Positions 1 to 64,000 of a stretch of 64,000 nucleotides of DNA are shown here, piece by piece; positions within the stretch are counted from its first letter, which is position 1; every line of letters begins with the position of its first letter. The position numbers and the translations under genes are program-made. Source of the DNA: Flavobacteriaceae bacterium (GTDB lineage Bacteria; Bacteroidota; Bacteroidia; Flavobacteriales; Flavobacteriaceae); assembly GCA_002862805.1 (NCBI GenBank), contig PKEA01000034.1, forward strand, positions 1 to 64,000. The letters run 5' to 3'. The notes beneath the pieces are model-generated. The model ran no database searches, was not told the DNA's origin, and saw nothing but the letters and a program-made list of their open reading frames with translations.

Positions 1-1
1 T

Positions 2-904
2 AAATCATTTAAAATTTTTAGTTCCAATGATTACTTCAAAAGAAGCACACGATTAATAACTTCTATTACTTACCAAAAAACAAATTATTTGACAAAAGCA
101 ACATCTTATGCTGATCCTTATGATTATTTTTCAAACACAAAAAATATAATTGGACAAATAGGAATTACTTCGCAAAAATACTATAAAGATCAATTTTTAT
201 TTAATTATGATATTACTGAAGACGTACCTTATGGGGAAATATTTGCAATTATTATTGGTCTTCAAAACAAAAACAATCAAGAACAAATGTATTTTGGAGC
301 AAAAGCATCAAGAGGCAGAAAATACAGTTTTGGCTACACTAGTTTTGACCTAGAATGGGGAAGTTTTTTTAATAATAACACTGCATTTCAAACAGCTTTT
401 AAAACCGAAATTAACTATATAAGTCCTTTAATTGAGCTAAAAAATTGGAAAATTAGACAATTTATAAAACCTTCATACACTTGGGGAAACAACAGAAACC
501 CGTCTGAAAAGGACAAATTATCTTTAAATGAAGAATATGGGATTCAAGGCTTCAATAGCTCTATTTTAGGCACACAAAAATGGCTAGTATCATTTCAAAC
601 ACAAACATATACACCCGGAAGTTGGAATGGTTTTAGATTTAGTCCCTATCTTAATTTTACTTTAGGAAGCATCAACCACAAAAATGTTGATTTATTTAAA
701 AATAAAGTGTACACTAAAATTGGTATTGGAGCATTAATTAACAACGACTTCTTAGTTTTTAATAGTTTTCAAATTTCATTTTCTTATTACCCAAATATTC
801 CGTTAGAAGGAGACAACATCTTAAAAACAAATTCTTTCGAAAACAATGATTTGTCACTTCCTGAATTTCAACTAAATAAGCCAGAATATATTAATTATCA
901 ATAA
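2..904 (+). CDS. C-terminal part of a probable outer-membrane beta-barrel protein (5' end outside window)
   Basis: The reading frame is open from base 2 with no stop before 904, so this is the 3' end of a longer gene and the TTG at 89 is not a real start. The roughly 300 residues seen alternate polar and aromatic/hydrophobic residues (many Tyr, Phe, Trp, Asn), with repeated short strands such as YFGAKASRGRKYSFGY. This pattern is typical of outer-membrane beta-barrels of Bacteroidota. No catalytic motif or named domain is recognised. The gene ends in an Asn/Glu-rich tail rather than the usual terminal aromatic residue. Function is unknown; the barrel assignment is inference. Confidence 0.55.
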   Translation, partial: KSFKIFSSNDYFKRSTRLITSITYQKTNYLTKATSYADPYDYFSNTKNIIGQIGITSQKYYKDQFLFNYDITEDVPYGEIFAIIIGLQNKNNQEQMYFGAKASRGRKYSFGYTSFDLEWGSFFNNNTAFQTAFKTEINYISPLIELKNWKIRQFIKPSYTWGNNRNPSEKDKLSLNEEYGIQGFNSSILGTQKWLVSFQTQTYTPGSWNGFRFSPYLNFTLGSINHKNVDLFKNKVYTKIGIGALINNDFLVFNSFQISFSYYPNIPLEGDNILKTNSFENNDLSLPEFQLNKPEYINYQ

Positions 905-939
905 AATATTTTTTATTAGTCTATAAAAATTAAAAAGAG

Positions 940-947
940 TAGTTTTG
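940..947 (+). promoter_or_regulatory. Putative -7 promoter box for the J-domain/KTSC gene
   Basis: TAGTTTTG matches the Bacteroidota -7 consensus TAnnTTTG and lies about 60 bp upstream of the next gene. No clear -33 TTG is seen at the usual distance, so support is partial. Confidence 0.4.
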
Positions 948-1010
948 CACAAAATTTAAAATTAGTAAAAATTGCTTTAAAGAAAGCACTTTATCTCCTT
1001 GATTATGAAT

Positions 1011-1457
1011 ATGAAAAAAATTGTTGAGTATAGAAAACTACTTAACGTTACTAAAGACGCTACTTTAAAAGAATTAAAGTCAATTTACAGAAACAGTATG
1101 AAAGAAAATCATCCTGACAAGTTTACTAATGAAGAAGATAAATTAGCAGTAGAAGAATTAAGCACTTTAACTATTGAAGCATATCATTTTTTAGTAAGTA
1201 TTGCTCCTGAAACTTTAGAAAAAGACAAAGCAGAATATACCAAAACAACCACTTCAGTTAATATATTAGATTTTTATATGGAAAAAACTGTATTATATGT
1301 TCATTTCTTAGACGGAAGTAAATATGAATACTTTGGAGTTCCAAAAAACACATACATAAAAATGGTTAACGCAGAATCTCCAAGTAGATTTGCAAGACGT
1401 CATGTTTACAACAATTTCTTATACAGAAGCGCGAGCAAATTAGTTGCTGCTGAATAA
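1011..1457 (+). CDS. J-domain plus KTSC-domain protein
   Basis: A protein of about 148 residues. The N-terminal half is a compact J-domain-like helical hairpin carrying the HPD tripeptide (in ENHPDKF), the motif that stimulates Hsp70/DnaK ATPase. The C-terminal half (from about residue 80) resembles the KTSC domain, with the pattern LYVHFLDGSKYEYFGVP and a Ser/Arg-rich end; that domain is often linked to nucleic-acid processes but has no settled function. In-frame starts also exist at 999 (TTG) and 1005 (ATG). The ATG at 1011 is chosen because MKKIVEY is the natural family start. It is monocistronic, with its own -7 box and terminator. The domain calls are fairly secure; the role is not. Confidence 0.8.
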   Translation: MKKIVEYRKLLNVTKDATLKELKSIYRNSMKENHPDKFTNEEDKLAVEELSTLTIEAYHFLVSIAPETLEKDKAEYTKTTTSVNILDFYMEKTVLYVHFLDGSKYEYFGVPKNTYIKMVNAESPSRFARRHVYNNFLYRSASKLVAAE

Positions 1458-1460
1458 ATA

Positions 1461-1493
1461 AAAAAAACCTTTCATTTGAAAGGTTTTTTTTAT
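1461..1493 (+). terminator. Rho-independent terminator after the J-domain/KTSC gene
   Basis: The inverted repeat AACCTTTC/GAAAGGTT with a short ATT-type loop is followed by a run of T. It starts a few bases after the stop codon. Confidence 0.85.
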
Positions 1494-1551
1494 TTATTCA
1501 ACAACTGTTAATTTTCGTATATTAGTCTTACCAATTTTAAAAACTAATCAT

Positions 1552-2034
1552 ATGGAAATTAACTTTTTTGCTATTTTAACAGCTGCTTTATCAAGTTTTG
1601 TAGTCGGATTTATTTGGTATCATCCAAAAGTTTTTGGAACTATTTGGATGAACGAAACAGGAATGACTGATGAGAAAGCAAGACAAGGAAATATGCTAAA
1701 AATATTCGGACTTACTTTTGTTTTCGCTTTTATACTAGCATTTTACATGCAAGTTTTAACTATTCATCAATTAGGAGTTGCCGGATTAGTAGGAGGAAAT
1801 ATTGAAAATGCTAAACCATCTTACTTTGCTTTTATGAGTGATTATGGCGAAGCATATAGAACTTTTAAACATGGTGTATTTCACGGTTTATTATCAGGTT
1901 TATTTATATCGCTACCTGTAATTGCTACAAATTGTTTATTTGAACAAAAATCATTTAGATATGCTGCAGTAACTGCTGGATATTGGATTGTTGTTATGTC
2001 AATTATGGGCGGAATAATTTGTGCTTGGAAATAA
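1552..2034 (+). CDS. DUF1761 family membrane protein
   Basis: 160 residues with four hydrophobic segments (about residues 5-25, 48-68, 108-128 and 137-157). The N-terminal pattern FVVGFIWYHPKVFGTIWM and the helical-bundle layout match DUF1761, small inner-membrane proteins of unknown function. The ATG at 1552 follows a purine/AT-rich leader. It is flanked by terminators on both sides, so it is probably transcribed alone. No enzymatic motif is visible. Confidence 0.75.
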   Translation: MEINFFAILTAALSSFVVGFIWYHPKVFGTIWMNETGMTDEKARQGNMLKIFGLTFVFAFILAFYMQVLTIHQLGVAGLVGGNIENAKPSYFAFMSDYGEAYRTFKHGVFHGLLSGLFISLPVIATNCLFEQKSFRYAAVTAGYWIVVMSIMGGIICAWK

Positions 2035-2075
2035 ATATGAATAAATGTTGTCTTTTTAACATTTTATTTAATACC

Positions 2076-2107
2076 AATCGTCCTATTTTTGTGGGACGAT
2101 TTTTTTA
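2076..2107 (+). terminator. Rho-independent terminator after the DUF1761 gene
   Basis: AATCGTCC pairs perfectly with GGACGATT across a 10-base loop, followed by T6. The loop contains TATTTTTG, a perfect TAnnTTTG -7 box, so the promoter of the next gene may sit inside this terminator. Confidence 0.85.
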
Positions 2108-2109
2108 TT

Positions 2110-3255
2110 TTGGAAAACATAAACTTTAAAGTATATACATCTATTTCAACTCTTCCGGAAAACTGGAATGAAGTAGCTGCATCAAATCATTTTTTACAAA
2201 CTCCTTATTTACAAGTGCTAGAAAATTCTGCACCTACAAATATGGAATGTTTTTACATAGGAATATTTGAAAATGACAAGTTAGTTGGAACACTTTTATC
2301 CCAATATTTAGATTTAAATAAACTAGAGTCTTTTGGAGAAAGAGATAGCTGTTTAAAAACACACATTCGAAATTTTATTTTTAAAAACTTCGCCTCACAT
2401 GTTCTCTTCATTGGAAATAATATGATATCAGGACAAAATGCTTATGCCCTTTCTAAAGAAATTGAACATAAATGTTTAAGTAAATTATTAATTGATTGCA
2501 GCAATGCACTTATTATTTACTTTAAAAATAAAGGAATTAAAATACACATTGTTTCATTTAAAGATTTTTACAAACAAAACGCAACTCTGTTCAAAAAGAA
2601 TTATTTTAATAACCTTTACGAATTTAACGCGCAACCTAATATGATTTTCAATTTAAATGAAATTTGGAATTCAAAAGAAGATTATGTTGCTGCATTTACA
2701 AAAAAATACAGAGACCAATACAAAAGAGCACATAAAAAATATAATGGAATTATTGAAAAAGAACTTAGCTTAGATGATGTAATTTTTCATGAAAACAGAA
2801 TTAATGAACTTTATCATTATGTTGCCAAAAACGCCCCTTTTAATACTTTTTTTCTAGCTGAGAATCATTTTTCGACATTTAAAAAGCAATGTGGAAGTAG
2901 ATTTAGAATATTTGGTCATTTCTTAAACGACAAACTTGTTGGTTTTCACACGCTTTTACTTAACGAAGATGTTTTAGAAACGTATTTTCTTGGTTATGAT
3001 GACGAAATTCAAAAAAACAACATGTTATATCTAAATATGTTGTATCATATGACTGAATTTGGTATTGAAAATCATTTTAAAAAAATAATCTTTGGACGAA
3101 CCGCAATAGAAATTAAAAGTTCAATTGGTGCAGAACCAGTTTACATGTCGGGTTTTATCCTGCACACAAATTCATTTGTAAATAAATTTATAGGAAAAAT
3201 ATTTCAAAGCCTTGAACCCAATTTAGAATGGAATCAACGTCATCCTTTCAAATAA
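2110..3255 (+). CDS. FemAB/GNAT-like acyltransferase-fold protein
   Basis: About 381 residues. The C-terminal half has the GNAT-fold layout of FemAB-like or BioF2-like proteins: a basic YRDQYKRAHKKY helix, a beta strand FGHFLNDKLVGFHTLLL, and a conserved-looking GRTAIEIKSSIGAEPVYMSGF block ending in RHPF. These families transfer amino acids or acyl groups onto cell-surface precursors, or are uncharacterised, and no substrate can be assigned. The frame extends up to a TTG at 2089, but that lies inside a terminator hairpin. The TTG at 2110 gives an N-terminus (ENINFKVYTS) typical of the family, so it is preferred. No signal peptide, so probably cytosolic. Confidence 0.65.
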   Translation: MENINFKVYTSISTLPENWNEVAASNHFLQTPYLQVLENSAPTNMECFYIGIFENDKLVGTLLSQYLDLNKLESFGERDSCLKTHIRNFIFKNFASHVLFIGNNMISGQNAYALSKEIEHKCLSKLLIDCSNALIIYFKNKGIKIHIVSFKDFYKQNATLFKKNYFNNLYEFNAQPNMIFNLNEIWNSKEDYVAAFTKKYRDQYKRAHKKYNGIIEKELSLDDVIFHENRINELYHYVAKNAPFNTFFLAENHFSTFKKQCGSRFRIFGHFLNDKLVGFHTLLLNEDVLETYFLGYDDEIQKNNMLYLNMLYHMTEFGIENHFKKIIFGRTAIEIKSSIGAEPVYMSGFILHTNSFVNKFIGKIFQSLEPNLEWNQRHPFK

Positions 3256-3284
3256 AAAAACCAATTAAATTAACAATTGGTTTC
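3252..3284. terminator. Bidirectional terminator between convergent genes
   Basis: AAACCAATT pairs with AATTGGTTT over an 8-base loop. An A-run lies on the left and T residues on the right, serving the FemAB-like gene (plus) and the ABC-F gene (minus). Confidence 0.75.
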
Positions 3285-3289
3285 ATATT

Positions 3290-5200
3290 TTACAAAGAAT
3301 CTATTTCTTCTTGAACAACTTCCCAGTCTTCCAATAATTGATCTAATTCTTTCTTTTTCTTCTCGTAAGCTGTAAAAAAAGCTGCATTTTCAATTAACTT
3401 ATCATAATTTGAAGCTAATTCTCTATCGTCTTTTTGAATATCTTTTTCTAATTGCTGAATTTGACTTTCAATCTTACTTAATTTATTTTGTAATGATTTA
3501 TTTTTCTTTTGATCTTCATAAGACAAACTCTTCGCTTCATTTTTTTCTTTGGGCTTAATCACTTCATCAACCTTTTCAAAAGCACGCATGTCATTTGCCT
3601 TCTTTTGCTCCAAGAAGAAGTTTATATCACCTAAATTTTCACGAATTTTTTGATCTTTAAATTCATAAGTAACATTTGCTAAGCCTTGTAAAAAATCTCT
3701 ATCGTGAGAAACCAATAACAATGTTCCTTCATATTTATTTAATGCCGCCTTTAAAACATTCTTAGACTTAATATCTAAGTGATTCGTTGGCTCATCCATC
3801 AAAAGCACATTAATTGGCTGTAAAAGCAGCTTACAAAGCGCCAAACGGTTTCTTTCACCTCCAGATAATACTTTTACTTTCTTTTCCACGTCATCACCTC
3901 TAAAAAGAAACGAACCAAGCATATCTCTAACCTTAGAACGATTAGAATCTGTAGCTGCTTCAAGCATTGTATCTAACAAGGTTTTTTCACCATCTAAATA
4001 CTCAGCTTGGTTTTGGGCGAAATAACCAACTTGTACATTGTGACCTAATTTAATACTTCCTTCATATTCAAACTCATTTACAATTGCTTTAATAAAAGTA
4101 GATTTTCCTTGGCCATTTTGACCAACGAAAGCGATTTTACTTCCACGCTCAACCAATAACGAAATATCTTTTAAAATAGTTTTATCTCCGTAAGACTTTG
4201 TAACATGTTCAGCTTCAACTACAACTCTACCTGGAACTTGAGAAACAGGAAATGAAATATTCATTACAGAATTATCATCTTCATCTACTTCAATACGTTC
4301 TACTTTATCTAATTTTTTAATTAAAGATTGCGCCATTGATGCTTTAGATGCTTTTGCTCTAAATTTTTCAATTAACTTTTCGGTTTCTTCAATTTTTTTA
4401 GCCTGATTTTTTTGAGTAGCCAATTGCTTTTCGCGAATTTCATGACGTAATTCTAAATATTGAGTATAGGGTTTGTTGAAATCATATGCTTTTCCTAATG
4501 AAATTTCAATAGTTCTATTAGTTACATTATCCAAAAACATTTTATCATGGGATACAATAACCACAACTCCAGAAAAGTTTCTTAAAAAACCTTCTAACCA
4601 AATAATACTTTCAATATCTAAGTGATTTGTTGGCTCATCTAAAAGCAGAATATCGTTAGACTGAAGAAGAAGTTTAGCTAATTCAATACGCATACGCCAA
4701 CCTCCTGAAAAAGTATCGGTTTGATTATTAAAATCTTCACGTTTAAAACCAAGACCTAAAAGAATTTTCTCTGTATCACCCACGTAATTATAACCACCGA
4801 GAACATCATAATGGTGAGTTACATCACTAAGTTCTTCAATAATTTTTAAATATTCCTCTGATTCATAGTCAGTTCTTGTTACCAACAAATGATTTAACTC
4901 ATCTAATTTCAGCTCAGCTTTTTTAATTTCTTCAAAAGCTTGATAAGCCTCTTCTAAAACAGTTCTTCCTTCTTCAAAATCAATATCTTGGCGAAGAAAA
5001 CCCATTTTCACTTCTTTTTCAGTAGCTATAACACCAGAATCTGGTTTAAAATCACCCGCCAAAATTTTCAACATAGTAGATTTTCCAGCTCCATTTTTTC
5101 CAACTAATCCAACTCTATCTCCAGAACCTAATCTAAAAGTAACTTCTTCAAACAAATATGTTCCGCCAAACGAAACCGACAAATTATGAATATTTAACAT
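3290..5200 (-). CDS. ABC-F family ATPase (Uup/YheS type)
   Basis: 636 residues and no membrane segments. Two tandem ABC cassettes are present. The first has Walker A GKNGAGKST, signature FSGGWRMR and Walker B LLLDEPTNHLD. The second has GQNGQGKST, LSGGERNR and LLMDEPTNHLD. A charged linker (about residues 240-290) separates them, and a lysine/glutamate-rich coiled-coil tail (about 540-636) follows, as in Uup-type proteins. ABC-F proteins act on ribosomes, in translation rescue or antibiotic protection, or on DNA; they are not transporters. The start at 5200 (MLNIHNLSVSF) is chosen over an upstream in-frame GTG/TTG extension because it is the family start and follows an A/G-rich stretch. The subfamily is uncertain. 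Confidence 0.92.
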   Translation of the reverse strand: MLNIHNLSVSFGGTYLFEEVTFRLGSGDRVGLVGKNGAGKSTMLKILAGDFKPDSGVIATEKEVKMGFLRQDIDFEEGRTVLEEAYQAFEEIKKAELKLDELNHLLVTRTDYESEEYLKIIEELSDVTHHYDVLGGYNYVGDTEKILLGLGFKREDFNNQTDTFSGGWRMRIELAKLLLQSNDILLLDEPTNHLDIESIIWLEGFLRNFSGVVVIVSHDKMFLDNVTNRTIEISLGKAYDFNKPYTQYLELRHEIREKQLATQKNQAKKIEETEKLIEKFRAKASKASMAQSLIKKLDKVERIEVDEDDNSVMNISFPVSQVPGRVVVEAEHVTKSYGDKTILKDISLLVERGSKIAFVGQNGQGKSTFIKAIVNEFEYEGSIKLGHNVQVGYFAQNQAEYLDGEKTLLDTMLEAATDSNRSKVRDMLGSFLFRGDDVEKKVKVLSGGERNRLALCKLLLQPINVLLMDEPTNHLDIKSKNVLKAALNKYEGTLLLVSHDRDFLQGLANVTYEFKDQKIRENLGDINFFLEQKKANDMRAFEKVDEVIKPKEKNEAKSLSYEDQKKNKSLQNKLSKIESQIQQLEKDIQKDDRELASNYDKLIENAAFFTAYEKKKKELDQLLEDWEVVQEEIDSL

Positions 5201-5244
5201 CTTCTTTTTGTAATGATTGTTACACAAATAAACACCTTAATTGG

Positions 5245-5252
5245 TATCTTTG
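5245..5252 (+). promoter_or_regulatory. Putative -7 promoter box for the DUF983 gene
   Basis: TATCTTTG matches TAnnTTTG and ends 16 bp before the chosen ATG at 5269, predicting a leader of only about 10 nt. A TTG at 5217-5219 is 25 bp upstream, slightly long for a -33 element. Confidence 0.6.
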
Positions 5253-5268
5253 TGTAAAATTTATGCAA

Positions 5269-5667
5269 ATGTTAAAAAAAGGATCCAAACTATATAGTAT
5301 TTTAACAGGAAGTTGTCCAAAATGCCATGAAGAAAGTATGTATTTGAATAAAAATCCATATAATTTAATGGAAATTTACAAAATGCATGAAAAATGCAGT
5401 CATTGTGAAACAAGATATAAAATTGAACCTTCTTTTTTTTATGGAGCAATGTATGTAAGTTATGCGGTAGGAATTGCATTTGCAGTTGCAGCATTTGTCA
5501 TTTCATATATCTTTTGCAGTAGCACTTTAAAAACTGCTTTTATAGTAATAATAATTACTCAAATATTACTTATGCCTTTCACAATGAGAGTGTCAAGAAA
5601 TATTTGGGCAAATATTTTTATACATTTTGATAAAAACTGGAAAAACAAAAAAGGAACTAAAAACTAG
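5269..5667 (+). CDS. DUF983 family membrane protein
   Basis: 132 residues. A zinc-ribbon-like N-terminus carries two CxxC pairs (CPKC at about 16-19 and CSHC at about 43-46), followed by two hydrophobic helices (about 60-85 and 92-110). This is the DUF983 layout, a family of unknown function. Start candidates are ATG 5263 and ATG 5269; the latter gives MLKKGSKLYSILTGSCPKC, the usual family start. The longer reading frame from 5158 would run into the divergent ABC-F gene and is rejected. The stop codon overlaps the stop of the convergent oxidoreductase gene within a CTAG palindrome (5664-5667). Confidence 0.8.
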   Translation: MLKKGSKLYSILTGSCPKCHEESMYLNKNPYNLMEIYKMHEKCSHCETRYKIEPSFFYGAMYVSYAVGIAFAVAAFVISYIFCSSTLKTAFIVIIITQILLMPFTMRVSRNIWANIFIHFDKNWKNKKGTKN

Positions 5668-5678
5668 TTCCTTTTTTT
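5653..5678 (+). terminator. Terminator embedded in overlapping gene ends
   Basis: GGAACT pairs with AGTTCC over a 7-base loop, followed by T7. The hairpin lies across the last codons and stop of the DUF983 gene and the last codons of the convergent oxidoreductase gene. Confidence 0.7.
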
Positions 5679-6713
5679 ATAAATTCTATCTATGTTAATT
5701 TCTTCATCTAGAGGAATATTATTCTCAATGTAATTAAATAATTGATGTGCTAAAAATGGACCCAACATAACTCCTCTTGTTCCTAGACCATTAAGAATAT
5801 ACATATTTGGATGATTTGGATGTAGACCAACTAATGGCCTTCTGTCTTTTACCGTAGGACGAACTCCTGCAAAATGCTCAAGTACTTCGTATTTACAATT
5901 AATCAATTCTTCTAACTTAGATAATAATTCAGTTTTTGCTTCTTCAGTTGTAGTGTTTGTTTTATCACTCCAATCATAAGTTGCACCTACTTTATAACAA
6001 TCATTCCCAATAGGAATAATAAAAATACTAGCATTAATAATTGATTCAATTTTTAAATCTGCGGATTTAATAAGTAATAATTCCCCTTTTGTACCATCTA
6101 ATGGTAAATCTTTAAAAAAAGGATTAGAATGCATACCAAATCCTTCAGCAAAGATTACATTTTTTGCTTTCACATCCTTATAGGCAACAAAATCATCACC
6201 AAACTCGAAGAGAGAATAATCTATTCTTTCAGAAATCAAAAGATTATTTACAATAAGATATTTTGAATAAGCATCAACTAAACAATTAACATCTAAATAA
6301 CCAGTTTGATAAACTTCCCCGAAACCAAATTTGGCATTAATAGAAACATTCGTATTATTTAATAAGGTTGTAGAAAGAAAAGGTGATAAATTTGGTTTAT
6401 CAGAAGCTTGAAACCAGTTATTTTGCTCTTCAATAGAATTAAAAACTCTAAGAACTGGAACATTATAATCAAACTTACAAAAAAGTTTCTCTTCTAATTG
6501 TTTATAGAAAACAGTAGACAAGGCAAGTTGTTCTTTAGCTTTCCAAACTTCGCTAAAACGTTTTAGGATAACAGGATTATACATTCCACCCGCAACTTTA
6601 GAAGAAGGCTGAGAACCATCATCAAAAACAAGAACTGACTTGTTATTTTGAATTGCAATTTCGGAAAAAGAAACTCCAGCAATACCAGCACCAACAATTA
6701 AATAATCTATCAT
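5664..6713 (-). CDS. FAD-dependent oxidoreductase (DAO family)
   Basis: 349 residues. The N-terminus has the Rossmann FAD signature VGAGIAGVS followed by an acidic residue ending strand two (VLVFDD). A second FAD-contacting region, AGVRPTVKDRRPLVGLHP followed by NGLGTRGVMLGP, lies near the C-terminus, as in D-amino-acid-oxidase/ThiO/MnmC-C-like enzymes. No membrane segment. The substrate is not readable from sequence; glycine or sarcosine oxidase-like chemistry is possible. It lies downstream of gldN on the same strand, but a strong terminator separates them and its own promoter is not evident. Confidence 0.8.
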   Translation of the reverse strand: MIDYLIVGAGIAGVSFSEIAIQNNKSVLVFDDGSQPSSKVAGGMYNPVILKRFSEVWKAKEQLALSTVFYKQLEEKLFCKFDYNVPVLRVFNSIEEQNNWFQASDKPNLSPFLSTTLLNNTNVSINAKFGFGEVYQTGYLDVNCLVDAYSKYLIVNNLLISERIDYSLFEFGDDFVAYKDVKAKNVIFAEGFGMHSNPFFKDLPLDGTKGELLLIKSADLKIESIINASIFIIPIGNDCYKVGATYDWSDKTNTTTEEAKTELLSKLEELINCKYEVLEHFAGVRPTVKDRRPLVGLHPNHPNMYILNGLGTRGVMLGPFLAHQLFNYIENNIPLDEEINIDRIYKKRN

Positions 6714-6720
6714 AATACAA

Positions 6721-6758
6721 AAATAAAAAAACTCTTACCAATGGTAAGAGTTTTTTTT
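6721..6758. terminator. Strong terminator downstream of gldN
   Basis: A 9-bp perfect stem (ACTCTTACC/GGTAAGAGT) with a 3-base loop, A-rich on the left and T8 on the right. On the minus strand it ends the gldKLMN transcript. Confidence 0.9.
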
Positions 6759-6779
6759 ATGAATTGGAGAAAAACTATA

Positions 6780-7667
6780 TTAATAATTCCACATATCTTG
6801 TTCGAAATCTCTAATTTTTTCTTTAACACGCTCAGACTCTAATAATTGCATTTGCGCATTTTCTTTCATATAATCTTTAATCAATCTATCACCGTAAACA
6901 TTCTCTTCTAGATAAATTACACCATTAAAACGACGCGAATTTAACAAGTGATCAAATGTAAATGGCATAGCCGAATTTCTATCATTAAAAGCTTTAGCTT
7001 CGTGCAAGATATCTCTAGCTGCAGGAAAGTATACCCAAAATAATTCGATATAATCTTTTACATCATTATTCATTGTATATACATCCGGAACAATTGGACA
7101 AATACCTAACATTCTGTATTTTAATTCACCTTGACGCTTATCAAAATACCAATATCCAACTAATTTATAAGCATCTACATGAAATGCTTCAATTTGTGTT
7201 TTAACAATATATTCTTCAGGAATAGATTCTCCAGCATTGTAATATTCTCTACCTGCATCGGTAGTATCAATAAATACTAAAGAAGCTTCAATATCCTTTA
7301 AAGATTTTTTGTCAGTAAAATAACTAGAATCATAGATCTCTGTAATTTTACCATCTTTAATTCCATCAATAAGCACTTTATATAAAGGCTTTCTGTCTGG
7401 ACCTAAATCACCTTCAATAGGAAAATAGAAAGGAAAATTAACACGCTCATCTAGATCAACAATTTCCCATGTACGTTTACCCATTAAGATATCTCTATCA
7501 TGAACATAACCGTAAGGCATTGGTTTATCATTGTCAGCTACTAATTCTGCTTCAGTCTTCTTACCTATTTGATCAGGTGTCTTTGCATTTAATAAATTAG
7601 ATTGAGCAAAGGTAAAAGTTGAACTTAAACCTAAAGCAACTACTAATATAAAATTTCTCCAATTCAT
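6780..7667 (-). CDS. gldN: GldN, type IX secretion/gliding ring-associated protein
   Basis: 295 residues with an N-terminal signal peptide (MNWRNFILVVALGLSSTFTFA, cleavage near residue 22). Family-typical segments include YGYVHDRDILMGKRTWEIVDLDERVNFP, KLVGYWYFDKRQGELKYRMLGICPI and ELFWVYFPAARDILHEA. GldN (PorN) is a periplasmic partner of GldK and GldM in type IX secretion and gliding. It is the last gene of the gldKLMN block, 44 bp after gldM and followed by a strong terminator. Length and order match those known from Flavobacterium johnsoniae, so identification is firm. Confidence 0.96.
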   Translation of the reverse strand: MNWRNFILVVALGLSSTFTFAQSNLLNAKTPDQIGKKTEAELVADNDKPMPYGYVHDRDILMGKRTWEIVDLDERVNFPFYFPIEGDLGPDRKPLYKVLIDGIKDGKITEIYDSSYFTDKKSLKDIEASLVFIDTTDAGREYYNAGESIPEEYIVKTQIEAFHVDAYKLVGYWYFDKRQGELKYRMLGICPIVPDVYTMNNDVKDYIELFWVYFPAARDILHEAKAFNDRNSAMPFTFDHLLNSRRFNGVIYLEENVYGDRLIKDYMKENAQMQLLESERVKEKIRDFEQDMWNY

Positions 7668-7711
7668 TTTTTTATTCTTTTAGTTTATAAATAAACTCTG
7701 AAAGTTAATTT

Positions 7712-9256
7712 TTATTGTACTTCAAATGTACAAGGAGCAGTTTTCTTTAACATAATAGAACTACCTCTTAATTTTGTTTTAATCTCAGAAATAACAACTA
7801 AGTCACCTCTACTAGCTTTAGCAATAGCTGCTTTTGCTCTACCATCCATACGTGTTCCATTAACAACAATTGTAGGTTGTCCAGGCACTTTAATGTTAAA
7901 ACTAACAACATCAATATTTAATTCAAAATCAAAATCCTCTAATTTAGCACCAACTGAAGAAACTTCTAAACTGTTCTTAGGTCCTTTTGCGCTATATTCA
8001 CCACGGATTGTACCCATTGGTGCAGGGATATCTTTAATTCTGAATATTTTCTTATCCGAAACAGGTTTACCATCAGGTAATTTACCGTTTACGTTAATAG
8101 TAACCTCACGTCCTGAACCTGGATTCATGTTGTATTTACCTACACCAGATCCTTTAGACAAACCAGCACCAGAAGCACTTACTTTATCATCTGAAATACC
8201 AGCAAATGAAATTGTCATTGGGTTAGTTACACCTCTATAAACAACATTCATTTTATCTGCCGAAATAGTAGCAGAATTTGGTCTAGGAACTACTACATAG
8301 TTACCTTTAATTGGTAAACTAACAACTTTACCACCTTCATCAAAGTTAAATGAACCCGTAATTTCATGCTCTCCAACACTACCTGCATTGAAAGAGAAAT
8401 TAGCCTGTCCAGCTTCGGCTTTTACAGTTTGACCATTAACAATAACAGATTTAGCTACTAATGTTGGATCGAATTTACCTAATATAACTCTTCCTTTTAC
8501 AGCTTCTCCTTGGAAAAAAGCTGATTTTTCAGGAACAACTATTGGCTGATAAGCAGTTAAAGATGCTGCAGCAACTAAGTCAGATTGAAACATTCCACTA
8601 ATAACATCACTTTCAGTGGTTTTAATATCTGCTTGTAATTGAGATAATTTAGTAACTGTAGCTATTAAAGGGAAACCTTTATAGTTATAATCTAACCAAT
8701 TTAAAGTTGCACCTGCACTTTTAGATTTTACAGGAGCAGTTGCAAATCTAGCTTCAATTTTCTTCATTTCTGGATCAGAAATAGAACTTCCTCCTGCTTT
8801 TTTAATATCTGATGAAAAAGCTGCAAGTCTATCTAAAAACTCTTGACCTTTAGGTGTTGGTTTATCACCAGCGAACCACATTTCATCAACAGCATCTCCT
8901 TTATCCATTGCTTCAAATGGTAAATTACCATCTTCGTCTCTAGGATAATCTTTAGTTATTTCAGTTTTAATTTTTTCAATATAATCAGAAAAGTCTTTAG
9001 CTAATTTTCTAATTTTATCAACTTTTGCTTTCTTATCACCAAACTGACCTGGTTGATCAGCTGCTTTTTGAGCTAATTGTTCAAATGAAGACTGATTACG
9101 CACATCAGCAATTCCATTTGATTCTATAATTTTGTTATTTAAAATCCCAAAAGCAGATAATACTTCTTTTGACATATTTAAAGCTAACATTGCGATGAAA
9201 ACCAAGTACATTAGGTTTACCATCTTTTGTCTAGGACTTAATTTTCCTCCTGCCAT
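7712..9256 (-). CDS. gldM: GldM, motor shaft of the type IX secretion/gliding machine
   Basis: 514 residues. A cytoplasmic N-terminus (MAGGKLSPRQKMVNLMYL) leads into a single transmembrane helix (about 13-33, LVFIAMLALNMSKEVLSAF). Helical periplasmic region and beta-rich domains follow, ending EVQ. In the known family GldM forms a dimer whose helix sits inside the GldL pentamer and whose periplasmic domains reach the GldK/GldN ring. The fold regions can be inferred: helical to about residue 220, then Ig-like beta domains with GXG-rich turns. It lies 53 bp after gldL. Identification is firm by sequence and context. Confidence 0.97.
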   Translation of the reverse strand: MAGGKLSPRQKMVNLMYLVFIAMLALNMSKEVLSAFGILNNKIIESNGIADVRNQSSFEQLAQKAADQPGQFGDKKAKVDKIRKLAKDFSDYIEKIKTEITKDYPRDEDGNLPFEAMDKGDAVDEMWFAGDKPTPKGQEFLDRLAAFSSDIKKAGGSSISDPEMKKIEARFATAPVKSKSAGATLNWLDYNYKGFPLIATVTKLSQLQADIKTTESDVISGMFQSDLVAAASLTAYQPIVVPEKSAFFQGEAVKGRVILGKFDPTLVAKSVIVNGQTVKAEAGQANFSFNAGSVGEHEITGSFNFDEGGKVVSLPIKGNYVVVPRPNSATISADKMNVVYRGVTNPMTISFAGISDDKVSASGAGLSKGSGVGKYNMNPGSGREVTINVNGKLPDGKPVSDKKIFRIKDIPAPMGTIRGEYSAKGPKNSLEVSSVGAKLEDFDFELNIDVVSFNIKVPGQPTIVVNGTRMDGRAKAAIAKASRGDLVVISEIKTKLRGSSIMLKKTAPCTFEVQ

Positions 9257-9309
9257 TTTCCTGTAATTAGTTTTTGATTATTAATTTATTTAATTTTCGA
9301 TAAAACTAA

Positions 9310-9945
9310 TTATCCTCTGTTATTCATAGCAGTTAACATTCCACCATAAACTGAGTTTAAAGATGCGATGTTAGAAGTCATAGACTGCATTTGTTCTTTT
9401 AATTTAGATGCATTTTCAGCAATTTCTTTATTAGCTTCAGCATTTCTAGAAGCACTTTCTAATTGTACTTTATACAAACTATTTAAAGCTTCCATCTGAG
9501 CAGCTGCTTGAGACATTTCCTCAGCATATTTCTTTTGACCTGCCATAGCATCTACAGTTGGAGAAATACTTTTAGCAGCTCCTTCAAAATTTTTGATACT
9601 AGCTCCTAAACTTTCCATTAAAGCACCATCAATTTTTGCTTCTTTTAACATGTTATCTAATTTTTGAGACAACAATCCTTGTGCTTCAGCTGGATTTTCT
9701 TTCTTAGGTTTTTTATCATTAGCAACACCGTTTGCTAATTCTGGATATACTAAAGTCCAGTCTAATTCATCTTCTGGATTATCAAATGCAGATAAACCGA
9801 AAATTAAAGCCTCTGTTCCTAAACCTACGATCAACATCAAACTAGCTCCTGGCCAGTGCATTAATTTAAATAATGCTCCGATGATTACTACTGCCGCTCC
9901 CATACCGTAAGCGAAATTCATTGCTTTTTTGCTTAAAAATCCCAT
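9310..9945 (-). CDS. gldL: GldL, proton-driven motor subunit of type IX secretion/gliding
   Basis: 211 residues. Two transmembrane helices lie at about 8-27 and 34-54, with a short WPGA connector. Polar residues expected in the proton path are visible: Lys27 and His30 at the end of helix one, and Glu45 in helix two (GTEALIF), which corresponds by alignment from memory to the essential Glu49 of F. johnsoniae GldL. The connector seems about four residues shorter than in that protein. A helical, Ala/Gln-rich cytoplasmic region follows. Gaps are 50 bp from gldK and 53 bp to gldM, consistent with one transcript. Confidence 0.97.
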   Translation of the reverse strand: MGFLSKKAMNFAYGMGAAVVIIGALFKLMHWPGASLMLIVGLGTEALIFGLSAFDNPEDELDWTLVYPELANGVANDKKPKKENPAEAQGLLSQKLDNMLKEAKIDGALMESLGASIKNFEGAAKSISPTVDAMAGQKKYAEEMSQAAAQMEALNSLYKVQLESASRNAEANKEIAENASKLKEQMQSMTSNIASLNSVYGGMLTAMNNRG

Positions 9946-9995
9946 AATAAAATTTGTTAGTTAGTTAAGTTAAATATAAAATTGGTTAATATTTA

Positions 9996-11387
9996 TTATT
10001 TTGGACTGTTTCCAGTCGAACCAGTACCCATATAATCTTGTACAGTTCTAAATCCGATGTAACTTCTAGCTGAATCAGCGTATTCGAAATCACGTGTTGC
10101 TACTTGTAAAAAGTAACCAACATCTTTCCAAGAACCACCTCTTACAACCTTACGTTGATTTTTACGGTCTGGAACATTTGGATTCATAGTAGAAACAAAC
10201 TCATATGCAGATGCATCATAAGAAGACTCAGTCCATTCAGAAACATTACCTGCCATATTGTATAAATTGTAATTATTTGGCTCATACGAACGTGCCTCAA
10301 CAGTATACAAAGCACCGTCAGCTGCATAATCACCTCTATTTGGTTTAAAGTTAGCCATAAAACAACCTCTATCATTTTTAGCATAAGGACCTCCCCATGG
10401 GAAAGTTGCAGATTCTATTCCACCTCTAGCAGCGTACTCCCATTCAGCCTCTGTTGGCAAACGGAAAGAATTCACTTGATCTCTACCTTTTTTCTTTTTA
10501 ATATAAGAATTCTTATATAAAGTTCTCCAAGCACAAAATGCTTTAGCTTGATTCCAAGACACACCTACTACAGGATATTCTCCATAAGCTTGATGCCAAA
10601 AATAATCATTATGCATTGGCTCATTATACGAATAAGCGAAATCTTTTATCCAAGCAGTTGTATCAGGATAAACTTCAATTGGTTTCGTGTTTTCATAAAG
10701 ACCTTTACGACCTTTTTTCTTAACCGCTTCATTCCAATCAACTTCTCTAAATTTGAACTTTAATTTAGAAACATCTAAAGTTTTTAAACCATTATAAGAT
10801 TCAGATTCTGGTAAATACATAGAATCCATTACTTCAACATAATACTCATCTGGATATTTCTGAGGATCATCAAGTAAATTAATTTTCTTATTTAGCTTTC
10901 TCCCTGCATACATATCGTCATCCGTACCAATACTGTAGTAGTTTTCATACATATACTTGTCGTAAGCTGACATTTCTTCAACATTAGCATCAGCAAAAGC
11001 ATAATCCCCAATACTTCCACCTTCTTTACCACTTCTACCACCTTCAGCAGGTTTTTGACCTACTTCGTCTGCAAGAATTGCTAATCTTGTTCTGATTGTT
11101 GAATCTTTCACCCATCCAATGAATTGACGGTACTCACTATTCGTTATTTCTGTTTCATCCATATAAAACGAACGAACCGTAACTGTTTTTGTTGGAGCAT
11201 CTTGGATATTAGCTAAATCATCATCTGATTTACCCATAATAAAGGCTCCGCCTGGAATTAATGTCATTCCATAAGGCTTTTCTGGATGCCATTTTTTTCC
11301 TTTGACACCTACTAACTCACCTCTATCACCCTTACTACAACTAGCAAAAAATGACAAAATCAACGTAAATGCAACTAACTTCTTCAT
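9996..11387 (-). CDS. gldK: GldK, outer-membrane-associated lipoprotein of the type IX secretion ring
   Basis: 463 residues. The signal peptide ends in a lipobox (FFASC, Cys17), so it is a lipoprotein. The mature part carries a formylglycine-generating-enzyme/sulfatase-modifying fold: GMTLIPGGAFIMG near the start, EVTNxE-type ETEITNSEYRQFI, RLPTEAEWEYAARGG, and NMAGNVSEWTES with VVRGGSWKD near the end. The family uses this fold structurally, forming a periplasmic ring with GldN. First gene of gldKLMN. I could not find a TAnnTTTG box in the 144-bp upstream gap, so transcription may start further upstream or from a divergent box. Confidence 0.97.
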   Translation of the reverse strand: MKKLVAFTLILSFFASCSKGDRGELVGVKGKKWHPEKPYGMTLIPGGAFIMGKSDDDLANIQDAPTKTVTVRSFYMDETEITNSEYRQFIGWVKDSTIRTRLAILADEVGQKPAEGGRSGKEGGSIGDYAFADANVEEMSAYDKYMYENYYSIGTDDDMYAGRKLNKKINLLDDPQKYPDEYYVEVMDSMYLPESESYNGLKTLDVSKLKFKFREVDWNEAVKKKGRKGLYENTKPIEVYPDTTAWIKDFAYSYNEPMHNDYFWHQAYGEYPVVGVSWNQAKAFCAWRTLYKNSYIKKKKGRDQVNSFRLPTEAEWEYAARGGIESATFPWGGPYAKNDRGCFMANFKPNRGDYAADGALYTVEARSYEPNNYNLYNMAGNVSEWTESSYDASAYEFVSTMNPNVPDRKNQRKVVRGGSWKDVGYFLQVATRDFEYADSARSYIGFRTVQDYMGTGSTGNSPK

Positions 11388-11531
11388 ATAAACTGGGGTT
11401 AATTATAATTTTTCTTTTAAAGGCGTAAACCTATTTAATAATTTTGAAAAAAACAATTATTTTTAAAAAAAATCTTAAAAATATATTAAAATTAACAAAA
11501 CCAAGGTAAAACTATCCTTTCATATTTTATA

Positions 11532-12680
11532 TTAAACAATATTTCTTCTTTGAGCTTTCCACCATCTTTCAGGAACATCTCCCTCACAAGACGCTAAATA
11601 ATCTTCATAAGAACAAGGTAATAACGTATTTCTTTTTAATTTATTATTAACATTTGTAAATAATGATATTTCAATCCACCACCTACTTGTTTTATCACTC
11701 TTGTAAAAAACAAGTTCATCATCATCAATCAACACGGTATATTTAAGATAACTTTCTTTACTACCAAAAGGATACTCGTTAGATCTAAAACTGAAACCTT
11801 CTAAAAAATACCAAATCACTTGAGCAACTAAATTAAATTCAACTGAAGTTAAATTAAAGTTAAACACTCCAAACGAAGAAACTTTATCACTAATTCCAGC
11901 GTATCTTGCTAAGGCACAAATTTCCTTACCTGTAAACCCATTTGGGTTAAAATCAATAAAATTACCCGAAAAAGACGACTGAACCGAAGTCATATCAACA
12001 CTTACAATATCAGCATCTCTAAAAACTGGTTCTGCAATTGTTATGTTATTTGAAACCTCACCAAGTCGATATGCTTCAAAGTAAAGCTTATCAATTAAAT
12101 CAATCTCTTCTTGCGAATTAAAATACGTTTGAAAACCAATATTACTGTAGTTAAACAGATTATTGGGCTCTTCAACGATTATATTTGTCAGAAAAGAGTT
12201 GGCCAAGTTACTATTTTCTTTTGAAAAATCAAATTTATTATCAATAGAAATAAAATTCACCATTTGATCTAATTCATCATACGACCTATACATAGGATAA
12301 GATAAATCTTGACTACCACCAACGATAATAGGTATAATTTTTTTTCTTAATAAATCTTCGCAAATAGTTTGGACTAAAAAATAAGTATCCTTTAATGACG
12401 CTCCAGCCTCAATTGTTCCTAAATCTGCAATTGCAACACTCCAGTTCCCTGGGTATAAACTATACAAAACTTTTCTAAAATCATCTAAAGCTCCATGTGA
12501 ATTTTCTTTTTCCAAACCTCTAAAATCATTTACTCCAATTATTGCAATAGAAATAGCATCTAAGTTTGGGAATTCACTTTCTGTATGTAAAGTAATTTTC
12601 CTACCTAAAGACTGAACCGGTAACTTACTAATATACTCAACACAAGAAGATGACAATGGTTGTAGAAAATCAAACACCAT
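11532..12680 (-). CDS. Arginase/ureohydrolase-fold protein lacking metal ligands
   Basis: 382 residues, related to the arginase/formimidoylglutamase fold by its overall pattern: an IAIIGV strand, PIIVGGSQDLSY, MVNFISIDNKFDF and ADIVSVDMTS. The three metal motifs are broken. GGxHS-type His is Gln124, the His of DAHxD is Lys149 (DNKFD), and the second Asp of SxDxD is Thr231 (SVDMTS). A binuclear manganese site therefore seems impossible, so this is probably a non-catalytic member. It follows topA by 3 bp, clearly cotranscribed, and precedes gldK by 144 bp. Automated pipelines would likely call it formimidoylglutamase; I would not. Confidence 0.8.
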   Translation of the reverse strand: MVFDFLQPLSSSCVEYISKLPVQSLGRKITLHTESEFPNLDAISIAIIGVNDFRGLEKENSHGALDDFRKVLYSLYPGNWSVAIADLGTIEAGASLKDTYFLVQTICEDLLRKKIIPIIVGGSQDLSYPMYRSYDELDQMVNFISIDNKFDFSKENSNLANSFLTNIIVEEPNNLFNYSNIGFQTYFNSQEEIDLIDKLYFEAYRLGEVSNNITIAEPVFRDADIVSVDMTSVQSSFSGNFIDFNPNGFTGKEICALARYAGISDKVSSFGVFNFNLTSVEFNLVAQVIWYFLEGFSFRSNEYPFGSKESYLKYTVLIDDDELVFYKSDKTSRWWIEISLFTNVNNKLKRNTLLPCSYEDYLASCEGDVPERWWKAQRRNIV

Positions 12681-12683
12681 AAA

Positions 12684-15185
12684 CTATTTTTTAGTTGTTT
12701 TTTTCTTTACTGGCGATTTCTTTTTAGCTGTAGCTTTTTTTGCAGGTGCTTTTTTCTCTATCATTTCCTTAGCTTCATCTAAAGTTAGCGCTTTAGCATC
12801 TACATCTTTACTCAATTCTATTTTTACTTTACCTTTTAAGATAACACTTCTTCCCCAACGTGCTTTTTCAACACGAATTCCATCTTCTTTCCAATCATGA
12901 ATAACTTTATCTATTTCTTTTTGAATTTTATCTTCGATAAGCTCAACAATATCTTGTTGAGATAAGTTATCAAAATCATATTTCTTGTTTACATTAATAA
13001 ACATTCCATTCCATTTTAAAAACGGTCCAAACCTACCTACTCCTTTTTGCACAGGTAATTCCTGAAATGACGCAATTGGAGCGTCTGCCGCTTCTTTTTC
13101 CGCAATTAATTCTTTAGCTCTATCAAAAGTAACATCTAAAGGATCTTCTCCTTTTGGCAATGATATAAATACTGTTCCAAAACGAACATAAGGACCGAAA
13201 CGACCGTTATTTACTTCAACTTCTTCATCTTTATATTTTCCTAAATTTTTAGGTAATAAAAATAATTTCAAAGCCTCCTCTAAAGTTATAGTTCCAATAT
13301 TTTGATCAGACATTAAACTTGCAAATTGTTTCTCTTCATCTTCTGCATCACCAATTTGAGCCATTGGTCCAAATTTACCTAAACGAACAGAAATTGGTTT
13401 ACCCGATTTTGGATCGGTACCTAAAATTCTTTCACCACTTTCTCTATCTGCATTTTCTTCAACATCGACAACATTTGGATGAAATTTAGAATAAAACTCA
13501 TTCATCATGTTTGCCCAATCAATGTTACCTTCAGCAATTTCATCAAAATCTTGCTCTACTTTTGCCGTAAAGTTATAATCTAAAATTGCCGAGAAATTTT
13601 TAACCAAGAAATCATTTACAATGGTACCAATATCTGTTGGAACTAACTTTCCTTTATCTGAACCTACATTTTCAGTCAAAACTTGCGATTTAATAGTCGA
13701 AGCTAATAATGAAATTTGTGTGTATTTTCTTTCTACTCCTTCAGAGCTTCCTTTTTCAACGTAATTACGATTAATAATTGTTGAAATGGTTGGCGCATAA
13801 GTCGACGGACGACCAATCCCTAATTCTTCTAATTTTTTTACCAAAGCAGCCTCAGTATAACGTGCTGGTGGTCTAGAAAAACGCTCAGTTGCCTGAATAT
13901 AAGTATTTGTTAATTTCTCGTTTGTTTTCAAAGCCGGAAGCATTCCTTCTTGCTCTTCCTCATCATCATCATGCCCTTCAAGATACACTTTTAAGAATCC
14001 TTCAAATTTAATTACTTCACCACTTGCTACAAAAACTTCATTATGATTATTTGCTTCAATTTTAACATTTGTACGTTCTAGCTGTGCCTCACTCATTTGA
14101 GAAGCTAAAGTTCTTTTCCAAATTAAATCATATAAACGCGCTTGATCTCTGTCGATATTTACAGTATGTAAAGACATGTCTGTAGGACGAATTGCTTCGT
14201 GCGCTTCTTGAGCTCCTTTACTTTTTGAAGTATAATTTCTTGGCTTACTGTATTCTTTACCATACGAACGGATAATTTCTGACTCTGCAGAAGCCATTGC
14301 TTCATTCGACAAATTAACACTATCTGTTCTCATATAAGTAATCAAACCGGCTTCATATAACCTTTGTGCAATTTGCATTGTAATTCCAACTGGTAAATAT
14401 AATTTACGAGCAGCTTCTTGTTGCAAAGTTGAAGTTGTAAATGGCGCTGCTGGAGATTTTTTTGTTGGTTTTTTTTCTAAATCAGCTACCTTATAATTAG
14501 AACCAATATTTTTTTGCAAAAAGTCTTCTGCTTCTTTTTGTGTATTAAAATTTTTAGGGAGCTTTGCTTTAAATGATTTTCCAGCTTCATTTGTAAATTC
14601 AGCTGTTATAGAATAAGTTCCTTGCGGATTAAACTCTTGAATTTCTCTTTCACGTTCTACTATTAATCGAACAGAAACCGACTGAACTCTTCCTGCAGAC
14701 AAACCACCTTTTACTTTTTTCCATAAAACAGGCGATAATTCGTAACCAACTAATCGGTCTAAAACCCTACGTGCTTGTTGTGCATTTACTAAATTATAAT
14801 CGATTCCTCTAGGATTTTCAATTGCTTTTTGAATAGCAGATTTCGTAATTTCATGAAAAACAATACGCTTTGTTTTATTTTCATCTAACTTAAGTTCTTC
14901 TGATAAATGCCAAGAAATAGCTTCTCCTTCTCGGTCTTCATCGGAAGCCAACCAAACCATGTCGGCTTTTTTAGATAAGTCTTTTAATTTTTTTACTAAA
15001 GCTTTCTTATCTGGTGAAACCTCATACTTAGGTTTAAACCCATTTTCTACATCTACTCCAATTTCTTTAGAAGGTAAGTCTGCAATATGTCCATAACTAG
15101 ATTCAACTTGAAAATCTTTACCTAAAAATTTCTCTATTGTTTTTGCCTTTGCAGGTGACTCAACTATTACTAAATTCTTCGCCAT
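12684..15185 (-). CDS. topA: DNA topoisomerase I
   Basis: 833 residues. The N-terminal Toprim domain has VIVESPAKAKTI and the acidic triad SDEDREGE (residues 81-88). The catalytic tyrosine is Tyr284 in GLITYMRTDS. The DNA-gate region includes SAGRVQSV and RPPARYTEAALVKKLEELGIGRPSTYAP. The C-terminal part lacks Cys4 zinc fingers. Instead it carries repeated GRFGP(Y/F) motifs and a lysine-rich tail (KKAPAKKATAKKK). The enzyme relaxes negative supercoils. The start at 15185 (MAKNLVIVES) is preferred over an upstream in-frame TTG/GTG extension that overlaps the promoter. Confidence 0.97.
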   Translation of the reverse strand: MAKNLVIVESPAKAKTIEKFLGKDFQVESSYGHIADLPSKEIGVDVENGFKPKYEVSPDKKALVKKLKDLSKKADMVWLASDEDREGEAISWHLSEELKLDENKTKRIVFHEITKSAIQKAIENPRGIDYNLVNAQQARRVLDRLVGYELSPVLWKKVKGGLSAGRVQSVSVRLIVEREREIQEFNPQGTYSITAEFTNEAGKSFKAKLPKNFNTQKEAEDFLQKNIGSNYKVADLEKKPTKKSPAAPFTTSTLQQEAARKLYLPVGITMQIAQRLYEAGLITYMRTDSVNLSNEAMASAESEIIRSYGKEYSKPRNYTSKSKGAQEAHEAIRPTDMSLHTVNIDRDQARLYDLIWKRTLASQMSEAQLERTNVKIEANNHNEVFVASGEVIKFEGFLKVYLEGHDDDEEEQEGMLPALKTNEKLTNTYIQATERFSRPPARYTEAALVKKLEELGIGRPSTYAPTISTIINRNYVEKGSSEGVERKYTQISLLASTIKSQVLTENVGSDKGKLVPTDIGTIVNDFLVKNFSAILDYNFTAKVEQDFDEIAEGNIDWANMMNEFYSKFHPNVVDVEENADRESGERILGTDPKSGKPISVRLGKFGPMAQIGDAEDEEKQFASLMSDQNIGTITLEEALKLFLLPKNLGKYKDEEVEVNNGRFGPYVRFGTVFISLPKGEDPLDVTFDRAKELIAEKEAADAPIASFQELPVQKGVGRFGPFLKWNGMFINVNKKYDFDNLSQQDIVELIEDKIQKEIDKVIHDWKEDGIRVEKARWGRSVILKGKVKIELSKDVDAKALTLDEAKEMIEKKAPAKKATAKKKSPVKKKTTKK

Positions 15186-15203
15186 TATAAAATTTGTTTG
15201 GCG

Positions 15204-15211
15204 CAAAAGTA
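15204..15211 (-). promoter_or_regulatory. Putative -7 promoter box for topA
   Basis: On the minus strand TACTTTTG matches TAnnTTTG, ending 18 bp before the topA ATG. No good -33 TTG is visible. It lies back-to-back with the miaB promoter. Confidence 0.55.
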
Positions 15212-15304
15212 TAGGTTTTTTTTAAATTTAAGGATTTTAGAAAAAAAATTAAGATAAGATTTTACTTTTTTAAGTTAAAATACATCATGAAAAAATCTGT
15301 CAAG

Positions 15305-15336
15305 TTGTCATATTTTACTTTTTAGTATTATCTTTG
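15305..15336 (+). promoter_or_regulatory. Promoter of miaB (TTG-N21-TATCTTTG)
   Basis: Both Bacteroidota promoter elements are present with normal spacing: TTG at 15305-15307 and TATCTTTG at 15329-15336. Transcription should start near 15343, giving a leader of about 20 nt with a purine-rich stretch before the ATG at 15364. Confidence 0.75.
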
Positions 15337-15363
15337 TAGTTGCAAAAAAGAGAAAGAACTTTT

Positions 15364-16812
15364 ATGGAAAAGACAATTGACGAAAACAAACAAGGAACAA
15401 AACTTGTTTTAGAAGAAAAGAAAGAAAACACTAAAAAACTTTTTATAGAAAGTTATGGTTGCGCTATGAATTTCTCTGATAGTGAAATTGTAGCTTCAAT
15501 TCTTAACAATCAAGGATATAATACTACAGACAAACTTGAAGATGCCGACTTAGTTTTAGTTAATACATGTTCTATTAGAGATAAAGCAGAACAAACTATT
15601 AGAAAAAGACTTCAAAAATATAATGCTGTAAAACGAGATATTAACCCTAACATGAAAGTTGGTGTTTTAGGCTGTATGGCAGAACGCTTAAAAGAAAAAT
15701 TTCTTGAAGAAGAAAAAATTGTCGATTTAGTTGTGGGTCCTGATGCTTATAAAGACATTCCAAACTTATTAAATGAAGTTGAAGAAGGAAGAGATGCTAT
15801 AAATGTTATTCTTTCTAAAGAAGAAACCTATGGCGACATTTCTCCTGTTCGTTTAAACAGCAACGGAATAAATGCTTTTGTATCTATTACACGCGGATGT
15901 GATAATATGTGTACTTTTTGCGTGGTTCCATTTACAAGAGGAAGAGAACGAAGCAGAGAACCGCAAAGTATTTTAGACGAAATAGCTGATTTATGGAATA
16001 AAGGATATAAAGAGGTATGTTTATTGGGTCAAAATGTAGATAGTTATTTATGGTATGGCGGAGGACTTAAAAAAGATTTTGATAAAGCTTCAGAAATGCA
16101 AAAAGCAACATCGGTAGATTTCGCACAATTATTAGACATGTCTGCAAAAGCATTTCCAAAAATGCGTTTCCGTTTTTCTACTTCAAATCCGCAAGACATG
16201 CATGAAGAGGTATTACACGTTATTGCAAAACATCAAAATGTTTGCAATTACATACATTTGCCTGTTCAAAGTGGAAGTACGAGAATTTTAAAAGAAATGA
16301 ATCGTCAGCACACACGTGAGGAATACATGTCTTTAATTGATAAAATCAAACAAATAATTCCAGATTGTACGATTTCTCAAGATATGATTACAGGTTTCCC
16401 AACAGAAACTGAAGAAGATCATCAAGACACATTGTCTTTAATGCGCTATGTAAAATATGATTTTGGTTATATGTTCTCTTATTCTGAAAGACCAGGAACT
16501 ATGGCCGCGAGAAAACTAGAAGATGATGTACCCGAAGAAGTTAAAAAACGTAGATTACAAGAAATAGTAGACTTACAACAAGAATTATCATTAGAAAGAA
16601 CACAACGCTTTTTAGGACAAACAGTGGAAATTTTAGTAGAAAGAGAATCTAAAAAATCTAAAGATGAATGGAGCGGAAGAAATTCCGAAAACATGGTTAC
16701 TGTTTTTCCAAAAGAAAACTATAAACCTGGCGATTTTGTAATGGTTGAAATTTACGATTGTTCATCAGCTACTTTAAAAGGGAAAGCTATTGGTTATTCT
16801 GAAATGAATTAA
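15364..16812 (+). CDS. miaB: tRNA-2-methylthio-N6-dimethylallyladenosine synthase MiaB
   Basis: 482 residues. An N-terminal methylthiotransferase (UPF0004) domain has three cysteines in [17 protein letters not shown] and LGCMAER that bind one 4Fe-4S cluster. The radical SAM domain has the CxxxCxxC motif [10 protein letters not shown]-terminal TRAM-like domain ends the protein. MiaB adds a methylthio group at A37 of tRNAs. The start at 15364 follows a good promoter; the frame upstream to 15340 lies at or beyond the predicted transcription start. MiaB rather than RimO is suggested by the residues flanking the radical SAM motif. Confidence 0.95.
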
Positions 16813-16866
16813 ACTATTAAAAACTATCTAAACTATCAATTGTAAATTACTAATTATCAATTAAAT

Positions 16867-18135
16867 ATGGAATCTATACAAGCCACAAAACAACGATTTG
16901 AAATCATTGGAAATGATCCAAAATTAAATCGTGCTATTGAAAAAGCAATACAGGTTGCTCCTACTGATATTTCTGTATTAGTAACTGGGGAAAGTGGTGT
17001 TGGTAAAGAAAGTATTCCCAAAATAATCCATTCACTTTCTCATCGCAAGCATGCAAAATATATAGCTGTAAACTGTGGAGCAATACCAGAAGGTACGATT
17101 GACAGTGAATTATTTGGACACGAAAAAGGTTCGTTTACTGGCGCAACAAACTCTCGTGATGGGTATTTTGAAGTGGCTGATGGAGGGACTATATTTTTAG
17201 ACGAAGTTGGTGAATTACCGCTAACCACTCAAGTACGTTTATTACGTGTTTTAGAAAATGGCGAATTTATTAAAGTTGGTTCTTCAAAAGTTCAAAAAAC
17301 AAATGTTCGAATAGTAGCTGCCACAAACGTTAACATGTTTGATGCTATTGAAAAAGGAAAATTTAGAGAAGATTTATATTACCGTTTAAGTACTGTAGAA
17401 ATTTTACTTCCTCCTTTAAGAGAAAGAAAAGAAGACATTCATTTATTGTTTAGAAAATTTGCGGCTGATTTTGCTCATAAATACAAAATGCCTCCTATTA
17501 AATTATCTAACGAAGCTATTCAATATCTTATTCAATATAGATGGAGTGGTAATATTAGGCAATTACGAAATATTGCCGAACAAATTTCTGTTCTTGAAAC
17601 CAACAGAGAAACTTCGCTGCAAACTTTAAAAGGATATCTACCTCAACAAGGAAATAATTTACCATCGGTAGTTAACAATCAAAAATCTGAAAACGATTTT
17701 AGCAACGAGCGTGAAATTTTATACAAAGTGCTATTCGATATGAAAAGCGATTTGAATGATTTAAAGAAGCTCACTCTTGAATTAATGCAAAATGGAACAT
17801 CTAAAGTTCAGGAAGATCAGAAAAATTTAATTAAAAGAATTTACGAAAAAAGTGAAGATAATTCTATCTTTGAAAACGAGAAAAAACAAGAACTCCTTCC
17901 TCAAGCTACAAATGAAATAATTCAAGAAGAATTTATTGACGAGGAAGAAGATGATTCTAATTACCTTTTCGCAGAAACAGTTGAAGAAGAAGAAACACTG
18001 AGTCTAGAAGCTAAAGAAATTGAATTGATTAAAAAATCGTTAGAACGAAATAACGGAAAAAGAAAAGCTGCCGCTGACGAATTAGGAATCTCCGAAAGAA
18101 CACTTTACAGAAAAATCAAACAATACGATTTATAA
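16867..18135 (+). CDS. Orphan sigma-54-type AAA+ transcriptional activator
   Basis: 422 residues. The AAA+ domain starts almost at the N-terminus (about 10-250): Walker A GESGVGKE, a GSFTGA loop (usual form GAFTGA), Walker B GGTIFLDEVGE, and the arginine region FREDLYYRL/PPLRERKEDI. An acidic, poorly conserved linker (about 255-375) precedes a Fis-type helix-turn-helix (AAADELGISERTLYRKI) at the C-terminus. There is no receiver, PAS or GAF domain, so control may be by level or partner. It sits 54 bp after miaB and 7 bp before the lptE-like gene, suggesting one transcript. Targets are unknown; a weak sigma-54-like site lies before groES. Confidence 0.93.
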   Translation: MESIQATKQRFEIIGNDPKLNRAIEKAIQVAPTDISVLVTGESGVGKESIPKIIHSLSHRKHAKYIAVNCGAIPEGTIDSELFGHEKGSFTGATNSRDGYFEVADGGTIFLDEVGELPLTTQVRLLRVLENGEFIKVGSSKVQKTNVRIVAATNVNMFDAIEKGKFREDLYYRLSTVEILLPPLRERKEDIHLLFRKFAADFAHKYKMPPIKLSNEAIQYLIQYRWSGNIRQLRNIAEQISVLETNRETSLQTLKGYLPQQGNNLPSVVNNQKSENDFSNEREILYKVLFDMKSDLNDLKKLTLELMQNGTSKVQEDQKNLIKRIYEKSEDNSIFENEKKQELLPQATNEIIQEEFIDEEEDDSNYLFAETVEEEETLSLEAKEIELIKKSLERNNGKRKAAADELGISERTLYRKIKQYDL

Positions 18136-18142
18136 ATAAAAA

Positions 18143-18646
18143 ATGAAAAAAGGAATTTATATAATACTAATTGGATTAACGCTTACTTTAAATAGTTGTA
18201 GTGTTTATAATTTCACAGGAACCGGAAAAATTGACGCTGATACATTTCAAGTAAATTATTTTCAAAACAATGCTGAACTGGTTGAACCTGGAATTGAAAG
18301 AAATTTTACAATTACATTACAGGAAATTTTACAAAACCAAACAAGCTTAAACCTTACTAATCAAGGCGGCGACTTATTATATGAAGGCGAAATTGTTGAG
18401 TATAGAATTACTCCAATGACAGCAACTTCTAATCAAACAGCAGCACAAAACAGACTAACAATTGCAGTGATGGTCCGTTTTTCAAATAAAAACAAAGAAG
18501 AAGATAATTTTGAAAAACGTTTTTCTTTTTATCATGATTATGATGCAAACGAACAAATGACAGGAACAAGGCTAACAACTGCTCTTGATGAAATTTTTGA
18601 AAGAATTACTCAAGACATCTTTAATGAATCATTAGCTAAATGGTAA
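18143..18646 (+). CDS. LptE-family lipoprotein (lipopolysaccharide assembly)
   Basis: 167 residues. The signal peptide ends in lipobox LTLNSC (Cys19), and the mature part has a single alpha/beta domain with INY/NYFQNNAELVEPG and FTITLQEILQNQT motifs typical of the LptE-like family of Bacteroidota. LptE plugs the LptD barrel during lipopolysaccharide export. No lptD lies nearby. The gene starts 7 bp after the activator gene and ends 15 bp before the TPR-like gene. Confidence 0.85.
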   Translation: MKKGIYIILIGLTLTLNSCSVYNFTGTGKIDADTFQVNYFQNNAELVEPGIERNFTITLQEILQNQTSLNLTNQGGDLLYEGEIVEYRITPMTATSNQTAAQNRLTIAVMVRFSNKNKEEDNFEKRFSFYHDYDANEQMTGTRLTTALDEIFERITQDIFNESLAKW

Positions 18647-18661
18647 TTAAAAGAAAATAAT

Positions 18662-19435
18662 TTGAACAGTACTGAATTAACATATTTACTTAACAAACCT
18701 TTCGCTTTAAATGAAAAGCAAACCGTTGCATTGGAAACAGTTCTTCATGAATTCCCCTATTTTCAAGCAGCAAGAGTTCTTCATTTAAAAGGATTGCTAA
18801 ATCAAGAAAGTTTCAGATACAATTATGAATTAAAAAAAACAGCAGCCAATACTGTTGACAGATCAATACTTTTTAATTTCATTACTTCAAATGAGTTTAC
18901 GACTATTCAAAGTAACTTAATTGACCTAGAGATAGAACATATTAATAATATAAGCGTTGTTCAAAGCGAAATAATTGAGGAAATAAAAGTTCAAGATTCT
19001 GCAATAGAAGTTGAAACCGAAAACATTGATTTGGAAATAGGAAAACCTTTAGCATTTGAAAACAGCGAAAAACATTCATTTCAAGAATGGTTAACATTAA
19101 CAAAAATAACACCTATTGAAAGGAAAGAGGATTCTGAAATTGAAGAATTTACAGAAGAAAAACAAAAAAAAATAGAACTTATTGACCGATTTATTGAATT
19201 AAATCCAAAAATTTCACCTGTAAAAGAAAACGCTAAAACACCTTTAAACATTAACATAAACAAAGATGAACCAACGCACTTAATGACTGAAACGTTAGCA
19301 AAAGTTTATTTAGAACAAAAAAAATTCAATAAAGCAATACAAGCTTATGAGATTTTAATTTTGAAATATCCAGAAAAAAGTAGTTTCTTTGCAGACCGAA
19401 TAAAAAAAATAAAAGATTTACAACAAAATAATTAA
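18662..19435 (+). CDS. TPR-like protein of unknown function
   Basis: 257 residues, with an apparent TTG start (no nearby ATG; the TTG gives NSTELTYLLNKPFALNEKQ, which looks like a natural N-terminus). Helical N-terminal part with a FPYFQAARVLHLKGLLNQ segment, an acidic middle region, then a C-terminal helix pair (ETLAKVYLEQKKFNKAIQAYEILILKYPEKSSFFADRI) that is a clear TPR repeat. No signal peptide. It lies between lptE-like and secG in one transcript, so a role at the cell envelope is possible but not shown. Confidence 0.8.
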   Translation: MNSTELTYLLNKPFALNEKQTVALETVLHEFPYFQAARVLHLKGLLNQESFRYNYELKKTAANTVDRSILFNFITSNEFTTIQSNLIDLEIEHINNISVVQSEIIEEIKVQDSAIEVETENIDLEIGKPLAFENSEKHSFQEWLTLTKITPIERKEDSEIEEFTEEKQKKIELIDRFIELNPKISPVKENAKTPLNININKDEPTHLMTETLAKVYLEQKKFNKAIQAYEILILKYPEKSSFFADRIKKIKDLQQNN

Positions 19436-19437
19436 TT

Positions 19438-19797
19438 ATGGGATTCACAGGTTTTTTAATCGCAATAGCATTAGTTTGCTTTTTATTAATATTAGCAGTT
19501 ATGGTTCAAAACCCTAAAGGTGGAGGATTAGACTCTTCTTTTGGAGGTTCTCAACAAATGGGTGGAGTACAAAAAACTACAGACTTTTTAGATAAGAGTA
19601 CTTGGACATTAGGTGGTATTTTAATTGCATTAATATTATTATCTACACTTGCTTTTAATAATGGAAACACAAGTGGTTCAAAAATATTAGGAAACGATGA
19701 TGCAGCAGCTCCTGCTACTACAACTATCGCTCCTACACCTGAAGCTACTCAACAAGCAGCTGAAACTGCAACTTCAACTGAAGAAGAAGCAAAATAA
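19438..19797 (+). CDS. secG: Preprotein translocase subunit SecG
   Basis: 119 residues. Two hydrophobic helices (about 5-23 and 58-76) flank the SecG signature VMVQNPKGGGLDSSFGGSQQMGGVQKTTDFLDKSTW. A low-complexity Ala/Thr/Glu tail follows, common in Bacteroidota SecG. It is part of the SecYEG channel. It begins 2 bp after the previous stop, implying translational coupling, and is followed by a strong terminator. Confidence 0.95.
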   Translation: MGFTGFLIAIALVCFLLILAVMVQNPKGGGLDSSFGGSQQMGGVQKTTDFLDKSTWTLGGILIALILLSTLAFNNGNTSGSKILGNDDAAAPATTTIAPTPEATQQAAETATSTEEEAK

Positions 19798-19819
19798 GCT
19801 TAAACAATATTTTAAAAAT

Positions 19820-19848
19820 GCCAGCCTGTCAGTGCTGGCTTTTTTTTT
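19820..19848 (+). terminator. Terminator of the miaB-secG gene group
   Basis: GCCAGC pairs with GCTGGC over an 8-base loop, followed by T9. Confidence 0.92.
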
Positions 19849-19874
19849 ACAAGAAAAATTGTCATAAAAATGCT

Positions 19875-19890
19875 TTGGCACAATTTCTGA
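19875..19890 (+). promoter_or_regulatory. Weak sigma-54-like site upstream of groES
   Basis: TTGGCACAATTTCTGA resembles the -24/-12 form TGGCAC-N5-TTGC, with GG at 19877-19878 and GA (instead of GC) exactly 10 bases later. No TAnnTTTG box and no CIRCE inverted repeat are visible in this gap. It starts 59 bp upstream of the groES ATG. The mismatch at the -12 C makes this tentative. Confidence 0.35.
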
Positions 19891-19933
19891 CCATTTTTAA
19901 ACAATCAAATAAAATTAAAAAATATAATAAATT

Positions 19934-20212
19934 ATGTCACTAAACATTAAACCACTTTCAGATCGCGTAGTTATAGAGCCAATGGCTGCTGAAACTACAA
20001 CTGCTTCAGGATTAATTATTCCTGACACTGCAAAAGAAAAACCACAAAAAGGAACAGTTGTTGCAGTTGGAAACGGTAAAAAAGATCATACAATGACTGT
20101 TAAGGTTGGAGACACAGTATTGTATGGAAAATATTCTGGTACAGAATTAAAATATGAAGGCGCAGATTATCTTATCATGAAAGAAGAAGAAATTTACGCA
20201 ATTTTAGGTTAA
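19934..20212 (+). CDS. groES: Co-chaperonin GroES
   Basis: 92 residues. It begins [14 protein letters not shown] and contains the mobile-loop region [23 protein letters not shown], followed by [14 protein letters not shown] and the end EEEIYAILG, all typical of GroES. It caps the GroEL ring during folding. It lies 30 bp before groEL. The upstream gap carries no CIRCE element, so HrcA-type control is unlikely. Confidence 0.97.
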
Positions 20213-20227
20213 TAATTTACTCATTAA

Positions 20228-21871
<1,644 letters not shown>

Positions 21872-21897
21872 TTTAAAACTTCATAATTTATATAAAA

Positions 21898-21926
21898 AAC
21901 CGATTAGAAATTCTAATCGGTTTTTT
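21898..21926. terminator. Terminator between groEL and the convergent DUF2490 gene
   Basis: CCGATTAGA pairs with TCTAATCGG over a 3-base loop, with A-rich left flank and T6 right flank, so it can act in both directions. Confidence 0.9.
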
Positions 21927-21944
21927 GTTAATATATCTAAAAAA

Positions 21945-22703
21945 TTATTCTTTTTTTGTCCAATCAAAGTTAGTAATATAAGACACTCTAACCGTTGGAT
22001 TACTTTCTTGTATTGTATTCGAAAAATTCCAAATATTTTGATGAATGTAATTCAATTGCAATTGATGATTTGAATTTATATTATAACCTAATCCAACAAT
22101 TATTCTATTTTGATTAAAAAGTGTTTTCCCAGCATTTGAACCTATATTTAAAAACATTTCATCTCCAGCAACAGCAAAAAGTTTGGTTTTATCATCAACT
22201 TTTGTCAATGCATAATTAGCTAAAAACATATATCGAACCCTATTTCGGTATTCATAATGATCAATTTCAAAATCACCAGAAGTTATATTTAATTTAGTAA
22301 TTCCTACAAATTTATTTTCATCTCTTAAGCGATGAATAAATTTAAAATCTCCTATTGAATGCGTATAAACACCTTGTATCCAAATATGATTTTCTGGGCT
22401 CGTAATTTTATTCATAGCAGGATCTCCATATGAATATGTTTCATAATGTGTAAATCCTAAGCTTCCTGTAAATTTTGATGTAAATTTATAATCAAATGAT
22501 GGACGAATAAACCACTGTTGTTTTTCTGAAAACCCATTGGCATATCGCATAGTTGCTTCTAAAGTAAATGAAGTCTTCTCTGAAATCATATTTTTTCCAA
22601 CATAATGAAACCAAATATCATTATTTTGACTTTTCAATTGAGAAAATGATTTAATTGAAAACAAGACTACAAGAGCAAATATTAAAACTATTTTATTTTT
22701 CAT
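21945..22703 (-). CDS. DUF2490 family outer-membrane protein
   Basis: 252 residues. A signal peptide (MKNKIVLIFALVVLFSIKSFS) is followed by a beta-strand-rich barrel of the DUF2490 type: NDIWFHYVGKNMIS, FIRPSFDYKFTSKFTGSLGFTHYETY, RLRDENKF, and the YRNRVRYMF block. The family is predicted to be outer membrane. The start at 22703 is chosen over an upstream TTG/ATG extension because it gives a clean signal peptide. It is the last gene of the dab/sulP cluster. A 10-bp-stem hairpin precedes it, so it may be expressed differently from sulP. A porin-like role is only inference. Confidence 0.75.
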   Translation of the reverse strand: MKNKIVLIFALVVLFSIKSFSQLKSQNNDIWFHYVGKNMISEKTSFTLEATMRYANGFSEKQQWFIRPSFDYKFTSKFTGSLGFTHYETYSYGDPAMNKITSPENHIWIQGVYTHSIGDFKFIHRLRDENKFVGITKLNITSGDFEIDHYEYRNRVRYMFLANYALTKVDDKTKLFAVAGDEMFLNIGSNAGKTLFNQNRIIVGLGYNINSNHQLQLNYIHQNIWNFSNTIQESNPTVRVSYITNFDWTKKE

Positions 22704-22730
22704 GTTTTTTATTTTTAATAGGATAGCGCC

Positions 22731-22758
22731 AAGCGCCTTATACATAATTAAGGCGCTT
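22731..22758 (-). repeat. Hairpin in the sulP-DUF2490 gap
   Basis: A perfect 10-bp inverted repeat (AAGCGCCTTA/TAAGGCGCTT) with an 8-base loop. No U-run follows directly on the minus strand, so it is not a standard terminator. A second GGCGC follows on the DUF2490 side. It may stabilise or attenuate the transcript. Confidence 0.7.
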
Positions 22759-22790
22759 ATAACTAAATAAGTAATCTAACTAACTCAATA

Positions 22791-24389
22791 TTATTTATTT
22801 TTTCTTCCTGACAATGGGTGAGCTGAAAGTGGTTGATGATTTTCTAAACCAATAATTGTAACTGTACTATTATCATTTGACTCATAATCATGTTTAAAAT
22901 GTTCTAAATTTTCCATTACGGAATGATCAACGAGTTTTGTTTTCTTTAAATCAATAGTAACATTAAATCCCGGAGGGATCGATTCTAGCTTTCGCTTTAC
23001 TCCTAAATAATTAGTAAAAATAGCAGCTTTATCAATTTCAACTAAATAATTATTACCTTCAAAAGAAACTAAAGTTGGAGCTTTAAAGAAAGAAGAAATA
23101 GGTGTTCCATTAACTAAATGAATAATCATTTTTAAGATAATTCCGGCTGCAATACCAACTAATAAGTCTTCAAACAATGTAAAGAAAATAGTAACTAAGA
23201 AAATTGCTAATTGTTCTTTCCCAATTTGAAAAGTATGAATAAACTCTTTTGGATGAGATAATTTAATTCCAACAGTAATTAACATAGCTGCTAAAGCTGC
23301 ATTAGGAATCATCTCTAAAATTGGCGAAGCTAGCAAAACAAAAGCTAAGATAAAAACACCATGAAAAAAGTTTGCCCAACGTGTTTTTGCGCCATTATTA
23401 ACATTTGAAGAAGAACGAGCCACCTCAGAAATCATTGGCAAACCACCTAAGAATGCTGCGAAAGTATTTCCTATTCCAACAGCAATCAAATCTTTATTCA
23501 TGTCTGATTTACGTTTAAAAGGATCCATTAAATCAATTGCTTTAACTGTTAAAAGAGACTCTAAAGAACCGACCAACGCGAACATGATAACATATTTAAT
23601 AAAAATACCGGTTTGAGAAAAGCCATCAAAACTGGCATTAAAACCTAAAGCATCAACAAAGTTTCCAATTTTCACTAATGCGTAAGCTGGTTCCGTTTCT
23701 TTAAAGTGCATGAACAATTCACAAGGAATAGCAAACAACAACACTACTAATGGAGCTGGAATCATTTTAATACTTTTGTTTTTGATATAAGGCCAACCCA
23801 TCATAATCGCTAAACTTACAACACCAATAAACGTAGCTTTTGGATCTAAATTCATGATAAAATTTGGAATATTTGCTAATAATTCTAATGGCCCTTTTCC
23901 TTTTCCTAAAGCAGGATCATCATTCAATAAAACCGGAATTTGTTTTGCTATAATTATAATCCCAATAGCAGCCAACATTCCATGAATAGCAGAAAGCGGA
24001 AAAAAATCGGCAAGTTTACCTAATTTAAAAACGCCAAATAATATTTGAACCACACCTGCAACAACCATGGCACCTAATGCTAATTTCCAACCTAAAATAG
24101 GGTCTCCCTGTCCAAATTCGGCAACAGAACCAGCAACAATTACAATTAAACCAGCAGCTGGTCCTTTTATGGTCAATCGAGATCCCATCATGAAACTCAC
24201 CACAATACCACCAATAATAGCAGTTAATAAACCCATAACAGGCGGAAATTCTGAAGCTTTTGCAATTCCTAAACTTAAAGGTAATGCTAATAAGAAAACT
24301 ATAAATCCTGAAATAGCATCTGTTTTAAAGTTTTCTTTTAAACCTGCTAAACCATCAGCAGGAATCATTTTTTTTATGGTTGTATTCAT
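22791..24389 (-). CDS. SulP-family anion transporter, probable bicarbonate carrier
   Basis: 532 residues. About 10-12 hydrophobic segments begin at residue 30 with the family start (AGLKENFKTDAISGFIVFLLALPLSLGIAKASEFPPVMGLLTAI). SulP signatures are RLTIKGPAAGLIVIVAGS and VGIGNTFAAFLGGLPMISEVARSS. A STAS-type domain lies at the C-terminus (about 430-530, with VTIDLKKTKLVDHSVMENL). SulP proteins carry sulfate, bicarbonate or other anions. Its position after dabA-dabB suggests bicarbonate, by inference. A 5' extension beginning with MTINIKTY is possible; ATG 24389 is preferred. Confidence 0.88.
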   Translation of the reverse strand: MNTTIKKMIPADGLAGLKENFKTDAISGFIVFLLALPLSLGIAKASEFPPVMGLLTAIIGGIVVSFMMGSRLTIKGPAAGLIVIVAGSVAEFGQGDPILGWKLALGAMVVAGVVQILFGVFKLGKLADFFPLSAIHGMLAAIGIIIIAKQIPVLLNDDPALGKGKGPLELLANIPNFIMNLDPKATFIGVVSLAIMMGWPYIKNKSIKMIPAPLVVLLFAIPCELFMHFKETEPAYALVKIGNFVDALGFNASFDGFSQTGIFIKYVIMFALVGSLESLLTVKAIDLMDPFKRKSDMNKDLIAVGIGNTFAAFLGGLPMISEVARSSSNVNNGAKTRWANFFHGVFILAFVLLASPILEMIPNAALAAMLITVGIKLSHPKEFIHTFQIGKEQLAIFLVTIFFTLFEDLLVGIAAGIILKMIIHLVNGTPISSFFKAPTLVSFEGNNYLVEIDKAAIFTNYLGVKRKLESIPPGFNVTIDLKKTKLVDHSVMENLEHFKHDYESNDNSTVTIIGLENHQPLSAHPLSGRKNK

Positions 24390-24414
24390 ATATGTTTTTA
24401 TATTTATTGTCAAA

Positions 24415-24431
24415 CCTGAAATTGATTCAGG
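24415..24431 (-). repeat. Small hairpin in the sulP leader
   Basis: CCTGAA pairs with TTCAGG over a 5-base loop about 26 bp upstream of the sulP start, without a following U-run. It may influence sulP expression. Confidence 0.5.
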
Positions 24432-24464
24432 GTCTTTTTATTTTTATAATTGAAGTTGATTTTA

Positions 24465-24488
24465 CAATTGATATTGCAATTGATATTA
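24465..24488 (-). repeat. Adjacent 12-bp direct repeats after dabB
   Basis: Two near-identical 12-mers (CAATTGATATTG and CAATTGATATTA) lie end to end, abutting the dabB stop codon. Two further degenerate copies can be seen on the sulP side. Possible binding site or replication-slippage product. Confidence 0.5.
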
Positions 24489-26357
24489 TTACGAAGAACG
24501 ATAAGGTATTTCGTGATAGGTTTTAACATGTGGCCCAAGGAATAATCGAGTGTAAATTCGAATTCCTGCAATACCAGAAACGATAAAACTTGAAGCTATA
24601 AAGAAAGCTAGCATTACTTGATGACTTTCGATATGACTAAAAATTAAATCTTCACCAATAAATGTAGTTGTAATTGGAAACCCTGTTACTCCTAAAGCTG
24701 CTAATAAAAAGAAAAAAGCAAATTTTGGATGTTCATAAACGTGACCCAAATATTGATTTAAACTCACTTTTTCTTCCATTTTCTTAAGATATAATAGTGA
24801 TGCATATCCGACAAATCCGGCAACAATAATTCCTGATAGATAAACTACTAATTCCGAATAATCTATTTTTTCATTAAAAACTATAGCTAATGAAATCCAG
24901 AAGTGATTTAAAACAATTAACATCCAAGCTATAAAAGGACTTTTTCTTTCGGAAAATGATTTAAAAACAAATAATAATCCTATAAAAGCAAATACTTCAG
25001 GTAGAACTGAAACTATTTGTGTAGGCACAATACTCTTAAATTCATAAAGTAAAATTCCTATAACAAATGTTGGAATAAAAACTAAAATCAATCGTTTTAA
25101 GTTTAAAAAATCTAAAGACTTACCTAAGGTTTTTAGAGGTTTCCAAAGCACAATTGCCATAAAACTTTCCAAATTAAATTCTTTTAAACTCCATACATAA
25201 AGTGCATATTCAATTCGTTTTGGAAAAGTATTTTTAATTCCTCTTTCTTTAGGCTGAAAATTATAAAACTGCTCACGAATCATATAACTCACAACAGAAG
25301 GAGAAACCAATAATTGATACGTTCTTAAAAAAGCATTTCCTGCAAAATGAAACAAAGCCAATGTTTCAAAACCAAGTGCTACTTCAATAAAAATTAAACC
25401 AATTTGAGAAATTGAACTATAAGCAACTTGACTTTTAACAGATGACTGAACTTTTGCCATATAAGCAGCCATAATACTAGTTGTTAATCCCATTAAACCA
25501 ATTGCAATTCGGATTGAGGTTTGATGTTCCCAAAAAGGAAAAGTTCGCAACATTAAGAAAACTCCCAAATGCACAGAAAGAGAACCGTAGAATATCGCGC
25601 TCGAAGGTGTTGGTCCTTCCATAGCTCTTGGTAACCAAGACGAAAACGGAATTTGAGCCGATTTTGCCGCAGCTGCTAAGACTAATGAAAGTGCGATAAA
25701 TGCCCCTATTAAAGTGTGATTTTGCAAATGCTCATTTACCAACTCAAAATTATTCATTTTCATAAAAGTGATGTTTTCATGAAATAAATGATGACTTGCC
25801 CACATGGCTAATATCATTCCGATATCTCCAATTCTATAAATTGAAAACACTTTAAAAGCGTTTTTAACTGGCAAATAACGTTCCCTATAAAAAGCAATTA
25901 ATAAGAAAGAAGAAATTCCGATGATTTCCCAACCAATAAAAAGAGTTTCAAAATTTCCTGAAAGAATCGCTAAATTGTAGCCAAAAAAGAAAAACAAAAC
26001 TGTGTTAAAAAAACGTTTATATCCTTTTTCTCTGTGTAAATAATAACGGCTATACGTAGTAATCATTGAAGTTAATAAAGCTCCAATAAACAAATAAACT
26101 GCCGAAATTTTATCAAAATAAAAATCAATAAAAAACTCGTAATGATCTGTTTTTAATAATGTAATTTCATTTAAATTTAAATGTGCTGCACCGTTAAATA
26201 CCCAAAATATGATAAAAACAACTAATGCTACTAATTGAATAAAAACGGTTCCAAATGCTACTCTTGAAATTAAAGTTTCCTTTTTTTCTGGCAACAATAA
26301 ACTTATGATAAAGCCAACTAATGGTAAGGCTATAAAAAACTGTAATATCTCGTTCAT
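24489..26357 (-). CDS. dabB: DabB-like proton-conducting membrane subunit
   Basis: 622 residues with many transmembrane helices. It resembles NuoL/MrpA proton-conducting subunits: SAVYLFIGALLTSMITTYSRYYL, IGWEIIGISSFLLIAFYRERYLPVKNAFKVF, SIYRIGDIGMILAMW and AKSAQIPFSSWLPRAMEGPTPSSA. No other Complex I genes lie nearby, and it directly follows dabA (6 bp gap), the DAB layout. In the known system DabB energises DabA with a proton or ion gradient. It was likely called NADH dehydrogenase subunit L in older annotation; that is probably wrong here. Confidence 0.9.
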   Translation of the reverse strand: MNEILQFFIALPLVGFIISLLLPEKKETLISRVAFGTVFIQLVALVVFIIFWVFNGAAHLNLNEITLLKTDHYEFFIDFYFDKISAVYLFIGALLTSMITTYSRYYLHREKGYKRFFNTVLFFFFGYNLAILSGNFETLFIGWEIIGISSFLLIAFYRERYLPVKNAFKVFSIYRIGDIGMILAMWASHHLFHENITFMKMNNFELVNEHLQNHTLIGAFIALSLVLAAAAKSAQIPFSSWLPRAMEGPTPSSAIFYGSLSVHLGVFLMLRTFPFWEHQTSIRIAIGLMGLTTSIMAAYMAKVQSSVKSQVAYSSISQIGLIFIEVALGFETLALFHFAGNAFLRTYQLLVSPSVVSYMIREQFYNFQPKERGIKNTFPKRIEYALYVWSLKEFNLESFMAIVLWKPLKTLGKSLDFLNLKRLILVFIPTFVIGILLYEFKSIVPTQIVSVLPEVFAFIGLLFVFKSFSERKSPFIAWMLIVLNHFWISLAIVFNEKIDYSELVVYLSGIIVAGFVGYASLLYLKKMEEKVSLNQYLGHVYEHPKFAFFFLLAALGVTGFPITTTFIGEDLIFSHIESHQVMLAFFIASSFIVSGIAGIRIYTRLFLGPHVKTYHEIPYRSS

Positions 26358-26363
26358 AATTCC

Positions 26364-28853
26364 TTAATTAAATACTCCAATTGGAAGGTTATCAATTGTT
26401 TTTTCGGCTAATTTTAATTCGTCATCAATATGAACAACATCATGTTGAATTGGGTCATAAATTTCAAAATTACCACCTTGAAAATGATATAACGCTAACG
26501 TTTCTGGATGAACCACAACCAATTTGACCCATTCATTAATAAACCATTCATAAGTTGCAGGATTTTTTGTAATAGCATATTTTACTTTCTCAGGAAAATG
26601 TTCTACAATTACTAACAAGCGAATTGGATCATGCACTTCAATCATTTGACTTGGCAAACCTGGTCTTAAATCGCCATCAATTCCGTTGGCAACACCAATT
26701 AAACCCATTACATTATGAGGCAATTTACTTCCTGCTCCTAATTTTTGATTATCAACTCTAGAGAAATAATATTCCAAATTAATTCCACCACCAACTGGTG
26801 CAACAGCATTTAGTATACCAGACAAATAATCACCTGATGGATCAATAGTATAATCATATGAATTCATAAACGAACGTCTGTCTAAAAACAAATGTTTCGA
26901 CAAACTTCTTCTTCCTACAACACACATGGCATTTGTTGCATGATTTAATTCTGGACGAGGCTCAAACAACGAAACCGAACGTCTTTTGATACTTTCATGC
27001 ACTTTTTTAAGCGACTGAGTCGTATCTATCGTATCAAATCTTCTTGAACGCTCTTTTGCATTATTTAACAATGCTTCTTCAAAAACAATTACATTTTGTT
27101 GGTGTAAATTTTTATTGTTTTCTGATAAAGAATCTTCTTGATAAAACGTAATTTCATCACGAGTAGTATCATGTAAAGCAGGTAAAAATTGTGTTTCATC
27201 TGGAATAACAATTCCTCTTTGAACCAAAATTTTTCTAACTTCAGGATGATTGATTGCAAAACAAGCCACCGTTGCATTAACCGAACTTGGTCTTCCACAA
27301 CAAGCACCACAATCATAACCCGCATAATGTGTATTATTTACACTTGTTGCCCCATGACCAACCAAATAAACAATTGGAGCAAAATTATCTATTAACCCAT
27401 TACTTTTTAGCAAACCTTCTACTCTATTTGCCATTTCTTCAACTGTAAAACCTACTTGTAAATTATCAACTCTATCGGCAACATTTTTATTTTCTATATG
27501 AAGTTTAGATTTCTTATTTAAATGTTTAAATGACGAAGTTGTAGCAGGCGTCATTGTTGGTTTAAAAATATTAACAAACAACTTAAATGCGGCAGAAAAA
27601 CCTAAAGTTTGTGAAATTAACCATCCATAAAATAAAGAATGAGAACGTTTGTGATAATGAAAATCTTTTGCGTGTTTTTTCTTTCTGTGCTCTTCTTTGA
27701 CTAAAAAAGTTGGCGTCATTGGAGCAGGACAAAGTTTAGTAAAAAACTTTCCGTCAACAGGTTGATAAAAGAATTCAAAATTAAAAAAAGCAGCCGTTCC
27801 AAATGTAATAGCATTTTTATCTAAATGTTCAACATGTCTTCTAAAAGAACATTCTCTGTCATCCATACAAAAGAAAGCTTGAAAACTTGCATTTACTTTC
27901 TCGTGATTTGGTTTATATTCCTTAATTCCAGCTAAAACTTGATCATATAATGTCCACTCAAAAGCTTGTTGCCATAAAGACAAAACTTCAAAATGCTCAT
28001 CAGCAGCTACAGCTCTAAATAAATCTTGAGGCTCATCAGTAATTCTACTAGCTAATGGTGCCCAATTTTCACCAAATTTTTTATCTAGTGTATCAATTTC
28101 AAGAAGTAATTCGAAAATAATTAATTCTTCTAAAGTAATTGATTTTTTATCTAAAAGTGAAGCTGGATTACTCTCTATTGTTGCTACCATTCCACTCCAA
28201 CCTGGATGAGAAAATTGTTGGTCAAAAATATAAGTTTCATAAAAACGTTCATCACCAACTACAATTTTTAATAAATCTGTAATAGATGCTTTTTCTTGAA
28301 GTAATTTTTTTGCTCTTTTATTGCTAAAAAAACCTGAAAAACTAGTGCGTTCTAATTCACGAATAGAAGACAAAAACCCTTTATCATGAATAGGAAAAGA
28401 CCACATAGAAATTCCTTGATCTAAATAACTACAAAGCACTCTAAATAAAATACTGTGTGTAGATTTTTCTAAATTAATTGCATATTGCGTTTTCCAGTTG
28501 GAACGAAGTGCACCAATTCTTGGGCTTACAGATTCGTCATACTGTTTTTTAAGCATTTTATCTAACCAAACAGAAGCGTTTTCTTGACCTTTATTTTTAG
28601 CTATAACATGATTTAAAACAGGAGCACTAATTTCATTTTTATGAAAACGTTTTCTAAAATCCGCTATAGACAAATAGGTTTTATAGCCAAATATTTCAGA
28701 AGATTCTTGCAAAGCATCAAAAAAATGTCTGTCTTGAAAAGCATGCAAAGTATTGTGATGCACAAAGTCTTTCAACGGATTTTGTGCTGGTAAATAATGG
28801 GTTAAGTGATGAAGAACATGATGTTCATCAAAACTTGAATGAGAAGTATTCAT
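26364..28853 (-). CDS. dabA: DabA (DUF2309), carbonic-anhydrase-like inorganic carbon uptake subunit
   Basis: 829 residues, no strong membrane helix. The DUF2309 signature is present. The predicted zinc and active-site residues fall at C329 and D331 (FFCMDDRECSFRR), H500 (YLVGHGATSVNN) and C515 (GYDCGACCG), the C-D-H-C pattern described for DabA in Halothiobacillus (Desmarais et al. 2019, cited from memory). DabA acts as a beta-carbonic-anhydrase-like vectorial converter of CO2 to bicarbonate together with DabB. Its N-terminal His-rich stretch (FDEHHVLHHLTHYLPAQNPLKDFVHHN) is also typical. The gene lies 6 bp before dabB. Confidence 0.93.
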   Translation of the reverse strand: MNTSHSSFDEHHVLHHLTHYLPAQNPLKDFVHHNTLHAFQDRHFFDALQESSEIFGYKTYLSIADFRKRFHKNEISAPVLNHVIAKNKGQENASVWLDKMLKKQYDESVSPRIGALRSNWKTQYAINLEKSTHSILFRVLCSYLDQGISMWSFPIHDKGFLSSIRELERTSFSGFFSNKRAKKLLQEKASITDLLKIVVGDERFYETYIFDQQFSHPGWSGMVATIESNPASLLDKKSITLEELIIFELLLEIDTLDKKFGENWAPLASRITDEPQDLFRAVAADEHFEVLSLWQQAFEWTLYDQVLAGIKEYKPNHEKVNASFQAFFCMDDRECSFRRHVEHLDKNAITFGTAAFFNFEFFYQPVDGKFFTKLCPAPMTPTFLVKEEHRKKKHAKDFHYHKRSHSLFYGWLISQTLGFSAAFKLFVNIFKPTMTPATTSSFKHLNKKSKLHIENKNVADRVDNLQVGFTVEEMANRVEGLLKSNGLIDNFAPIVYLVGHGATSVNNTHYAGYDCGACCGRPSSVNATVACFAINHPEVRKILVQRGIVIPDETQFLPALHDTTRDEITFYQEDSLSENNKNLHQQNVIVFEEALLNNAKERSRRFDTIDTTQSLKKVHESIKRRSVSLFEPRPELNHATNAMCVVGRRSLSKHLFLDRRSFMNSYDYTIDPSGDYLSGILNAVAPVGGGINLEYYFSRVDNQKLGAGSKLPHNVMGLIGVANGIDGDLRPGLPSQMIEVHDPIRLLVIVEHFPEKVKYAITKNPATYEWFINEWVKLVVVHPETLALYHFQGGNFEIYDPIQHDVVHIDDELKLAEKTIDNLPIGVFN

Positions 28854-28938
28854 TTTAAAATGAAAATAAGATTAATACATAAGTGAATTTTTGGATTCTA
28901 AATCAAGTTCAGAATAACAAAAAAATAAAAAGTATGTA

Positions 28939-29325
28939 TTAAGAAAGGTGCAATTTCCAATTGCAAAACAAATCATACAAAGGTATTCTGCGATTTGATT
29001 CGTGAAAATTAAGGAAATCTGAAAAAGGTTCAGATGTAGCATTTATTTGAAGGAAATTATCTTCAAAAGAATAAAAATTAATCCAATCTACTTCAATTTC
29101 AGTTTCAGAAGGCTCAGATTCGTTATAAACTAAATCTTTATTTTCATTATCTGATAAAACAAATGTGGGAAGTAATTTATGATTTGAATCGTATTGAACT
29201 TTGGTCGAAGTTTCAACAGATTTATTTATTTCATGATATTGTGTAAAAGATGAAAGTGCTAACAAAAAAGTTAACAATGGTAAAATAAAAAGTAGTTTCT
29301 TAAAACCGTTATTTAATCTATTCAC
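28939..29325 (-). CDS. Small exported or membrane-anchored protein of unknown function, first in the dab cluster
   Basis: 128 residues, apparent GTG start. One hydrophobic segment (about 10-27, KLLFILPLLTFLLALSSF) may be a signal or anchor; the rest is acidic and ends LFCNWKLHLS. No known domain is recognised. It has a -7 box (29346-29353) and lies 85 bp upstream of dabA on the same strand, so it may be the leading gene of the cluster. A bidirectional terminator beyond its 5' side separates it from the HMA gene. Codon pattern fits neighbours, but this is a weak gene call. Confidence 0.5.
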   Translation of the reverse strand: MNRLNNGFKKLLFILPLLTFLLALSSFTQYHEINKSVETSTKVQYDSNHKLLPTFVLSDNENKDLVYNESEPSETEIEVDWINFYSFEDNFLQINATSEPFSDFLNFHESNRRIPLYDLFCNWKLHLS

Positions 29326-29345
29326 TTTTACATAGAAATATTAAA

Positions 29346-29353
29346 CAAATGTA
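29346..29353 (-). promoter_or_regulatory. Putative -7 box of the dab cluster
   Basis: Minus-strand TACATTTG matches TAnnTTTG and ends 20 bp before the GTG at 29325. No -33 TTG at the normal distance is seen. Confidence 0.45.
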
Positions 29354-29401
29354 TAACAAAAAACAAATACGAAAATTAATATTGACTTATTTTTTTATAA
29401 A

Positions 29402-29430
29402 AAAATCCCGAATATATTTTCGGGATTTTT
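29402..29430. terminator. Terminator downstream of the HMA gene
   Basis: AATCCCGAA pairs with TTCGGGATT over a 6-base loop, flanked by A- and T-runs. On the minus strand it ends the metal-module transcript. Confidence 0.88.
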
Positions 29431-29436
29431 ATTTAT

Positions 29437-29790
29437 TTAATCTAATCGCTCATACTTGCAGCAACTGTGCATTTTTTCGTAAACATCGTCTGGAGCCTTA
29501 ACTAAACTCGTATCATGTCCTACGCTTGCAATTGCTTTCGCTACATCTTCTTTTGAACATTTGTTTTCGTCGATATAAACGTGTATGTCTTGACAATCAA
29601 TATGCCACTCAGCACTTTTTACACCTTTAACTGAAAATGCAGCTTTTTCAATACGTTTTTCACACATTTCACAGTTTCCAGAAACCTTAATTATTACTTC
29701 TTTATTTTTACTTTTCTTTACACTTTTTTCTTGTGCTTGAGCTGCTATTCCAACAATTGACATAAGCAACACTAAAATTATTTTTTTCAT
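29437..29790 (-). CDS. Exported heavy-metal-associated (HMA) domain protein
   Basis: 117 residues. A signal peptide (MKKIILVLLMSIVGIAAQAQ) precedes an HMA/ferredoxin-like fold with the metal-binding CxxC in SGNCEMCEKRIEKAAF, and a VKSAEWHIDCQDIHVYID strand. The tail carries an extra Cys pair (HSCC). HMA domains bind copper or other soft metals; here the protein is probably periplasmic. It starts 19 bp after the TonB-dependent receptor gene and is cotranscribed with it. Confidence 0.85.
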   Translation of the reverse strand: MKKIILVLLMSIVGIAAQAQEKSVKKSKNKEVIIKVSGNCEMCEKRIEKAAFSVKGVKSAEWHIDCQDIHVYIDENKCSKEDVAKAIASVGHDTSLVKAPDDVYEKMHSCCKYERLD

Positions 29791-29809
29791 TTTTCTAATT
29801 ATTTAATTA

Positions 29810-32053
29810 TTATTTTATTTTAAATCTTAATCCTACATAATACATTGAACCAAAAGTTGGGCCATAAATCATGCTGCTATCAAAACTAGAACCAAAAGGA
29901 TTATCTGCACTTACAATAGCATTGTCTTGTTTGTAGTTACCAATATTTTCTCCGCCAGCATATATTTCAAATGTGCTTGAAAAAGTTCTTGTTATTTGCG
30001 CGTTGAAAACTGCAAATGAAGGTGCATATTCACCTAATTGATACTGAGGTAAATTAGTTGACGTGTTTGGCAATCTTTGTTCTCCTAACCAATTATAAGT
30101 AACATCAAATTTCCATTGTTGCCCTTTATCTAAAATGTGTGTTTGAAATGCTAAGTTAGCAAAAAATCTATTTTTAGCCTGAAGTGCTTTTTGAAGATTC
30201 CCAACACTATAATCAGTATTAACATCATAATATTTATAAGCTGTTTTTAAATTTAAATGCTTAATTAATTCAATATTGAATTCTGCTTGAAAGGAGTTGG
30301 CAACACTTTTCCCTTCTAAATTATAAAACAAAACTTGTTGCGGACTATTATCAATATCTACAACAGCTTGGTTTTGGAAATCAGTTACATAATAATCTAA
30401 AGCAATTTCAGAATCTTTACCAAACAATTTAAACGTTTGAGAAAAACTTAAACCATAATTCCATGCAATTTCGGGATTTAATCCATATAGTTTTCCACTA
30501 GTATTCAAGATTGAAAAATTACGAGATGACGCAAATAGGTTTTGGTTTTCGGCAAAAATATTCGCCGCTCTTTTCCCTCTTCCTGCCGAAGCTCTAATTA
30601 CTGAGTTTTCCCATGGGTTATATCTAATATGCAAACGAGGCGTTACAAAAGTTCCTAATCGATTATGATTATCAACTCTTGCTCCAGCAACTAAACTAAA
30701 GTTATCTAAATTATCATAAGTATATTCAAAAAAAGCTCCTATTGAGTTATCAACTCTTGAGAAATCTTTTGAAAAATTTAATCCTACAAATTCGTCATAA
30801 GCATCATAAGAAAAATTAATTCCGGTAGTGAACTTATTTTTTGTGTTACTAATTATTGAATTAAATAATAAATTAGAATAATAACTTTTTTGATGAATAT
30901 TGTATTGGTTTAAACCAAAATACGAATCTTGTTTATGCGATTGAAATGAATTTTGAAATCCGAAACTTTGATAAGGCATATCGGGAAAAACATAACCTGT
31001 TTTATTTGAAATTTCAATTTTTTCGGTATTAATTTCGCTTCCCCAGGCATTTGTAGTAAACTTATCTTTATCAGGATTAAAAGAAACTTCACCCGATTGT
31101 TTATCGTCTTTCATATAACGCACATTTAAGAAACTTACAATTCCTTTTTCTGCATCGTTATATTGCCAACGGTTTAAAATATTAACTTGTTTTCCAATTG
31201 GGTTATCCAAAAAACCATCGTTATTCATGTCATTTTTTACTTGTCGAGTATTTCCATGAATGAATAAAGTAGAACTTAACTTATCTGAATACTTTTGATT
31301 GAAATGCGTATTCAATTCGAATCTTCCTTCGGTTGAACCATAAATATTTACAAAAAAAGGAATATCTGTTGCTGGTTTTAGAATTTCATAATTAATTTGA
31401 CCCGAAATACTTTCGTAACCATTAATTACGCTTCCTGCACCTTTCGTAATTTGAATGCTTTCAACCCAAGTTCCTGGCACAAAAGACAATCCGTAAGCTT
31501 GTGATGCACCACGAACAGAAGGAATGTTTTCTTCGGCAATTAAAATATAAGGACTTGTTAAACCTAACATTTTAATTTGTTTGTTACCTGTAACAGCATC
31601 AGAAAAATTAACATCAATTGAAGGATTGGTTGAAAAACTTTCCGACAAATTACAACAAGCGGCTTTCAATAGTTCCTTTTGCCCCATCGTTTGAAGATTG
31701 ATAGAAGAAGTATAAGAATTTCTTGTACTCTTAACTGTTTTAGAAACTGTAACTTCATTTAAAGTTGTTAGTGCAACCAGTTTTATTTGTAAAGATGTTG
31801 AAGAAGTAACTTCAATTTTTTGAGTTTTAAAACCTATATAACTTACCAATAAGTTTTTTGTATCTGGTGATGTTTTAAGTGTAAACTTTCCGTTTTCATC
31901 GGAAGTTGTTCCAATAGAAGTTCCTTGCCAAAAGACATTAGCTCCCATTAATGGAATATTATCTTCATCTAAAATTGTTCCTTTAATTTCTGAATTTTGT
32001 GCGAACAATGATGATGAAATAAAGAGTAGCAATACTGCTATTTTTTTATACAT
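29810..32053 (-). CDS. TonB-dependent receptor, probably metal-related
   Basis: 747 residues. A signal peptide is followed by a carboxypeptidase-regulatory-like beta domain (EIKGTILDEDNIPLMGANVFWQG), a plug region (TSPYILIAEENIPSVRG, ITKGAGSVINGYESISG) and a long beta-barrel ending in LRFKIK. It imports or binds a substrate at the outer membrane using TonB energy. The neighbours (HMA protein, HYC_CC_PP protein) suggest a metal such as copper. The plug contains a Cys pair (KAACCNLSESFSTNPS), unusual for a plug domain. Substrate is inference. Confidence 0.88.
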   Translation of the reverse strand: MYKKIAVLLLFISSSLFAQNSEIKGTILDEDNIPLMGANVFWQGTSIGTTSDENGKFTLKTSPDTKNLLVSYIGFKTQKIEVTSSTSLQIKLVALTTLNEVTVSKTVKSTRNSYTSSINLQTMGQKELLKAACCNLSESFSTNPSIDVNFSDAVTGNKQIKMLGLTSPYILIAEENIPSVRGASQAYGLSFVPGTWVESIQITKGAGSVINGYESISGQINYEILKPATDIPFFVNIYGSTEGRFELNTHFNQKYSDKLSSTLFIHGNTRQVKNDMNNDGFLDNPIGKQVNILNRWQYNDAEKGIVSFLNVRYMKDDKQSGEVSFNPDKDKFTTNAWGSEINTEKIEISNKTGYVFPDMPYQSFGFQNSFQSHKQDSYFGLNQYNIHQKSYYSNLLFNSIISNTKNKFTTGINFSYDAYDEFVGLNFSKDFSRVDNSIGAFFEYTYDNLDNFSLVAGARVDNHNRLGTFVTPRLHIRYNPWENSVIRASAGRGKRAANIFAENQNLFASSRNFSILNTSGKLYGLNPEIAWNYGLSFSQTFKLFGKDSEIALDYYVTDFQNQAVVDIDNSPQQVLFYNLEGKSVANSFQAEFNIELIKHLNLKTAYKYYDVNTDYSVGNLQKALQAKNRFFANLAFQTHILDKGQQWKFDVTYNWLGEQRLPNTSTNLPQYQLGEYAPSFAVFNAQITRTFSSTFEIYAGGENIGNYKQDNAIVSADNPFGSSFDSSMIYGPTFGSMYYVGLRFKIK

Positions 32054-32060
32054 AAGTATT

Positions 32061-32110
32061 TAATTTAATGTTTTTATTTTCGATTAAATCGGAGTTAAAA
32101 CATTAAATTA
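32061..32110 (-). repeat. Inverted repeat between HYC_CC_PP and receptor genes
   Basis: A perfect 14-bp A/T-only arm pair (32061-32074 and 32097-32110) encloses a 22-base loop, which itself holds a short hairpin (CGATT/AATCG). It overlaps the HYC_CC_PP stop codon. No standard U-run, so perhaps a transcript processing or regulatory element. Confidence 0.55.
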
Positions 32111-32515
32111 AGCGTATAAAACTAATTGGCAATATAGTTTGTAAAAGGGTGGCGCGTGTGAATCGCAATAAAACGAAATGATTTCTTTTTTAGAAACAAA
32201 ATCATTCTTTTTAATTGGCAATACTGTTTTACATTGTGTAAAATAAACAGCATTAAAGTCAATTTTAGAATAATGAGACAAGAAATTATCATTCTTTTCT
32301 TGTGCTTTAATTATTTTGTTTGAACAACAAGAATCATGTGTTTTTTCAACCTTACAACAAGATTTTACATCTTCAATACAAATTTCTTCAACTTGAGTTG
32401 TAAATGAAACACCTGCAATTTTATCTTTACAATAATGCACATTAATAGCCAATCCTAAATTTGAGAATAGGATTAATATAGCTAAAAATAAAGTGGTGCT
32501 TTTTCTAAATTGCAT
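32108..32515 (-). CDS. HYC_CC_PP family protein
   Basis: 135 residues. It has an N-terminal hydrophobic signal (TTLFLAILILFSNLGLAINV), then the family-defining HYC (NVHYCKDKIAG), a CC-rich segment (KSCCKVEKTHDSCC) and a PP near the C-terminus (SHAPPFYKLYCQ). The name is the one used for this Bacteroidota family; its function is unknown. Eight or more cysteines plus the HMA and TonB genes downstream suggest metal handling. The promoter lies so close (box ends 5 bp before the ATG) that the message may be leaderless. Confidence 0.8.
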   Translation of the reverse strand: MQFRKSTTLFLAILILFSNLGLAINVHYCKDKIAGVSFTTQVEEICIEDVKSCCKVEKTHDSCCSNKIIKAQEKNDNFLSHYSKIDFNAVYFTQCKTVLPIKKNDFVSKKEIISFYCDSHAPPFYKLYCQLVLYA

Positions 32516-32519
32516 AATG

Positions 32520-32552
32520 CAAAGTTATAAAACTTTTATCTATTAAACTCAA
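32520..32552 (-). promoter_or_regulatory. Promoter of the metal module (TTG-N22-TAACTTTG)
   Basis: On the minus strand a TTG (32550-32552) and TAACTTTG (32520-32527) are spaced 22 bp apart, a good Bacteroidota promoter. The -7 box ends 5 bp before the ATG at 32515, so transcription probably begins at or very near the start codon. Confidence 0.75.
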
Positions 32553-32558
32553 AATTAA

Positions 32559-33914
32559 CTAAATTTCAATAACTTGACCCAAATAAGGTACAACACAATC
32601 GAAATTATATTTTTCTTGTATTTTAATACGAAGCTCATCTGAAGCCATATTTTCTCCATGAACTAAAAATATTTTTTTAGGTTTTTCAGTCAAATCACTC
32701 AACCAATCTAAAAGATCTTTTTGATCTCCATGTGCAGATAAACCTTCAATTAAAAATACAGAAGCATTTACCTCATAATATTTTCCATACATTTTTATTT
32801 CTTTTGCACCTTCTAATAATTTTCTTCCACGCGTTCCTTCTGCTTGATAACCTACTAATAAAACTGAGTTTTCAGGTTTAGAGATATATCTTTCTAAATA
32901 AGACAAAACTCTCCCTCCAGTTATCATTCCGCTAGCAGCGATAATAACTTTAGGTTGCTTATCATAAATGGTTTCTATTGTGTCTTTATAATCAGAAATT
33001 AATGTAAACATACTACACATTTCTTCACATTCTTCAAAATTTAACTTATGCCATTTTCTATTTTCTTGAAAAACCTTCAAAACACTTATTCCCATTGGAG
33101 TATCAATAATATAAGGAATATTAGGAATTCTGTCTTGTTTTTTAAGTTGCCAAAGTAAGTACATAACTGTTTGCACTCGTTCTACGGCAAAACTAGGAAT
33201 TACAACATTTCCTTTCTTTTGAAATGTATTATTAATTAACATCTCTAAATCAAATAAAGGATCGTTATTTGGATGCAAACGATTTCCATAAGTACTTTCT
33301 ATAAAAACATAATCTGCTTTTTTAGGCTTTATTGGAGGAAATAGCAACACATCATCATCTTGACCAACATCTCCTGAAAAAACTAATATTTCATTATTGA
33401 CTTGTAAAGAAATTGAACAAGCGCCTAAAATATGCGAAGCATAGAAAAATGAAAAATAAATATCATCAGTTATTTTTATATCTAAATCAGGTTCTACAAC
33501 TCTAAACAACGGAATTACTTTATTAACATCTTCAACCGTATAAAGCGGAATTGCAGGTTCGTGCTTTGAATACTTCTCTTTATTAGCACGTTCGGCTTCT
33601 TCTTCTTGAATTTTAGCACTATCATACATAATTAACCTCGCAATTTCTTTTGTAGGTGCAGTACAAAATATTTTTCCCGTAAAACCATCATTTACTAATT
33701 TAGGCAACCAACCGCAATGATCTAAATGACCATGAGTTAAAATAACATAATCAATATTTTCTGGGTTATAAGCTAAAGGTTCTCTATTTAATTCTCTTAG
33801 CATTTTAATTCCTTGAAACAATCCACAATCTATTAAAATAGAAGTTTCATCTGTCTCTACTAAAAATTTAGAACCTGTTACAGTTCCGGCAGCACCTAAA
33901 AAATGAATTTTCAT
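32559..33914 (-). CDS. Beta-CASP metallo-beta-lactamase-fold nuclease
   Basis: 451 residues. The MBL metal motif HGHLDH is at residues 61-66, with further ligands in ASHILGACS and GDVGQ. The beta-CASP/RNA-specificity region includes FIESTYGNRLHP, VIPSFAVERVQTVMYLL and GMITGGRV, and the C-terminal SAHGD. Family members (YSH1/CPSF73, RNase J-like) process RNA. No KH domain, so it is unlike archaeal CPSF. It overlaps the upstream ATP-cone gene by 4 bp (ATGA), showing translational coupling. Its RNA target is unknown. Confidence 0.92.
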   Translation of the reverse strand: MKIHFLGAAGTVTGSKFLVETDETSILIDCGLFQGIKMLRELNREPLAYNPENIDYVILTHGHLDHCGWLPKLVNDGFTGKIFCTAPTKEIARLIMYDSAKIQEEEAERANKEKYSKHEPAIPLYTVEDVNKVIPLFRVVEPDLDIKITDDIYFSFFYASHILGACSISLQVNNEILVFSGDVGQDDDVLLFPPIKPKKADYVFIESTYGNRLHPNNDPLFDLEMLINNTFQKKGNVVIPSFAVERVQTVMYLLWQLKKQDRIPNIPYIIDTPMGISVLKVFQENRKWHKLNFEECEEMCSMFTLISDYKDTIETIYDKQPKVIIAASGMITGGRVLSYLERYISKPENSVLLVGYQAEGTRGRKLLEGAKEIKMYGKYYEVNASVFLIEGLSAHGDQKDLLDWLSDLTEKPKKIFLVHGENMASDELRIKIQEKYNFDCVVPYLGQVIEI

Positions 33915-34744
33915 AATTGTGTATTTAAGAGTTGATTACATTCTTTTTGAACGTTTTTTAACCTAGATTGACTAAGTTTTAATTTTGCAAAACTATTTTT
34001 ATCATGGATTAAATTATAAACTGTTAAAACATCTTGTAACAAAAGCACTTCTTTTTCTGCAATTGTTAAAGTTGTTAGACATGTTATTGGATAAACTCTA
34101 TATTGTTTTACAATATCTTTTAATCCGTTACCTATTGGGTAATCCCAACTTAAGAGCGATAAACCAGAACATTCTCCAAACTTAATTGCTTCGGAAGTAA
34201 ATTTATTATTGGTAACCAACCAACATTTAGAAATAAAATCATTTGAGGAGAAATGATTGATTTTGGTTGTTTTTAAGTCGTTAAACCTTGATAAAATATA
34301 CATCGGAATTTTTACATCAGTCTTCACTTCTTGGCTTCCATGAAATTTACATTCAACCATTGCTACATGATCGTTTTTTTTAATTAAAACATCCATTTCA
34401 TGCGAAGTACATTTTCCCTCTAAAAAAACATTTGTAACAGTTGTATAACCTTGAAGTTCAAATAATCTTGAAATAAATTTTTCAAAATAAAAACCAGCCG
34501 GACCAAGCGCCATGATTCCATTTTTTAATCCGTATCGGGCAGCATGAGCTTTGGAAATAGTTTTAAGTTTTTGAAAAGCTAGTTTGTAAATTTTCTTAGA
34601 AGGAATTCCTTCATAAAGTTGAGGCTGAATTTCTTTTAGTATTTCTTTTGCCGTTTGAACATCAGCTCCAGAAGAAACCATTGATTTAATTAGTTTTTCT
34701 TCATTAAAATTGACTATTTCACCCGAGAATTTTCTAACTTTCAT
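33911..34744 (-). CDS. ATP-cone fused to an Mrr-like PD-(D/E)XK nuclease
   Basis: 277 residues. The N-terminus (about 1-80) is an ATP-cone: VRKFSGEIVNFNEEKLIKSMVSSG and a helical end with RYGLKNGIMALG. ATP-cones sense nucleotides, as in ribonucleotide reductase and NrdR, but neither lies nearby. Residues 80-230 form an Mrr-type nuclease with Glu88, Asp118 (SHEMDVLI) and Glu131-x-Lys133 (VECKFH), the PD-(D/E)XK pattern, apparently intact. A helical tail follows. Translationally coupled to the beta-CASP nuclease. Physiological role is unknown. Confidence 0.8.
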   Translation of the reverse strand: MKVRKFSGEIVNFNEEKLIKSMVSSGADVQTAKEILKEIQPQLYEGIPSKKIYKLAFQKLKTISKAHAARYGLKNGIMALGPAGFYFEKFISRLFELQGYTTVTNVFLEGKCTSHEMDVLIKKNDHVAMVECKFHGSQEVKTDVKIPMYILSRFNDLKTTKINHFSSNDFISKCWLVTNNKFTSEAIKFGECSGLSLLSWDYPIGNGLKDIVKQYRVYPITCLTTLTIAEKEVLLLQDVLTVYNLIHDKNSFAKLKLSQSRLKNVQKECNQLLNTQL

Positions 34745-34768
34745 AAGCTATACAGATATAGCCCTAAG

Positions 34769-35203
34769 TTAGTGATTTATTTTGTTTTTTTGATAATAAA
34801 ATGCAGGAATAAACAAAACCAAAAGTACAGGTTGTATTAAAAACCTTCTTATGTAAAATAGAATCATATAATCTGGATTCTCTGAATACAAATAGGTAAA
34901 AAAAGAAATGATTAAAATTAAACTAATAAATACATACAAATAGACTGCAATTTTTAAAATGGCCTTATCTGAAAACAATTTATAAATTATAAATATAGAC
35001 AGTAAAGAATTTATAGAATATCTAAATAAAAGATTTGAAAATAATTTAACAGAATCAAAATTTGGCAAAGACTTATGAAAATACTCTGATTTATAAAATG
35101 CAATAAAGGGATCGTAAAATATTTTAGTTTCAAAAGCCCTTATACTAGCTAATAAAACAAATGCTAAACCAATTAAAAATATACTTAGCTTATTTTTAAT
35201 CAT
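34769..35203 (-). CDS. Exosortase F system-associated protein
   Basis: 144 residues with four hydrophobic segments and little else. Its size, layout and position directly after XrtF (8-bp overlap) match the exosortase F-associated membrane proteins of Flavobacteriia. Sequence conservation in that family is low, so the call relies mainly on context. Confidence 0.8.
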   Translation of the reverse strand: MIKNKLSIFLIGLAFVLLASIRAFETKIFYDPFIAFYKSEYFHKSLPNFDSVKLFSNLLFRYSINSLLSIFIIYKLFSDKAILKIAVYLYVFISLILIISFFTYLYSENPDYMILFYIRRFLIQPVLLVLFIPAFYYQKNKINH

Positions 35204-35747
35204 CTTTTCTATTGTTTCCTGAAAATTTCAAAACCCACCCTATCCACAATAAAAAAACCACACCATATATGAATAACGGAAATACTGTTCCGTGTAATAA
35301 TTCCTCGTAATCTGGATAATAATATAAAGAGTAAGTTAAAAGTGCAATTCTGACAATGTTTAAAACATAAATAAGTATAACTCCTAAAATAATATATAAA
35401 AACGTTTTTTTTATGGTACTTGAAAAGGCAAAAATAAAAGCTGCAAATAGAATTATTACACTAACAGCATTACAGCCTTCTATAATTCTAGACACATATT
35501 TACCTTTATAAAATATTTTAATTGAAGGCTCAAACTCATGATTAACAAGTTTACTATCCTGTTTTAAAAAAAGTAAAAAATCATTTGTATTATGAGCTAC
35601 TAAAGTAGAAATTGAATCTACCTCATTTAACATAGGGTTATACTGGTTTAAATATTGCCTATAAATAAAAGTAAAAACCATATAAAAAAGTAAAAACTTA
35701 ATAAGGAATATAAAAAAAAGCTTATGTTGTAACAATAAAGATCTCAA
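35196..35747 (-). CDS. xrtF: Exosortase XrtF
   Basis: About 183 residues with several transmembrane segments. The exosortase catalytic residues are visible: Cys in IIEGCNAVS, Arg in LNIVRIALL and His in EELLHGTVFP. Exosortases are transpeptidase-like enzymes that process C-terminal sorting signals. There is no in-frame ATG near the 5' end. A TTG at 35747 lies 16 nt after a TATTTTTG box, giving a short leader, so it is preferred; the frame continues to a TTG at 35834 but would overlap the divergent GAF gene. No sorting-signal substrate is seen in this window. Confidence 0.85.
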   Translation of the reverse strand: MRSLLLQHKLFFIFLIKFLLFYMVFTFIYRQYLNQYNPMLNEVDSISTLVAHNTNDFLLFLKQDSKLVNHEFEPSIKIFYKGKYVSRIIEGCNAVSVIILFAAFIFAFSSTIKKTFLYIILGVILIYVLNIVRIALLTYSLYYYPDYEELLHGTVFPLFIYGVVFLLWIGWVLKFSGNNRKDD

Positions 35748-35762
35748 TTCTTCTATTTTTAA

Positions 35763-35770
35763 CAAAAATA
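35763..35770 (-). promoter_or_regulatory. Putative -7 box of xrtF
   Basis: Minus-strand TATTTTTG (TAnnTTTG) sits 16 nt upstream of the TTG start. It faces away from the TACTTTTG box of the divergent GAF gene, 27 bp further along. Confidence 0.45.
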
Positions 35771-35796
35771 TATAAATTTTTAAACTATAGATTAAA

Positions 35797-35804
35797 TACT
35801 TTTG
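35797..35804 (+). promoter_or_regulatory. Putative -7 box of the GAF gene
   Basis: TACTTTTG matches TAnnTTTG and ends 14 bp before the ATG at 35819, predicting a leader of about 9 nt. Confidence 0.55.
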
Positions 35805-35818
35805 TAAAAAAATTGAAA

Positions 35819-36271
35819 ATGAATTCAGAAGCAATATTACAAACTGTAAATACCATTGTTATTAGTGACTCTACAAGAGATGAGAAATTACTAAGTATTT
35901 GCAAACTATTAAACGAAAATATAGAATATTATAATTGGGTTGGTTTTTATTTTGCCAATCACGAAACTAAAACATTGCATTTAGGACCATATGTAGGAGC
36001 AGAAACTGACCATACAGTTATTCCATTTGGAAAAGGTATTTGCGGACAAGTAGCAGTTTCAAATGAAAACTTCGTCGTTCCAGATGTATCTGCACAAGAT
36101 AATTATATTGCTTGTAGCTTCACGGTTAAGTCAGAAATTGTTGTGCCATTATTTGTAAATGGAATAAACATAGGTCAAATAGATATTGACTCTCATGTAA
36201 TTAATCCATTTACCGAAGCTGACGAATTACTATTACAATCTATAAATCAAGAAGTTGCAAAATTATTTTAA
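35819..36271 (+). CDS. GAF-domain protein, probable free methionine-(R)-sulfoxide reductase
   Basis: 150 residues, a single GAF domain. The catalytic set fits the fRMsr family: Cys75 in GKGICGQ, Cys99 in YIACS, Glu106 in KSEIVVPL and Asp124 in GQIDIDS. The spacings (24, 7, 18) match those of E. coli MsrC residues Cys94, Cys118, Glu125 and Asp143 as I recall them. The MsrC Cys84 equivalent is absent (His65 here). It would reduce free methionine-R-sulfoxide with thioredoxin. The ATG at 35819 is used; a TTG at 35813 is also in frame. Confidence 0.8.
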   Translation: MNSEAILQTVNTIVISDSTRDEKLLSICKLLNENIEYYNWVGFYFANHETKTLHLGPYVGAETDHTVIPFGKGICGQVAVSNENFVVPDVSAQDNYIACSFTVKSEIVVPLFVNGINIGQIDIDSHVINPFTEADELLLQSINQEVAKLF

Positions 36272-36280
36272 ACCAAAAAA

Positions 36281-36317
36281 ATAATTTATAATTTATAATT
36301 CATAATTTATAATTATT
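36281..36317 (+). repeat. Three copies of an A/T-only 13-mer upstream of rpsO
   Basis: ATAATTTATAATT occurs at 36281, 36288 and 36302 (first two overlapping). It is A/T-only and partly self-complementary. It sits just upstream of the rpsO -7 box, so it may act as an UP-like element, but chance is possible in such AT-rich DNA. Confidence 0.45.
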
Positions 36318-36319
36318 AC

Positions 36320-36327
36320 TATATTTG
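36320..36327 (+). promoter_or_regulatory. Putative -7 box of rpsO
   Basis: TATATTTG (TAnnTTTG) with transcription predicted near 36333, giving a leader of about 50 nt. Confidence 0.6.
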
Positions 36328-36382
36328 CATCCGAATTGTAAAACGCAATTCATACATAATAATCATTTAAAATAATATTAGC

Positions 36383-36652
36383 ATGTACTTAACTAAAGAA
36401 GTAAAAGCGGAAATTTTCGCTAAGCATGGTGGAAAAGCAGAAAACACAGGATCTGCTGAAGGACAAATCGCATTATTCACACACAGAATTTCACATTTAA
36501 CAGAGCACTTAAAAAGAAATCGTCATGATTACAATACTGAGCGTTCATTAGTACTTTTAGTAGGTAAAAGAAGAAGTCTTCTTGATTACTTAATTAAGAA
36601 AGACATTTTGAGATATCGTGCGATAATCAAAGAATTAAACATCAGAAAATAA
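36383..36652 (+). CDS. rpsO: 30S ribosomal protein S15
   Basis: 89 residues, full length. The family features are HGGKAENTGSAEGQIALFTHRISHLTEHLKRN, followed by SLVLLVGKRRSLLDYL. S15 binds 16S rRNA early in 30S assembly. rpsO-pnp order is conserved as in E. coli. A hairpin with T-run lies between them. Autoregulation through the leader is known for other S15 genes but not demonstrated here. Confidence 0.98.
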   Translation: MYLTKEVKAEIFAKHGGKAENTGSAEGQIALFTHRISHLTEHLKRNRHDYNTERSLVLLVGKRRSLLDYLIKKDILRYRAIIKELNIRK

Positions 36653-36660
36653 TAGATATG

Positions 36661-36684
36661 AGGGGCTTTGTGCCCCTTTTATTT
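36661..36684 (+). terminator. Hairpin between rpsO and pnp
   Basis: AGGGGC pairs with GCCCCT over a 5-base loop, followed by TTTATTTT. It resembles the terminator or attenuator found at the same place in other bacteria. Confidence 0.75.
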
Positions 36685-36780
36685 TACGTTTTATATTAGA
36701 AAAAGTTCGTTTTTCATTGGGTACACAACAACTACAACTACAACACAACTGACCCTTTGTTTAATTAAGAATTAAAAATT

Positions 36781-38934
36781 ATGATTCCACAATTATTTGT
36801 AGAAAACATCGATTTAGGTGATGGAAGAAACATTACAATCGAGACAGGTCGTTTGGCTAAACAAGCCGATGGTTCTGTAGTAGTTAGAATTGGTAAAACT
36901 GTAATCTTAGGAACAGTTGTATCGTCTAGAAAAGCAAGCCCAGGTATTGACTTTTTACCGTTAACAGTAGATTATCGTGAAAAATTTGCCGCAGCAGGTC
37001 GTTTTCCTGGAGGTTTTTTCAAAAGAGAAGCACGCCCAAGCGATAGCGAAGTACTAACAATGCGTTTAGTTGACCGTGTTTTACGCCCACTTTTCCCATC
37101 AGATTATCATGCAGAAGTTCAAGTTATGATTCAATTAATGTCTCATGACGACGACGTAATGCCTGATGCATTAGCAGGATTAGCAGCTTCGGCAGCATTA
37201 GCTTTATCTGACATTCCTTTTGAAACTTTAATTTCAGAAGTTAGAGTAGGAAGAATTGATGGAAAATTCATTGTTAATCCATCACAAGCACAATTAGAAT
37301 TATCAGATATTGATATGATGATTGGAGCTTCAACAGATTCTATCGCAATGGTTGAAGGTGAAATGAAAGAAATTTCAGAAGCAGAAATGTTAGAAGCTAT
37401 TAAATTTGCTCACGAACATATTAAAGTTCAAATCGCAGCACAAGAAAGATTAGCAAACGCTTTTGGTAAAAAAGAAGTTCGTACTTATGAACCAGAAAAA
37501 ACAGACGAAGCAATTCATGCTAAAGTAAAAGCTGCAGCTTACGATAAAATTTATGCAATTGCATCTAAAGGTTCTGCTAAACACGAACGTTCAGCAGCAT
37601 TTGATGAAGTTAAAGAAGAAGTTAAAGCTTTATTTACAGAAGAAGAATTAGAAGAAAATGGAGATTTAGTTTCAAAATATTTCTATAAAGTCAATAAAGA
37701 AGCTGTTCGTAACGTAACTTTAGATTTAGGAACTCGTTTAGACGGAAGAAAAACTACGGAAATCAGACCAATTTGGTGTGAAGTTGATTATTTACCATCT
37801 GTTCATGGTTCTGCATTATTTACACGTGGAGAAACTCAAGCTTTGGCAACAGCAACTTTAGGAACTTCTAGAGAAGCAAACCAAATTGACTCACCTTCAC
37901 AACAAGGAGAAGAAAAATTCTATTTACACTATAACTTCCCTCCTTTCTCAACTGGAGAAGCTCGTCCATTAAGAGGAACTTCAAGAAGAGAAGTTGGACA
38001 CGGAAATTTAGCACAACGTGCTTTAAAAAACATGATTCCCGCAGATTGTCCTTATACCATTCGTGTAGTTTCAGAAGTTTTAGAATCTAACGGTTCTTCT
38101 TCAATGGCAACTGTTTGTGCTGGAACATTATCATTAATGGATGCTGGAGTTCAAATGATTCGTCCAGTTTCTGGAATTGCAATGGGATTAATTACAGATG
38201 GAGATCGTTTTGCAGTTTTATCTGATATTTTAGGTGATGAAGATCACTTAGGAGATATGGATTTCAAAGTTACTGGAACTTCAGAAGGAATTACAGCTTG
38301 TCAAATGGACATCAAAATCGACGGATTAAAATATGAAATCATGGAGCAAGCATTAGCTCAAGCTCGTGATGGACGTTTACACATCTTAGGAAAATTAACT
38401 GAAACTTTAGCTCAACCAAGAGTAGAAGTTAAAGACCATTCTCCAAAAATTATAACAAGAAGAATTCCAAATGCATTTATTGGAGCATTAATTGGACCAG
38501 GCGGAAAAGTAATTCAAGAATTACAAAAAGCAACTGGAACAACAATTGTCATCAATGAAGACCCAGTTTCTGAAGAAGGAATTGTTGAAATTTTAGGTAC
38601 TGACCCAGCAGGAATTGCAACGGTTATGGCTAAGATTGATTCAATCATTTTTAAACCAACAGTTGGCGAAGCTTATGAAGTAAAAGTAATTAAAATGTTA
38701 GATTTTGGAGCGGTTGTAGAATATACAGCAGCACCAGGAAACGAGGTTTTATTACACGTATCTGAGTTAGCTTGGGAAAGAACAGAAAATGTTGCTGATG
38801 TTGTAAAACTAGGTGACGTATTTATGGTAAAATACTTCGGTATTGACCCTAAAACAAGAAAAGAAAAAGTTTCTAAAAAAGCTCTTTTACCTAGACCTCC
38901 TAGAGAAGAGAAAAAAGAAAATAAAGAAGGTTAA
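36781..38934 (+). CDS. pnp: Polyribonucleotide nucleotidyltransferase (PNPase)
   Basis: 717 residues. Two RNase PH domains (about 10-230 and 330-560), with [25 protein letters not shown] in the first and [22 protein letters not shown] in the second. A KH domain follows with the GPGG loop ([15 protein letters not shown]), then an S1 domain (about 630-700, [20 protein letters not shown]). It degrades RNA phosphorolytically from the 3' end. Separated from rpsO by 128 bp; a leader region with ACAACTACAACTACAAC-type repeats precedes it. Confidence 0.98.
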
Positions 38935-38957
38935 TTAATTCAGTATTAATTTTTTTA

Positions 38958-38992
38958 AAAAAGCCATACATAAATATGTGTGGCTTTTTTTA
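38958..38992 (+). terminator. Terminator after pnp
   Basis: AAGCCATACATA pairs with TATGTGTGGCTT (one G-U wobble) over a 2-base linker, then T7. Confidence 0.88.
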
Positions 38993-39057
38993 TTTCCTAT
39001 ATTTAGAAATTATTTGTGACTTTAAACAAAAGATAATATCTAGTGAAAATTACTTTT

Positions 39058-41289
39058 ATGGAAAATAAATTACAAAATCTAAAAGCTAACTTCGGTACAT
39101 TACCAGTCTTCTTAACTGCTATTTCAACAATATTAGGAGCTGTTATGTTCTTGCGTTTTGGCTATGCGGTTGGAGAAGTTGGATTTCTAGGAACACTTCT
39201 TATCATTTTAGTAGCTCATATGGTAACTATTCCTACAGCTATGGCATTGGCAGAAATAGCAACCAATCAAAAAGTTGAAGGTGGTGGAGAATATTTTATC
39301 ATTTCTCGATCATTTGGAGTTAACATTGGAGCATCTATAGGACTTGCGTTATATTTATCTCAAGCCATTAGTGTGGCCTTTTATATTATTGCTTTTGCCG
39401 AATCATTTGAAGCCATTAAACCTTGGGTATTATCTGAATTTGGCTATGAAATTTACGACAACAGAATATTTAGTGTACCTGCACTTTTATTACTAATAGG
39501 TCTTATGGTTACTAAAGGTGCCGATTTAGGAATGAAAGCATTATATGTAGTTGTTGCTATTTTATTTGTATCCTTAATTATGTTTTTTTTTGGAACTACT
39601 GACTATGCAACAACTTATGATAGCTCTTTATTATTCAGTAATGTTGAATCTAAAAATGGCTTTTTCTTTGTTTTTGCAATCATTTTCCCTGCATTCACAG
39701 GAATGACAGCTGGAGTTGGATTATCTGGAGATTTAAAAGACCCTAAAAAATCAATTCCTATGGGAACGTTAGCAGCTACTATTGTTGGAATGATTATATA
39801 TATATTTATTGCTTTAAAACTAGCTTATTCTGCTTCGCCAGAAGACTTAGTTAACGACCAATTAGTAATGAGTAAAATCGCATTGTGGGGACCAATTATT
39901 CCTTTAGGACTTGCTGCTGCAACAATTTCATCAGCATTAGGTTCATTTATGGTAGCTCCAAGGACATTACAAGCAATTGGTAGCGACAACGTAATTCCAA
40001 ACCAAAAAGTAAATGATTTTGTATCAAAAGGTACTGCAAAAAACAACGAACCTAAAAATGCAACAATAATTACTGCTGCAATTGCAATAATTTTTGTTTT
40101 AATGGGAGATGTAAATGCTGTAGCCGAAGTAATATCGATGTTTTTCATGGTTACTTATGGTTCATTATGTTTAATATCTTTCATGCAACACTTTGCAGCC
40201 GATCCAGCCTACAGACCTTCTTTTAAATCTAAATGGTACTTATCATTAATGGGAGCAATTTTGTGTGTTTACTTAATGTTTAAAATTAACGCTGTTTACG
40301 CAGTTGCCTCAATTTTATTAATGATAGCAATCTATTTTTACATCACCTATAGTAATGATAATAAAAAAGGAATGGCAAATATTTTTCAAGGTGTCATCCA
40401 TCAATTAAGTAGAAATTTACAAGTGTTTTTACAAAAAACCGATAAAGAAACAGATTCTGATTACTGGAGACCGGGTGTTTTATGTTTATCAAAAGAAAGT
40501 TTTGAACGCTTATCAGCATTAGAAATGATGAAATGGATTTCCTATCGTTATGGTTTTGGAACTTATATTCATTATGAAAAAGATTATTTCTCAAAACAAT
40601 CTAAAGAGTTGGCCGATCAAAAACTTGCAAAATTAATCAAGACAGCAAACAAAACGAATTCTAATGTTTTCTTAGAAACAATTATATCACCATCAAACAC
40701 TGCTGCAATTGTACAAGCAATTCAGCAACCAGGAATTTCAGGTCATGATAACAATATGATGCTTTTTGAATTCAAAAAAGGAACTTCAGAATGGCTTGAA
40801 GATATTATAGATAATTATAGTTTAATTCAAAGCGCAAAATATGATCTTTGTATTCTAGCGACTTCTGACAGAAATTTTGGCTATAAAAATGAAATTCATG
40901 TTTGGATTAAGAAAGAAGATTTTGAAAATGCAAACTTAATGATTCTTCTATCTTACATAATTTTAGGTCACCCAGACTGGAAAGGCGCAGAAATTAAAAT
41001 ATTCGCAGCTGTAGACAAAGCTAATTTAGAAACTGAAAAAGCCTATTTAATAGAATTAACAACAACTGGTAGGTTACCAATATCTCCAAATAATATTATT
41101 GTAATTCCAATTGAAGATACAACAGATAAAGTAGAGTTAATTAATGAAACTTCTAAACTTGCAGATTTAACTATCCTTGGTTTCCACGAAAGTTCAATAA
41201 AAACAAAGGGAGTAGAGCAATTTAACAACTATAATAGAATAGGAAATGTACTATTTGTAAACACTCAAAGTGGAAAACAAATAAAATAA
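39058..41289 (+). CDS. APC-superfamily transporter resembling cation-chloride cotransporters (SLC12-like)
   Basis: 743 residues. About 12 hydrophobic segments fill residues 10-430, with SLC12/APC-like features: TILGAVMFLRFGYAVGEVG, AEIATNQKVEGGGEYFIISRSFG, and AIIFPAFTGMTAGVGLSGDLKDPKKSIPMGTL. The last 300 residues are a soluble domain, as in SLC12 proteins. Eukaryotic relatives carry Na, K and Cl; bacterial members have been linked to potassium or amino acids. The ATG at 39058 is preferred over a GTG at 39043. Substrate unknown. Confidence 0.82.
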   Translation: MENKLQNLKANFGTLPVFLTAISTILGAVMFLRFGYAVGEVGFLGTLLIILVAHMVTIPTAMALAEIATNQKVEGGGEYFIISRSFGVNIGASIGLALYLSQAISVAFYIIAFAESFEAIKPWVLSEFGYEIYDNRIFSVPALLLLIGLMVTKGADLGMKALYVVVAILFVSLIMFFFGTTDYATTYDSSLLFSNVESKNGFFFVFAIIFPAFTGMTAGVGLSGDLKDPKKSIPMGTLAATIVGMIIYIFIALKLAYSASPEDLVNDQLVMSKIALWGPIIPLGLAAATISSALGSFMVAPRTLQAIGSDNVIPNQKVNDFVSKGTAKNNEPKNATIITAAIAIIFVLMGDVNAVAEVISMFFMVTYGSLCLISFMQHFAADPAYRPSFKSKWYLSLMGAILCVYLMFKINAVYAVASILLMIAIYFYITYSNDNKKGMANIFQGVIHQLSRNLQVFLQKTDKETDSDYWRPGVLCLSKESFERLSALEMMKWISYRYGFGTYIHYEKDYFSKQSKELADQKLAKLIKTANKTNSNVFLETIISPSNTAAIVQAIQQPGISGHDNNMMLFEFKKGTSEWLEDIIDNYSLIQSAKYDLCILATSDRNFGYKNEIHVWIKKEDFENANLMILLSYIILGHPDWKGAEIKIFAAVDKANLETEKAYLIELTTTGRLPISPNNIIVIPIEDTTDKVELINETSKLADLTILGFHESSIKTKGVEQFNNYNRIGNVLFVNTQSGKQIK

Positions 41290-41370
41290 TTAAAAAAATA
41301 TTTTATTTATGTAACTTTTTTGTAACTACAAACGTATAATAACCTGAATACTTAAAATTACTGCAAATTA

Positions 41371-42234
41371 ATGAGACAGCTTAAAATCACCAAGCAGGTA
41401 ACTAATCGTGAAACTGCATCCCTAGACAAATACCTACAAGAAATTGGAAAAGTGGATTTAATTACCGCTGATGAAGAGGTAGAATTAGCTCAACGTATAA
41501 AAGCTGGTGACCAACGAGCTTTAGAAAAATTAACAAAAGCTAATTTACGTTTCGTTGTATCGGTAGCTAAACAATACCAAAATCAAGGACTTACACTTCC
41601 CGATTTAATTAATGAAGGAAACTTAGGTTTAATTAAAGCTGCTCAACGTTTCGATGAAACTCGTGGATTTAAATTTATTTCTTATGCAGTTTGGTGGATT
41701 CGTCAATCTATACTACAAGCATTAGCAGAGCAATCTCGTATTGTTCGTTTGCCATTAAATAAAATTGGTTCTATAAACAAGATTAACAAAATGTTTGCTT
41801 TACTTGAGCAATCTAATGAACGTGCTCCATCTGCTGAAGAAATTGCAAAAGAATTAGACATGACTGTTAATGATGTTAAAGAATCTATGAAAAATTCTGG
41901 TCGTCATTTATCAATGGACGCGCCTTTAGTTGAAGGAGAAGATTCAAATTTATATGACGTTTTACGTTCTGGTGAATCTCCAAATCCTGATAGAGAATTA
42001 ATTCATGAATCGTTACAAACTGAAATTGAAAGAGCATTAGAAACATTAACTCCACGTGAAGCAGATGTAGTTCGTTTATACTTTGGTTTAAGCGACCAAC
42101 ATCCAATGACTTTAGAAGAAATTGGTGAAACTTTCGATTTAACTCGTGAGCGTGTTCGTCAAATTAAAGAGAAAGCAATTCGTAGATTAAAACATACTTC
42201 AAGAAGTAAGATTTTAAAAACATATTTAGGATAA
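41371..42234 (+). CDS. rpoD: Primary sigma factor RpoD/SigA (short Bacteroidota form)
   Basis: 287 residues. Lacks region 1.1. Region 1.2 ([20 protein letters not shown]), region 2 ([51 protein letters not shown]), region 3 and region 4 ([44 protein letters not shown]) are complete. This factor reads TTG/TAnnTTTG promoters in this phylum. No downstream gene is linked; a terminator follows. Confidence 0.97.
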
Positions 42235-42289
42235 CCTAATAACAATAACAACAGTTTCAATAACTGTTCGTTTTTTGATTGATGATTGA

Positions 42290-42322
42290 AACCTCGGCTG
42301 ATTACCGAGGTTTTACTTTTTT
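42290..42322 (+). terminator. Terminator after rpoD
   Basis: AACCTCGG pairs with CCGAGGTT over a 7-base loop, then a T-rich tract. Confidence 0.9.
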
Positions 42323-42331
42323 AATCAGAAC

Positions 42332-42365
42332 TTGTTTCAGATTATCTATATATAAATTACCTTTG
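42332..42365 (+). promoter_or_regulatory. Promoter of rpe (TTG-N23-TACCTTTG)
   Basis: TTG at 42332-42334 and TACCTTTG at 42358-42365, spacing 23 bp. Transcription should begin near 42371, leader about 14 nt. Confidence 0.7.
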
Positions 42366-42384
42366 TACAAACAACACAACTACT

Positions 42385-43044
42385 ATGAGTAAAAATACAC
42401 TTATTGCACCATCAGTTTTAGCTGCTGATTTTGCAAACTTACAACGCGACATTGAAATGATAAACAACAGTGAAGCAGATTGGTTTCACATTGACATTAT
42501 GGACGGTGTTTTTGTTCCAAACATTTCTTTTGGAATGCCCGTTTTACAAGCTATTTCTAAACATGCAAAAAAAACTATCGATGTTCATTTAATGATTGTT
42601 GATCCTGATAGATACATTTCAACTTTTAAAAAATTAGGTGCTGACATTTTAACTGTTCACTATGAAGCTTGCCCTCATTTACATCGTTCTTTACAAGCCA
42701 TTAAAACTGAAGGAATGAAAGCTGGAGTTGCAATTAATCCTCACACTAATGTAAGCTTACTGGAAGATGTCATTAAAGACATTGATTTAGTATGCATCAT
42801 GAGTGTTAATCCTGGTTTTGGTGGGCAATCTTTTATTGAAAACACATATAAAAAAATAACTCAGTTAAAAGAAATTATTACTCGTAATAATGCCTCTACT
42901 TTAATTGAAATTGATGGTGGAGTAACCAATAAAAATGCAAAAGCCTTAATTGATGCTGGAGCTGATGTTTTAGTTGCCGGAAGCTATGTTTTTGGTGCCG
43001 AAAACCCAACTGAAACAATTGCTGACTTAAAAAAACTTACATAG
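42385..43044 (+). CDS. rpe: Ribulose-phosphate 3-epimerase
   Basis: 219 residues with the TIM-barrel signatures of the family: APSVLAADFANLQRDIEMI, FHIDIMDGVFVPNISFGMPV, DVHLMI, CIMSVNPGFGGQSF and IEIDGGV. It interconverts ribulose-5-phosphate and xylulose-5-phosphate in the pentose phosphate pathway. Single gene with its own promoter and terminator. Confidence 0.97.
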   Translation: MSKNTLIAPSVLAADFANLQRDIEMINNSEADWFHIDIMDGVFVPNISFGMPVLQAISKHAKKTIDVHLMIVDPDRYISTFKKLGADILTVHYEACPHLHRSLQAIKTEGMKAGVAINPHTNVSLLEDVIKDIDLVCIMSVNPGFGGQSFIENTYKKITQLKEIITRNNASTLIEIDGGVTNKNAKALIDAGADVLVAGSYVFGAENPTETIADLKKLT

Positions 43045-43067
43045 TAAAAAACATACATTTTAAGTAC

Positions 43068-43105
43068 GCCCCAAAAAAATTAATATTATTTGGGGCATTT
43101 TTTAT
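43068..43105. terminator. Terminator between convergent rpe and CBS gene
   Basis: GCCCCAAA pairs with TTTGGGGC over a 13-base A/T loop, with T-rich sequence on the right. It can also fold for the CBS gene on the minus strand. Confidence 0.85.
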
Positions 43106-43106
43106 T

Positions 43107-43526
43107 TTAATATTGATTAATTAAATACTTAATTAAATCAGTAGTTGTTACAATTCCTACTAATAAATTACCCTCTACTACTGGTAAAGCATGAAACTCT
43201 TTTGAAGCAAGTATTTCTGCTGCTTCTTTAATTGTAGTCTCGGGAGAAATTGATACTAAATTTTTAGCCATAACTTGTTCTACTGAAAACATATTATAAA
43301 CCGTTGCATCAACTTCTTCTTCTTCATCGTCAATAGCATCTGCAAATGAAATTCTAAGCAAATCGGTATAACTCAACATTCCAATAATTTTATTCCCGGT
43401 CATAACAGGAATGTGACGAATGCGGTGTTTTTTAAATAACCCTTCGGCCTTAGTCAAAGTATCGGTAATATTTAACTTTACAACCTCTTTTGTCATAATA
43501 GTTGAAACTGGAACAATTTGCTTCAT
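43107..43526 (-). CDS. Tandem CBS-domain protein
   Basis: 139 residues with two CBS motifs: VSTIMTKEVVKLNITDTLTKAEGLFKKHRIRHIPVMTGNKIIGMLSYTDL-type first, and VEQVMAKNLVSISPETTIKEAAEILASKEFHALPVVEG-type second. CBS pairs bind adenine nucleotides, but no fused effector is present. It probably acts alone or with a partner. A 17-bp palindrome lies about 60 bp upstream. Confidence 0.92.
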   Translation of the reverse strand: MKQIVPVSTIMTKEVVKLNITDTLTKAEGLFKKHRIRHIPVMTGNKIIGMLSYTDLLRISFADAIDDEEEEVDATVYNMFSVEQVMAKNLVSISPETTIKEAAEILASKEFHALPVVEGNLLVGIVTTTDLIKYLINQY

Positions 43527-43586
43527 AATAGTCTTCTTTAAATTAATAGTTTAAAGATAATCAATAAAAAACAATCCTAAAACAAC

Positions 43587-43603
43587 TTAAATCATTGATT
43601 TAA
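43587..43603 (-). promoter_or_regulatory. 17-bp palindrome upstream of the CBS gene
   Basis: TTAAATCA and TGATTTAA flank a single central T, a perfect operator-like palindrome in the 95-bp gap upstream of the CBS gene. Confidence 0.4.
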
Positions 43604-43621
43604 AGACATTTTATTCGTATA

Positions 43622-44422
43622 TTATATCGCTTCTGTAAAGTTAATCATGACCTTTACCTTTTCGAATAATTGTGGAAATTCTGATTTAAACTGGCTTGGA
43701 GTTTCAAAAAAATGCTCTAGAATTACCGCTATAAATTCAAACTCATTGGTATACGCGTAAATTCTAAAATAATCAGATTCAAGGAGTTTTTTATAGTTTG
43801 GCGGGTATTTTACTTGTTCTATAATCTCATTATAAGTAACTGCAAAAATAGTAGCCGAAGTATCGTTTTTCTTTAATCCTTCAAAATGCAGTACATGAGA
43901 AAATTCATGTAACCCTAAATTTAAGTTATCATTAGAAATTTCATAACCTTCCATAAAGTGTTTCCATGAAAAAACAATTGCTTTCATTCTTGGATTAAAC
44001 TCACCTTTATGATATTCATTATTTGTAGATGAATAATAGATGTCTGGAAAAACAATAATTTTATTAATTACAGTAAAAAGATAGTTTCTCATTCCAAAAG
44101 TCAACATAATCGCCGTTGCTGCAATAAGCACACGAATTTCTTCCGTAATTTGTAGGCCTTCTTTTCCGTAAAAAGGATATTTTTTTAAAAAAACAGCAAC
44201 TCTGTGTTCAAAATATAATTTTTCTTTAGAAGACAGTTTTTTATAGAAATCAAACTGATTATGCAAAACACTTAATTGAGCTAACGAAAGTTTTTTAGAA
44301 AATGGGTAAAAATGCACATAAATAGGCTTTCTAAAGAAAAATGCATAAATAGGTTCTACAATTACATTATAGGCAAAAAAACCAAAAAAAGTAAAACCAA
44401 TTAAAAGTAAAATGTAAATCAA
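43622..44422 (-). CDS. MtfA-like zinc-dependent peptidase
   Basis: 266 residues. An N-terminal hydrophobic segment (about 3-25) may anchor it in the membrane. The HExxH zinc motif is in GLHEFSHVLH, and the third ligand Glu is probably in EFEFIAVILEHFFE. This is the MtfA (DgsA/Mlc anti-repressor) type fold. In E. coli MtfA acts on the PTS regulator Mlc; here, with no such partner in view, substrate is unknown. The start at 44422 is a TTG, with no upstream ATG nearby. Confidence 0.82.
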   Translation of the reverse strand: MIYILLLIGFTFFGFFAYNVIVEPIYAFFFRKPIYVHFYPFSKKLSLAQLSVLHNQFDFYKKLSSKEKLYFEHRVAVFLKKYPFYGKEGLQITEEIRVLIAATAIMLTFGMRNYLFTVINKIIVFPDIYYSSTNNEYHKGEFNPRMKAIVFSWKHFMEGYEISNDNLNLGLHEFSHVLHFEGLKKNDTSATIFAVTYNEIIEQVKYPPNYKKLLESDYFRIYAYTNEFEFIAVILEHFFETPSQFKSEFPQLFEKVKVMINFTEAI

Positions 44423-44491
44423 TGGGTAAAAAATTGAGTTTAGCTAAAATACATATTCTGACTCAGTTAAAATGATTTGATTTATTTTTTT

Positions 44492-44553
44492 TCAATAAAA
44501 TAAAACCTTAAAAAACAACCTCGAGCAAACATGATTATTCTTTAAGGTTTTAT
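44492..44553. terminator. Long-stem terminator downstream of tRNA-Arg
   Basis: ATAAAACCTTAAA (44500-44512) pairs perfectly with TTTAAGGTTTTAT (44541-44553) across a 28-base loop, followed on the minus strand by a T-rich stretch. Confidence 0.65.
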
Positions 44554-44563
44554 TTATTAAGTG

Positions 44564-44637
44564 TGACTTCGGCAGGGTTCGAACCTGCAACCAACGGAGC
44601 CGAAATCCGTCATTCTATCCAGTTGAACTACGAAGCC
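44564..44637 (-). tRNA. tRNA-Arg (anticodon TCG)
   Basis: 74 nt on the minus strand. The acceptor stem GGCTTCG pairs with CGAAGTC (one G-T wobble), the discriminator base is A, the T arm contains GGTTCGAACC, and the anticodon stem ACGGA/TCCGT encloses loop TTTCGGC with TCG in the middle, reading CGA (Arg). No CCA is encoded. It lies between the yqeY-like gene and the MtfA-like gene, with a terminator after it. Confidence 0.95.
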
Positions 44638-44643
44638 TTATTG

Positions 44644-44696
44644 AGTAATTAGTGAATAGTAAAAAGTGATTAGATAATTACTATTCACTAATTACT
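44644..44696 (-). repeat. 19-bp perfect inverted repeat between yqeY-like gene and tRNA-Arg
   Basis: Arms at 44644-44662 and 44678-44696 pair over their whole 19 bases, around a 15-base loop. One arm ends 1 base from the yqeY-like stop codon; the other is 6 bp from the tRNA. No U-run. It may be a processing site or a member of an intergenic repeat family. Confidence 0.7.
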
Positions 44697-44697
44697 T

Positions 44698-45147
44698 TTA
44701 TACTAAAAGTTTCTTTACAATACCAGAAATCGTTTTTCCTTCAGCTTGCCCGCCAATTTGTGCAGAGGCCAATCCCATAACTTTTCCCATTGAAGCAATA
44801 CCAGAAGCACCTGTTTCAGAAATAATTTTAGCAACTATAGCTTCTACTTCGTCTTCTGATAATTGAGCTGGTAAAAATTGTTCAATTACTGTAATTTGAG
44901 CTAATTCTGGTTCTGCTAAATCAGGACGATTTTGTTCAGTAAAAATAGTTGCGCTGTCTTTACGCATTTTTACCAATCGTTGTAACATTTTTATTTCTTG
45001 ATCTTCTGTCAAACCTTCAGAAGCTCCGGCTTCTGTTTTTGCTAAAATTATAGCCGATTTTATTGCTCTTAATGCTTCTAACGCTACAGAATCCTTAGCT
45101 TTCATAGCTTCTTTCATGTGCGTCATTATGTTTGTTTCTAAACTCAT
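44698..45147 (-). CDS. GatB/YqeY-domain protein
   Basis: 149 residues, all alpha-helical, with YqeY features: EALRAIKSAIILAKTEAG, MLQRLVKMRKDSATIFTEQNRPDLAEPELAQITVIEQFLPAQLS, and GASGIASMGKVMGLASAQIGGQAEGKTISGIVKKLL. The family resembles the tail domain of GatB and may bind tRNA or amidotransferase, but its role is unsettled. It follows ftsZ with a terminator and its own promoter between them. Confidence 0.92.
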   Translation of the reverse strand: MSLETNIMTHMKEAMKAKDSVALEALRAIKSAIILAKTEAGASEGLTEDQEIKMLQRLVKMRKDSATIFTEQNRPDLAEPELAQITVIEQFLPAQLSEDEVEAIVAKIISETGASGIASMGKVMGLASAQIGGQAEGKTISGIVKKLLV

Positions 45148-45191
45148 ATTTTCTAATATATTTATATTCTCTTCTTGTAAAATTATTTATG

Positions 45192-45199
45192 CAAAAGTA
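45192..45199 (-). promoter_or_regulatory. Putative -7 box of the yqeY-like gene
   Basis: Minus-strand TACTTTTG (TAnnTTTG) just after the ftsZ terminator. Leader about 40 nt. Confidence 0.55.
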
Positions 45200-45200
45200 A

Positions 45201-45232
45201 TAAAAAAACCCGAAGATTTCTTCAGGTTTTTA
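45201..45232 (-). terminator. Terminator of the division cluster, after ftsZ
   Basis: On the minus strand AAAACCTGAAGA pairs with TCTTCGGGTTTT (one U-G wobble) over a 2-base loop, followed by T-rich sequence. Confidence 0.85.
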
Positions 45233-45258
45233 AATGTGTAGGTTTGTTTTATTGCAGA

Positions 45259-47217
45259 TTAATCTACGTTATCATGTAAAAATGAATTATTCGATCTTAG
45301 TTGAACATCATCGTTACTATCTGTTCCTAATGACATCCTAGATTGGTTATTACTTGCGGGTTGCTGTGTTAAATCAATGCCCATTCTTTTGTAAGCTGGT
45401 TCTTTTTCAATTTCATCAATTCGAGAAGCGCTATTGTTAAACTTATAATTAAAGTCTTTCATTTTTCTTTTACGTTCTTCAGCTCTCGCTCTTAAAGAAT
45501 CCTCAATAGACATATCTAAAGGAGAAATAGTCTCATTTAGATTTGATGTTTGAACATCGTTATTTTTAGTAGCTATGTTTTTGAATGAAAAATTCAATTC
45601 CTCATCTACAGGCTCTTTTACTTCTTCAACTTTAGCTGTTGCAGTTAATTCTTTTTCTTTCTCTAAATAATCTTCAAGAGAATATTTTATAATTCCATTT
45701 TGACCTACTTCTGTTACTGGAATAAAGCTTACTGGCTCTTTTACTTCCATTTCCTTAATTTCATCTGTTAAATCAAATACAATTTGATTATTTTCTTCTT
45801 TCTTATCTTCAAACAAGTTTAAAGAAAAATTAAATTCATTCTCTTTTGCTTTAACAAATTCTGGCTCAACAACTTCAATTTCTCTAATTTGTGGAGTTAT
45901 AATCTCAAAGTTATTTACAACATCTGGTGCTACAACTTCAAATGTTACGTCGATATTTTTTAAAAACTCTGTTGTAGGAATTAAATTCATAGAAGGAAGA
46001 GATGGCTCTTGAATTTCAAAAGCAATTTCTTCTTTTTCTGTTTCTTCTAAAGTAAAAATTACTTTTTCATCACAAATTGGATTAATAATTTCTTCTTGAG
46101 TTTCCGCTTTTGTTTCTATAATTGGTTCATTAACTATAATATTCGAAATTGCTTTTGCAGACAAATCATGAACAATTTTTTGTTCATCTTCTAGTGAATG
46201 AATTATTTTTTTAGGTTCTGTATTTACGATTTCAGCTTGTTGCTCAACGTTAAAACCCGTAGCAATAATAGTTACCGCAACACCTTCACCAAGAGTTTCA
46301 TCTTCACCAACTCCCATTATGATATTAGCATTATGGCCTGCCTCTGATTGAATAAAATCATTAATTTCTCCAATTTCATCAAGTGTAATTTCAGATGTTC
46401 CAGATACAATTAACAACAACACGTTTTTAGCTCCAGAAATTTTATTATCGTTTAATAATGGAGAATCTAATGCATTTTTAATTGCTTCTTTGGCTCTATC
46501 GTCACCAACAGCAATTGAAGAACCCATAATAGCTGTTCCGCTGTTTGCTAAAACAGTTTTAGCATCACGTAAATCAATATTTTGTGTGTAGTGATGCGTA
46601 ATAACTTCAGCAATTCCTCTAGAGGCTGTTGCTAATACTTCATCTGCTTTAGAGAAACCAGCTTTAAAACCAAGATTTCCATATACTTCACGTAACTTAT
46701 TATTATTGATAACAATTAAAGAATCAACTTGTTTACGGAGCTTCTCAACTCCGTTCATTGCTTGTTCATAACGTATTTTACCTTCAAACTGGAAAGGAAT
46801 AGTAACGATTCCAACAGTTAAAATATCACGTTCTTTTGCTAATTGTGCTATTACAGGCGCAGCTCCTGTACCAGTACCACCACCCATTCCGGCAGTAATG
46901 AAAAGCATTTTAGTGTTAGTATCAAGCATTTTTTCAATAGCTTCCATACTTTCTATTGCAGATTGTTGACCTACTTCAGGATTTGCTCCTGCACCTAAAC
47001 CTTCAGTTAGTGTTAAACCTAATTGAATTTTGTTTGGTACTGGACTATTTTGCAATGCTTGTGCATCTGTATTGCAAACCACAAAATCTACACCTTTAAT
47101 CCCTTGTTGAAACATGTGATTAATAGCGTTACTTCCACCACCACCAACTCCGATCACTTTAATGACGTTAGATTGGTTTTTAGGCAAATCGAATGAGATG
47201 TTTGTAAATTCTGACAT
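45259..47217 (-). CDS. ftsZ: Cell division GTPase FtsZ with long acidic tail
   Basis: 652 residues, against about 350-400 in most bacteria. The GTPase domain (about 1-320) has [13 protein letters not shown], the tubulin motif GGGTGTG in [16 protein letters not shown], and NIDLRDAKT in the T7 loop. Residues about 330-600 are an acidic, low-complexity linker, very rich in Glu, Val, Ile and Asn. The C-terminal end ([14 protein letters not shown]) differs from the usual tail peptide. It polymerises into the division ring. It is the last gene of the cluster, 11 bp after ftsA. Confidence 0.96.
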
Positions 47218-47228
47218 AATGTTACTTT

Positions 47229-48596
47229 TTATTCTGCGTTATCTAAAAATTCTTTAATCTTTTCTATATACTTATCAAAAAATGACTTTTTGATTTTTTC
47301 TTCTGTTGATTCTGTTGGTTTTGGTTCTTCAGCTTTAGGTTTTGTTACTTCCTCAAATGAATCTTCAATTTCGACTTCATCTTTTTTAACAGGGACTTCT
47401 TTTTTCAATTCAACAATTGGAGTAGCACTTTTAGTATTATTACGAATACTATTCATAACTAAACCTACAGCTGTTGCATACATAGGACTTGAAAGTTCTT
47501 CATCTGAACCTCCCGCAAGGTGTTCGTTTGGAAAACCAATCCTTGTATCCATTCCTGTTATATATTCTACTAATTGCTTAATGTGTTTTAGTTGAGCTCC
47601 ACCTCCTGTTAAAACAATTCCTGCAATAAGCTTTCTTTTTGGGTCTTCATGACCATATATTTTAATTTCAGCATACACTTGTTCTATAATTTCTACTACG
47701 CGAGCATGAATTATTTTTGATAAGTTTTTTAGCGAAATCTCTTTTGGTTCCCTTCCTCTTAATCCTGGAATTGAAACAATTTCATTGTCTTTATTTTCGC
47801 CTGGCCATGCTGAACCAAAACGCATTTTTAACAACTCGGCTTGTTTTTCAATTATTGAACAACCTTCCTTAATATCTTCAGTGATAACGTTTCCTCCAAA
47901 AGGAATTACCGCTGTATGACGAATGATTCCATCTTTAAAAATGGCTAAATCTGTTGTTCCACCACCAATATCAATAATAGCAACTCCAGCTTCTTTTTCT
48001 TCTTGACTTAAAACCGCATCAGCAGATGCCAAAGGCTCTAATGTTAAACCTGAAAGTTCTAAACCTCCACTTTTAACACATCTTCCTAAGTTGCGAATTG
48101 AAGCCGCCTGACCTACAACAACGTGAAAACTAGCTTCTAATCTTCCTCCATACATTCCTATAGGCTCTTTTATTTCAGCCTGACCGTCAATTTTAAATTC
48201 TTGAGGCAAAACGTGAATAATTTCCTCTCCAGGAAGCATTGCTAATTTGTGTACCTGATTAATTAACGCATCAATATCTGCTTCGCCAATAACTTCTTCA
48301 GGGTTTGGACGACTTATATAATCACTGTGTTGAATACTTCTTATATGTTGACCAGCAATTCCAACAACAACATCATTGATTTTATAATCAGAGTCATTTT
48401 CAGCTTCCATGATAGCTTGTTGTATAGACTGAATAGTTTGTGTAATATTATTTACAACACCTCTATGAACACCAAGACTTTTAGATTTTCCTACTCCTAG
48501 AATTTCTAATTTCCCGTATTCATTTTTCTTACCAATCATCGCAACAATTTTTGTTGTTCCAATGTCTAATCCTACTGCAATGGTTTCTTTATTCAT
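47229..48596 (-). CDS. ftsA: Cell division protein FtsA
   Basis: 455 residues. The actin-like fold has phosphate loops VGLDIGTTKIVAMIG and IIDIGGGTTDLAIF, adenosine site VLTGGGAQL, and the FtsA-specific 1C domain. The C-terminal amphipathic helix (KKSFFDKYIEKIKEFLDNAE) should anchor it to the membrane. FtsA links FtsZ to the divisome. It is 7 bp after ftsQ. Confidence 0.96.
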   Translation of the reverse strand: MNKETIAVGLDIGTTKIVAMIGKKNEYGKLEILGVGKSKSLGVHRGVVNNITQTIQSIQQAIMEAENDSDYKINDVVVGIAGQHIRSIQHSDYISRPNPEEVIGEADIDALINQVHKLAMLPGEEIIHVLPQEFKIDGQAEIKEPIGMYGGRLEASFHVVVGQAASIRNLGRCVKSGGLELSGLTLEPLASADAVLSQEEKEAGVAIIDIGGGTTDLAIFKDGIIRHTAVIPFGGNVITEDIKEGCSIIEKQAELLKMRFGSAWPGENKDNEIVSIPGLRGREPKEISLKNLSKIIHARVVEIIEQVYAEIKIYGHEDPKRKLIAGIVLTGGGAQLKHIKQLVEYITGMDTRIGFPNEHLAGGSDEELSSPMYATAVGLVMNSIRNNTKSATPIVELKKEVPVKKDEVEIEDSFEEVTKPKAEEPKPTESTEEKIKKSFFDKYIEKIKEFLDNAE

Positions 48597-48603
48597 AATC
48601 TAT

Positions 48604-49329
48604 CTATTTCCTACAAACTACTTGTTCAGTAAACAATAAGTTTACCGACTTATAATTTTTAATCAATGTGTCTTTTATAGCATGTTTATAAAAAGCTTTA
48701 TAATTCTTAAGCTTCTTATCAACATTTATTGGATTTCCAAAGATTATTTTAAATTCATAATCCCTATTGGTCATCACAACACTTCCAGACGGCAAAATAG
48801 TTAATCCCGTTATACTTTTTTTAAAGAAATCGTCTTTTGCAATTTCGTTAAACAAGTACACGTAATTACTCATTTCATCATCATTTATTTGCCCAATAAC
48901 TACAGGAACTCTTGCTGAAAAATTTTCAGACAAAGGGATCCTATCTCCTTTACTATCAAGATAATACTTAGCATTATCTGATAAATATCGTACTATTGGG
49001 GTCTTTTGTTTTATACGCGCATTTAGTGAACCGTCTATACTAGAAAAAACCTCTGCTTTTTCTATCATCTCGTGATCATCGAGAACAGTTTCTAAAGTAT
49101 TCAAATCTACTTTTTCTTTTTTGATTGATAAAGGCTTACCTGAATTTTGTATTAACAAGTTATTAACCATTTCATGTGTTATAAAATAGTTGTCTTTATC
49201 ATCTGCAAATGAAATATTTACAGATTTTAACAATCGTTCATTATTCCTTTTCATTGAAAAAGAATAGAGAAAAATCATTAAAACAATGATTAAAACCAAT
49301 CGGATGTTATGCCAATTAAGCCTTTTCAT
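48604..49329 (-). CDS. ftsQ: Cell division protein FtsQ
   Basis: 241 residues. An N-terminal cytoplasmic stub and single transmembrane helix (about 10-25, RLVLIIVLMIFLYSFSM) precede a POTRA-like domain (SVNISFADDKDNYFITHEMVNNLL) and a beta domain. FtsQ bridges cytoplasmic and periplasmic divisome parts. It overlaps murC by 14 bp. The sequence is divergent from the E. coli protein, but position and layout are typical. Confidence 0.92.
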   Translation of the reverse strand: MKRLNWHNIRLVLIIVLMIFLYSFSMKRNNERLLKSVNISFADDKDNYFITHEMVNNLLIQNSGKPLSIKKEKVDLNTLETVLDDHEMIEKAEVFSSIDGSLNARIKQKTPIVRYLSDNAKYYLDSKGDRIPLSENFSARVPVVIGQINDDEMSNYVYLFNEIAKDDFFKKSITGLTILPSGSVVMTNRDYEFKIIFGNPINVDKKLKNYKAFYKHAIKDTLIKNYKSVNLLFTEQVVCRK

Positions 49330-50665
49330 CTACTATTTTTTTAATTTCTGAAACCATTTCACCAATATCTCCCGCCCCAATTGTTACGTATACATTTGCA
49401 TCAGAATTTTTAAATTCTTGCAACAATTCTTCCTTTGTAATTAGTTTTTTATTTTCATTTGAAATCTTGCTTAACAACCATGTAGAGTTTACTCCCTCAA
49501 CTGGTAATTCTCTAGCTGGATAAATTTCCATTAATAAGACTTCGTCAAATTTTGAAAGACTTTCTGCAAATCCATCAACAAAATCTTTAGTACGAGAAAA
49601 TAAATGAGGTTGAAAAGCTGCGATTATCTTTTTATTTGGATACAATTCTCTTACCGCTTGATGTACTGCATTTATTTCTGTAGGATGATGTGCATAATCA
49701 TCTATGTAAACTGCCTTTTCTGTTCTTGTTTGAAAAGAAAATCTTCTTCTAACTCCTTTAAAAGAAGCTAAAGCCGCAAGTATATTTTCATTTGAAACTC
49801 CGTAGCTTTTTGACATTGCAAAAGCAATTAAAGCATTAGACAAATTATGATGACCCGGCAATGCAAATTTTACATTTTCAATAACTTCATCTGCCGTTTT
49901 TACATCAAAAACATAAAATCCGTTTTCGATGCGAATATTTTGTGCTGAAAAAGTAGCCTCTTCATTAATACCAATTGTATTTCCTTTTAATGGCAATCCT
50001 TTCGCAATGAATAAATTATTTGAAGTTACTTTATTAGAAAATTCCACAAAAGAAGCTTCAATTGTAGAAGCATCTCCGTAAATGTCTAAATGATCTGCAT
50101 CCATTGAAGTGATACAAGCCAAATTAGGATGTAAATGTAAAAAAGAACGATCAAACTCATCCGCTTCAACAACTGTTACTGTTTTTCCGTCTCCAATTAC
50201 ATTTGAGTTATAATTCTCTACAATTCCGCCAAGGAAGGAAGTAACATCTACTCCACTTTGAAACAAAATATGTCCTAAAATACTTGATGTTGTTGTTTTT
50301 CCATGTGTACCTGCAACTGCGAAACAAAAAGTGTCTTTAGTAATTAATCCTAAAACTTCTGCTCGTTTTTTAACTTCAAAACCTTCAGAAAGGAAATAAT
50401 TCCATTCTGAATGTTCTTTAGGAACAGCAGGCGTAATGATTACCAAAGTATTACTTTTGTCTAAGTATTTTTTATCTATTAAATTTAAATTATCTTCAAA
50501 ATGAATATCCATTCCTAAAGCAATTAACTCACCTGTTAAGTGCGTTTGGGTTTTGTCATAACCGGCTACATTTTTACCAATATTCATAAAATATCGTGCA
50601 AGAGCACTCATTCCGATTCCTCCGATTCCTATGAAATAGATATTTTGTATTTGGTTTAAGTTCAT
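49316..50665 (-). CDS. murC: UDP-N-acetylmuramate-L-alanine ligase
   Basis: 449 residues. The Mur ligase ATP motif is in VAGTHGKTTTSS, followed by EADEFDRSFLHLHP and the later YIDDYAHHPTEI signature specific to MurC-type ligases. It adds L-alanine to UDP-MurNAc. It follows murG by 2 bp and overlaps ftsQ, so the genes are tightly coupled. Confidence 0.97.
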   Translation of the reverse strand: MNLNQIQNIYFIGIGGIGMSALARYFMNIGKNVAGYDKTQTHLTGELIALGMDIHFEDNLNLIDKKYLDKSNTLVIITPAVPKEHSEWNYFLSEGFEVKKRAEVLGLITKDTFCFAVAGTHGKTTTSSILGHILFQSGVDVTSFLGGIVENYNSNVIGDGKTVTVVEADEFDRSFLHLHPNLACITSMDADHLDIYGDASTIEASFVEFSNKVTSNNLFIAKGLPLKGNTIGINEEATFSAQNIRIENGFYVFDVKTADEVIENVKFALPGHHNLSNALIAFAMSKSYGVSNENILAALASFKGVRRRFSFQTRTEKAVYIDDYAHHPTEINAVHQAVRELYPNKKIIAAFQPHLFSRTKDFVDGFAESLSKFDEVLLMEIYPARELPVEGVNSTWLLSKISNENKKLITKEELLQEFKNSDANVYVTIGAGDIGEMVSEIKKIVDEKA

Positions 50666-50667
50666 TT

Positions 50668-51759
50668 TTATTTTATTAGTTTTTCAATTTCTTTTACAAT
50701 CTCTTTAGTAGCATTTGGCAAAGCTAATTTGTGAATTTTTTTACTTAATTTACTTTGCTTATCATCATTAGAAAGTAAATCGGCAAATGTGTTTTTAAAC
50801 TTTTCATCCAATTCGTTTTCTTTCAAAAGAACAGCTGCTTTTTTCTCTACAATAGCTAAAGCATTTTTAGTTTGATGATCTTCAGAAACATTAGGTGACG
50901 GAATAAAGATTGTTGGTTTCCCTACAATACACAATTCTGATACAGACGAAGCTCCTGATCTAGAAATAATAATATCGGCGGCAGCATAAGCCAAATCCAT
51001 TTTATCAATAAAAGCTAAAACATGTACATTTTCCTTTTCATTAAAACGACTATACTCATCATAATACAATTTCCCACATTGCCATATTACCTGAACGCCG
51101 AGTTGTGTAATAAAGTTTATTTCTTGAGCAATTAATTGATTAATTCTTCTAGCTCCTAAACTTCCGCCTAAAACTAATAATGTTCTTTTTGTACTATCTA
51201 ATTCAAAATAGGTTAAACTTTTAATTCGTTTTGTATCTATATCCAGCAAATCTTGTCTCACAGGATTTCCTGTTAACTTAATTTTATCTTTTGGAAAAAA
51301 TTTCTCTAAACCTTCGTAAGCAACACAAATTGAACTCGCTTTATTTGCCAACAACTTATTTGTTATTCCAGGATATGAGTTTTGTTCTTGAACTACAACC
51401 GGAATATTCATTAATGTTGCCACTTTTAAAACCGCTCCGCTTGCAAAACCGCCTGTTCCAACAACAACATTTGGTTTGAATTTTTTAATGATTTTATAAG
51501 AGTCCCATAAACTAGAAAGCAGTTTAAATGGAAACATTAGATTTTGTATTGTTATTTTTCTTTGAATTCCTGAAATCCACAACCCTTTAATTTCGTAACC
51601 TGCTTGAGGCACTTTTTGCATTTCCATTTTATCTTTAGCGCCTACAAATAAGAACTCAGCATTAGGATGTTGCACCTTTAGCTCATTTGCAATTGCAATT
51701 GCAGGATAGATATGACCTCCTGTTCCGCCGCCGCTAATTATAAATTTTAAGTTTTGCAT
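50668..51759 (-). CDS. murG: UDP-N-acetylglucosamine transferase MurG (lipid II synthase)
   Basis: 363 residues, two Rossmann-like domains of GT-B fold. N-terminal [17 protein letters not shown] and [10 protein letters not shown] match MurG, as does the later [13 protein letters not shown] and [18 protein letters not shown]. It turns lipid I into lipid II on the inner membrane face. 1 bp after ftsW. Confidence 0.97.
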
Positions 51760-51760
51760 A

Positions 51761-53047
51761 TTATTTATTTAATACAGGTTCAAGCGGGTTAGTTTCTTCA
51801 TTTTCTGATTCATCATCAATACTAAAATCACCTAATTCAGCTTCAACTTCTTTATCAATTATTCTTTGTAACGCTTCGTCTCTTTTTTTCTTTTCATCTA
51901 AATCTAATGCAATCTCTTCTTCTTTTTTGGTAACACTTAAAATGATTCCAATAGAAGCACAAGTCATCCAAATAGAAGTACCGCCGGCACTAATTAAAGG
52001 CAATGTTTGTCCGGTTACTGGCAATAATTCTACAGCAACCGACATATTAACTAAGGCTTGAAATATAATTGGAAAACCCAAACCAACAATTAATAATTTA
52101 CCAAAGAGCGTTGTAGCTTTATGTGCATTAATTATAAAACGCACAAAAAGCAATAAGTATAGAAACATGATTCCGAATGCTCCAATCATTCCATACTCTT
52201 CGACAATAATTGCAAAAATAAAATCGGATGATGATTGGGGTAAAAAGTTTTTCTGCACACTTTTACCCGGTCCTAACCCTTTAATTCCTCCTGAAGCAAT
52301 TGCAATTTTAGCTTTTTCTATTTGGTACACATCTTCATCTTCAGTATCAGACGTAAAACGTTCAATACGCTTTTCCCAAGTCTTTACACGATTTGGCATT
52401 GTATCTGGAAAAGCTTTAGCAACCAAAATAAATAAAGCGAGAGCCGCTATTCCTAATCCAATTATAAAAAGCAAGTATTTTATTGGATAATAGCCAATAT
52501 ATACTACCATACAAACCATAGTAAAAATAAGTGCTGTTGTAGAAAAATTAGCTGGTAAAATTAAAATTAAAACCCCAAAAACAGGCAACCATAATTCTAA
52601 AAATGATTCTTTAAAAGTTACAACTTTACCTTCAATTTTTGCCAAATATCGAGCTACGTAAACCATTAAAACCATAAATGCAAACGTTGATGTTTGAAAA
52701 CCAATACCAACTAATGGAATTTGAATCCATCTACTTGCGTTAGCCCCACCCATTGTTGTACCTTGAGTAAGTGTATAAATTAGTAATACTATAACTATTG
52801 GAATTCCAAAAATAGACAAAGCTCTGAAATAATGATAAGGTACTTTATGTACAAAATAAATAATTACAAATCCTAAAAAAAGATGTCCTAAATGTTTAAT
52901 CAAGTAACCCAAAGTAGATCCTTTACCAATTACATATACTAGATTTGTACTAGCACTGTAAACTGGTAAAAACGAAATAAGAGCCAATAGAAAAACTATT
53001 GCCCATATTCCTTTATCTCCTCTTATTTTACTTAAGATATCATTCAT
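51761..53047 (-). CDS. ftsW: Peptidoglycan glycosyltransferase/division protein FtsW
   Basis: 428 residues with about ten transmembrane segments and SEDS-family features: [37 protein letters not shown] and [16 protein letters not shown] soluble charged tail (about 375-428) is longer than usual. With FtsI it polymerises septal glycan. 2 bp after murD. Confidence 0.95.
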
Positions 53048-53049
53048 TA

Positions 53050-54384
53050 TTATAAATTATGAACCGCATTTTTAAATTGACGGCCTCTATCTTCATAGTT
53101 TTCAAACAAATCAAAACTTGCACAAGCTGGAGACAATAATACTGCTTCACCAGATTCTGCGATATGCTTAGCTATTTTTAACGCTTCTGACATAGAAGTT
53201 GTTTCAACCATCACATCAACAACATTACTAAATGTGCTTATTATCTTAGAGTTATCAACTCCAAGACAAATTATTGCTTTTACTTTTTCGCGTACTAACG
53301 ACATTAATTCGTTATAATCATTTCCTTTATCCACACCACCTACAATCCAAACAGTTGGAACTGTCATACTGTCTAATGCAAAATAAGTTGCATTAACATT
53401 AGTTGCTTTAGAATCGTTAATGTATTGCACATTTTGAATTTTCAATACCTTTTCTAAACGGTGCTCTACTCCTTGAAAGTTAGACAAACTCTCTCTAATT
53501 GTTTGTTTTCTAATTTTAAGTAACTGAGAAACTGCTGTTGCAGCCATTGCATTTTTTAAATTATGCTTTCCTTCTAATGATAATTCGTTTATTGGCATGG
53601 TAAATAGGTCGTTATTTATTGTACTCGTTAAGTTTTGTTCTGTTATAAATGCTCCGTTTTCAACATTTTCTGTTAATGAAAAAGGAATTAATTGTGCATT
53701 AATTTTATTGTTTTGTAACCATTTTTTTATTTCAACATCGTCATTGTCGATAATTAAAAAATCCTCTTCTGTTTGGTTTTTTGTAATTCTAAATTTTGAT
53801 TCTATATATAAATTATAATCGTAATTGTATCGATCTAAATGGTCCGGACTTAAGTTTGTAATTATGGCAATATGTGGTTTATAATTTATAATTCCATCTA
53901 ACTGAAAACTACTTAATTCCAACACGTAAACATCGTGTTTGTTTTCTGCGACTTGCCATGCAAAACTTTTTCCAATATTTCCTGCTAAACCAACATTTAG
54001 CCCTCCTTGTTTCAATAAATGATAGGTAAGTAATGTTGTTGTTGTTTTACCGTTACTTCCTGTTATTCCAACGGTAAGAGCATTTGTAAATTGAACTGCA
54101 AATTCGATTTCTGAAATTACAGGTGTTCCTAAATCAATTAGTTTTTTTACAATTGGAGCTTTATCAGGAATTCCTGGACTTTTCATCACTACATCAGCAT
54201 TTAGAATTAATGCCTCTGTATGTTGCTCATCTTCCCAAGGAATTGCATTAATAGCTAGGATTTCCTTATAATTCTCTTTGATTTTTCCGAAATCAGATAC
54301 AAAAACTTCATATCCTTTCTTTTTCCCTAAAATTGCAGTTCCAACACCGCTTTCACCTCCGCCAAGTATTACTAACCTTTTCAT
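53050..54384 (-). CDS. murD: UDP-N-acetylmuramoylalanine-D-glutamate ligase
   Basis: 444 residues. N-terminal dinucleotide-like ILGGGESGVGTA, ATP loop GITGSNGKTTTTLL, SSFQLDGI and HRLEKVLKIQNVQYINDSKATN as in MurD. It adds D-glutamate. It lies between mraY and ftsW (1-2 bp gaps). Confidence 0.97.
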   Translation of the reverse strand: MKRLVILGGGESGVGTAILGKKKGYEVFVSDFGKIKENYKEILAINAIPWEDEQHTEALILNADVVMKSPGIPDKAPIVKKLIDLGTPVISEIEFAVQFTNALTVGITGSNGKTTTTLLTYHLLKQGGLNVGLAGNIGKSFAWQVAENKHDVYVLELSSFQLDGIINYKPHIAIITNLSPDHLDRYNYDYNLYIESKFRITKNQTEEDFLIIDNDDVEIKKWLQNNKINAQLIPFSLTENVENGAFITEQNLTSTINNDLFTMPINELSLEGKHNLKNAMAATAVSQLLKIRKQTIRESLSNFQGVEHRLEKVLKIQNVQYINDSKATNVNATYFALDSMTVPTVWIVGGVDKGNDYNELMSLVREKVKAIICLGVDNSKIISTFSNVVDVMVETTSMSEALKIAKHIAESGEAVLLSPACASFDLFENYEDRGRQFKNAVHNL

Positions 54385-54385
54385 A

Positions 54386-55606
54386 TTATCTTAGTTTTAA
54401 TGAGACTAATGAAAAGATGGCTAAGAAAATAGCAACAATCCAAAAACGAGTTACGATTTTACTTTCGTGATATCCTTTCTTTTGATAGTGATGATGGAGT
54501 GGCGACATTAAGAAAATACGTTTTCCTTCGCCAAACTTCTTTTTGGTATATTTAAAATAACTTACTTGAAGAATTACTGATAAATTTTCAGCTAAGAAAA
54601 TTCCACATAAAACAGGAATTAATAACTCTTTACGAATAGAAATTGCAATTACAGCAATAATACCACCAATTGTCAAACTCCCTGTATCTCCCATAAAAAC
54701 AGTTGCTGGATAAGTATTATACCAAAGGAAACCAACCAAAGCACCTACAAAAGCAGCAATAAAAATGGTCATTTCTCCAGAGTTTGGAATATACATTACA
54801 TTTAAATAATCTGAAAAGATTACATTTCCAGAAACAAAAGCAAAAACACCTAATGCGAGTACGGAAATTGCAGAAGTTCCTGCAGCTAAACCATCAATTC
54901 CATCTGTTAAATTAGCACCATTAGAAACGGCTGTAATAATTAAAATTACAAAGGGAATAAAAATTAACCATGAGTATTTTTCATATCCATCCCCCATAAA
55001 GGAAAGAACATCTGCATAATCAAATTCGTTATTCTTTAAAAATGGAATTGTTGTAGCTGTTGATTTTTCATTTAATGAAGAAGCATCAAAACCAATTTCT
55101 GTTTTAACTCTTTCTTTTAAAGTATCTTTTCTAACTGTTACATTTGGACTAAAATAAAGTATTGAGCCAACAATTAAACCTAAACCAACCTGACCTAAAA
55201 CCTTGAACCTTCCTTTTAAACCTTCTTTATCTTTTTTGAAAATTTTAATATAATCGTCAATAAAACCAATAGTTCCCATCCAAATAGTAGTAATTACTAA
55301 AAGAATGATATATACATTTTCTAATCGTGCTAATAAAAAGACAGGAATTAATGTTGCCAAAATTATGATAATTCCACCCATTGTAGGCGTACCTGCTTTT
55401 TGCTGTTGTCCTTCTAATCCTAACTCCCTAACGGTTTCACCAACCTGTTGGTTTCTTAAAAAATTAATTATTTTTTTACCGTAAATAGTTGCAAATCCTA
55501 ACGAAAAAATAAAAGCCAAAGCCGAACGAAAAGTAATGTATTGAAACACACCCGCTCCGGGAAAATCAAAAGCTCTATCTAAGTATTGAAAAAGATAATA
55601 TAACAT
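54386..55606 (-). CDS. mraY: Phospho-N-acetylmuramoyl-pentapeptide transferase
   Basis: 406 residues with about ten transmembrane segments. The MraY motifs are present: [30 protein letters not shown] and MGDTGSL, plus [10 protein letters not shown] near the end. It makes lipid I. The start is the ATG at 55606; the frame begins one codon earlier with TTG. 3 bp after murE. A loop-like insertion around residues 160-200 is present, typical of Bacteroidota. Confidence 0.96.
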
Positions 55607-55609
55607 CAA

Positions 55610-57073
55610 TTATTTGTTTAGTTGGTTTAACATTTCCTTTACAATGAACATATCATCAAAATCATAGCGCACACCATTTATTTCTTGATACGTTTCATGT
55701 CCTTTGCCCGCAATAAGAATGATATCATTTTCATTGGCCAATTGACAAGCTGTTTTAATTGCTTGTTTTCTATCAGAAATAGACATTGTTTTTTTGAAGT
55801 TTTGAGGGTCCACTCCTTTTTCCATTTCTTCTATAATTGATTCTGGATTTTCAGTTCTTGGATTATCTGATGTAAAAATCACTTTATCACTTAAACTAGA
55901 AGCAATTTGTGCCATTACTGGTCTTTTTGTTTTGTCTCTATCGCCACCACAACCTACAACTGTGATTAACTGTTCATTTTTTGTACGAATATTTTCAATA
56001 GTGTTTAATACATTTTCTAATGCATCTGGCGTATGCGCATAATCTACAATTGCAGTTATTCTTCCTTTAGAAATTATATATTGAAAACGACCTGAAACAC
56101 TTTCTAATGTAGATAATAATCGAAGTGCTTCATTTTCTTCAACACCCAATTCGATAGCAGTTGCGAAAATGGCTAATAAGTTATACGCATTGAATGAACC
56201 TATTAACTTAGACCAAACTTCATTATTATTTAATTTCAGTAACAAACCTGTAAATTGATTTTCTAAAATTTGGGCTTTATAATCTGCATATGATTTTAAA
56301 GCATAAGTAACTCTCTTAGCTTTAGTATTTTGAAGCATAATTGCCCCATTTTTATCATCTATATTTGTTATTGCAAATGCCGATTTTGGCAATTGGTCAA
56401 AAAACACTTTTTTAACATCTCTATATTCAGCAAATGAACTATGATAATCTAAATGATCATGAGATAAATTGGTGAAAATTCCGCCTGTAAATTCTAAAGC
56501 TTCTGTTCTTTTTTGATGAATTCCATGAGAACTTACTTCCATAAAACAAAATTCACATCCTACCTCAATCATTTCATTTAAAAAACGATTAATTGTAATA
56601 GAATCTGGAGTAGTATGTGTTGCTTTATATTCAGTTTCATCAACCATTATTTTTACAGTAGAAAGCAACCCCACTTTATATCCTGCATTTTTAAACATTT
56701 GGTATAATAAAGACGCAATAGTCGTTTTACCATTTGTGCCAGTAACACCAACTAATTTTATTTTTTGAGAAGGATTATCGTAATAATTAGCCGCTATAAA
56801 AGCTAATGCTTCATTTGTATTTTTTACCTGAACATACGTAACACCATTTACAATAACACTTGGAAACTCTTCACATATTATAACAGAAGCTCCTAAGCTT
56901 AAAGCTTTTTCTATATAATCATGTCCGTTTGAATGCGATCCTTTTATTGCGACAAAAACATCATTTAATTCTACAGTTCTAGAATCGAATGTAATTTTAT
57001 TTACAGCAACATTAGTAGCGCCTTTAACAGCCTCTATACTTACTTTGTATAATATGTCTTTTAATATTTTCAC
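55610..57073 (-). CDS. murE: UDP-N-acetylmuramyl-tripeptide synthetase MurE
   Basis: 487 residues, GTG start. ATP motif GVTGTNGKTTIASL, the KGSHSNGHDYIEKAL region, and DNPRTE (SDNPRTENPESI), the motif typical of MurE that adds meso-diaminopimelate. Its start overlaps the ftsI stop (GTGA). No murF follows, unlike many clusters. Confidence 0.97.
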   Translation of the reverse strand: MKILKDILYKVSIEAVKGATNVAVNKITFDSRTVELNDVFVAIKGSHSNGHDYIEKALSLGASVIICEEFPSVIVNGVTYVQVKNTNEALAFIAANYYDNPSQKIKLVGVTGTNGKTTIASLLYQMFKNAGYKVGLLSTVKIMVDETEYKATHTTPDSITINRFLNEMIEVGCEFCFMEVSSHGIHQKRTEALEFTGGIFTNLSHDHLDYHSSFAEYRDVKKVFFDQLPKSAFAITNIDDKNGAIMLQNTKAKRVTYALKSYADYKAQILENQFTGLLLKLNNNEVWSKLIGSFNAYNLLAIFATAIELGVEENEALRLLSTLESVSGRFQYIISKGRITAIVDYAHTPDALENVLNTIENIRTKNEQLITVVGCGGDRDKTKRPVMAQIASSLSDKVIFTSDNPRTENPESIIEEMEKGVDPQNFKKTMSISDRKQAIKTACQLANENDIILIAGKGHETYQEINGVRYDFDDMFIVKEMLNQLNK

Positions 57074-59064
57074 TTTAGTTCTAGTATTATTACCTGGTTT
57101 TTTGAAATTTTTTCTCCAGCTTTTATTGATTGCATTTTAACTTTTCCGTTTCCTTTTACATTAACCGTCAAACCTAAGTTTTCAAGAAGTGCAATTGCAT
57201 CCATTGCAACCATTCCTTTTACATTAGGAATAAGCGAAGTTTCTTTTTGCGATTTTTTATAATAAGAAGCATAATTATCTTCTAGTGATTTTACTTTAGC
57301 ATCAATATTTTTGATGTGATTCGTTGGAGGCGAATCGGTATAAATTTTTTGAGCAATTCTTTTAAAAACTGGCCCTGCAACATCTGCACCATAATAACCT
57401 GCAGCAACATTTGGTTTATGAACCACCACAATACAAGAATATTTAGGCTGATCTGCAGGAAAATATCCTACAAACGATGAAACATAGTGTAATTTAGATT
57501 TGTCTCTATAATTAGCTTGTGCTGTACCTGTTTTTCCTGCCATAGAAAAGTCTTTAGAATACAGTTTTGAACCTGTTCCTCTTTTAACAACATTTTCCAA
57601 CACTTTTCTAACCTTAATTAAAGCTTCATCTGAAGCAATTTTAGGATGAATAATTTCTGTGTCAAACTTCTTAACAGTAGTACTCCATTCTTTAATTTCT
57701 TTTACAAACAAAGGTTTTACCATTACACCATCATTCGCAACAGCGTTATATAAAGACAATGTTTGTAATGGAGTTAATGAAACTCCGTATCCAAATGCCA
57801 TCCATGGCAATGAAACCCCACTCCAACCTTTAGTTCCCGGTTGATGAATTATAGGTTTACCTTCTCCAATTAATTGCAAGCCCAAAGGTTTATTTAACCC
57901 GTAACTATTAACTCTATCCACAAATTGCTTCGGATTGTCTTTATAAGCATCATAAACCGCTTGAACTAAAATAGTATTTGAAGAAACCTCAAAACCTTTC
58001 GCTAAAGATATTTTTCCGTAACCGCCTTTATGAGAATCTCTTACTTTTCTATTATAAAATTCAATAACACCACCGTTTGAATCGTACACACTACTTGTAT
58101 CTGCTTTTTTGTCGTCTAACAAAGCAATAAGATCTAATAGTTTGAAAGTTGAGCCTGGTTCATGAGATTCAGCTACTGCATAATTTTGAGTTTCATAGTA
58201 ACTTCCGTCTTTAGCTCTTCCTAAGTTTGAAATTGCTTTAACTTCACCTGTTTTTGTTTCCATTACTACTACACAACCATGGTCTGCTTCATAATACTCC
58301 AACTGCTTTAACAAAGCATGATGTGCAATATCCTGAATATAAACATCGATGGTCGAAATAATATCTAAACCATCTTGAGGTTCTAGCTCATTATTGTCGT
58401 TTATAGGCTTCCATTGATTTTTTGCAATTTTTTGCATCATTCGGTGACCGTTCGCTCCGTTTAAGTATTCTCTATAAGCATATTCTAAACCTTTTCCATT
58501 TGGAGTTCCATCATCATTTGTTCTTTCATAACCAATAGTTCTTTGCGCAACTTTGCCAATAGGATGTTCTCTAACTGTTTTTTGCTCTACAATTATTCCA
58601 CCTCTATAAGGGCCTTTTTTAAATAGCGGAAAGCTTTTAATACGTAAATAATCAGAATAACTTAATTCTCTTGCTACTAAAAAATATCTGTTTTTATTTG
58701 CCCTAGCTTTTTTTAGCTTACTTTCATAATACCCAGAACTTTTACCAAAATAAGAAGCAAGAGAATCACTTAATGCACTAATGTTTTCATTAAAATCATC
58801 ATTACTAGGCGACAAAGCATCGAAGCGAATTACATATTCTGGAATTGAAGTAGCCAACAAACTCCCATCTGAAGAATATACATTTCCTTTATTTGCAGGA
58901 ATAGTAAAGTTTCTAACCGTTCTTTCTTTAGCTAATTTTCTTAAACTATCACCTTCAACCCATTGAATGTTATTCAGTTTTATCATAACAAGAATAGCCA
59001 TCATAAACATTATGAAGACTACTAAATACATACGGTAAGAGACTTTTTTATCCGCTACTGCCAT
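57070..59064 (-). CDS. ftsI: Penicillin-binding protein FtsI (PBP3-type) with PASTA domain
   Basis: 664 residues. One N-terminal transmembrane helix (about 10-28), a dimerisation region, then the transpeptidase domain with SxxK in EPGSTFKLLDL, SxN in VSSNTILV and KTG in MAGKTGTAQ. A single PASTA domain ends it (IPNVKGMVAMDAIALLENLG). PASTA domains bind glycan or beta-lactams and are normal for Bacteroidota FtsI. It cross-links septal peptidoglycan. It overlaps ftsL-like by 10 bp and murE by 4 bp. Confidence 0.96.
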   Translation of the reverse strand: MAVADKKVSYRMYLVVFIMFMMAILVMIKLNNIQWVEGDSLRKLAKERTVRNFTIPANKGNVYSSDGSLLATSIPEYVIRFDALSPSNDDFNENISALSDSLASYFGKSSGYYESKLKKARANKNRYFLVARELSYSDYLRIKSFPLFKKGPYRGGIIVEQKTVREHPIGKVAQRTIGYERTNDDGTPNGKGLEYAYREYLNGANGHRMMQKIAKNQWKPINDNNELEPQDGLDIISTIDVYIQDIAHHALLKQLEYYEADHGCVVVMETKTGEVKAISNLGRAKDGSYYETQNYAVAESHEPGSTFKLLDLIALLDDKKADTSSVYDSNGGVIEFYNRKVRDSHKGGYGKISLAKGFEVSSNTILVQAVYDAYKDNPKQFVDRVNSYGLNKPLGLQLIGEGKPIIHQPGTKGWSGVSLPWMAFGYGVSLTPLQTLSLYNAVANDGVMVKPLFVKEIKEWSTTVKKFDTEIIHPKIASDEALIKVRKVLENVVKRGTGSKLYSKDFSMAGKTGTAQANYRDKSKLHYVSSFVGYFPADQPKYSCIVVVHKPNVAAGYYGADVAGPVFKRIAQKIYTDSPPTNHIKNIDAKVKSLEDNYASYYKKSQKETSLIPNVKGMVAMDAIALLENLGLTVNVKGNGKVKMQSIKAGEKISKNQVIILELK

Positions 59065-59414
59065 ATTTTTAACTTATCTATAAAACCTTTAGTTTCTTTT
59101 TTATTTGATTTAATTACAATTTTTGTTGGAGGAACCGAAGATGGAAAAATTAATTTTTCTTCCATTTTTTTAGAAACAGTTGATTCCATTTTTAACTTCA
59201 TTAATTCAGAACGCTTATCAACAAATTGAGATCTTTTTTCTTTAACCATATTAGTTAACTCGGTAATTCTATAATTTTTAGCATCGTATCTATGATTATT
59301 TGCAATCATAATCATTGCTAAAAAAACCAGAAATACAATAAATTTCCAGTTTTTCAACGCATCATCACTAACAAGAAATTTTGCTTTTAACAAACTATAA
59401 ACACCTTTTTTCAT
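59055..59414 (-). CDS. FtsL-like divisome protein
   Basis: 119 residues. One transmembrane helix (about 25-43, FIVFLVFLAMIMIANNH) followed by a coiled-coil-like stretch (RITELTNMVKEKRSQFVDKRSELMKLKMEST). The layout and the position between rsmH and ftsI match FtsL, though sequence identity to known FtsL is probably low. Start is the ATG at 59414, two codons inside a TTG. Confidence 0.85.
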   Translation of the reverse strand: MKKGVYSLLKAKFLVSDDALKNWKFIVFLVFLAMIMIANNHRYDAKNYRITELTNMVKEKRSQFVDKRSELMKLKMESTVSKKMEEKLIFPSSVPPTKIVIKSNKKETKGFIDKLKIWQ

Positions 59415-59420
59415 AGTCAA

Positions 59421-60323
59421 TTATTTTTTTTCAGCTACTCTTAACTTTGCACTTCTTGCTCTATTATTTATTTTTATTTCTTCGTTTGACGGAACAATTA
59501 ATTTTTCAATAGTTTTAAACGGAACTTCAAAATTTCCAAAAAAATCTTTTTCTGGCTCACCTTCAAACATTCCATTTTTCACAAAACGCTTAACCAATCT
59601 ATCTTCAAGAGAATGATATGAAATAACGCTCAACCTTCCTCCAACTTCTAAAATATCTAATGATTGCTCTAAAAATTCCTTTAAAACATCCATTTCTTGA
59701 TTAACCTCAATGCGAATTGCTTGATATATTTGAGCTAAAATTTTATTGCTTTTATGAGCAGGCAAAAACCGAGAAAGTACTTGTTTTAAAGTTTCAGAAC
59801 TTTTAATTTTACCTTCACTTCTATACGCTACAATTGCAGCCGCAAGTGCATTTGCATTTTTTAATTCACCATAATCAAAGAAAACCTTACTCAACTCTTT
59901 TTCTTCATAAGTATTAACAACATCATAAGCACTTAACTCTCCTTTTTGGCTCATTCTCATATCTAAGTCAGCCTCAAAACGAGTTGAAAAACCGCGCTCA
60001 GCAACATCAAATTGATGAGACGAAACTCCTAAGTCTGCAAGAATACCATCTACTTTTCTAATACCATGAAAACGAAGAAAACGTTTAATATTTCTAAAAT
60101 TTTCATTTATCAACAAGAATCGGGAATCGTCAATTGCATTTTCCAAAGCATCTTCATCCTGATCAAAAGCAATTAACCTTCCACCTTCGCCAAGACGCGA
60201 CATTATTTCTCTTGAATGACCACCACCACCAAAAGTAACATCTACATAAACACCGTTTGGTTTAATATTCAAACCATCAACTGTTTCTTTTAACAAAACC
60301 GGATTATGATATTCCATCTCCAT
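59421..60323 (-). CDS. rsmH: 16S rRNA (cytosine(1402)-N(4))-methyltransferase RsmH
   Basis: About 300 residues. It has YHNPVLLKETVDGL, a SAM-binding VDVTFGGGGHSREIMSRL, ADLGVSSHQFDVAERGFS and SYHSLEDRLVK, the MraW/RsmH set. It methylates C1402 of 16S rRNA. Starts at TTG 60329, ATG 60323 or ATG 60317 are possible; 60323 is used. It overlaps mraZ slightly. Confidence 0.96.
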   Translation of the reverse strand: MEMEYHNPVLLKETVDGLNIKPNGVYVDVTFGGGGHSREIMSRLGEGGRLIAFDQDEDALENAIDDSRFLLINENFRNIKRFLRFHGIRKVDGILADLGVSSHQFDVAERGFSTRFEADLDMRMSQKGELSAYDVVNTYEEKELSKVFFDYGELKNANALAAAIVAYRSEGKIKSSETLKQVLSRFLPAHKSNKILAQIYQAIRIEVNQEMDVLKEFLEQSLDILEVGGRLSVISYHSLEDRLVKRFVKNGMFEGEPEKDFFGNFEVPFKTIEKLIVPSNEEIKINNRARSAKLRVAEKK

Positions 60324-60774
60324 TTTCAAATAAATTACCCATTACTTCTTCTGCTAAATCTGCAAAATCATCAGTAGCATTATCTATTGCACTTTCATAC
60401 AAACCTTTATCCCAAATTTCAACAATATTAATCGCCGAAGACATTACTATATCTTTTTCAATTTTAGAAAAAACCAACAAATCTTTTGGTATTAACAACC
60501 TTCCTGCAGAATCAACTTCAATTGTTTTTACACCAGCAGTAAATCGTCTAATAAAATCATTATTCTTTTTCACAAAACGATTCAACTTATTCACCTTCAA
60601 CATCATTTCATTCCATTCCTTCATTGGATAAAGCTCCAAGCAAGGCTGAAACACAGAACGCTTCAGCACAAAACCATCCTCTAATGATTTGAACTGTTTT
60701 TTCAACGAAGTAGGAAGCATTAATCTTCCTTTCGCATCAACTTTACATTCGTATGTTCCTGTAATCGAATTCAA
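60304..60774 (-). CDS. mraZ: Transcriptional regulator MraZ
   Basis: 156 residues with two SpoVT/AbrB-like repeats: TGTYECKVDAKGRLMLPTSLKKQ and VKTIEVDSAGRLLIPKDL. MraZ binds direct repeats upstream of its own operon and controls cell wall/division genes. The start codon appears to be TTG (AAT TCG ATT ACA follow), which matches the usual MNxIxGTYECK start. First gene of the cluster, with a clear MraZ box upstream. Confidence 0.95.
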   Translation of the reverse strand: MNSITGTYECKVDAKGRLMLPTSLKKQFKSLEDGFVLKRSVFQPCLELYPMKEWNEMMLKVNKLNRFVKKNNDFIRRFTAGVKTIEVDSAGRLLIPKDLLVFSKIEKDIVMSSAINIVEIWDKGLYESAIDNATDDFADLAEEVMGNLFENGDGIS

Positions 60775-60800
60775 CTAAATGATTTTGTTTAGAATATGGA

Positions 60801-60808
60801 CAAATTTA
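60801..60808 (-). promoter_or_regulatory. -7 box of the dcw operon
   Basis: Minus-strand TAAATTTG (TAnnTTTG), with the MraZ box directly upstream. Leader of about 20 nt before the TTG at 60774. Confidence 0.7.
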
Positions 60809-60816
60809 AAAAATAT

Positions 60817-60845
60817 TTACCACAATTTACCACAAAAACCCACTT
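60817..60845 (-). promoter_or_regulatory. MraZ box: three GTGG repeats at 10-bp spacing
   Basis: On the minus strand GTGG occurs three times with exact 10-bp period (plus-strand CCAC at 60820, 60830 and 60840). The units read roughly AAAGTGGGTT, TTTGTGGTAA and ATTGTGGTAA. MraZ from other bacteria binds such phased repeats. They overlap the -33 region of the dcw promoter, which fits autorepression. Confidence 0.8.
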
Positions 60846-61121
60846 TGTTAATAAGTTTTCACACACATACCTAACGAATTACACCAAAATGAATATTAAC
60901 AGTACAGAATATCAGCACTAACAAAGAATTTAAAATTATTCGAAAACAAAAAAAAGAAACAATCAATTAGTCAAAAACAATCAAATATGTTGAAAACTAA
61001 TGGTTTAAAAAGAAGAATTTTAGAAATTACACCTCGTAATTAGTTTTATACAAATGCTTTCAAATCTTATATAATATCTTATATTTGTGAAAATTTCAGA
61101 ACCTTAATTTGAAATTATTTT
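60846..61121. other. Divergent intergenic region between mraZ and the hydrolase
   Basis: About 280 bp of AT-rich DNA between the MraZ box and the hydrolase start. I see the hydrolase -7 box (61080-61087) but no tRNA, small RNA hairpin or further repeats. Confidence 0.6.
61080..61087 (+). promoter_or_regulatory. Putative -7 box of the hydrolase-engB pair
   Basis: TATATTTG (TAnnTTTG), 34 bp before the ATG. No clear -33 TTG. Confidence 0.55.
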
Positions 61122-61877
61122 ATGCTAAAAAAAGACAAAAAATACACCTACTTTGAAGCCGGAGAAGGTAAGCCAATTATAATACTTCACGGTCTAATGG
61201 GAGGCTTGAGTAATTTTGATGGAGTAGCTAATTATTTTCCTAAAAAAGGATATAAAGTAATTATTCCTGAATTACCACTATACACGCAAAACATTTTAAA
61301 AACAAACGTAAAAGCTTTTTCTAAATATGTAAAAGATTTTATGATTCACTTAGGTATTGAAAAAGCAATTTTGGTTGGTAATTCACTTGGTGGACATATA
61401 GCTTTATATTTCGCAAAATCTTATCCTGAGTTAGTAAGAGGAATTGTTATCACTGGAAGTTCTGGCTTATACGAAAGCGCAATGGGTGAAAGTTACCCTA
61501 AAAGAGGTGATTACGAATACATTAAAAAGAAAGCTGAAGATGTATTTTACGATCCTAAAGTAGCTACAAAAGAGATTGTTGATGAAGTTTTTGCAACGGT
61601 AAATGACCGTATAAAATTACTAAAAACATTAACCATTGCTAAAAGCGCCATTAGACATAATATGGCAAAAGATTTACCAAAAATGCATGTAAAAGCTTGT
61701 ATTATTTGGGGCAGAAACGATAAAGTTACACCACCTGATGTCGCCGAAGAATTTAATAAATTATTACCTAATTCTGAGTTATATTGGATTGAAAAATGCG
61801 GCCATGCAGCCATGATGGAACATCCTGATCAATTCAATGAAATTTTAAATAATTGGTTAGTAAGCCATAAACTATAA
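61122..61877 (+). CDS. Alpha/beta hydrolase
   Basis: 251 residues. The oxyanion region HGLMGGLSNFD, the nucleophile elbow VGNSLGGH, the acid residue in WGRNDKVTPP and the catalytic His in KCGHAAMMEHP are all present. No signal peptide, so cytosolic. The substrate is not readable. It lies 34 bp upstream of engB on the same strand and is probably cotranscribed. Confidence 0.88.
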   Translation: MLKKDKKYTYFEAGEGKPIIILHGLMGGLSNFDGVANYFPKKGYKVIIPELPLYTQNILKTNVKAFSKYVKDFMIHLGIEKAILVGNSLGGHIALYFAKSYPELVRGIVITGSSGLYESAMGESYPKRGDYEYIKKKAEDVFYDPKVATKEIVDEVFATVNDRIKLLKTLTIAKSAIRHNMAKDLPKMHVKACIIWGRNDKVTPPDVAEEFNKLLPNSELYWIEKCGHAAMMEHPDQFNEILNNWLVSHKL

Positions 61878-61911
61878 AACACATTTAATTGTTGTTTTAA
61901 AAAATAAATAG

Positions 61912-62535
61912 ATGAAAATAAATACTGCTGAATTTGTAATAAGTAATTCTGAAGTTGATAAATGCCCTAACGAGCCTTTACCAGAATACGCTTTTATTGG
62001 TCGATCAAACGTAGGTAAGTCTTCTTTAATCAACATGTTGACAAACCATAAAAGTTTAGCAAAAACATCTGGAAGACCTGGAAAAACTCAATTAATCAAT
62101 CATTTTAAAATTAATTTGAATTGGTATTTAGTGGATTTACCTGGTTATGGTTATGCAAGAGTTTCTAAAAAAACAAAAGAAGTTTTTCAAAAATTCATTA
62201 CTGATTATTTTGAAAAAAGACAACAATTAGTTTGTGCATTTGTATTAATTGACATTAGACTTGAAGCGCAAAAAATTGATTTAGAATTCATTACTTATTT
62301 AGGTGAAACCGAAGTTCCGTTTTGTATTGTTTTTACCAAAGCAGACAAAATAGGAAAAGTAAAAGCGCAACAAAATGTTGCAGCTTACACTAAAAAACTA
62401 TTAGCTAATAATTGGGCAGAAATGCCTCAATATTTCATTACCTCATCAACAGATAAAACAGGAAGAGAAGAAATTCTTACTTATATTGACGAAATCAATC
62501 AAGTGGTTTTTAAAGAAAATGATAGTTTTATTTAA
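61912..62535 (+). CDS. engB: Ribosome biogenesis GTPase EngB (YsxC/YihA)
   Basis: 207 residues. G1 [11 protein letters not shown]2 region with [11 protein letters not shown]3 DLPGYG, G4 TKADK are all present. EngB helps assemble the 50S subunit. It shares a transcript with the hydrolase and ends at a strong terminator. Confidence 0.97.
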
Positions 62536-62556
62536 AACCAAAAAAATGCATATAAA

Positions 62557-62588
62557 AAAAGCCTAATCATTCAACAACTAGGCTTTTT
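62557..62588. terminator. Terminator between convergent engB and gldC
   Basis: AAAAGCCTA pairs with TAGGCTTTT over a 13-base loop, with A-rich left flank and T-rich right flank. Confidence 0.85.
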
Positions 62589-62611
62589 CTGTTTTCAACA
62601 AAATATAAATT

Positions 62612-62944
62612 CTATTTCGTCAATTCCATTTTTTCTGCGAAATAATCACAAAAATCTTTCATTGTTGCAGTCATTTTTTCATCGTCGGTTGCACGATTAA
62701 AAGTGTCTGACATTGCTACTAATGTTTGGTGAAAAAATTGTTTCATTTCGTCAACAGGCATGTCTTTTGTCCATAAGTCAATACGAAGCGTTTCTAATGC
62801 TTTAGAATCCCAAATTGAAACCATCATTGCTTTTGCTTCTTCATTGTCTACGCCGCCATCTTGTGCAGACCATTTTAATTTTTCTGGTATTCTATTTTCG
62901 TCTAATTCTACTACGAATTTTATTTCTGAAGTTGTATTTGCCAT
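62612..62944 (-). CDS. gldC: GldC, gliding motility protein
   Basis: 110 residues without signal peptide. The family pattern EIKFVVELDENRIPEKLKWSAQDGG and MSDTFNRATDDEKM is clear. GldC is a cytoplasmic accessory of gliding in F. johnsoniae that improves but is not strictly required for motility. It overlaps the gldB stop by one base (TAATG). Confidence 0.95.
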   Translation of the reverse strand: MANTTSEIKFVVELDENRIPEKLKWSAQDGGVDNEEAKAMMVSIWDSKALETLRIDLWTKDMPVDEMKQFFHQTLVAMSDTFNRATDDEKMTATMKDFCDYFAEKMELTK

Positions 62945-63900
62945 TACTTTGCTGGTTTGTATTTTGATTTATCGAATATTGTTTTTGCGTCTAATGCTAG
63001 CATTTCTTTTAATGAAGTATCGTTGTTTTCCATATAACTACGCACAATTTGCCAACCTAACCATTGACCTACTCTTCCAGGAGATTCGGCATCTAAACCT
63101 AAATAGAATTTAGAAAAAGGCGCATTGTTAATGAATCGAAATTCGTTTTTCATGTTAGCTTCAAACAAAATGTTGTTCTCTACAAAATAACTCCACATTT
63201 GGTATTCATTTTCTTTACACCATTGAATTTGAGAATCGGTATATGCAATTTTAGCCGCGTCAGAATAATCAGGCAACAACTTATCTTTTAGGTATAATTG
63301 TTTCCCTTTATAAATCATTAATGCCAATAAACTTCTATTGGTTGGTGGTGCAACTTTATTAAATGAAAAACTGTTTACTAAATCTGGTAAAATTTGATTT
63401 TCATCAAAACCTATTCTTTCATATTCTGGAAAATCTTTATAATAACGATGTTCTTTACCTAAATAGCAATCTAAAGCGACAATTGCTAAAGTATCAACAT
63501 AAATAGATTTTGCTTCTTTATCTACTTCGTTAATCAAAGTAATAACTCGCGGCGTTTTGTATTCTGGAAAATAATATTGGGCGTAACCAAATAATTTTGT
63601 CAAATCAGCTTCAAGCGGACCAACATTTGAATATTTATTTTGCACTTCGCCGTAAAGCTCTCGCAATAAAGGATTAGTTAATTTATTTACCCAAACCGTA
63701 TCTTCATTACCTTCAGGGAAAAAGAAAGGAAATTGAGCTTTAACTTTTGACAAATCTTCTGGTTTCGATTCGTAAAATATTTTATCGAATCGCTCGATAC
63801 TAAATTTTACAGGAATTTTAGCTACTTCTTCCTCCACTTTATCTTCTTTTTTACAAGAAAAAAATAAAACAACAAGACTTAAAATTAAAAGTTTCTTCAT
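62944..63900 (-). CDS. gldB: GldB, gliding motility lipoprotein
   Basis: 318 residues. The signal peptide ends in lipobox LFFSC (Cys16), so GldB is membrane-anchored. The conserved pattern includes KFSIERFDKIFYESKPEDL, FFPEG, FSFNKVAPPTNRSLLALMIYKGKQLYL and GRVGQWLGWQIVRSYM. It is required for gliding in F. johnsoniae. It precedes gldC. Confidence 0.95.
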   Translation of the reverse strand: MKKLLILSLVVLFFSCKKEDKVEEEVAKIPVKFSIERFDKIFYESKPEDLSKVKAQFPFFFPEGNEDTVWVNKLTNPLLRELYGEVQNKYSNVGPLEADLTKLFGYAQYYFPEYKTPRVITLINEVDKEAKSIYVDTLAIVALDCYLGKEHRYYKDFPEYERIGFDENQILPDLVNSFSFNKVAPPTNRSLLALMIYKGKQLYLKDKLLPDYSDAAKIAYTDSQIQWCKENEYQMWSYFVENNILFEANMKNEFRFINNAPFSKFYLGLDAESPGRVGQWLGWQIVRSYMENNDTSLKEMLALDAKTIFDKSKYKPAK

Positions 63901-63964
63901 AGAACTTCAATATTTATTTTTAATTTTATCAAAATTTAAAAGCTTATTTACAAGCTTAAAAACG

Positions 63965-63972
63965 CAAAGATA
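63965..63972 (-). promoter_or_regulatory. Putative -7 box of gldB-gldC
   Basis: Minus-strand TATCTTTG (TAnnTTTG), about 64 bp upstream of the gldB ATG. The expected -33 region shows no TTG. Confidence 0.5.
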
Positions 63973-64000
63973 CATTTATAGTATAATAAATTTTCATAAA

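Follow-up and report, generated by a model that had tools for sequence, protein, structure and literature searches.

How starving bacteria commit to digesting their own RNA, and with which nuclease this begins, is to our knowledge largely open. If a nuclease carrying an ATP sensor were followed through evolution by a dedicated RNase, the two would directly link the energy level of the cell to RNA decay. A candidate for such a pair is located in contig PKEA01000034.1 of a Flavobacteriaceae bacterium, of which positions 1 to 64,000 were analysed (the window). Both genes are on the minus strand and start with ATG. The first (33911..34744) encodes a predicted ATP-cone/PD-(D/E)XK (Mrr, AF1548-like) nuclease of 277 aa, the cone protein. 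The second (32559..33914) encodes a predicted TTHA0252/CPSF73-like beta-CASP metallo-beta-lactamase (MBL) RNase of 451 aa. The start codon of the RNase gene and the stop codon of the cone gene overlap by the 4 bp ATGA (33911..33914, minus strand, gap -4; TCAT on the plus strand), as a preliminary description of this locus had stated.

The neighbouring genes have the same orientation. The gene for an exosortase F system-associated membrane protein (34769..35203; TIGR04127, 144.4 bits, cut-off 35) lies 24 bp upstream of the cone gene and is preceded by that for the exosortase family protein XrtF (35196..35834; TIGR04128, 211.8 bits, cut-off 90), a possible operon head. A HYC_CC_PP family protein (32108..32515; NF047658, 124.5 bits, cut-off 28) is encoded 43 bp downstream of the RNase gene and is not included in the module. 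The exosortase F system-associated gene is present in 8 of 9 genus-core loci compared, and one chromosomal place is likewise common to 8 of these 9. In agreement with the preliminary description, genes for ribonucleotide reductase (RNR), NrdR or a methyltransferase are not evident among the ORFs flanking the pair, and the two further ATP-cones that a profile search found in the genome are part of frames of 713 and 807 aa on different contigs. Promoter and terminator scans are uninformative: TAnnTTTG occurs at chance in the window (113 found vs 121 expected), sigma-70-like sites number 32 vs 27.8 expected, and no terminator-like site was found.

The N-terminal domain of the cone protein (residues 1-75; 34520..34744, minus strand) is predicted to have the ATP-cone fold of NrdR and RNR. 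In its AF2 model (mean pLDDT 93.8), residues 1-77 match NrdR 9fvr_C (28% identity; Z 10.0, rmsd 1.6 over 76 residues). The NrdR/RNR fold matches mostly cover residues 1 to 73-77, and among them several RNR R1 chains reach Z about 9-10. Pfam ATP-cone (PF03477; residues 1-69) is borderline on the protein alone (23.8 bits vs cut-off 25.8), scores 26.1 bits on the cone gene in the genome search and 36.2 bits on a relative from the chlamydia Criblamydia. Among 148 cone protein sequences, candidate nucleotide-binding residues are widely kept (K5 in 145, G8 in 146, K17 in 143, T/S at position 49 in 148). In RNRs, the ATP-cone weighs ATP against dATP, according to the available part of PMC4390871. In contrast to NrdR and RNR, the ATP-cone here precedes a nuclease.

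This nuclease domain (about residues 81-217; 34094..34504, minus strand) was delimited from structure matches. Mrr_cat (PF04471) scores 29.5 bits against a cut-off of 21, and E88, D118 and E131-C-K133 are in place, so that profile and residues together classify the cone protein as a predicted PD-(D/E)XK nuclease. The fusion of an ATP-cone to a nuclease with Glu88, Asp118 and Glu131-x-Lys133 had been proposed before and is borne out by sequence, Mrr_cat profile and predicted fold; the four residues are kept in all 148 distinct cone proteins retrieved, and the earlier reservation that most homologues might lack them does not apply to these. The closest fold match is AF1548 of Archaeoglobus (PDB 1Y88), and the likeness, which phmmer also finds (E 3.6e-23), covers the nuclease domain together with the C-terminal region. 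It matches the model with Z 22.7 over 183 of 184 residues at 28% identity (range 81-276). Its solved chain aligns from residue 81 of the cone protein onward and has no ATP-cone. D, E and K of AF1548 are predicted to be catalytic, as far as the accessible text of PMC1821046 goes. The AF1548-like C-terminal domain (PF22357) remains below its cut-off of 23.9 bits on the cone protein (15.3 bits) and just below it on the Criblamydia relative (23.6 bits); a search of the own genome with this profile is uninformative, because it yielded no match anywhere and the controls were likewise unmatched. Mrr restriction enzymes carry an N-terminal winged-helix domain ahead of the catalytic domain. The N-terminus of the cone protein is an ATP-cone instead, and an identity as Mrr restriction enzyme was rejected.

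The 451 aa protein matches Pfam Lactamase_B, Beta-Casp and RMMBL, all well above cut-offs, and contains HGHLDH; its earlier description as an MBL-fold nuclease with this motif holds. H61, H63, D65, H66, H161, D182, E206, H395 and H419 are kept in 115 aligned RNases with a single gap, at H61. By domains and motif residues, it is assigned to the TTHA0252/CPSF73-type beta-CASP RNases. It matches TTHA0252 of Thermus thermophilus (PDB 2dkf) over residues 2-422 with E 8.8e-61. The available part of PMC4229858 describes TTHA0252 as an RNase with 5'-3' exonuclease activity, reports changes in many mRNAs upon its disruption, and mentions no nuclease partner. Cas14 of type VII CRISPR shares the beta-CASP core (PDB 8yhd, E 8.4e-68). 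Identity with Cas14 was rejected: NF045584 scores 411.8 bits, about half the family cut-off of 800, over positions 1-435 of 612, and no Cas gene is found among the annotated neighbours.

What could the two enzymes do together? Our tentative answer, which has slightly less than an even chance of being right, is that a nucleotide-gated nuclease and its partner RNase form a functional pair for RNA breakdown under energy stress. RNA would then be the substrate of the cone nuclease, too. Many PD-(D/E)XK enzymes cut DNA. Alternatively, the cone protein might be a nucleotide-gated DNA nuclease that serves DNA quality control or repair or clears foreign DNA, and that the beta-CASP enzyme joins on DNA or RNA:DNA hybrids. 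An ATP:dATP sensor suits a DNA-linked enzyme, and several DNA enzymes follow AF1548 among the best fold matches at Z 10-12, namely AspBHI, a Pyrococcus repair endonuclease, MspJI and EndoMS. The fold does not decide the substrate, because the scores of Can2 and Card1 are similar to theirs: AspBHI, Can2, Card1 and EndoMS all match the nuclease half of the model with Z about 10-12 within residues 72-240. A DNA nuclease is unlikely in view of its partner, a TTHA0252/CPSF73-type enzyme with RMMBL domain that is located among nucleotide-salvage genes in some relatives.

A functional pair for RNA breakdown presupposes that both genes stay together. The preliminary description had doubted its own module should they not be conserved as a pair; they proved to be conserved. 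In 296 genomes of the same phylum, all 33 places that score at least 627 bits in an RNase search are directly downstream of a cone gene, and none of the 13 next-best places (503-617 bits) has this position. Adjacency was checked for the 46 places with at least 500 bits, and the scores lean to the cone-linked type, because 8 of 10 rows of the search profile are cone-linked. In genus and order, all 25 RNase places found with at least 54% identity have a same-strand cone directly upstream. Of 37 genus genomes, 23 have both genes, 12 neither, 2 divergent cones only and none the RNase only (RNase presence scored at E 1e-60). The two plasmid RNase records with 51-52% identity are exactly the two plasmids with a cone. 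In the RNase tree, a single clade of 96 holds every cone-linked RNase; most RNases in the tree came from loci fetched via their cone and are linked by construction, while 13 cone-less ones were added by choice. The cone behaves differently. In the phylum draw, 21 of 54 cones have no such RNase adjoining (six of 60 cone-search rows were excluded: two weak nuclease-only matches, three rows for second ATP-cones and one for the other part of a frame already counted in broken form). The dependence is one-sided: this RNase type is found beside the cone, and the cone is also found alone. The cone nuclease must consequently have a use of its own. Mere synteny by descent within one genus was rejected as an explanation, since the pair is kept in altered surroundings and in other families. 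We do not take a mirror-tree correlation of cone and RNase (r 0.90, 94 pairs) as support, since the value is uncorrected for the relatedness of the hosts, which might produce it by itself.

The same data bear on the question if the two genes are coupled at all beyond their transcription. They might encode two separate RNA-turnover or stress enzymes under common regulation that share neither complex nor substrate. Cones often occur without the RNase, a gap of 233-456 bp separates the genes in 20 of 94 distinct pairs, and a small gene of 84 aa is inserted between them in 19 of 80 named loci. Among the loci surveyed, L108 yielded no ORF for a cone, and the 'one gene between' class includes L123, though its RNase belongs to a second, opposite-strand pair. 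Co-transcription only is nonetheless quite improbable, since searches with the RNase turned up no member of this type lacking an adjoining cone, which exceeds what shared regulation asks for. Our reading presumes a physical or functional coupling of the two enzymes.

A role in RNA breakdown under energy stress is suggested by the surroundings of the pair in relatives. In many of them, it is located in stress and fermentation islands with genes for Usp, type II GAPDH, class I aldolase, NMP-phosphorylase-like and PRPP-synthetase-like proteins, and further neighbours encode a P-type ATPase, a 2-hydroxyacid dehydrogenase, PFK, Hsp20 and PPK2. The gene clusters of 80 loci were named from one scanned representative each, and these loci overstate the island link, because they were picked by likeness to the island-type cone. 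The link is weaker among 18 loci chosen by hand with less bias, of which 5 have at least two island markers; among solo-cone loci of relatives, 0 of 8 do. The pair is also plasmid-borne in Pontibacter and Criblamydia. The Criblamydia plasmid encodes phosphoketolase, alpha-glucan phosphorylase, cone, MBL, phosphorylase, pyrophosphokinase and acetate kinase. In at least 28 of the best 60 plasmid RNase matches, both cone plasmids included, the phosphorylase gene is at most 1.5 kb from the RNase gene. Proteobacterial plasmids carry a related RNase (40-45% identity) in the order MBL beta-CASP, thymidine (NMP) phosphorylase, PRPP synthetase, and the same phosphorylase occurs beside these RNases and in the Bacteroidota islands. 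Unlike the pair described here, the proteobacterial set has no cone gene in four records viewed, and its RNases fall outside the cone-linked clade.

The pair in the window is outside such an island: nine island markers were looked for in 12 genus-core loci and all were absent, and the NMP phosphorylase has no match in the window's own genome (97.5% complete). The proposed function is carried over from relatives. The preliminary description had considered a nucleotide-gated degradation module for stress response or defence. This interpretation is partly supported: the stress role is backed by the neighbours of many relatives, though not by those in the window, and the defence role found no backing (see below).

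If the enzymes act as a functional pair for RNA breakdown, the N-terminal ATP-cone would read the level of ATP (or ATP:dATP) and switch the PD-(D/E)XK nuclease behind it. Upon a drop in energy, the gate would open, presumably at low rather than high ATP, and the TTHA0252-type beta-CASP RNase would trim what the cone nuclease opens, so that the pair degrades cellular RNA to mononucleotides. In relatives whose islands contain fermentation enzymes as well as NMP phosphorylase and PRPP synthetase, ribose from the freed nucleotides might enter energy metabolism. The window's organism, in which a search found no such phosphorylase, would pass the nucleotides on to ordinary salvage. A more far-reaching proposal, which we regard as possible but doubtful, is an energy-charge switch for RNA self-digestion: when ATP drops, rRNA and mRNA would be converted to mononucleotides, from whose ribose the NMP phosphorylase, PRPP synthetase, phosphoketolase or glycolytic enzymes and acetate kinase of the islands would make ATP. 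This would be a portable emergency energy pathway moved by plasmids between Bacteroidota and Chlamydiota, with the same ATP-cone also transferred to an enzyme that degrades glycans. Directly downstream of the cone nuclease, three genomes have another long frame with an ATP-cone ahead of it, and the one such frame scanned whole combines the ATP-cone with a putative glucoamylase.

Defence was searched for in several collections. The pair has no match in 50,697 phage records, and none was confirmed among 42 candidate stretches of IMG/VR. The best PADLOC matches of the two proteins reach 22.3 and 21.7 bits over partial stretches and do not support membership in a known anti-phage defence system. 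Can2, Card1 and Cdn1 are alike in plan, with a nucleotide-ligand sensor and a PD-(D/E)XK nuclease (nuclease half Z about 10), but the sensor of the cone protein is an ATP-cone instead of CARF, and no CRISPR link was seen at the pair. An antiviral sensor nuclease that answers phage-made shifts of the nucleotide pool like the CARF-PD-(D/E)XK effectors Can2 and Card1 is very unlikely: this shared plan, the weak match to CARF_PDDEXK (the 21.7 bits) and the patchy occurrence in 23 of 37 genus genomes are outweighed by the lack of phage or confirmed IMG/VR carriers, the metabolic or stress genes annotated as neighbours and the common chromosomal place in the genus core.

If RNA breakdown under energy stress is the function of the pair, the ATP-cone, the allosteric switch of RNR and NrdR, extends to nucleic-acid breakdown, and a plasmid gene known by its domain name acquires a function. 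In plasmid records, the cone gene is labelled just 'ATP cone domain-containing protein'. A literature search with most subscription papers outside its scope found no paper joining ATP-cone and beta-CASP. Queries on ATP-cone with restriction endonuclease or AF1548 returned nothing on this pair in the text accessible, and the match for ATP-cone with 'nuclease domain' concerned, in its visible part, NrdR. Nothing was found that joins beta-CASP with thymidine phosphorylase, ATP-cone with glucoamylase, or the island genes with one another. None of the 80 named loci combines an AAA_28 kinase gene, present in 15 of them, with the phosphorylase/PRPP-synthetase genes, present in 23 (P 0.003, computed ignoring relatedness).

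The two genes are minus-strand open reading frames (33911-34744 and 32559-33914) with a 4-bp ATGA overlap, exactly as the preliminary description gave them. The upstream gene encodes a 277 aa protein with an N-terminal ATP-cone and a PD-(D/E)XK domain (cone nuclease), the downstream gene a 451 aa beta-CASP metallo-beta-lactamase RNase. By sequence, the cone nuclease has one match among solved structures, AF1548 (1y88, E 3.6e-23), described as a predicted nuclease in 2007 (PMC1821046). An AlphaFold2 model based on a 20-row alignment has a mean pLDDT of 93.8. Its residues 81-276 align to 1y88 (Z 22.7), and a part comprising mostly residues 1-77 resembles the ATP-cones of NrdR and RNRs (Z about 9-11, rmsd 1.4-2.1 among the matches listed). 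The nuclease half is also similar to AspBHI, Can2, Card1 and EndoMS (Z about 9-12). As all four resemble it, the fold alone does not decide between RNA and DNA as substrate. A majority of homologues devoid of the nuclease residues would have spoken against a nuclease module, but E88, D118, E131, C132 and K133 are present in all 148 distinct cone proteins retrieved, both paired and unpaired. The best sequence matches of the RNase are Cas14 of type VII CRISPR and the Thermus RNase TTHA0252. Its residues H63, D65, H66, H161, D182, E206, H395 and H419 are kept in 115 of 115 RNases, with one gap at H61.

Linkage of the two genes was examined from the RNase side. The RNase is found in 26 of 60 relatives, own genome counted (search at E 1e-60). 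All 25 places with at least 54% identity lie directly 3' of a same-strand cone gene (gaps of -11 to 112 bases), and the RNases of the two genomes G042 and G055 (44% identity) have no cone nearby. The window's genus is probably Flavobacterium, judging from its relatives and from the family names of the neighbouring genes. Both genes are present in 23 of its 37 genomes; 12 have neither, two only divergent cones and none only the RNase. A draw of 296 genomes sampled evenly across the phylum yielded a cone match in 50, one of them weak and nuclease-only, and some beta-CASP at E 1e-60 in 189. It contains 46 RNase places with at least 500 bits. The search profile consists mostly of cone-linked rows, so that these scores lean towards the cone-linked type. 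Of these places, 33 of 33 at 627 bits or more are located downstream of a same-strand cone (the aligned distance is at most 61 bases for 32 of them and 327 for one), compared to 0 of 13 at 503-617 bits. What the phylum draw shows is that resemblance to the cone-linked RNase type predicts an adjoining cone, with no exception. On plasmids, a cone accompanies the two RNase matches with 51-52% identity; the others listed have at most 45%. The conservation of the pair, on which the preliminary description had made its module depend, is borne out by both genome sets. We regard this pairing as strong and surprising, and the function proposed for it as hypothetical.

The dependence is one-sided. In the phylum draw, 33 of 54 cones are paired and 21 unpaired. 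A tree built by a quick method from 115 distinct RNases places all cone-linked sequences in a clade of 96 (SH-aLRT 98) and 19 cone-less ones outside it, several of them as long branches of unsure placement. Since most rows were fetched via their cones, the clade indicates a single origin of the type and is no proof of linkage. Our script labelled 93 of the 96 as paired. In the other three, one gene separates cone and RNase (L107), the cone is located three genes upstream (L111) or is cut by the contig end (L110). On the cone tree, the paired/unpaired label switches 17 times, and starred branches force 9-10 of these switches. Hence, the RNase follows the cone, and the cone manages without the RNase. 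This is consistent with an RNase acting as optional helper to a sensor nuclease.

In RNRs, the ATP-cone is described to weigh ATP against dATP (PMC4390871). By analogy, an ATP-cone ahead of a nuclease would most simply make a nuclease that responds to the energy or dNTP level. TTHA0252, a studied bacterial relative of the partner RNase, is reported as a 5'-3' exo-RNase and probably also an endo-RNase that shapes many mRNA levels (PMC4229858). Because of these two precedents, we favour a gated two-enzyme pair: under energy stress, the gated cone nuclease would cut RNA first, and the partner RNase would finish these cuts. Both the nucleotide that opens the gate and RNA rather than DNA as first substrate are what we infer. 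CARF effectors differ from the cone protein in the sensor, and Cas14 differs from the RNase in length and context. A literature search that covered a minority of subscription papers yielded no paper joining ATP-cone and beta-CASP, ATP-cone and glucoamylase, or beta-CASP and thymidine phosphorylase. The component parts belong to known families, and it is their combination as sensor nuclease and dedicated RNase that is absent from the literature searched. Three genomes (G208, G306 and G342) encode a further ATP-cone at the head of another long frame directly 3' of the cone nuclease. The frame of G208, scanned whole (locus L166, 6351-7886, plus strand), joins an ATP-cone (30.3 bits, over the cut-off) to a putative glucoamylase (PF10091, 288.5 bits). 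This suggests that ATP-cones serve as gates on polymer-degrading enzymes.

In many relatives, the cone is surrounded by stress and fermentation genes. We inspected 80 named loci (L056-L135), the best 80 of at least 588 relatives of an island-type cone. The RNase gene follows the cone gene directly in 30 and with one gene in between in 21 (L123 wrongly included); it is found elsewhere in the locus in two, and is missing or could not be called in 27. By clustering, the genes of these loci encode P-type ATPase (50 loci), Usp (44), class I aldolase (26), type II GAPDH (25), 2-hydroxyacid dehydrogenase (23), NMP/thymidine-phosphorylase-like proteins (23), PRPP-synthetase-like proteins (22) and PFK (17). 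Genes for Hsp20, a PAS histidine kinase, a response-regulator-Crp protein and PPK2 are present as well. With stricter BLAST markers, at least two of nine island genes occur in 47 of the 80 loci. Eighteen loci hand-picked from phylum draw and relatives, one containing merely a weak cone match, have at least two markers in five cases and type II GAPDH in seven. No locus with two or more of the nine markers was found among 12 loci of the pair type of the window's genus (genus-core), 8 loci of relatives with a solo cone, or 13 control loci around cone-less beta-CASPs; one of these controls contains a 2-hydroxyacid dehydrogenase. One branch has a real island link, whereas the surroundings of the window's own pair show none. 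In 19 of the 80 loci (e.g. L057, 8882-9136), an 84 aa protein with a C-terminal CCGGH and no Pfam match is encoded between cone and RNase genes. Near the cone, no locus of L056-L135 combines a P-loop AAA_28 gene (15 loci) with the NMP-phosphorylase/PRPP-synthetase-like genes (23 loci), a possible case of functional replacement.

Among 72,556 plasmid records, the cone protein has matches in two. On the Criblamydia sequanensis (Chlamydiota) plasmid, the gene order is P-type ATPase, phosphoketolase, alpha-glucan phosphorylase, cone, RNase, thymidine phosphorylase family, ribose-phosphate pyrophosphokinase and acetate kinase; on that of Pontibacter actiniarum, 2-hydroxyacid dehydrogenase, cone, RNase, phosphorylase and pyrophosphokinase. 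The Criblamydia RNase groups with a Cyclobacteriaceae RNase within the island branch (support 97), which suggests transfer. Plasmids of Proteobacteria carry a related RNase from outside the cone clade, together with the same phosphorylase and pyrophosphokinase. Among the best 60 RNase rows of 223 plasmid records, 31 share their record with one of 37 phosphorylase rows compared, and in 28 of these both genes have the same orientation and are no more than 1.5 kb apart; the remaining three include one that spans the start of a circular record. The phosphorylase lacks an intact RNase beside it on plasmids of a Dysgonomonadaceae bacterium, Sphingobium and Pacificitalea. In the window's genus it occurs in 5 of 37 genomes, where it adjoins a PRPP synthetase gene and not the pair; no match was found in the window's own genome. 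NCBIfam assigns it to PRK04350 and TIGR02645, with AMP phosphorylase third (495 bits vs. a cut-off of 535). The archaeal NMP phosphorylase is described to convert NMPs to ribose-1,5-bisphosphate (PMC9700705). A Pacificitalea plasmid protein (L191, 5350-7476) fuses an NMP-phosphorylase-like domain to PhnN, the ribose 1,5-bisphosphokinase that converts ribose-1,5-bisphosphate to PRPP. Family placement, archaeal reaction and fusion suggest a route that might lead from RNA via NMP and ribose-1,5-bisphosphate to PRPP or ribose-5-phosphate and into fermentation.

In 8 of 9 genus-core loci compared, including the window, the pair adjoins XrtF, its membrane protein and pnp, all named by family scan, as well as what we take to be a GAF-like gene and rpsO. 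The pair is intact in altered surroundings in three loci: L044 from the same genus, L041, which is a second copy in that genus, and L045 from another family. In the window, the genes for the XrtF exosortase and its associated membrane protein (34769-35834, minus strand) run directly into the cone gene, and co-transcription with it is possible. Downstream of the pair (29437-32515, minus strand), a small CxxC-motif protein, a TonB-receptor-like protein and an HYC_CC_PP protein are encoded. This trio, possibly a metal-uptake set, is retained in most genus-core loci compared.
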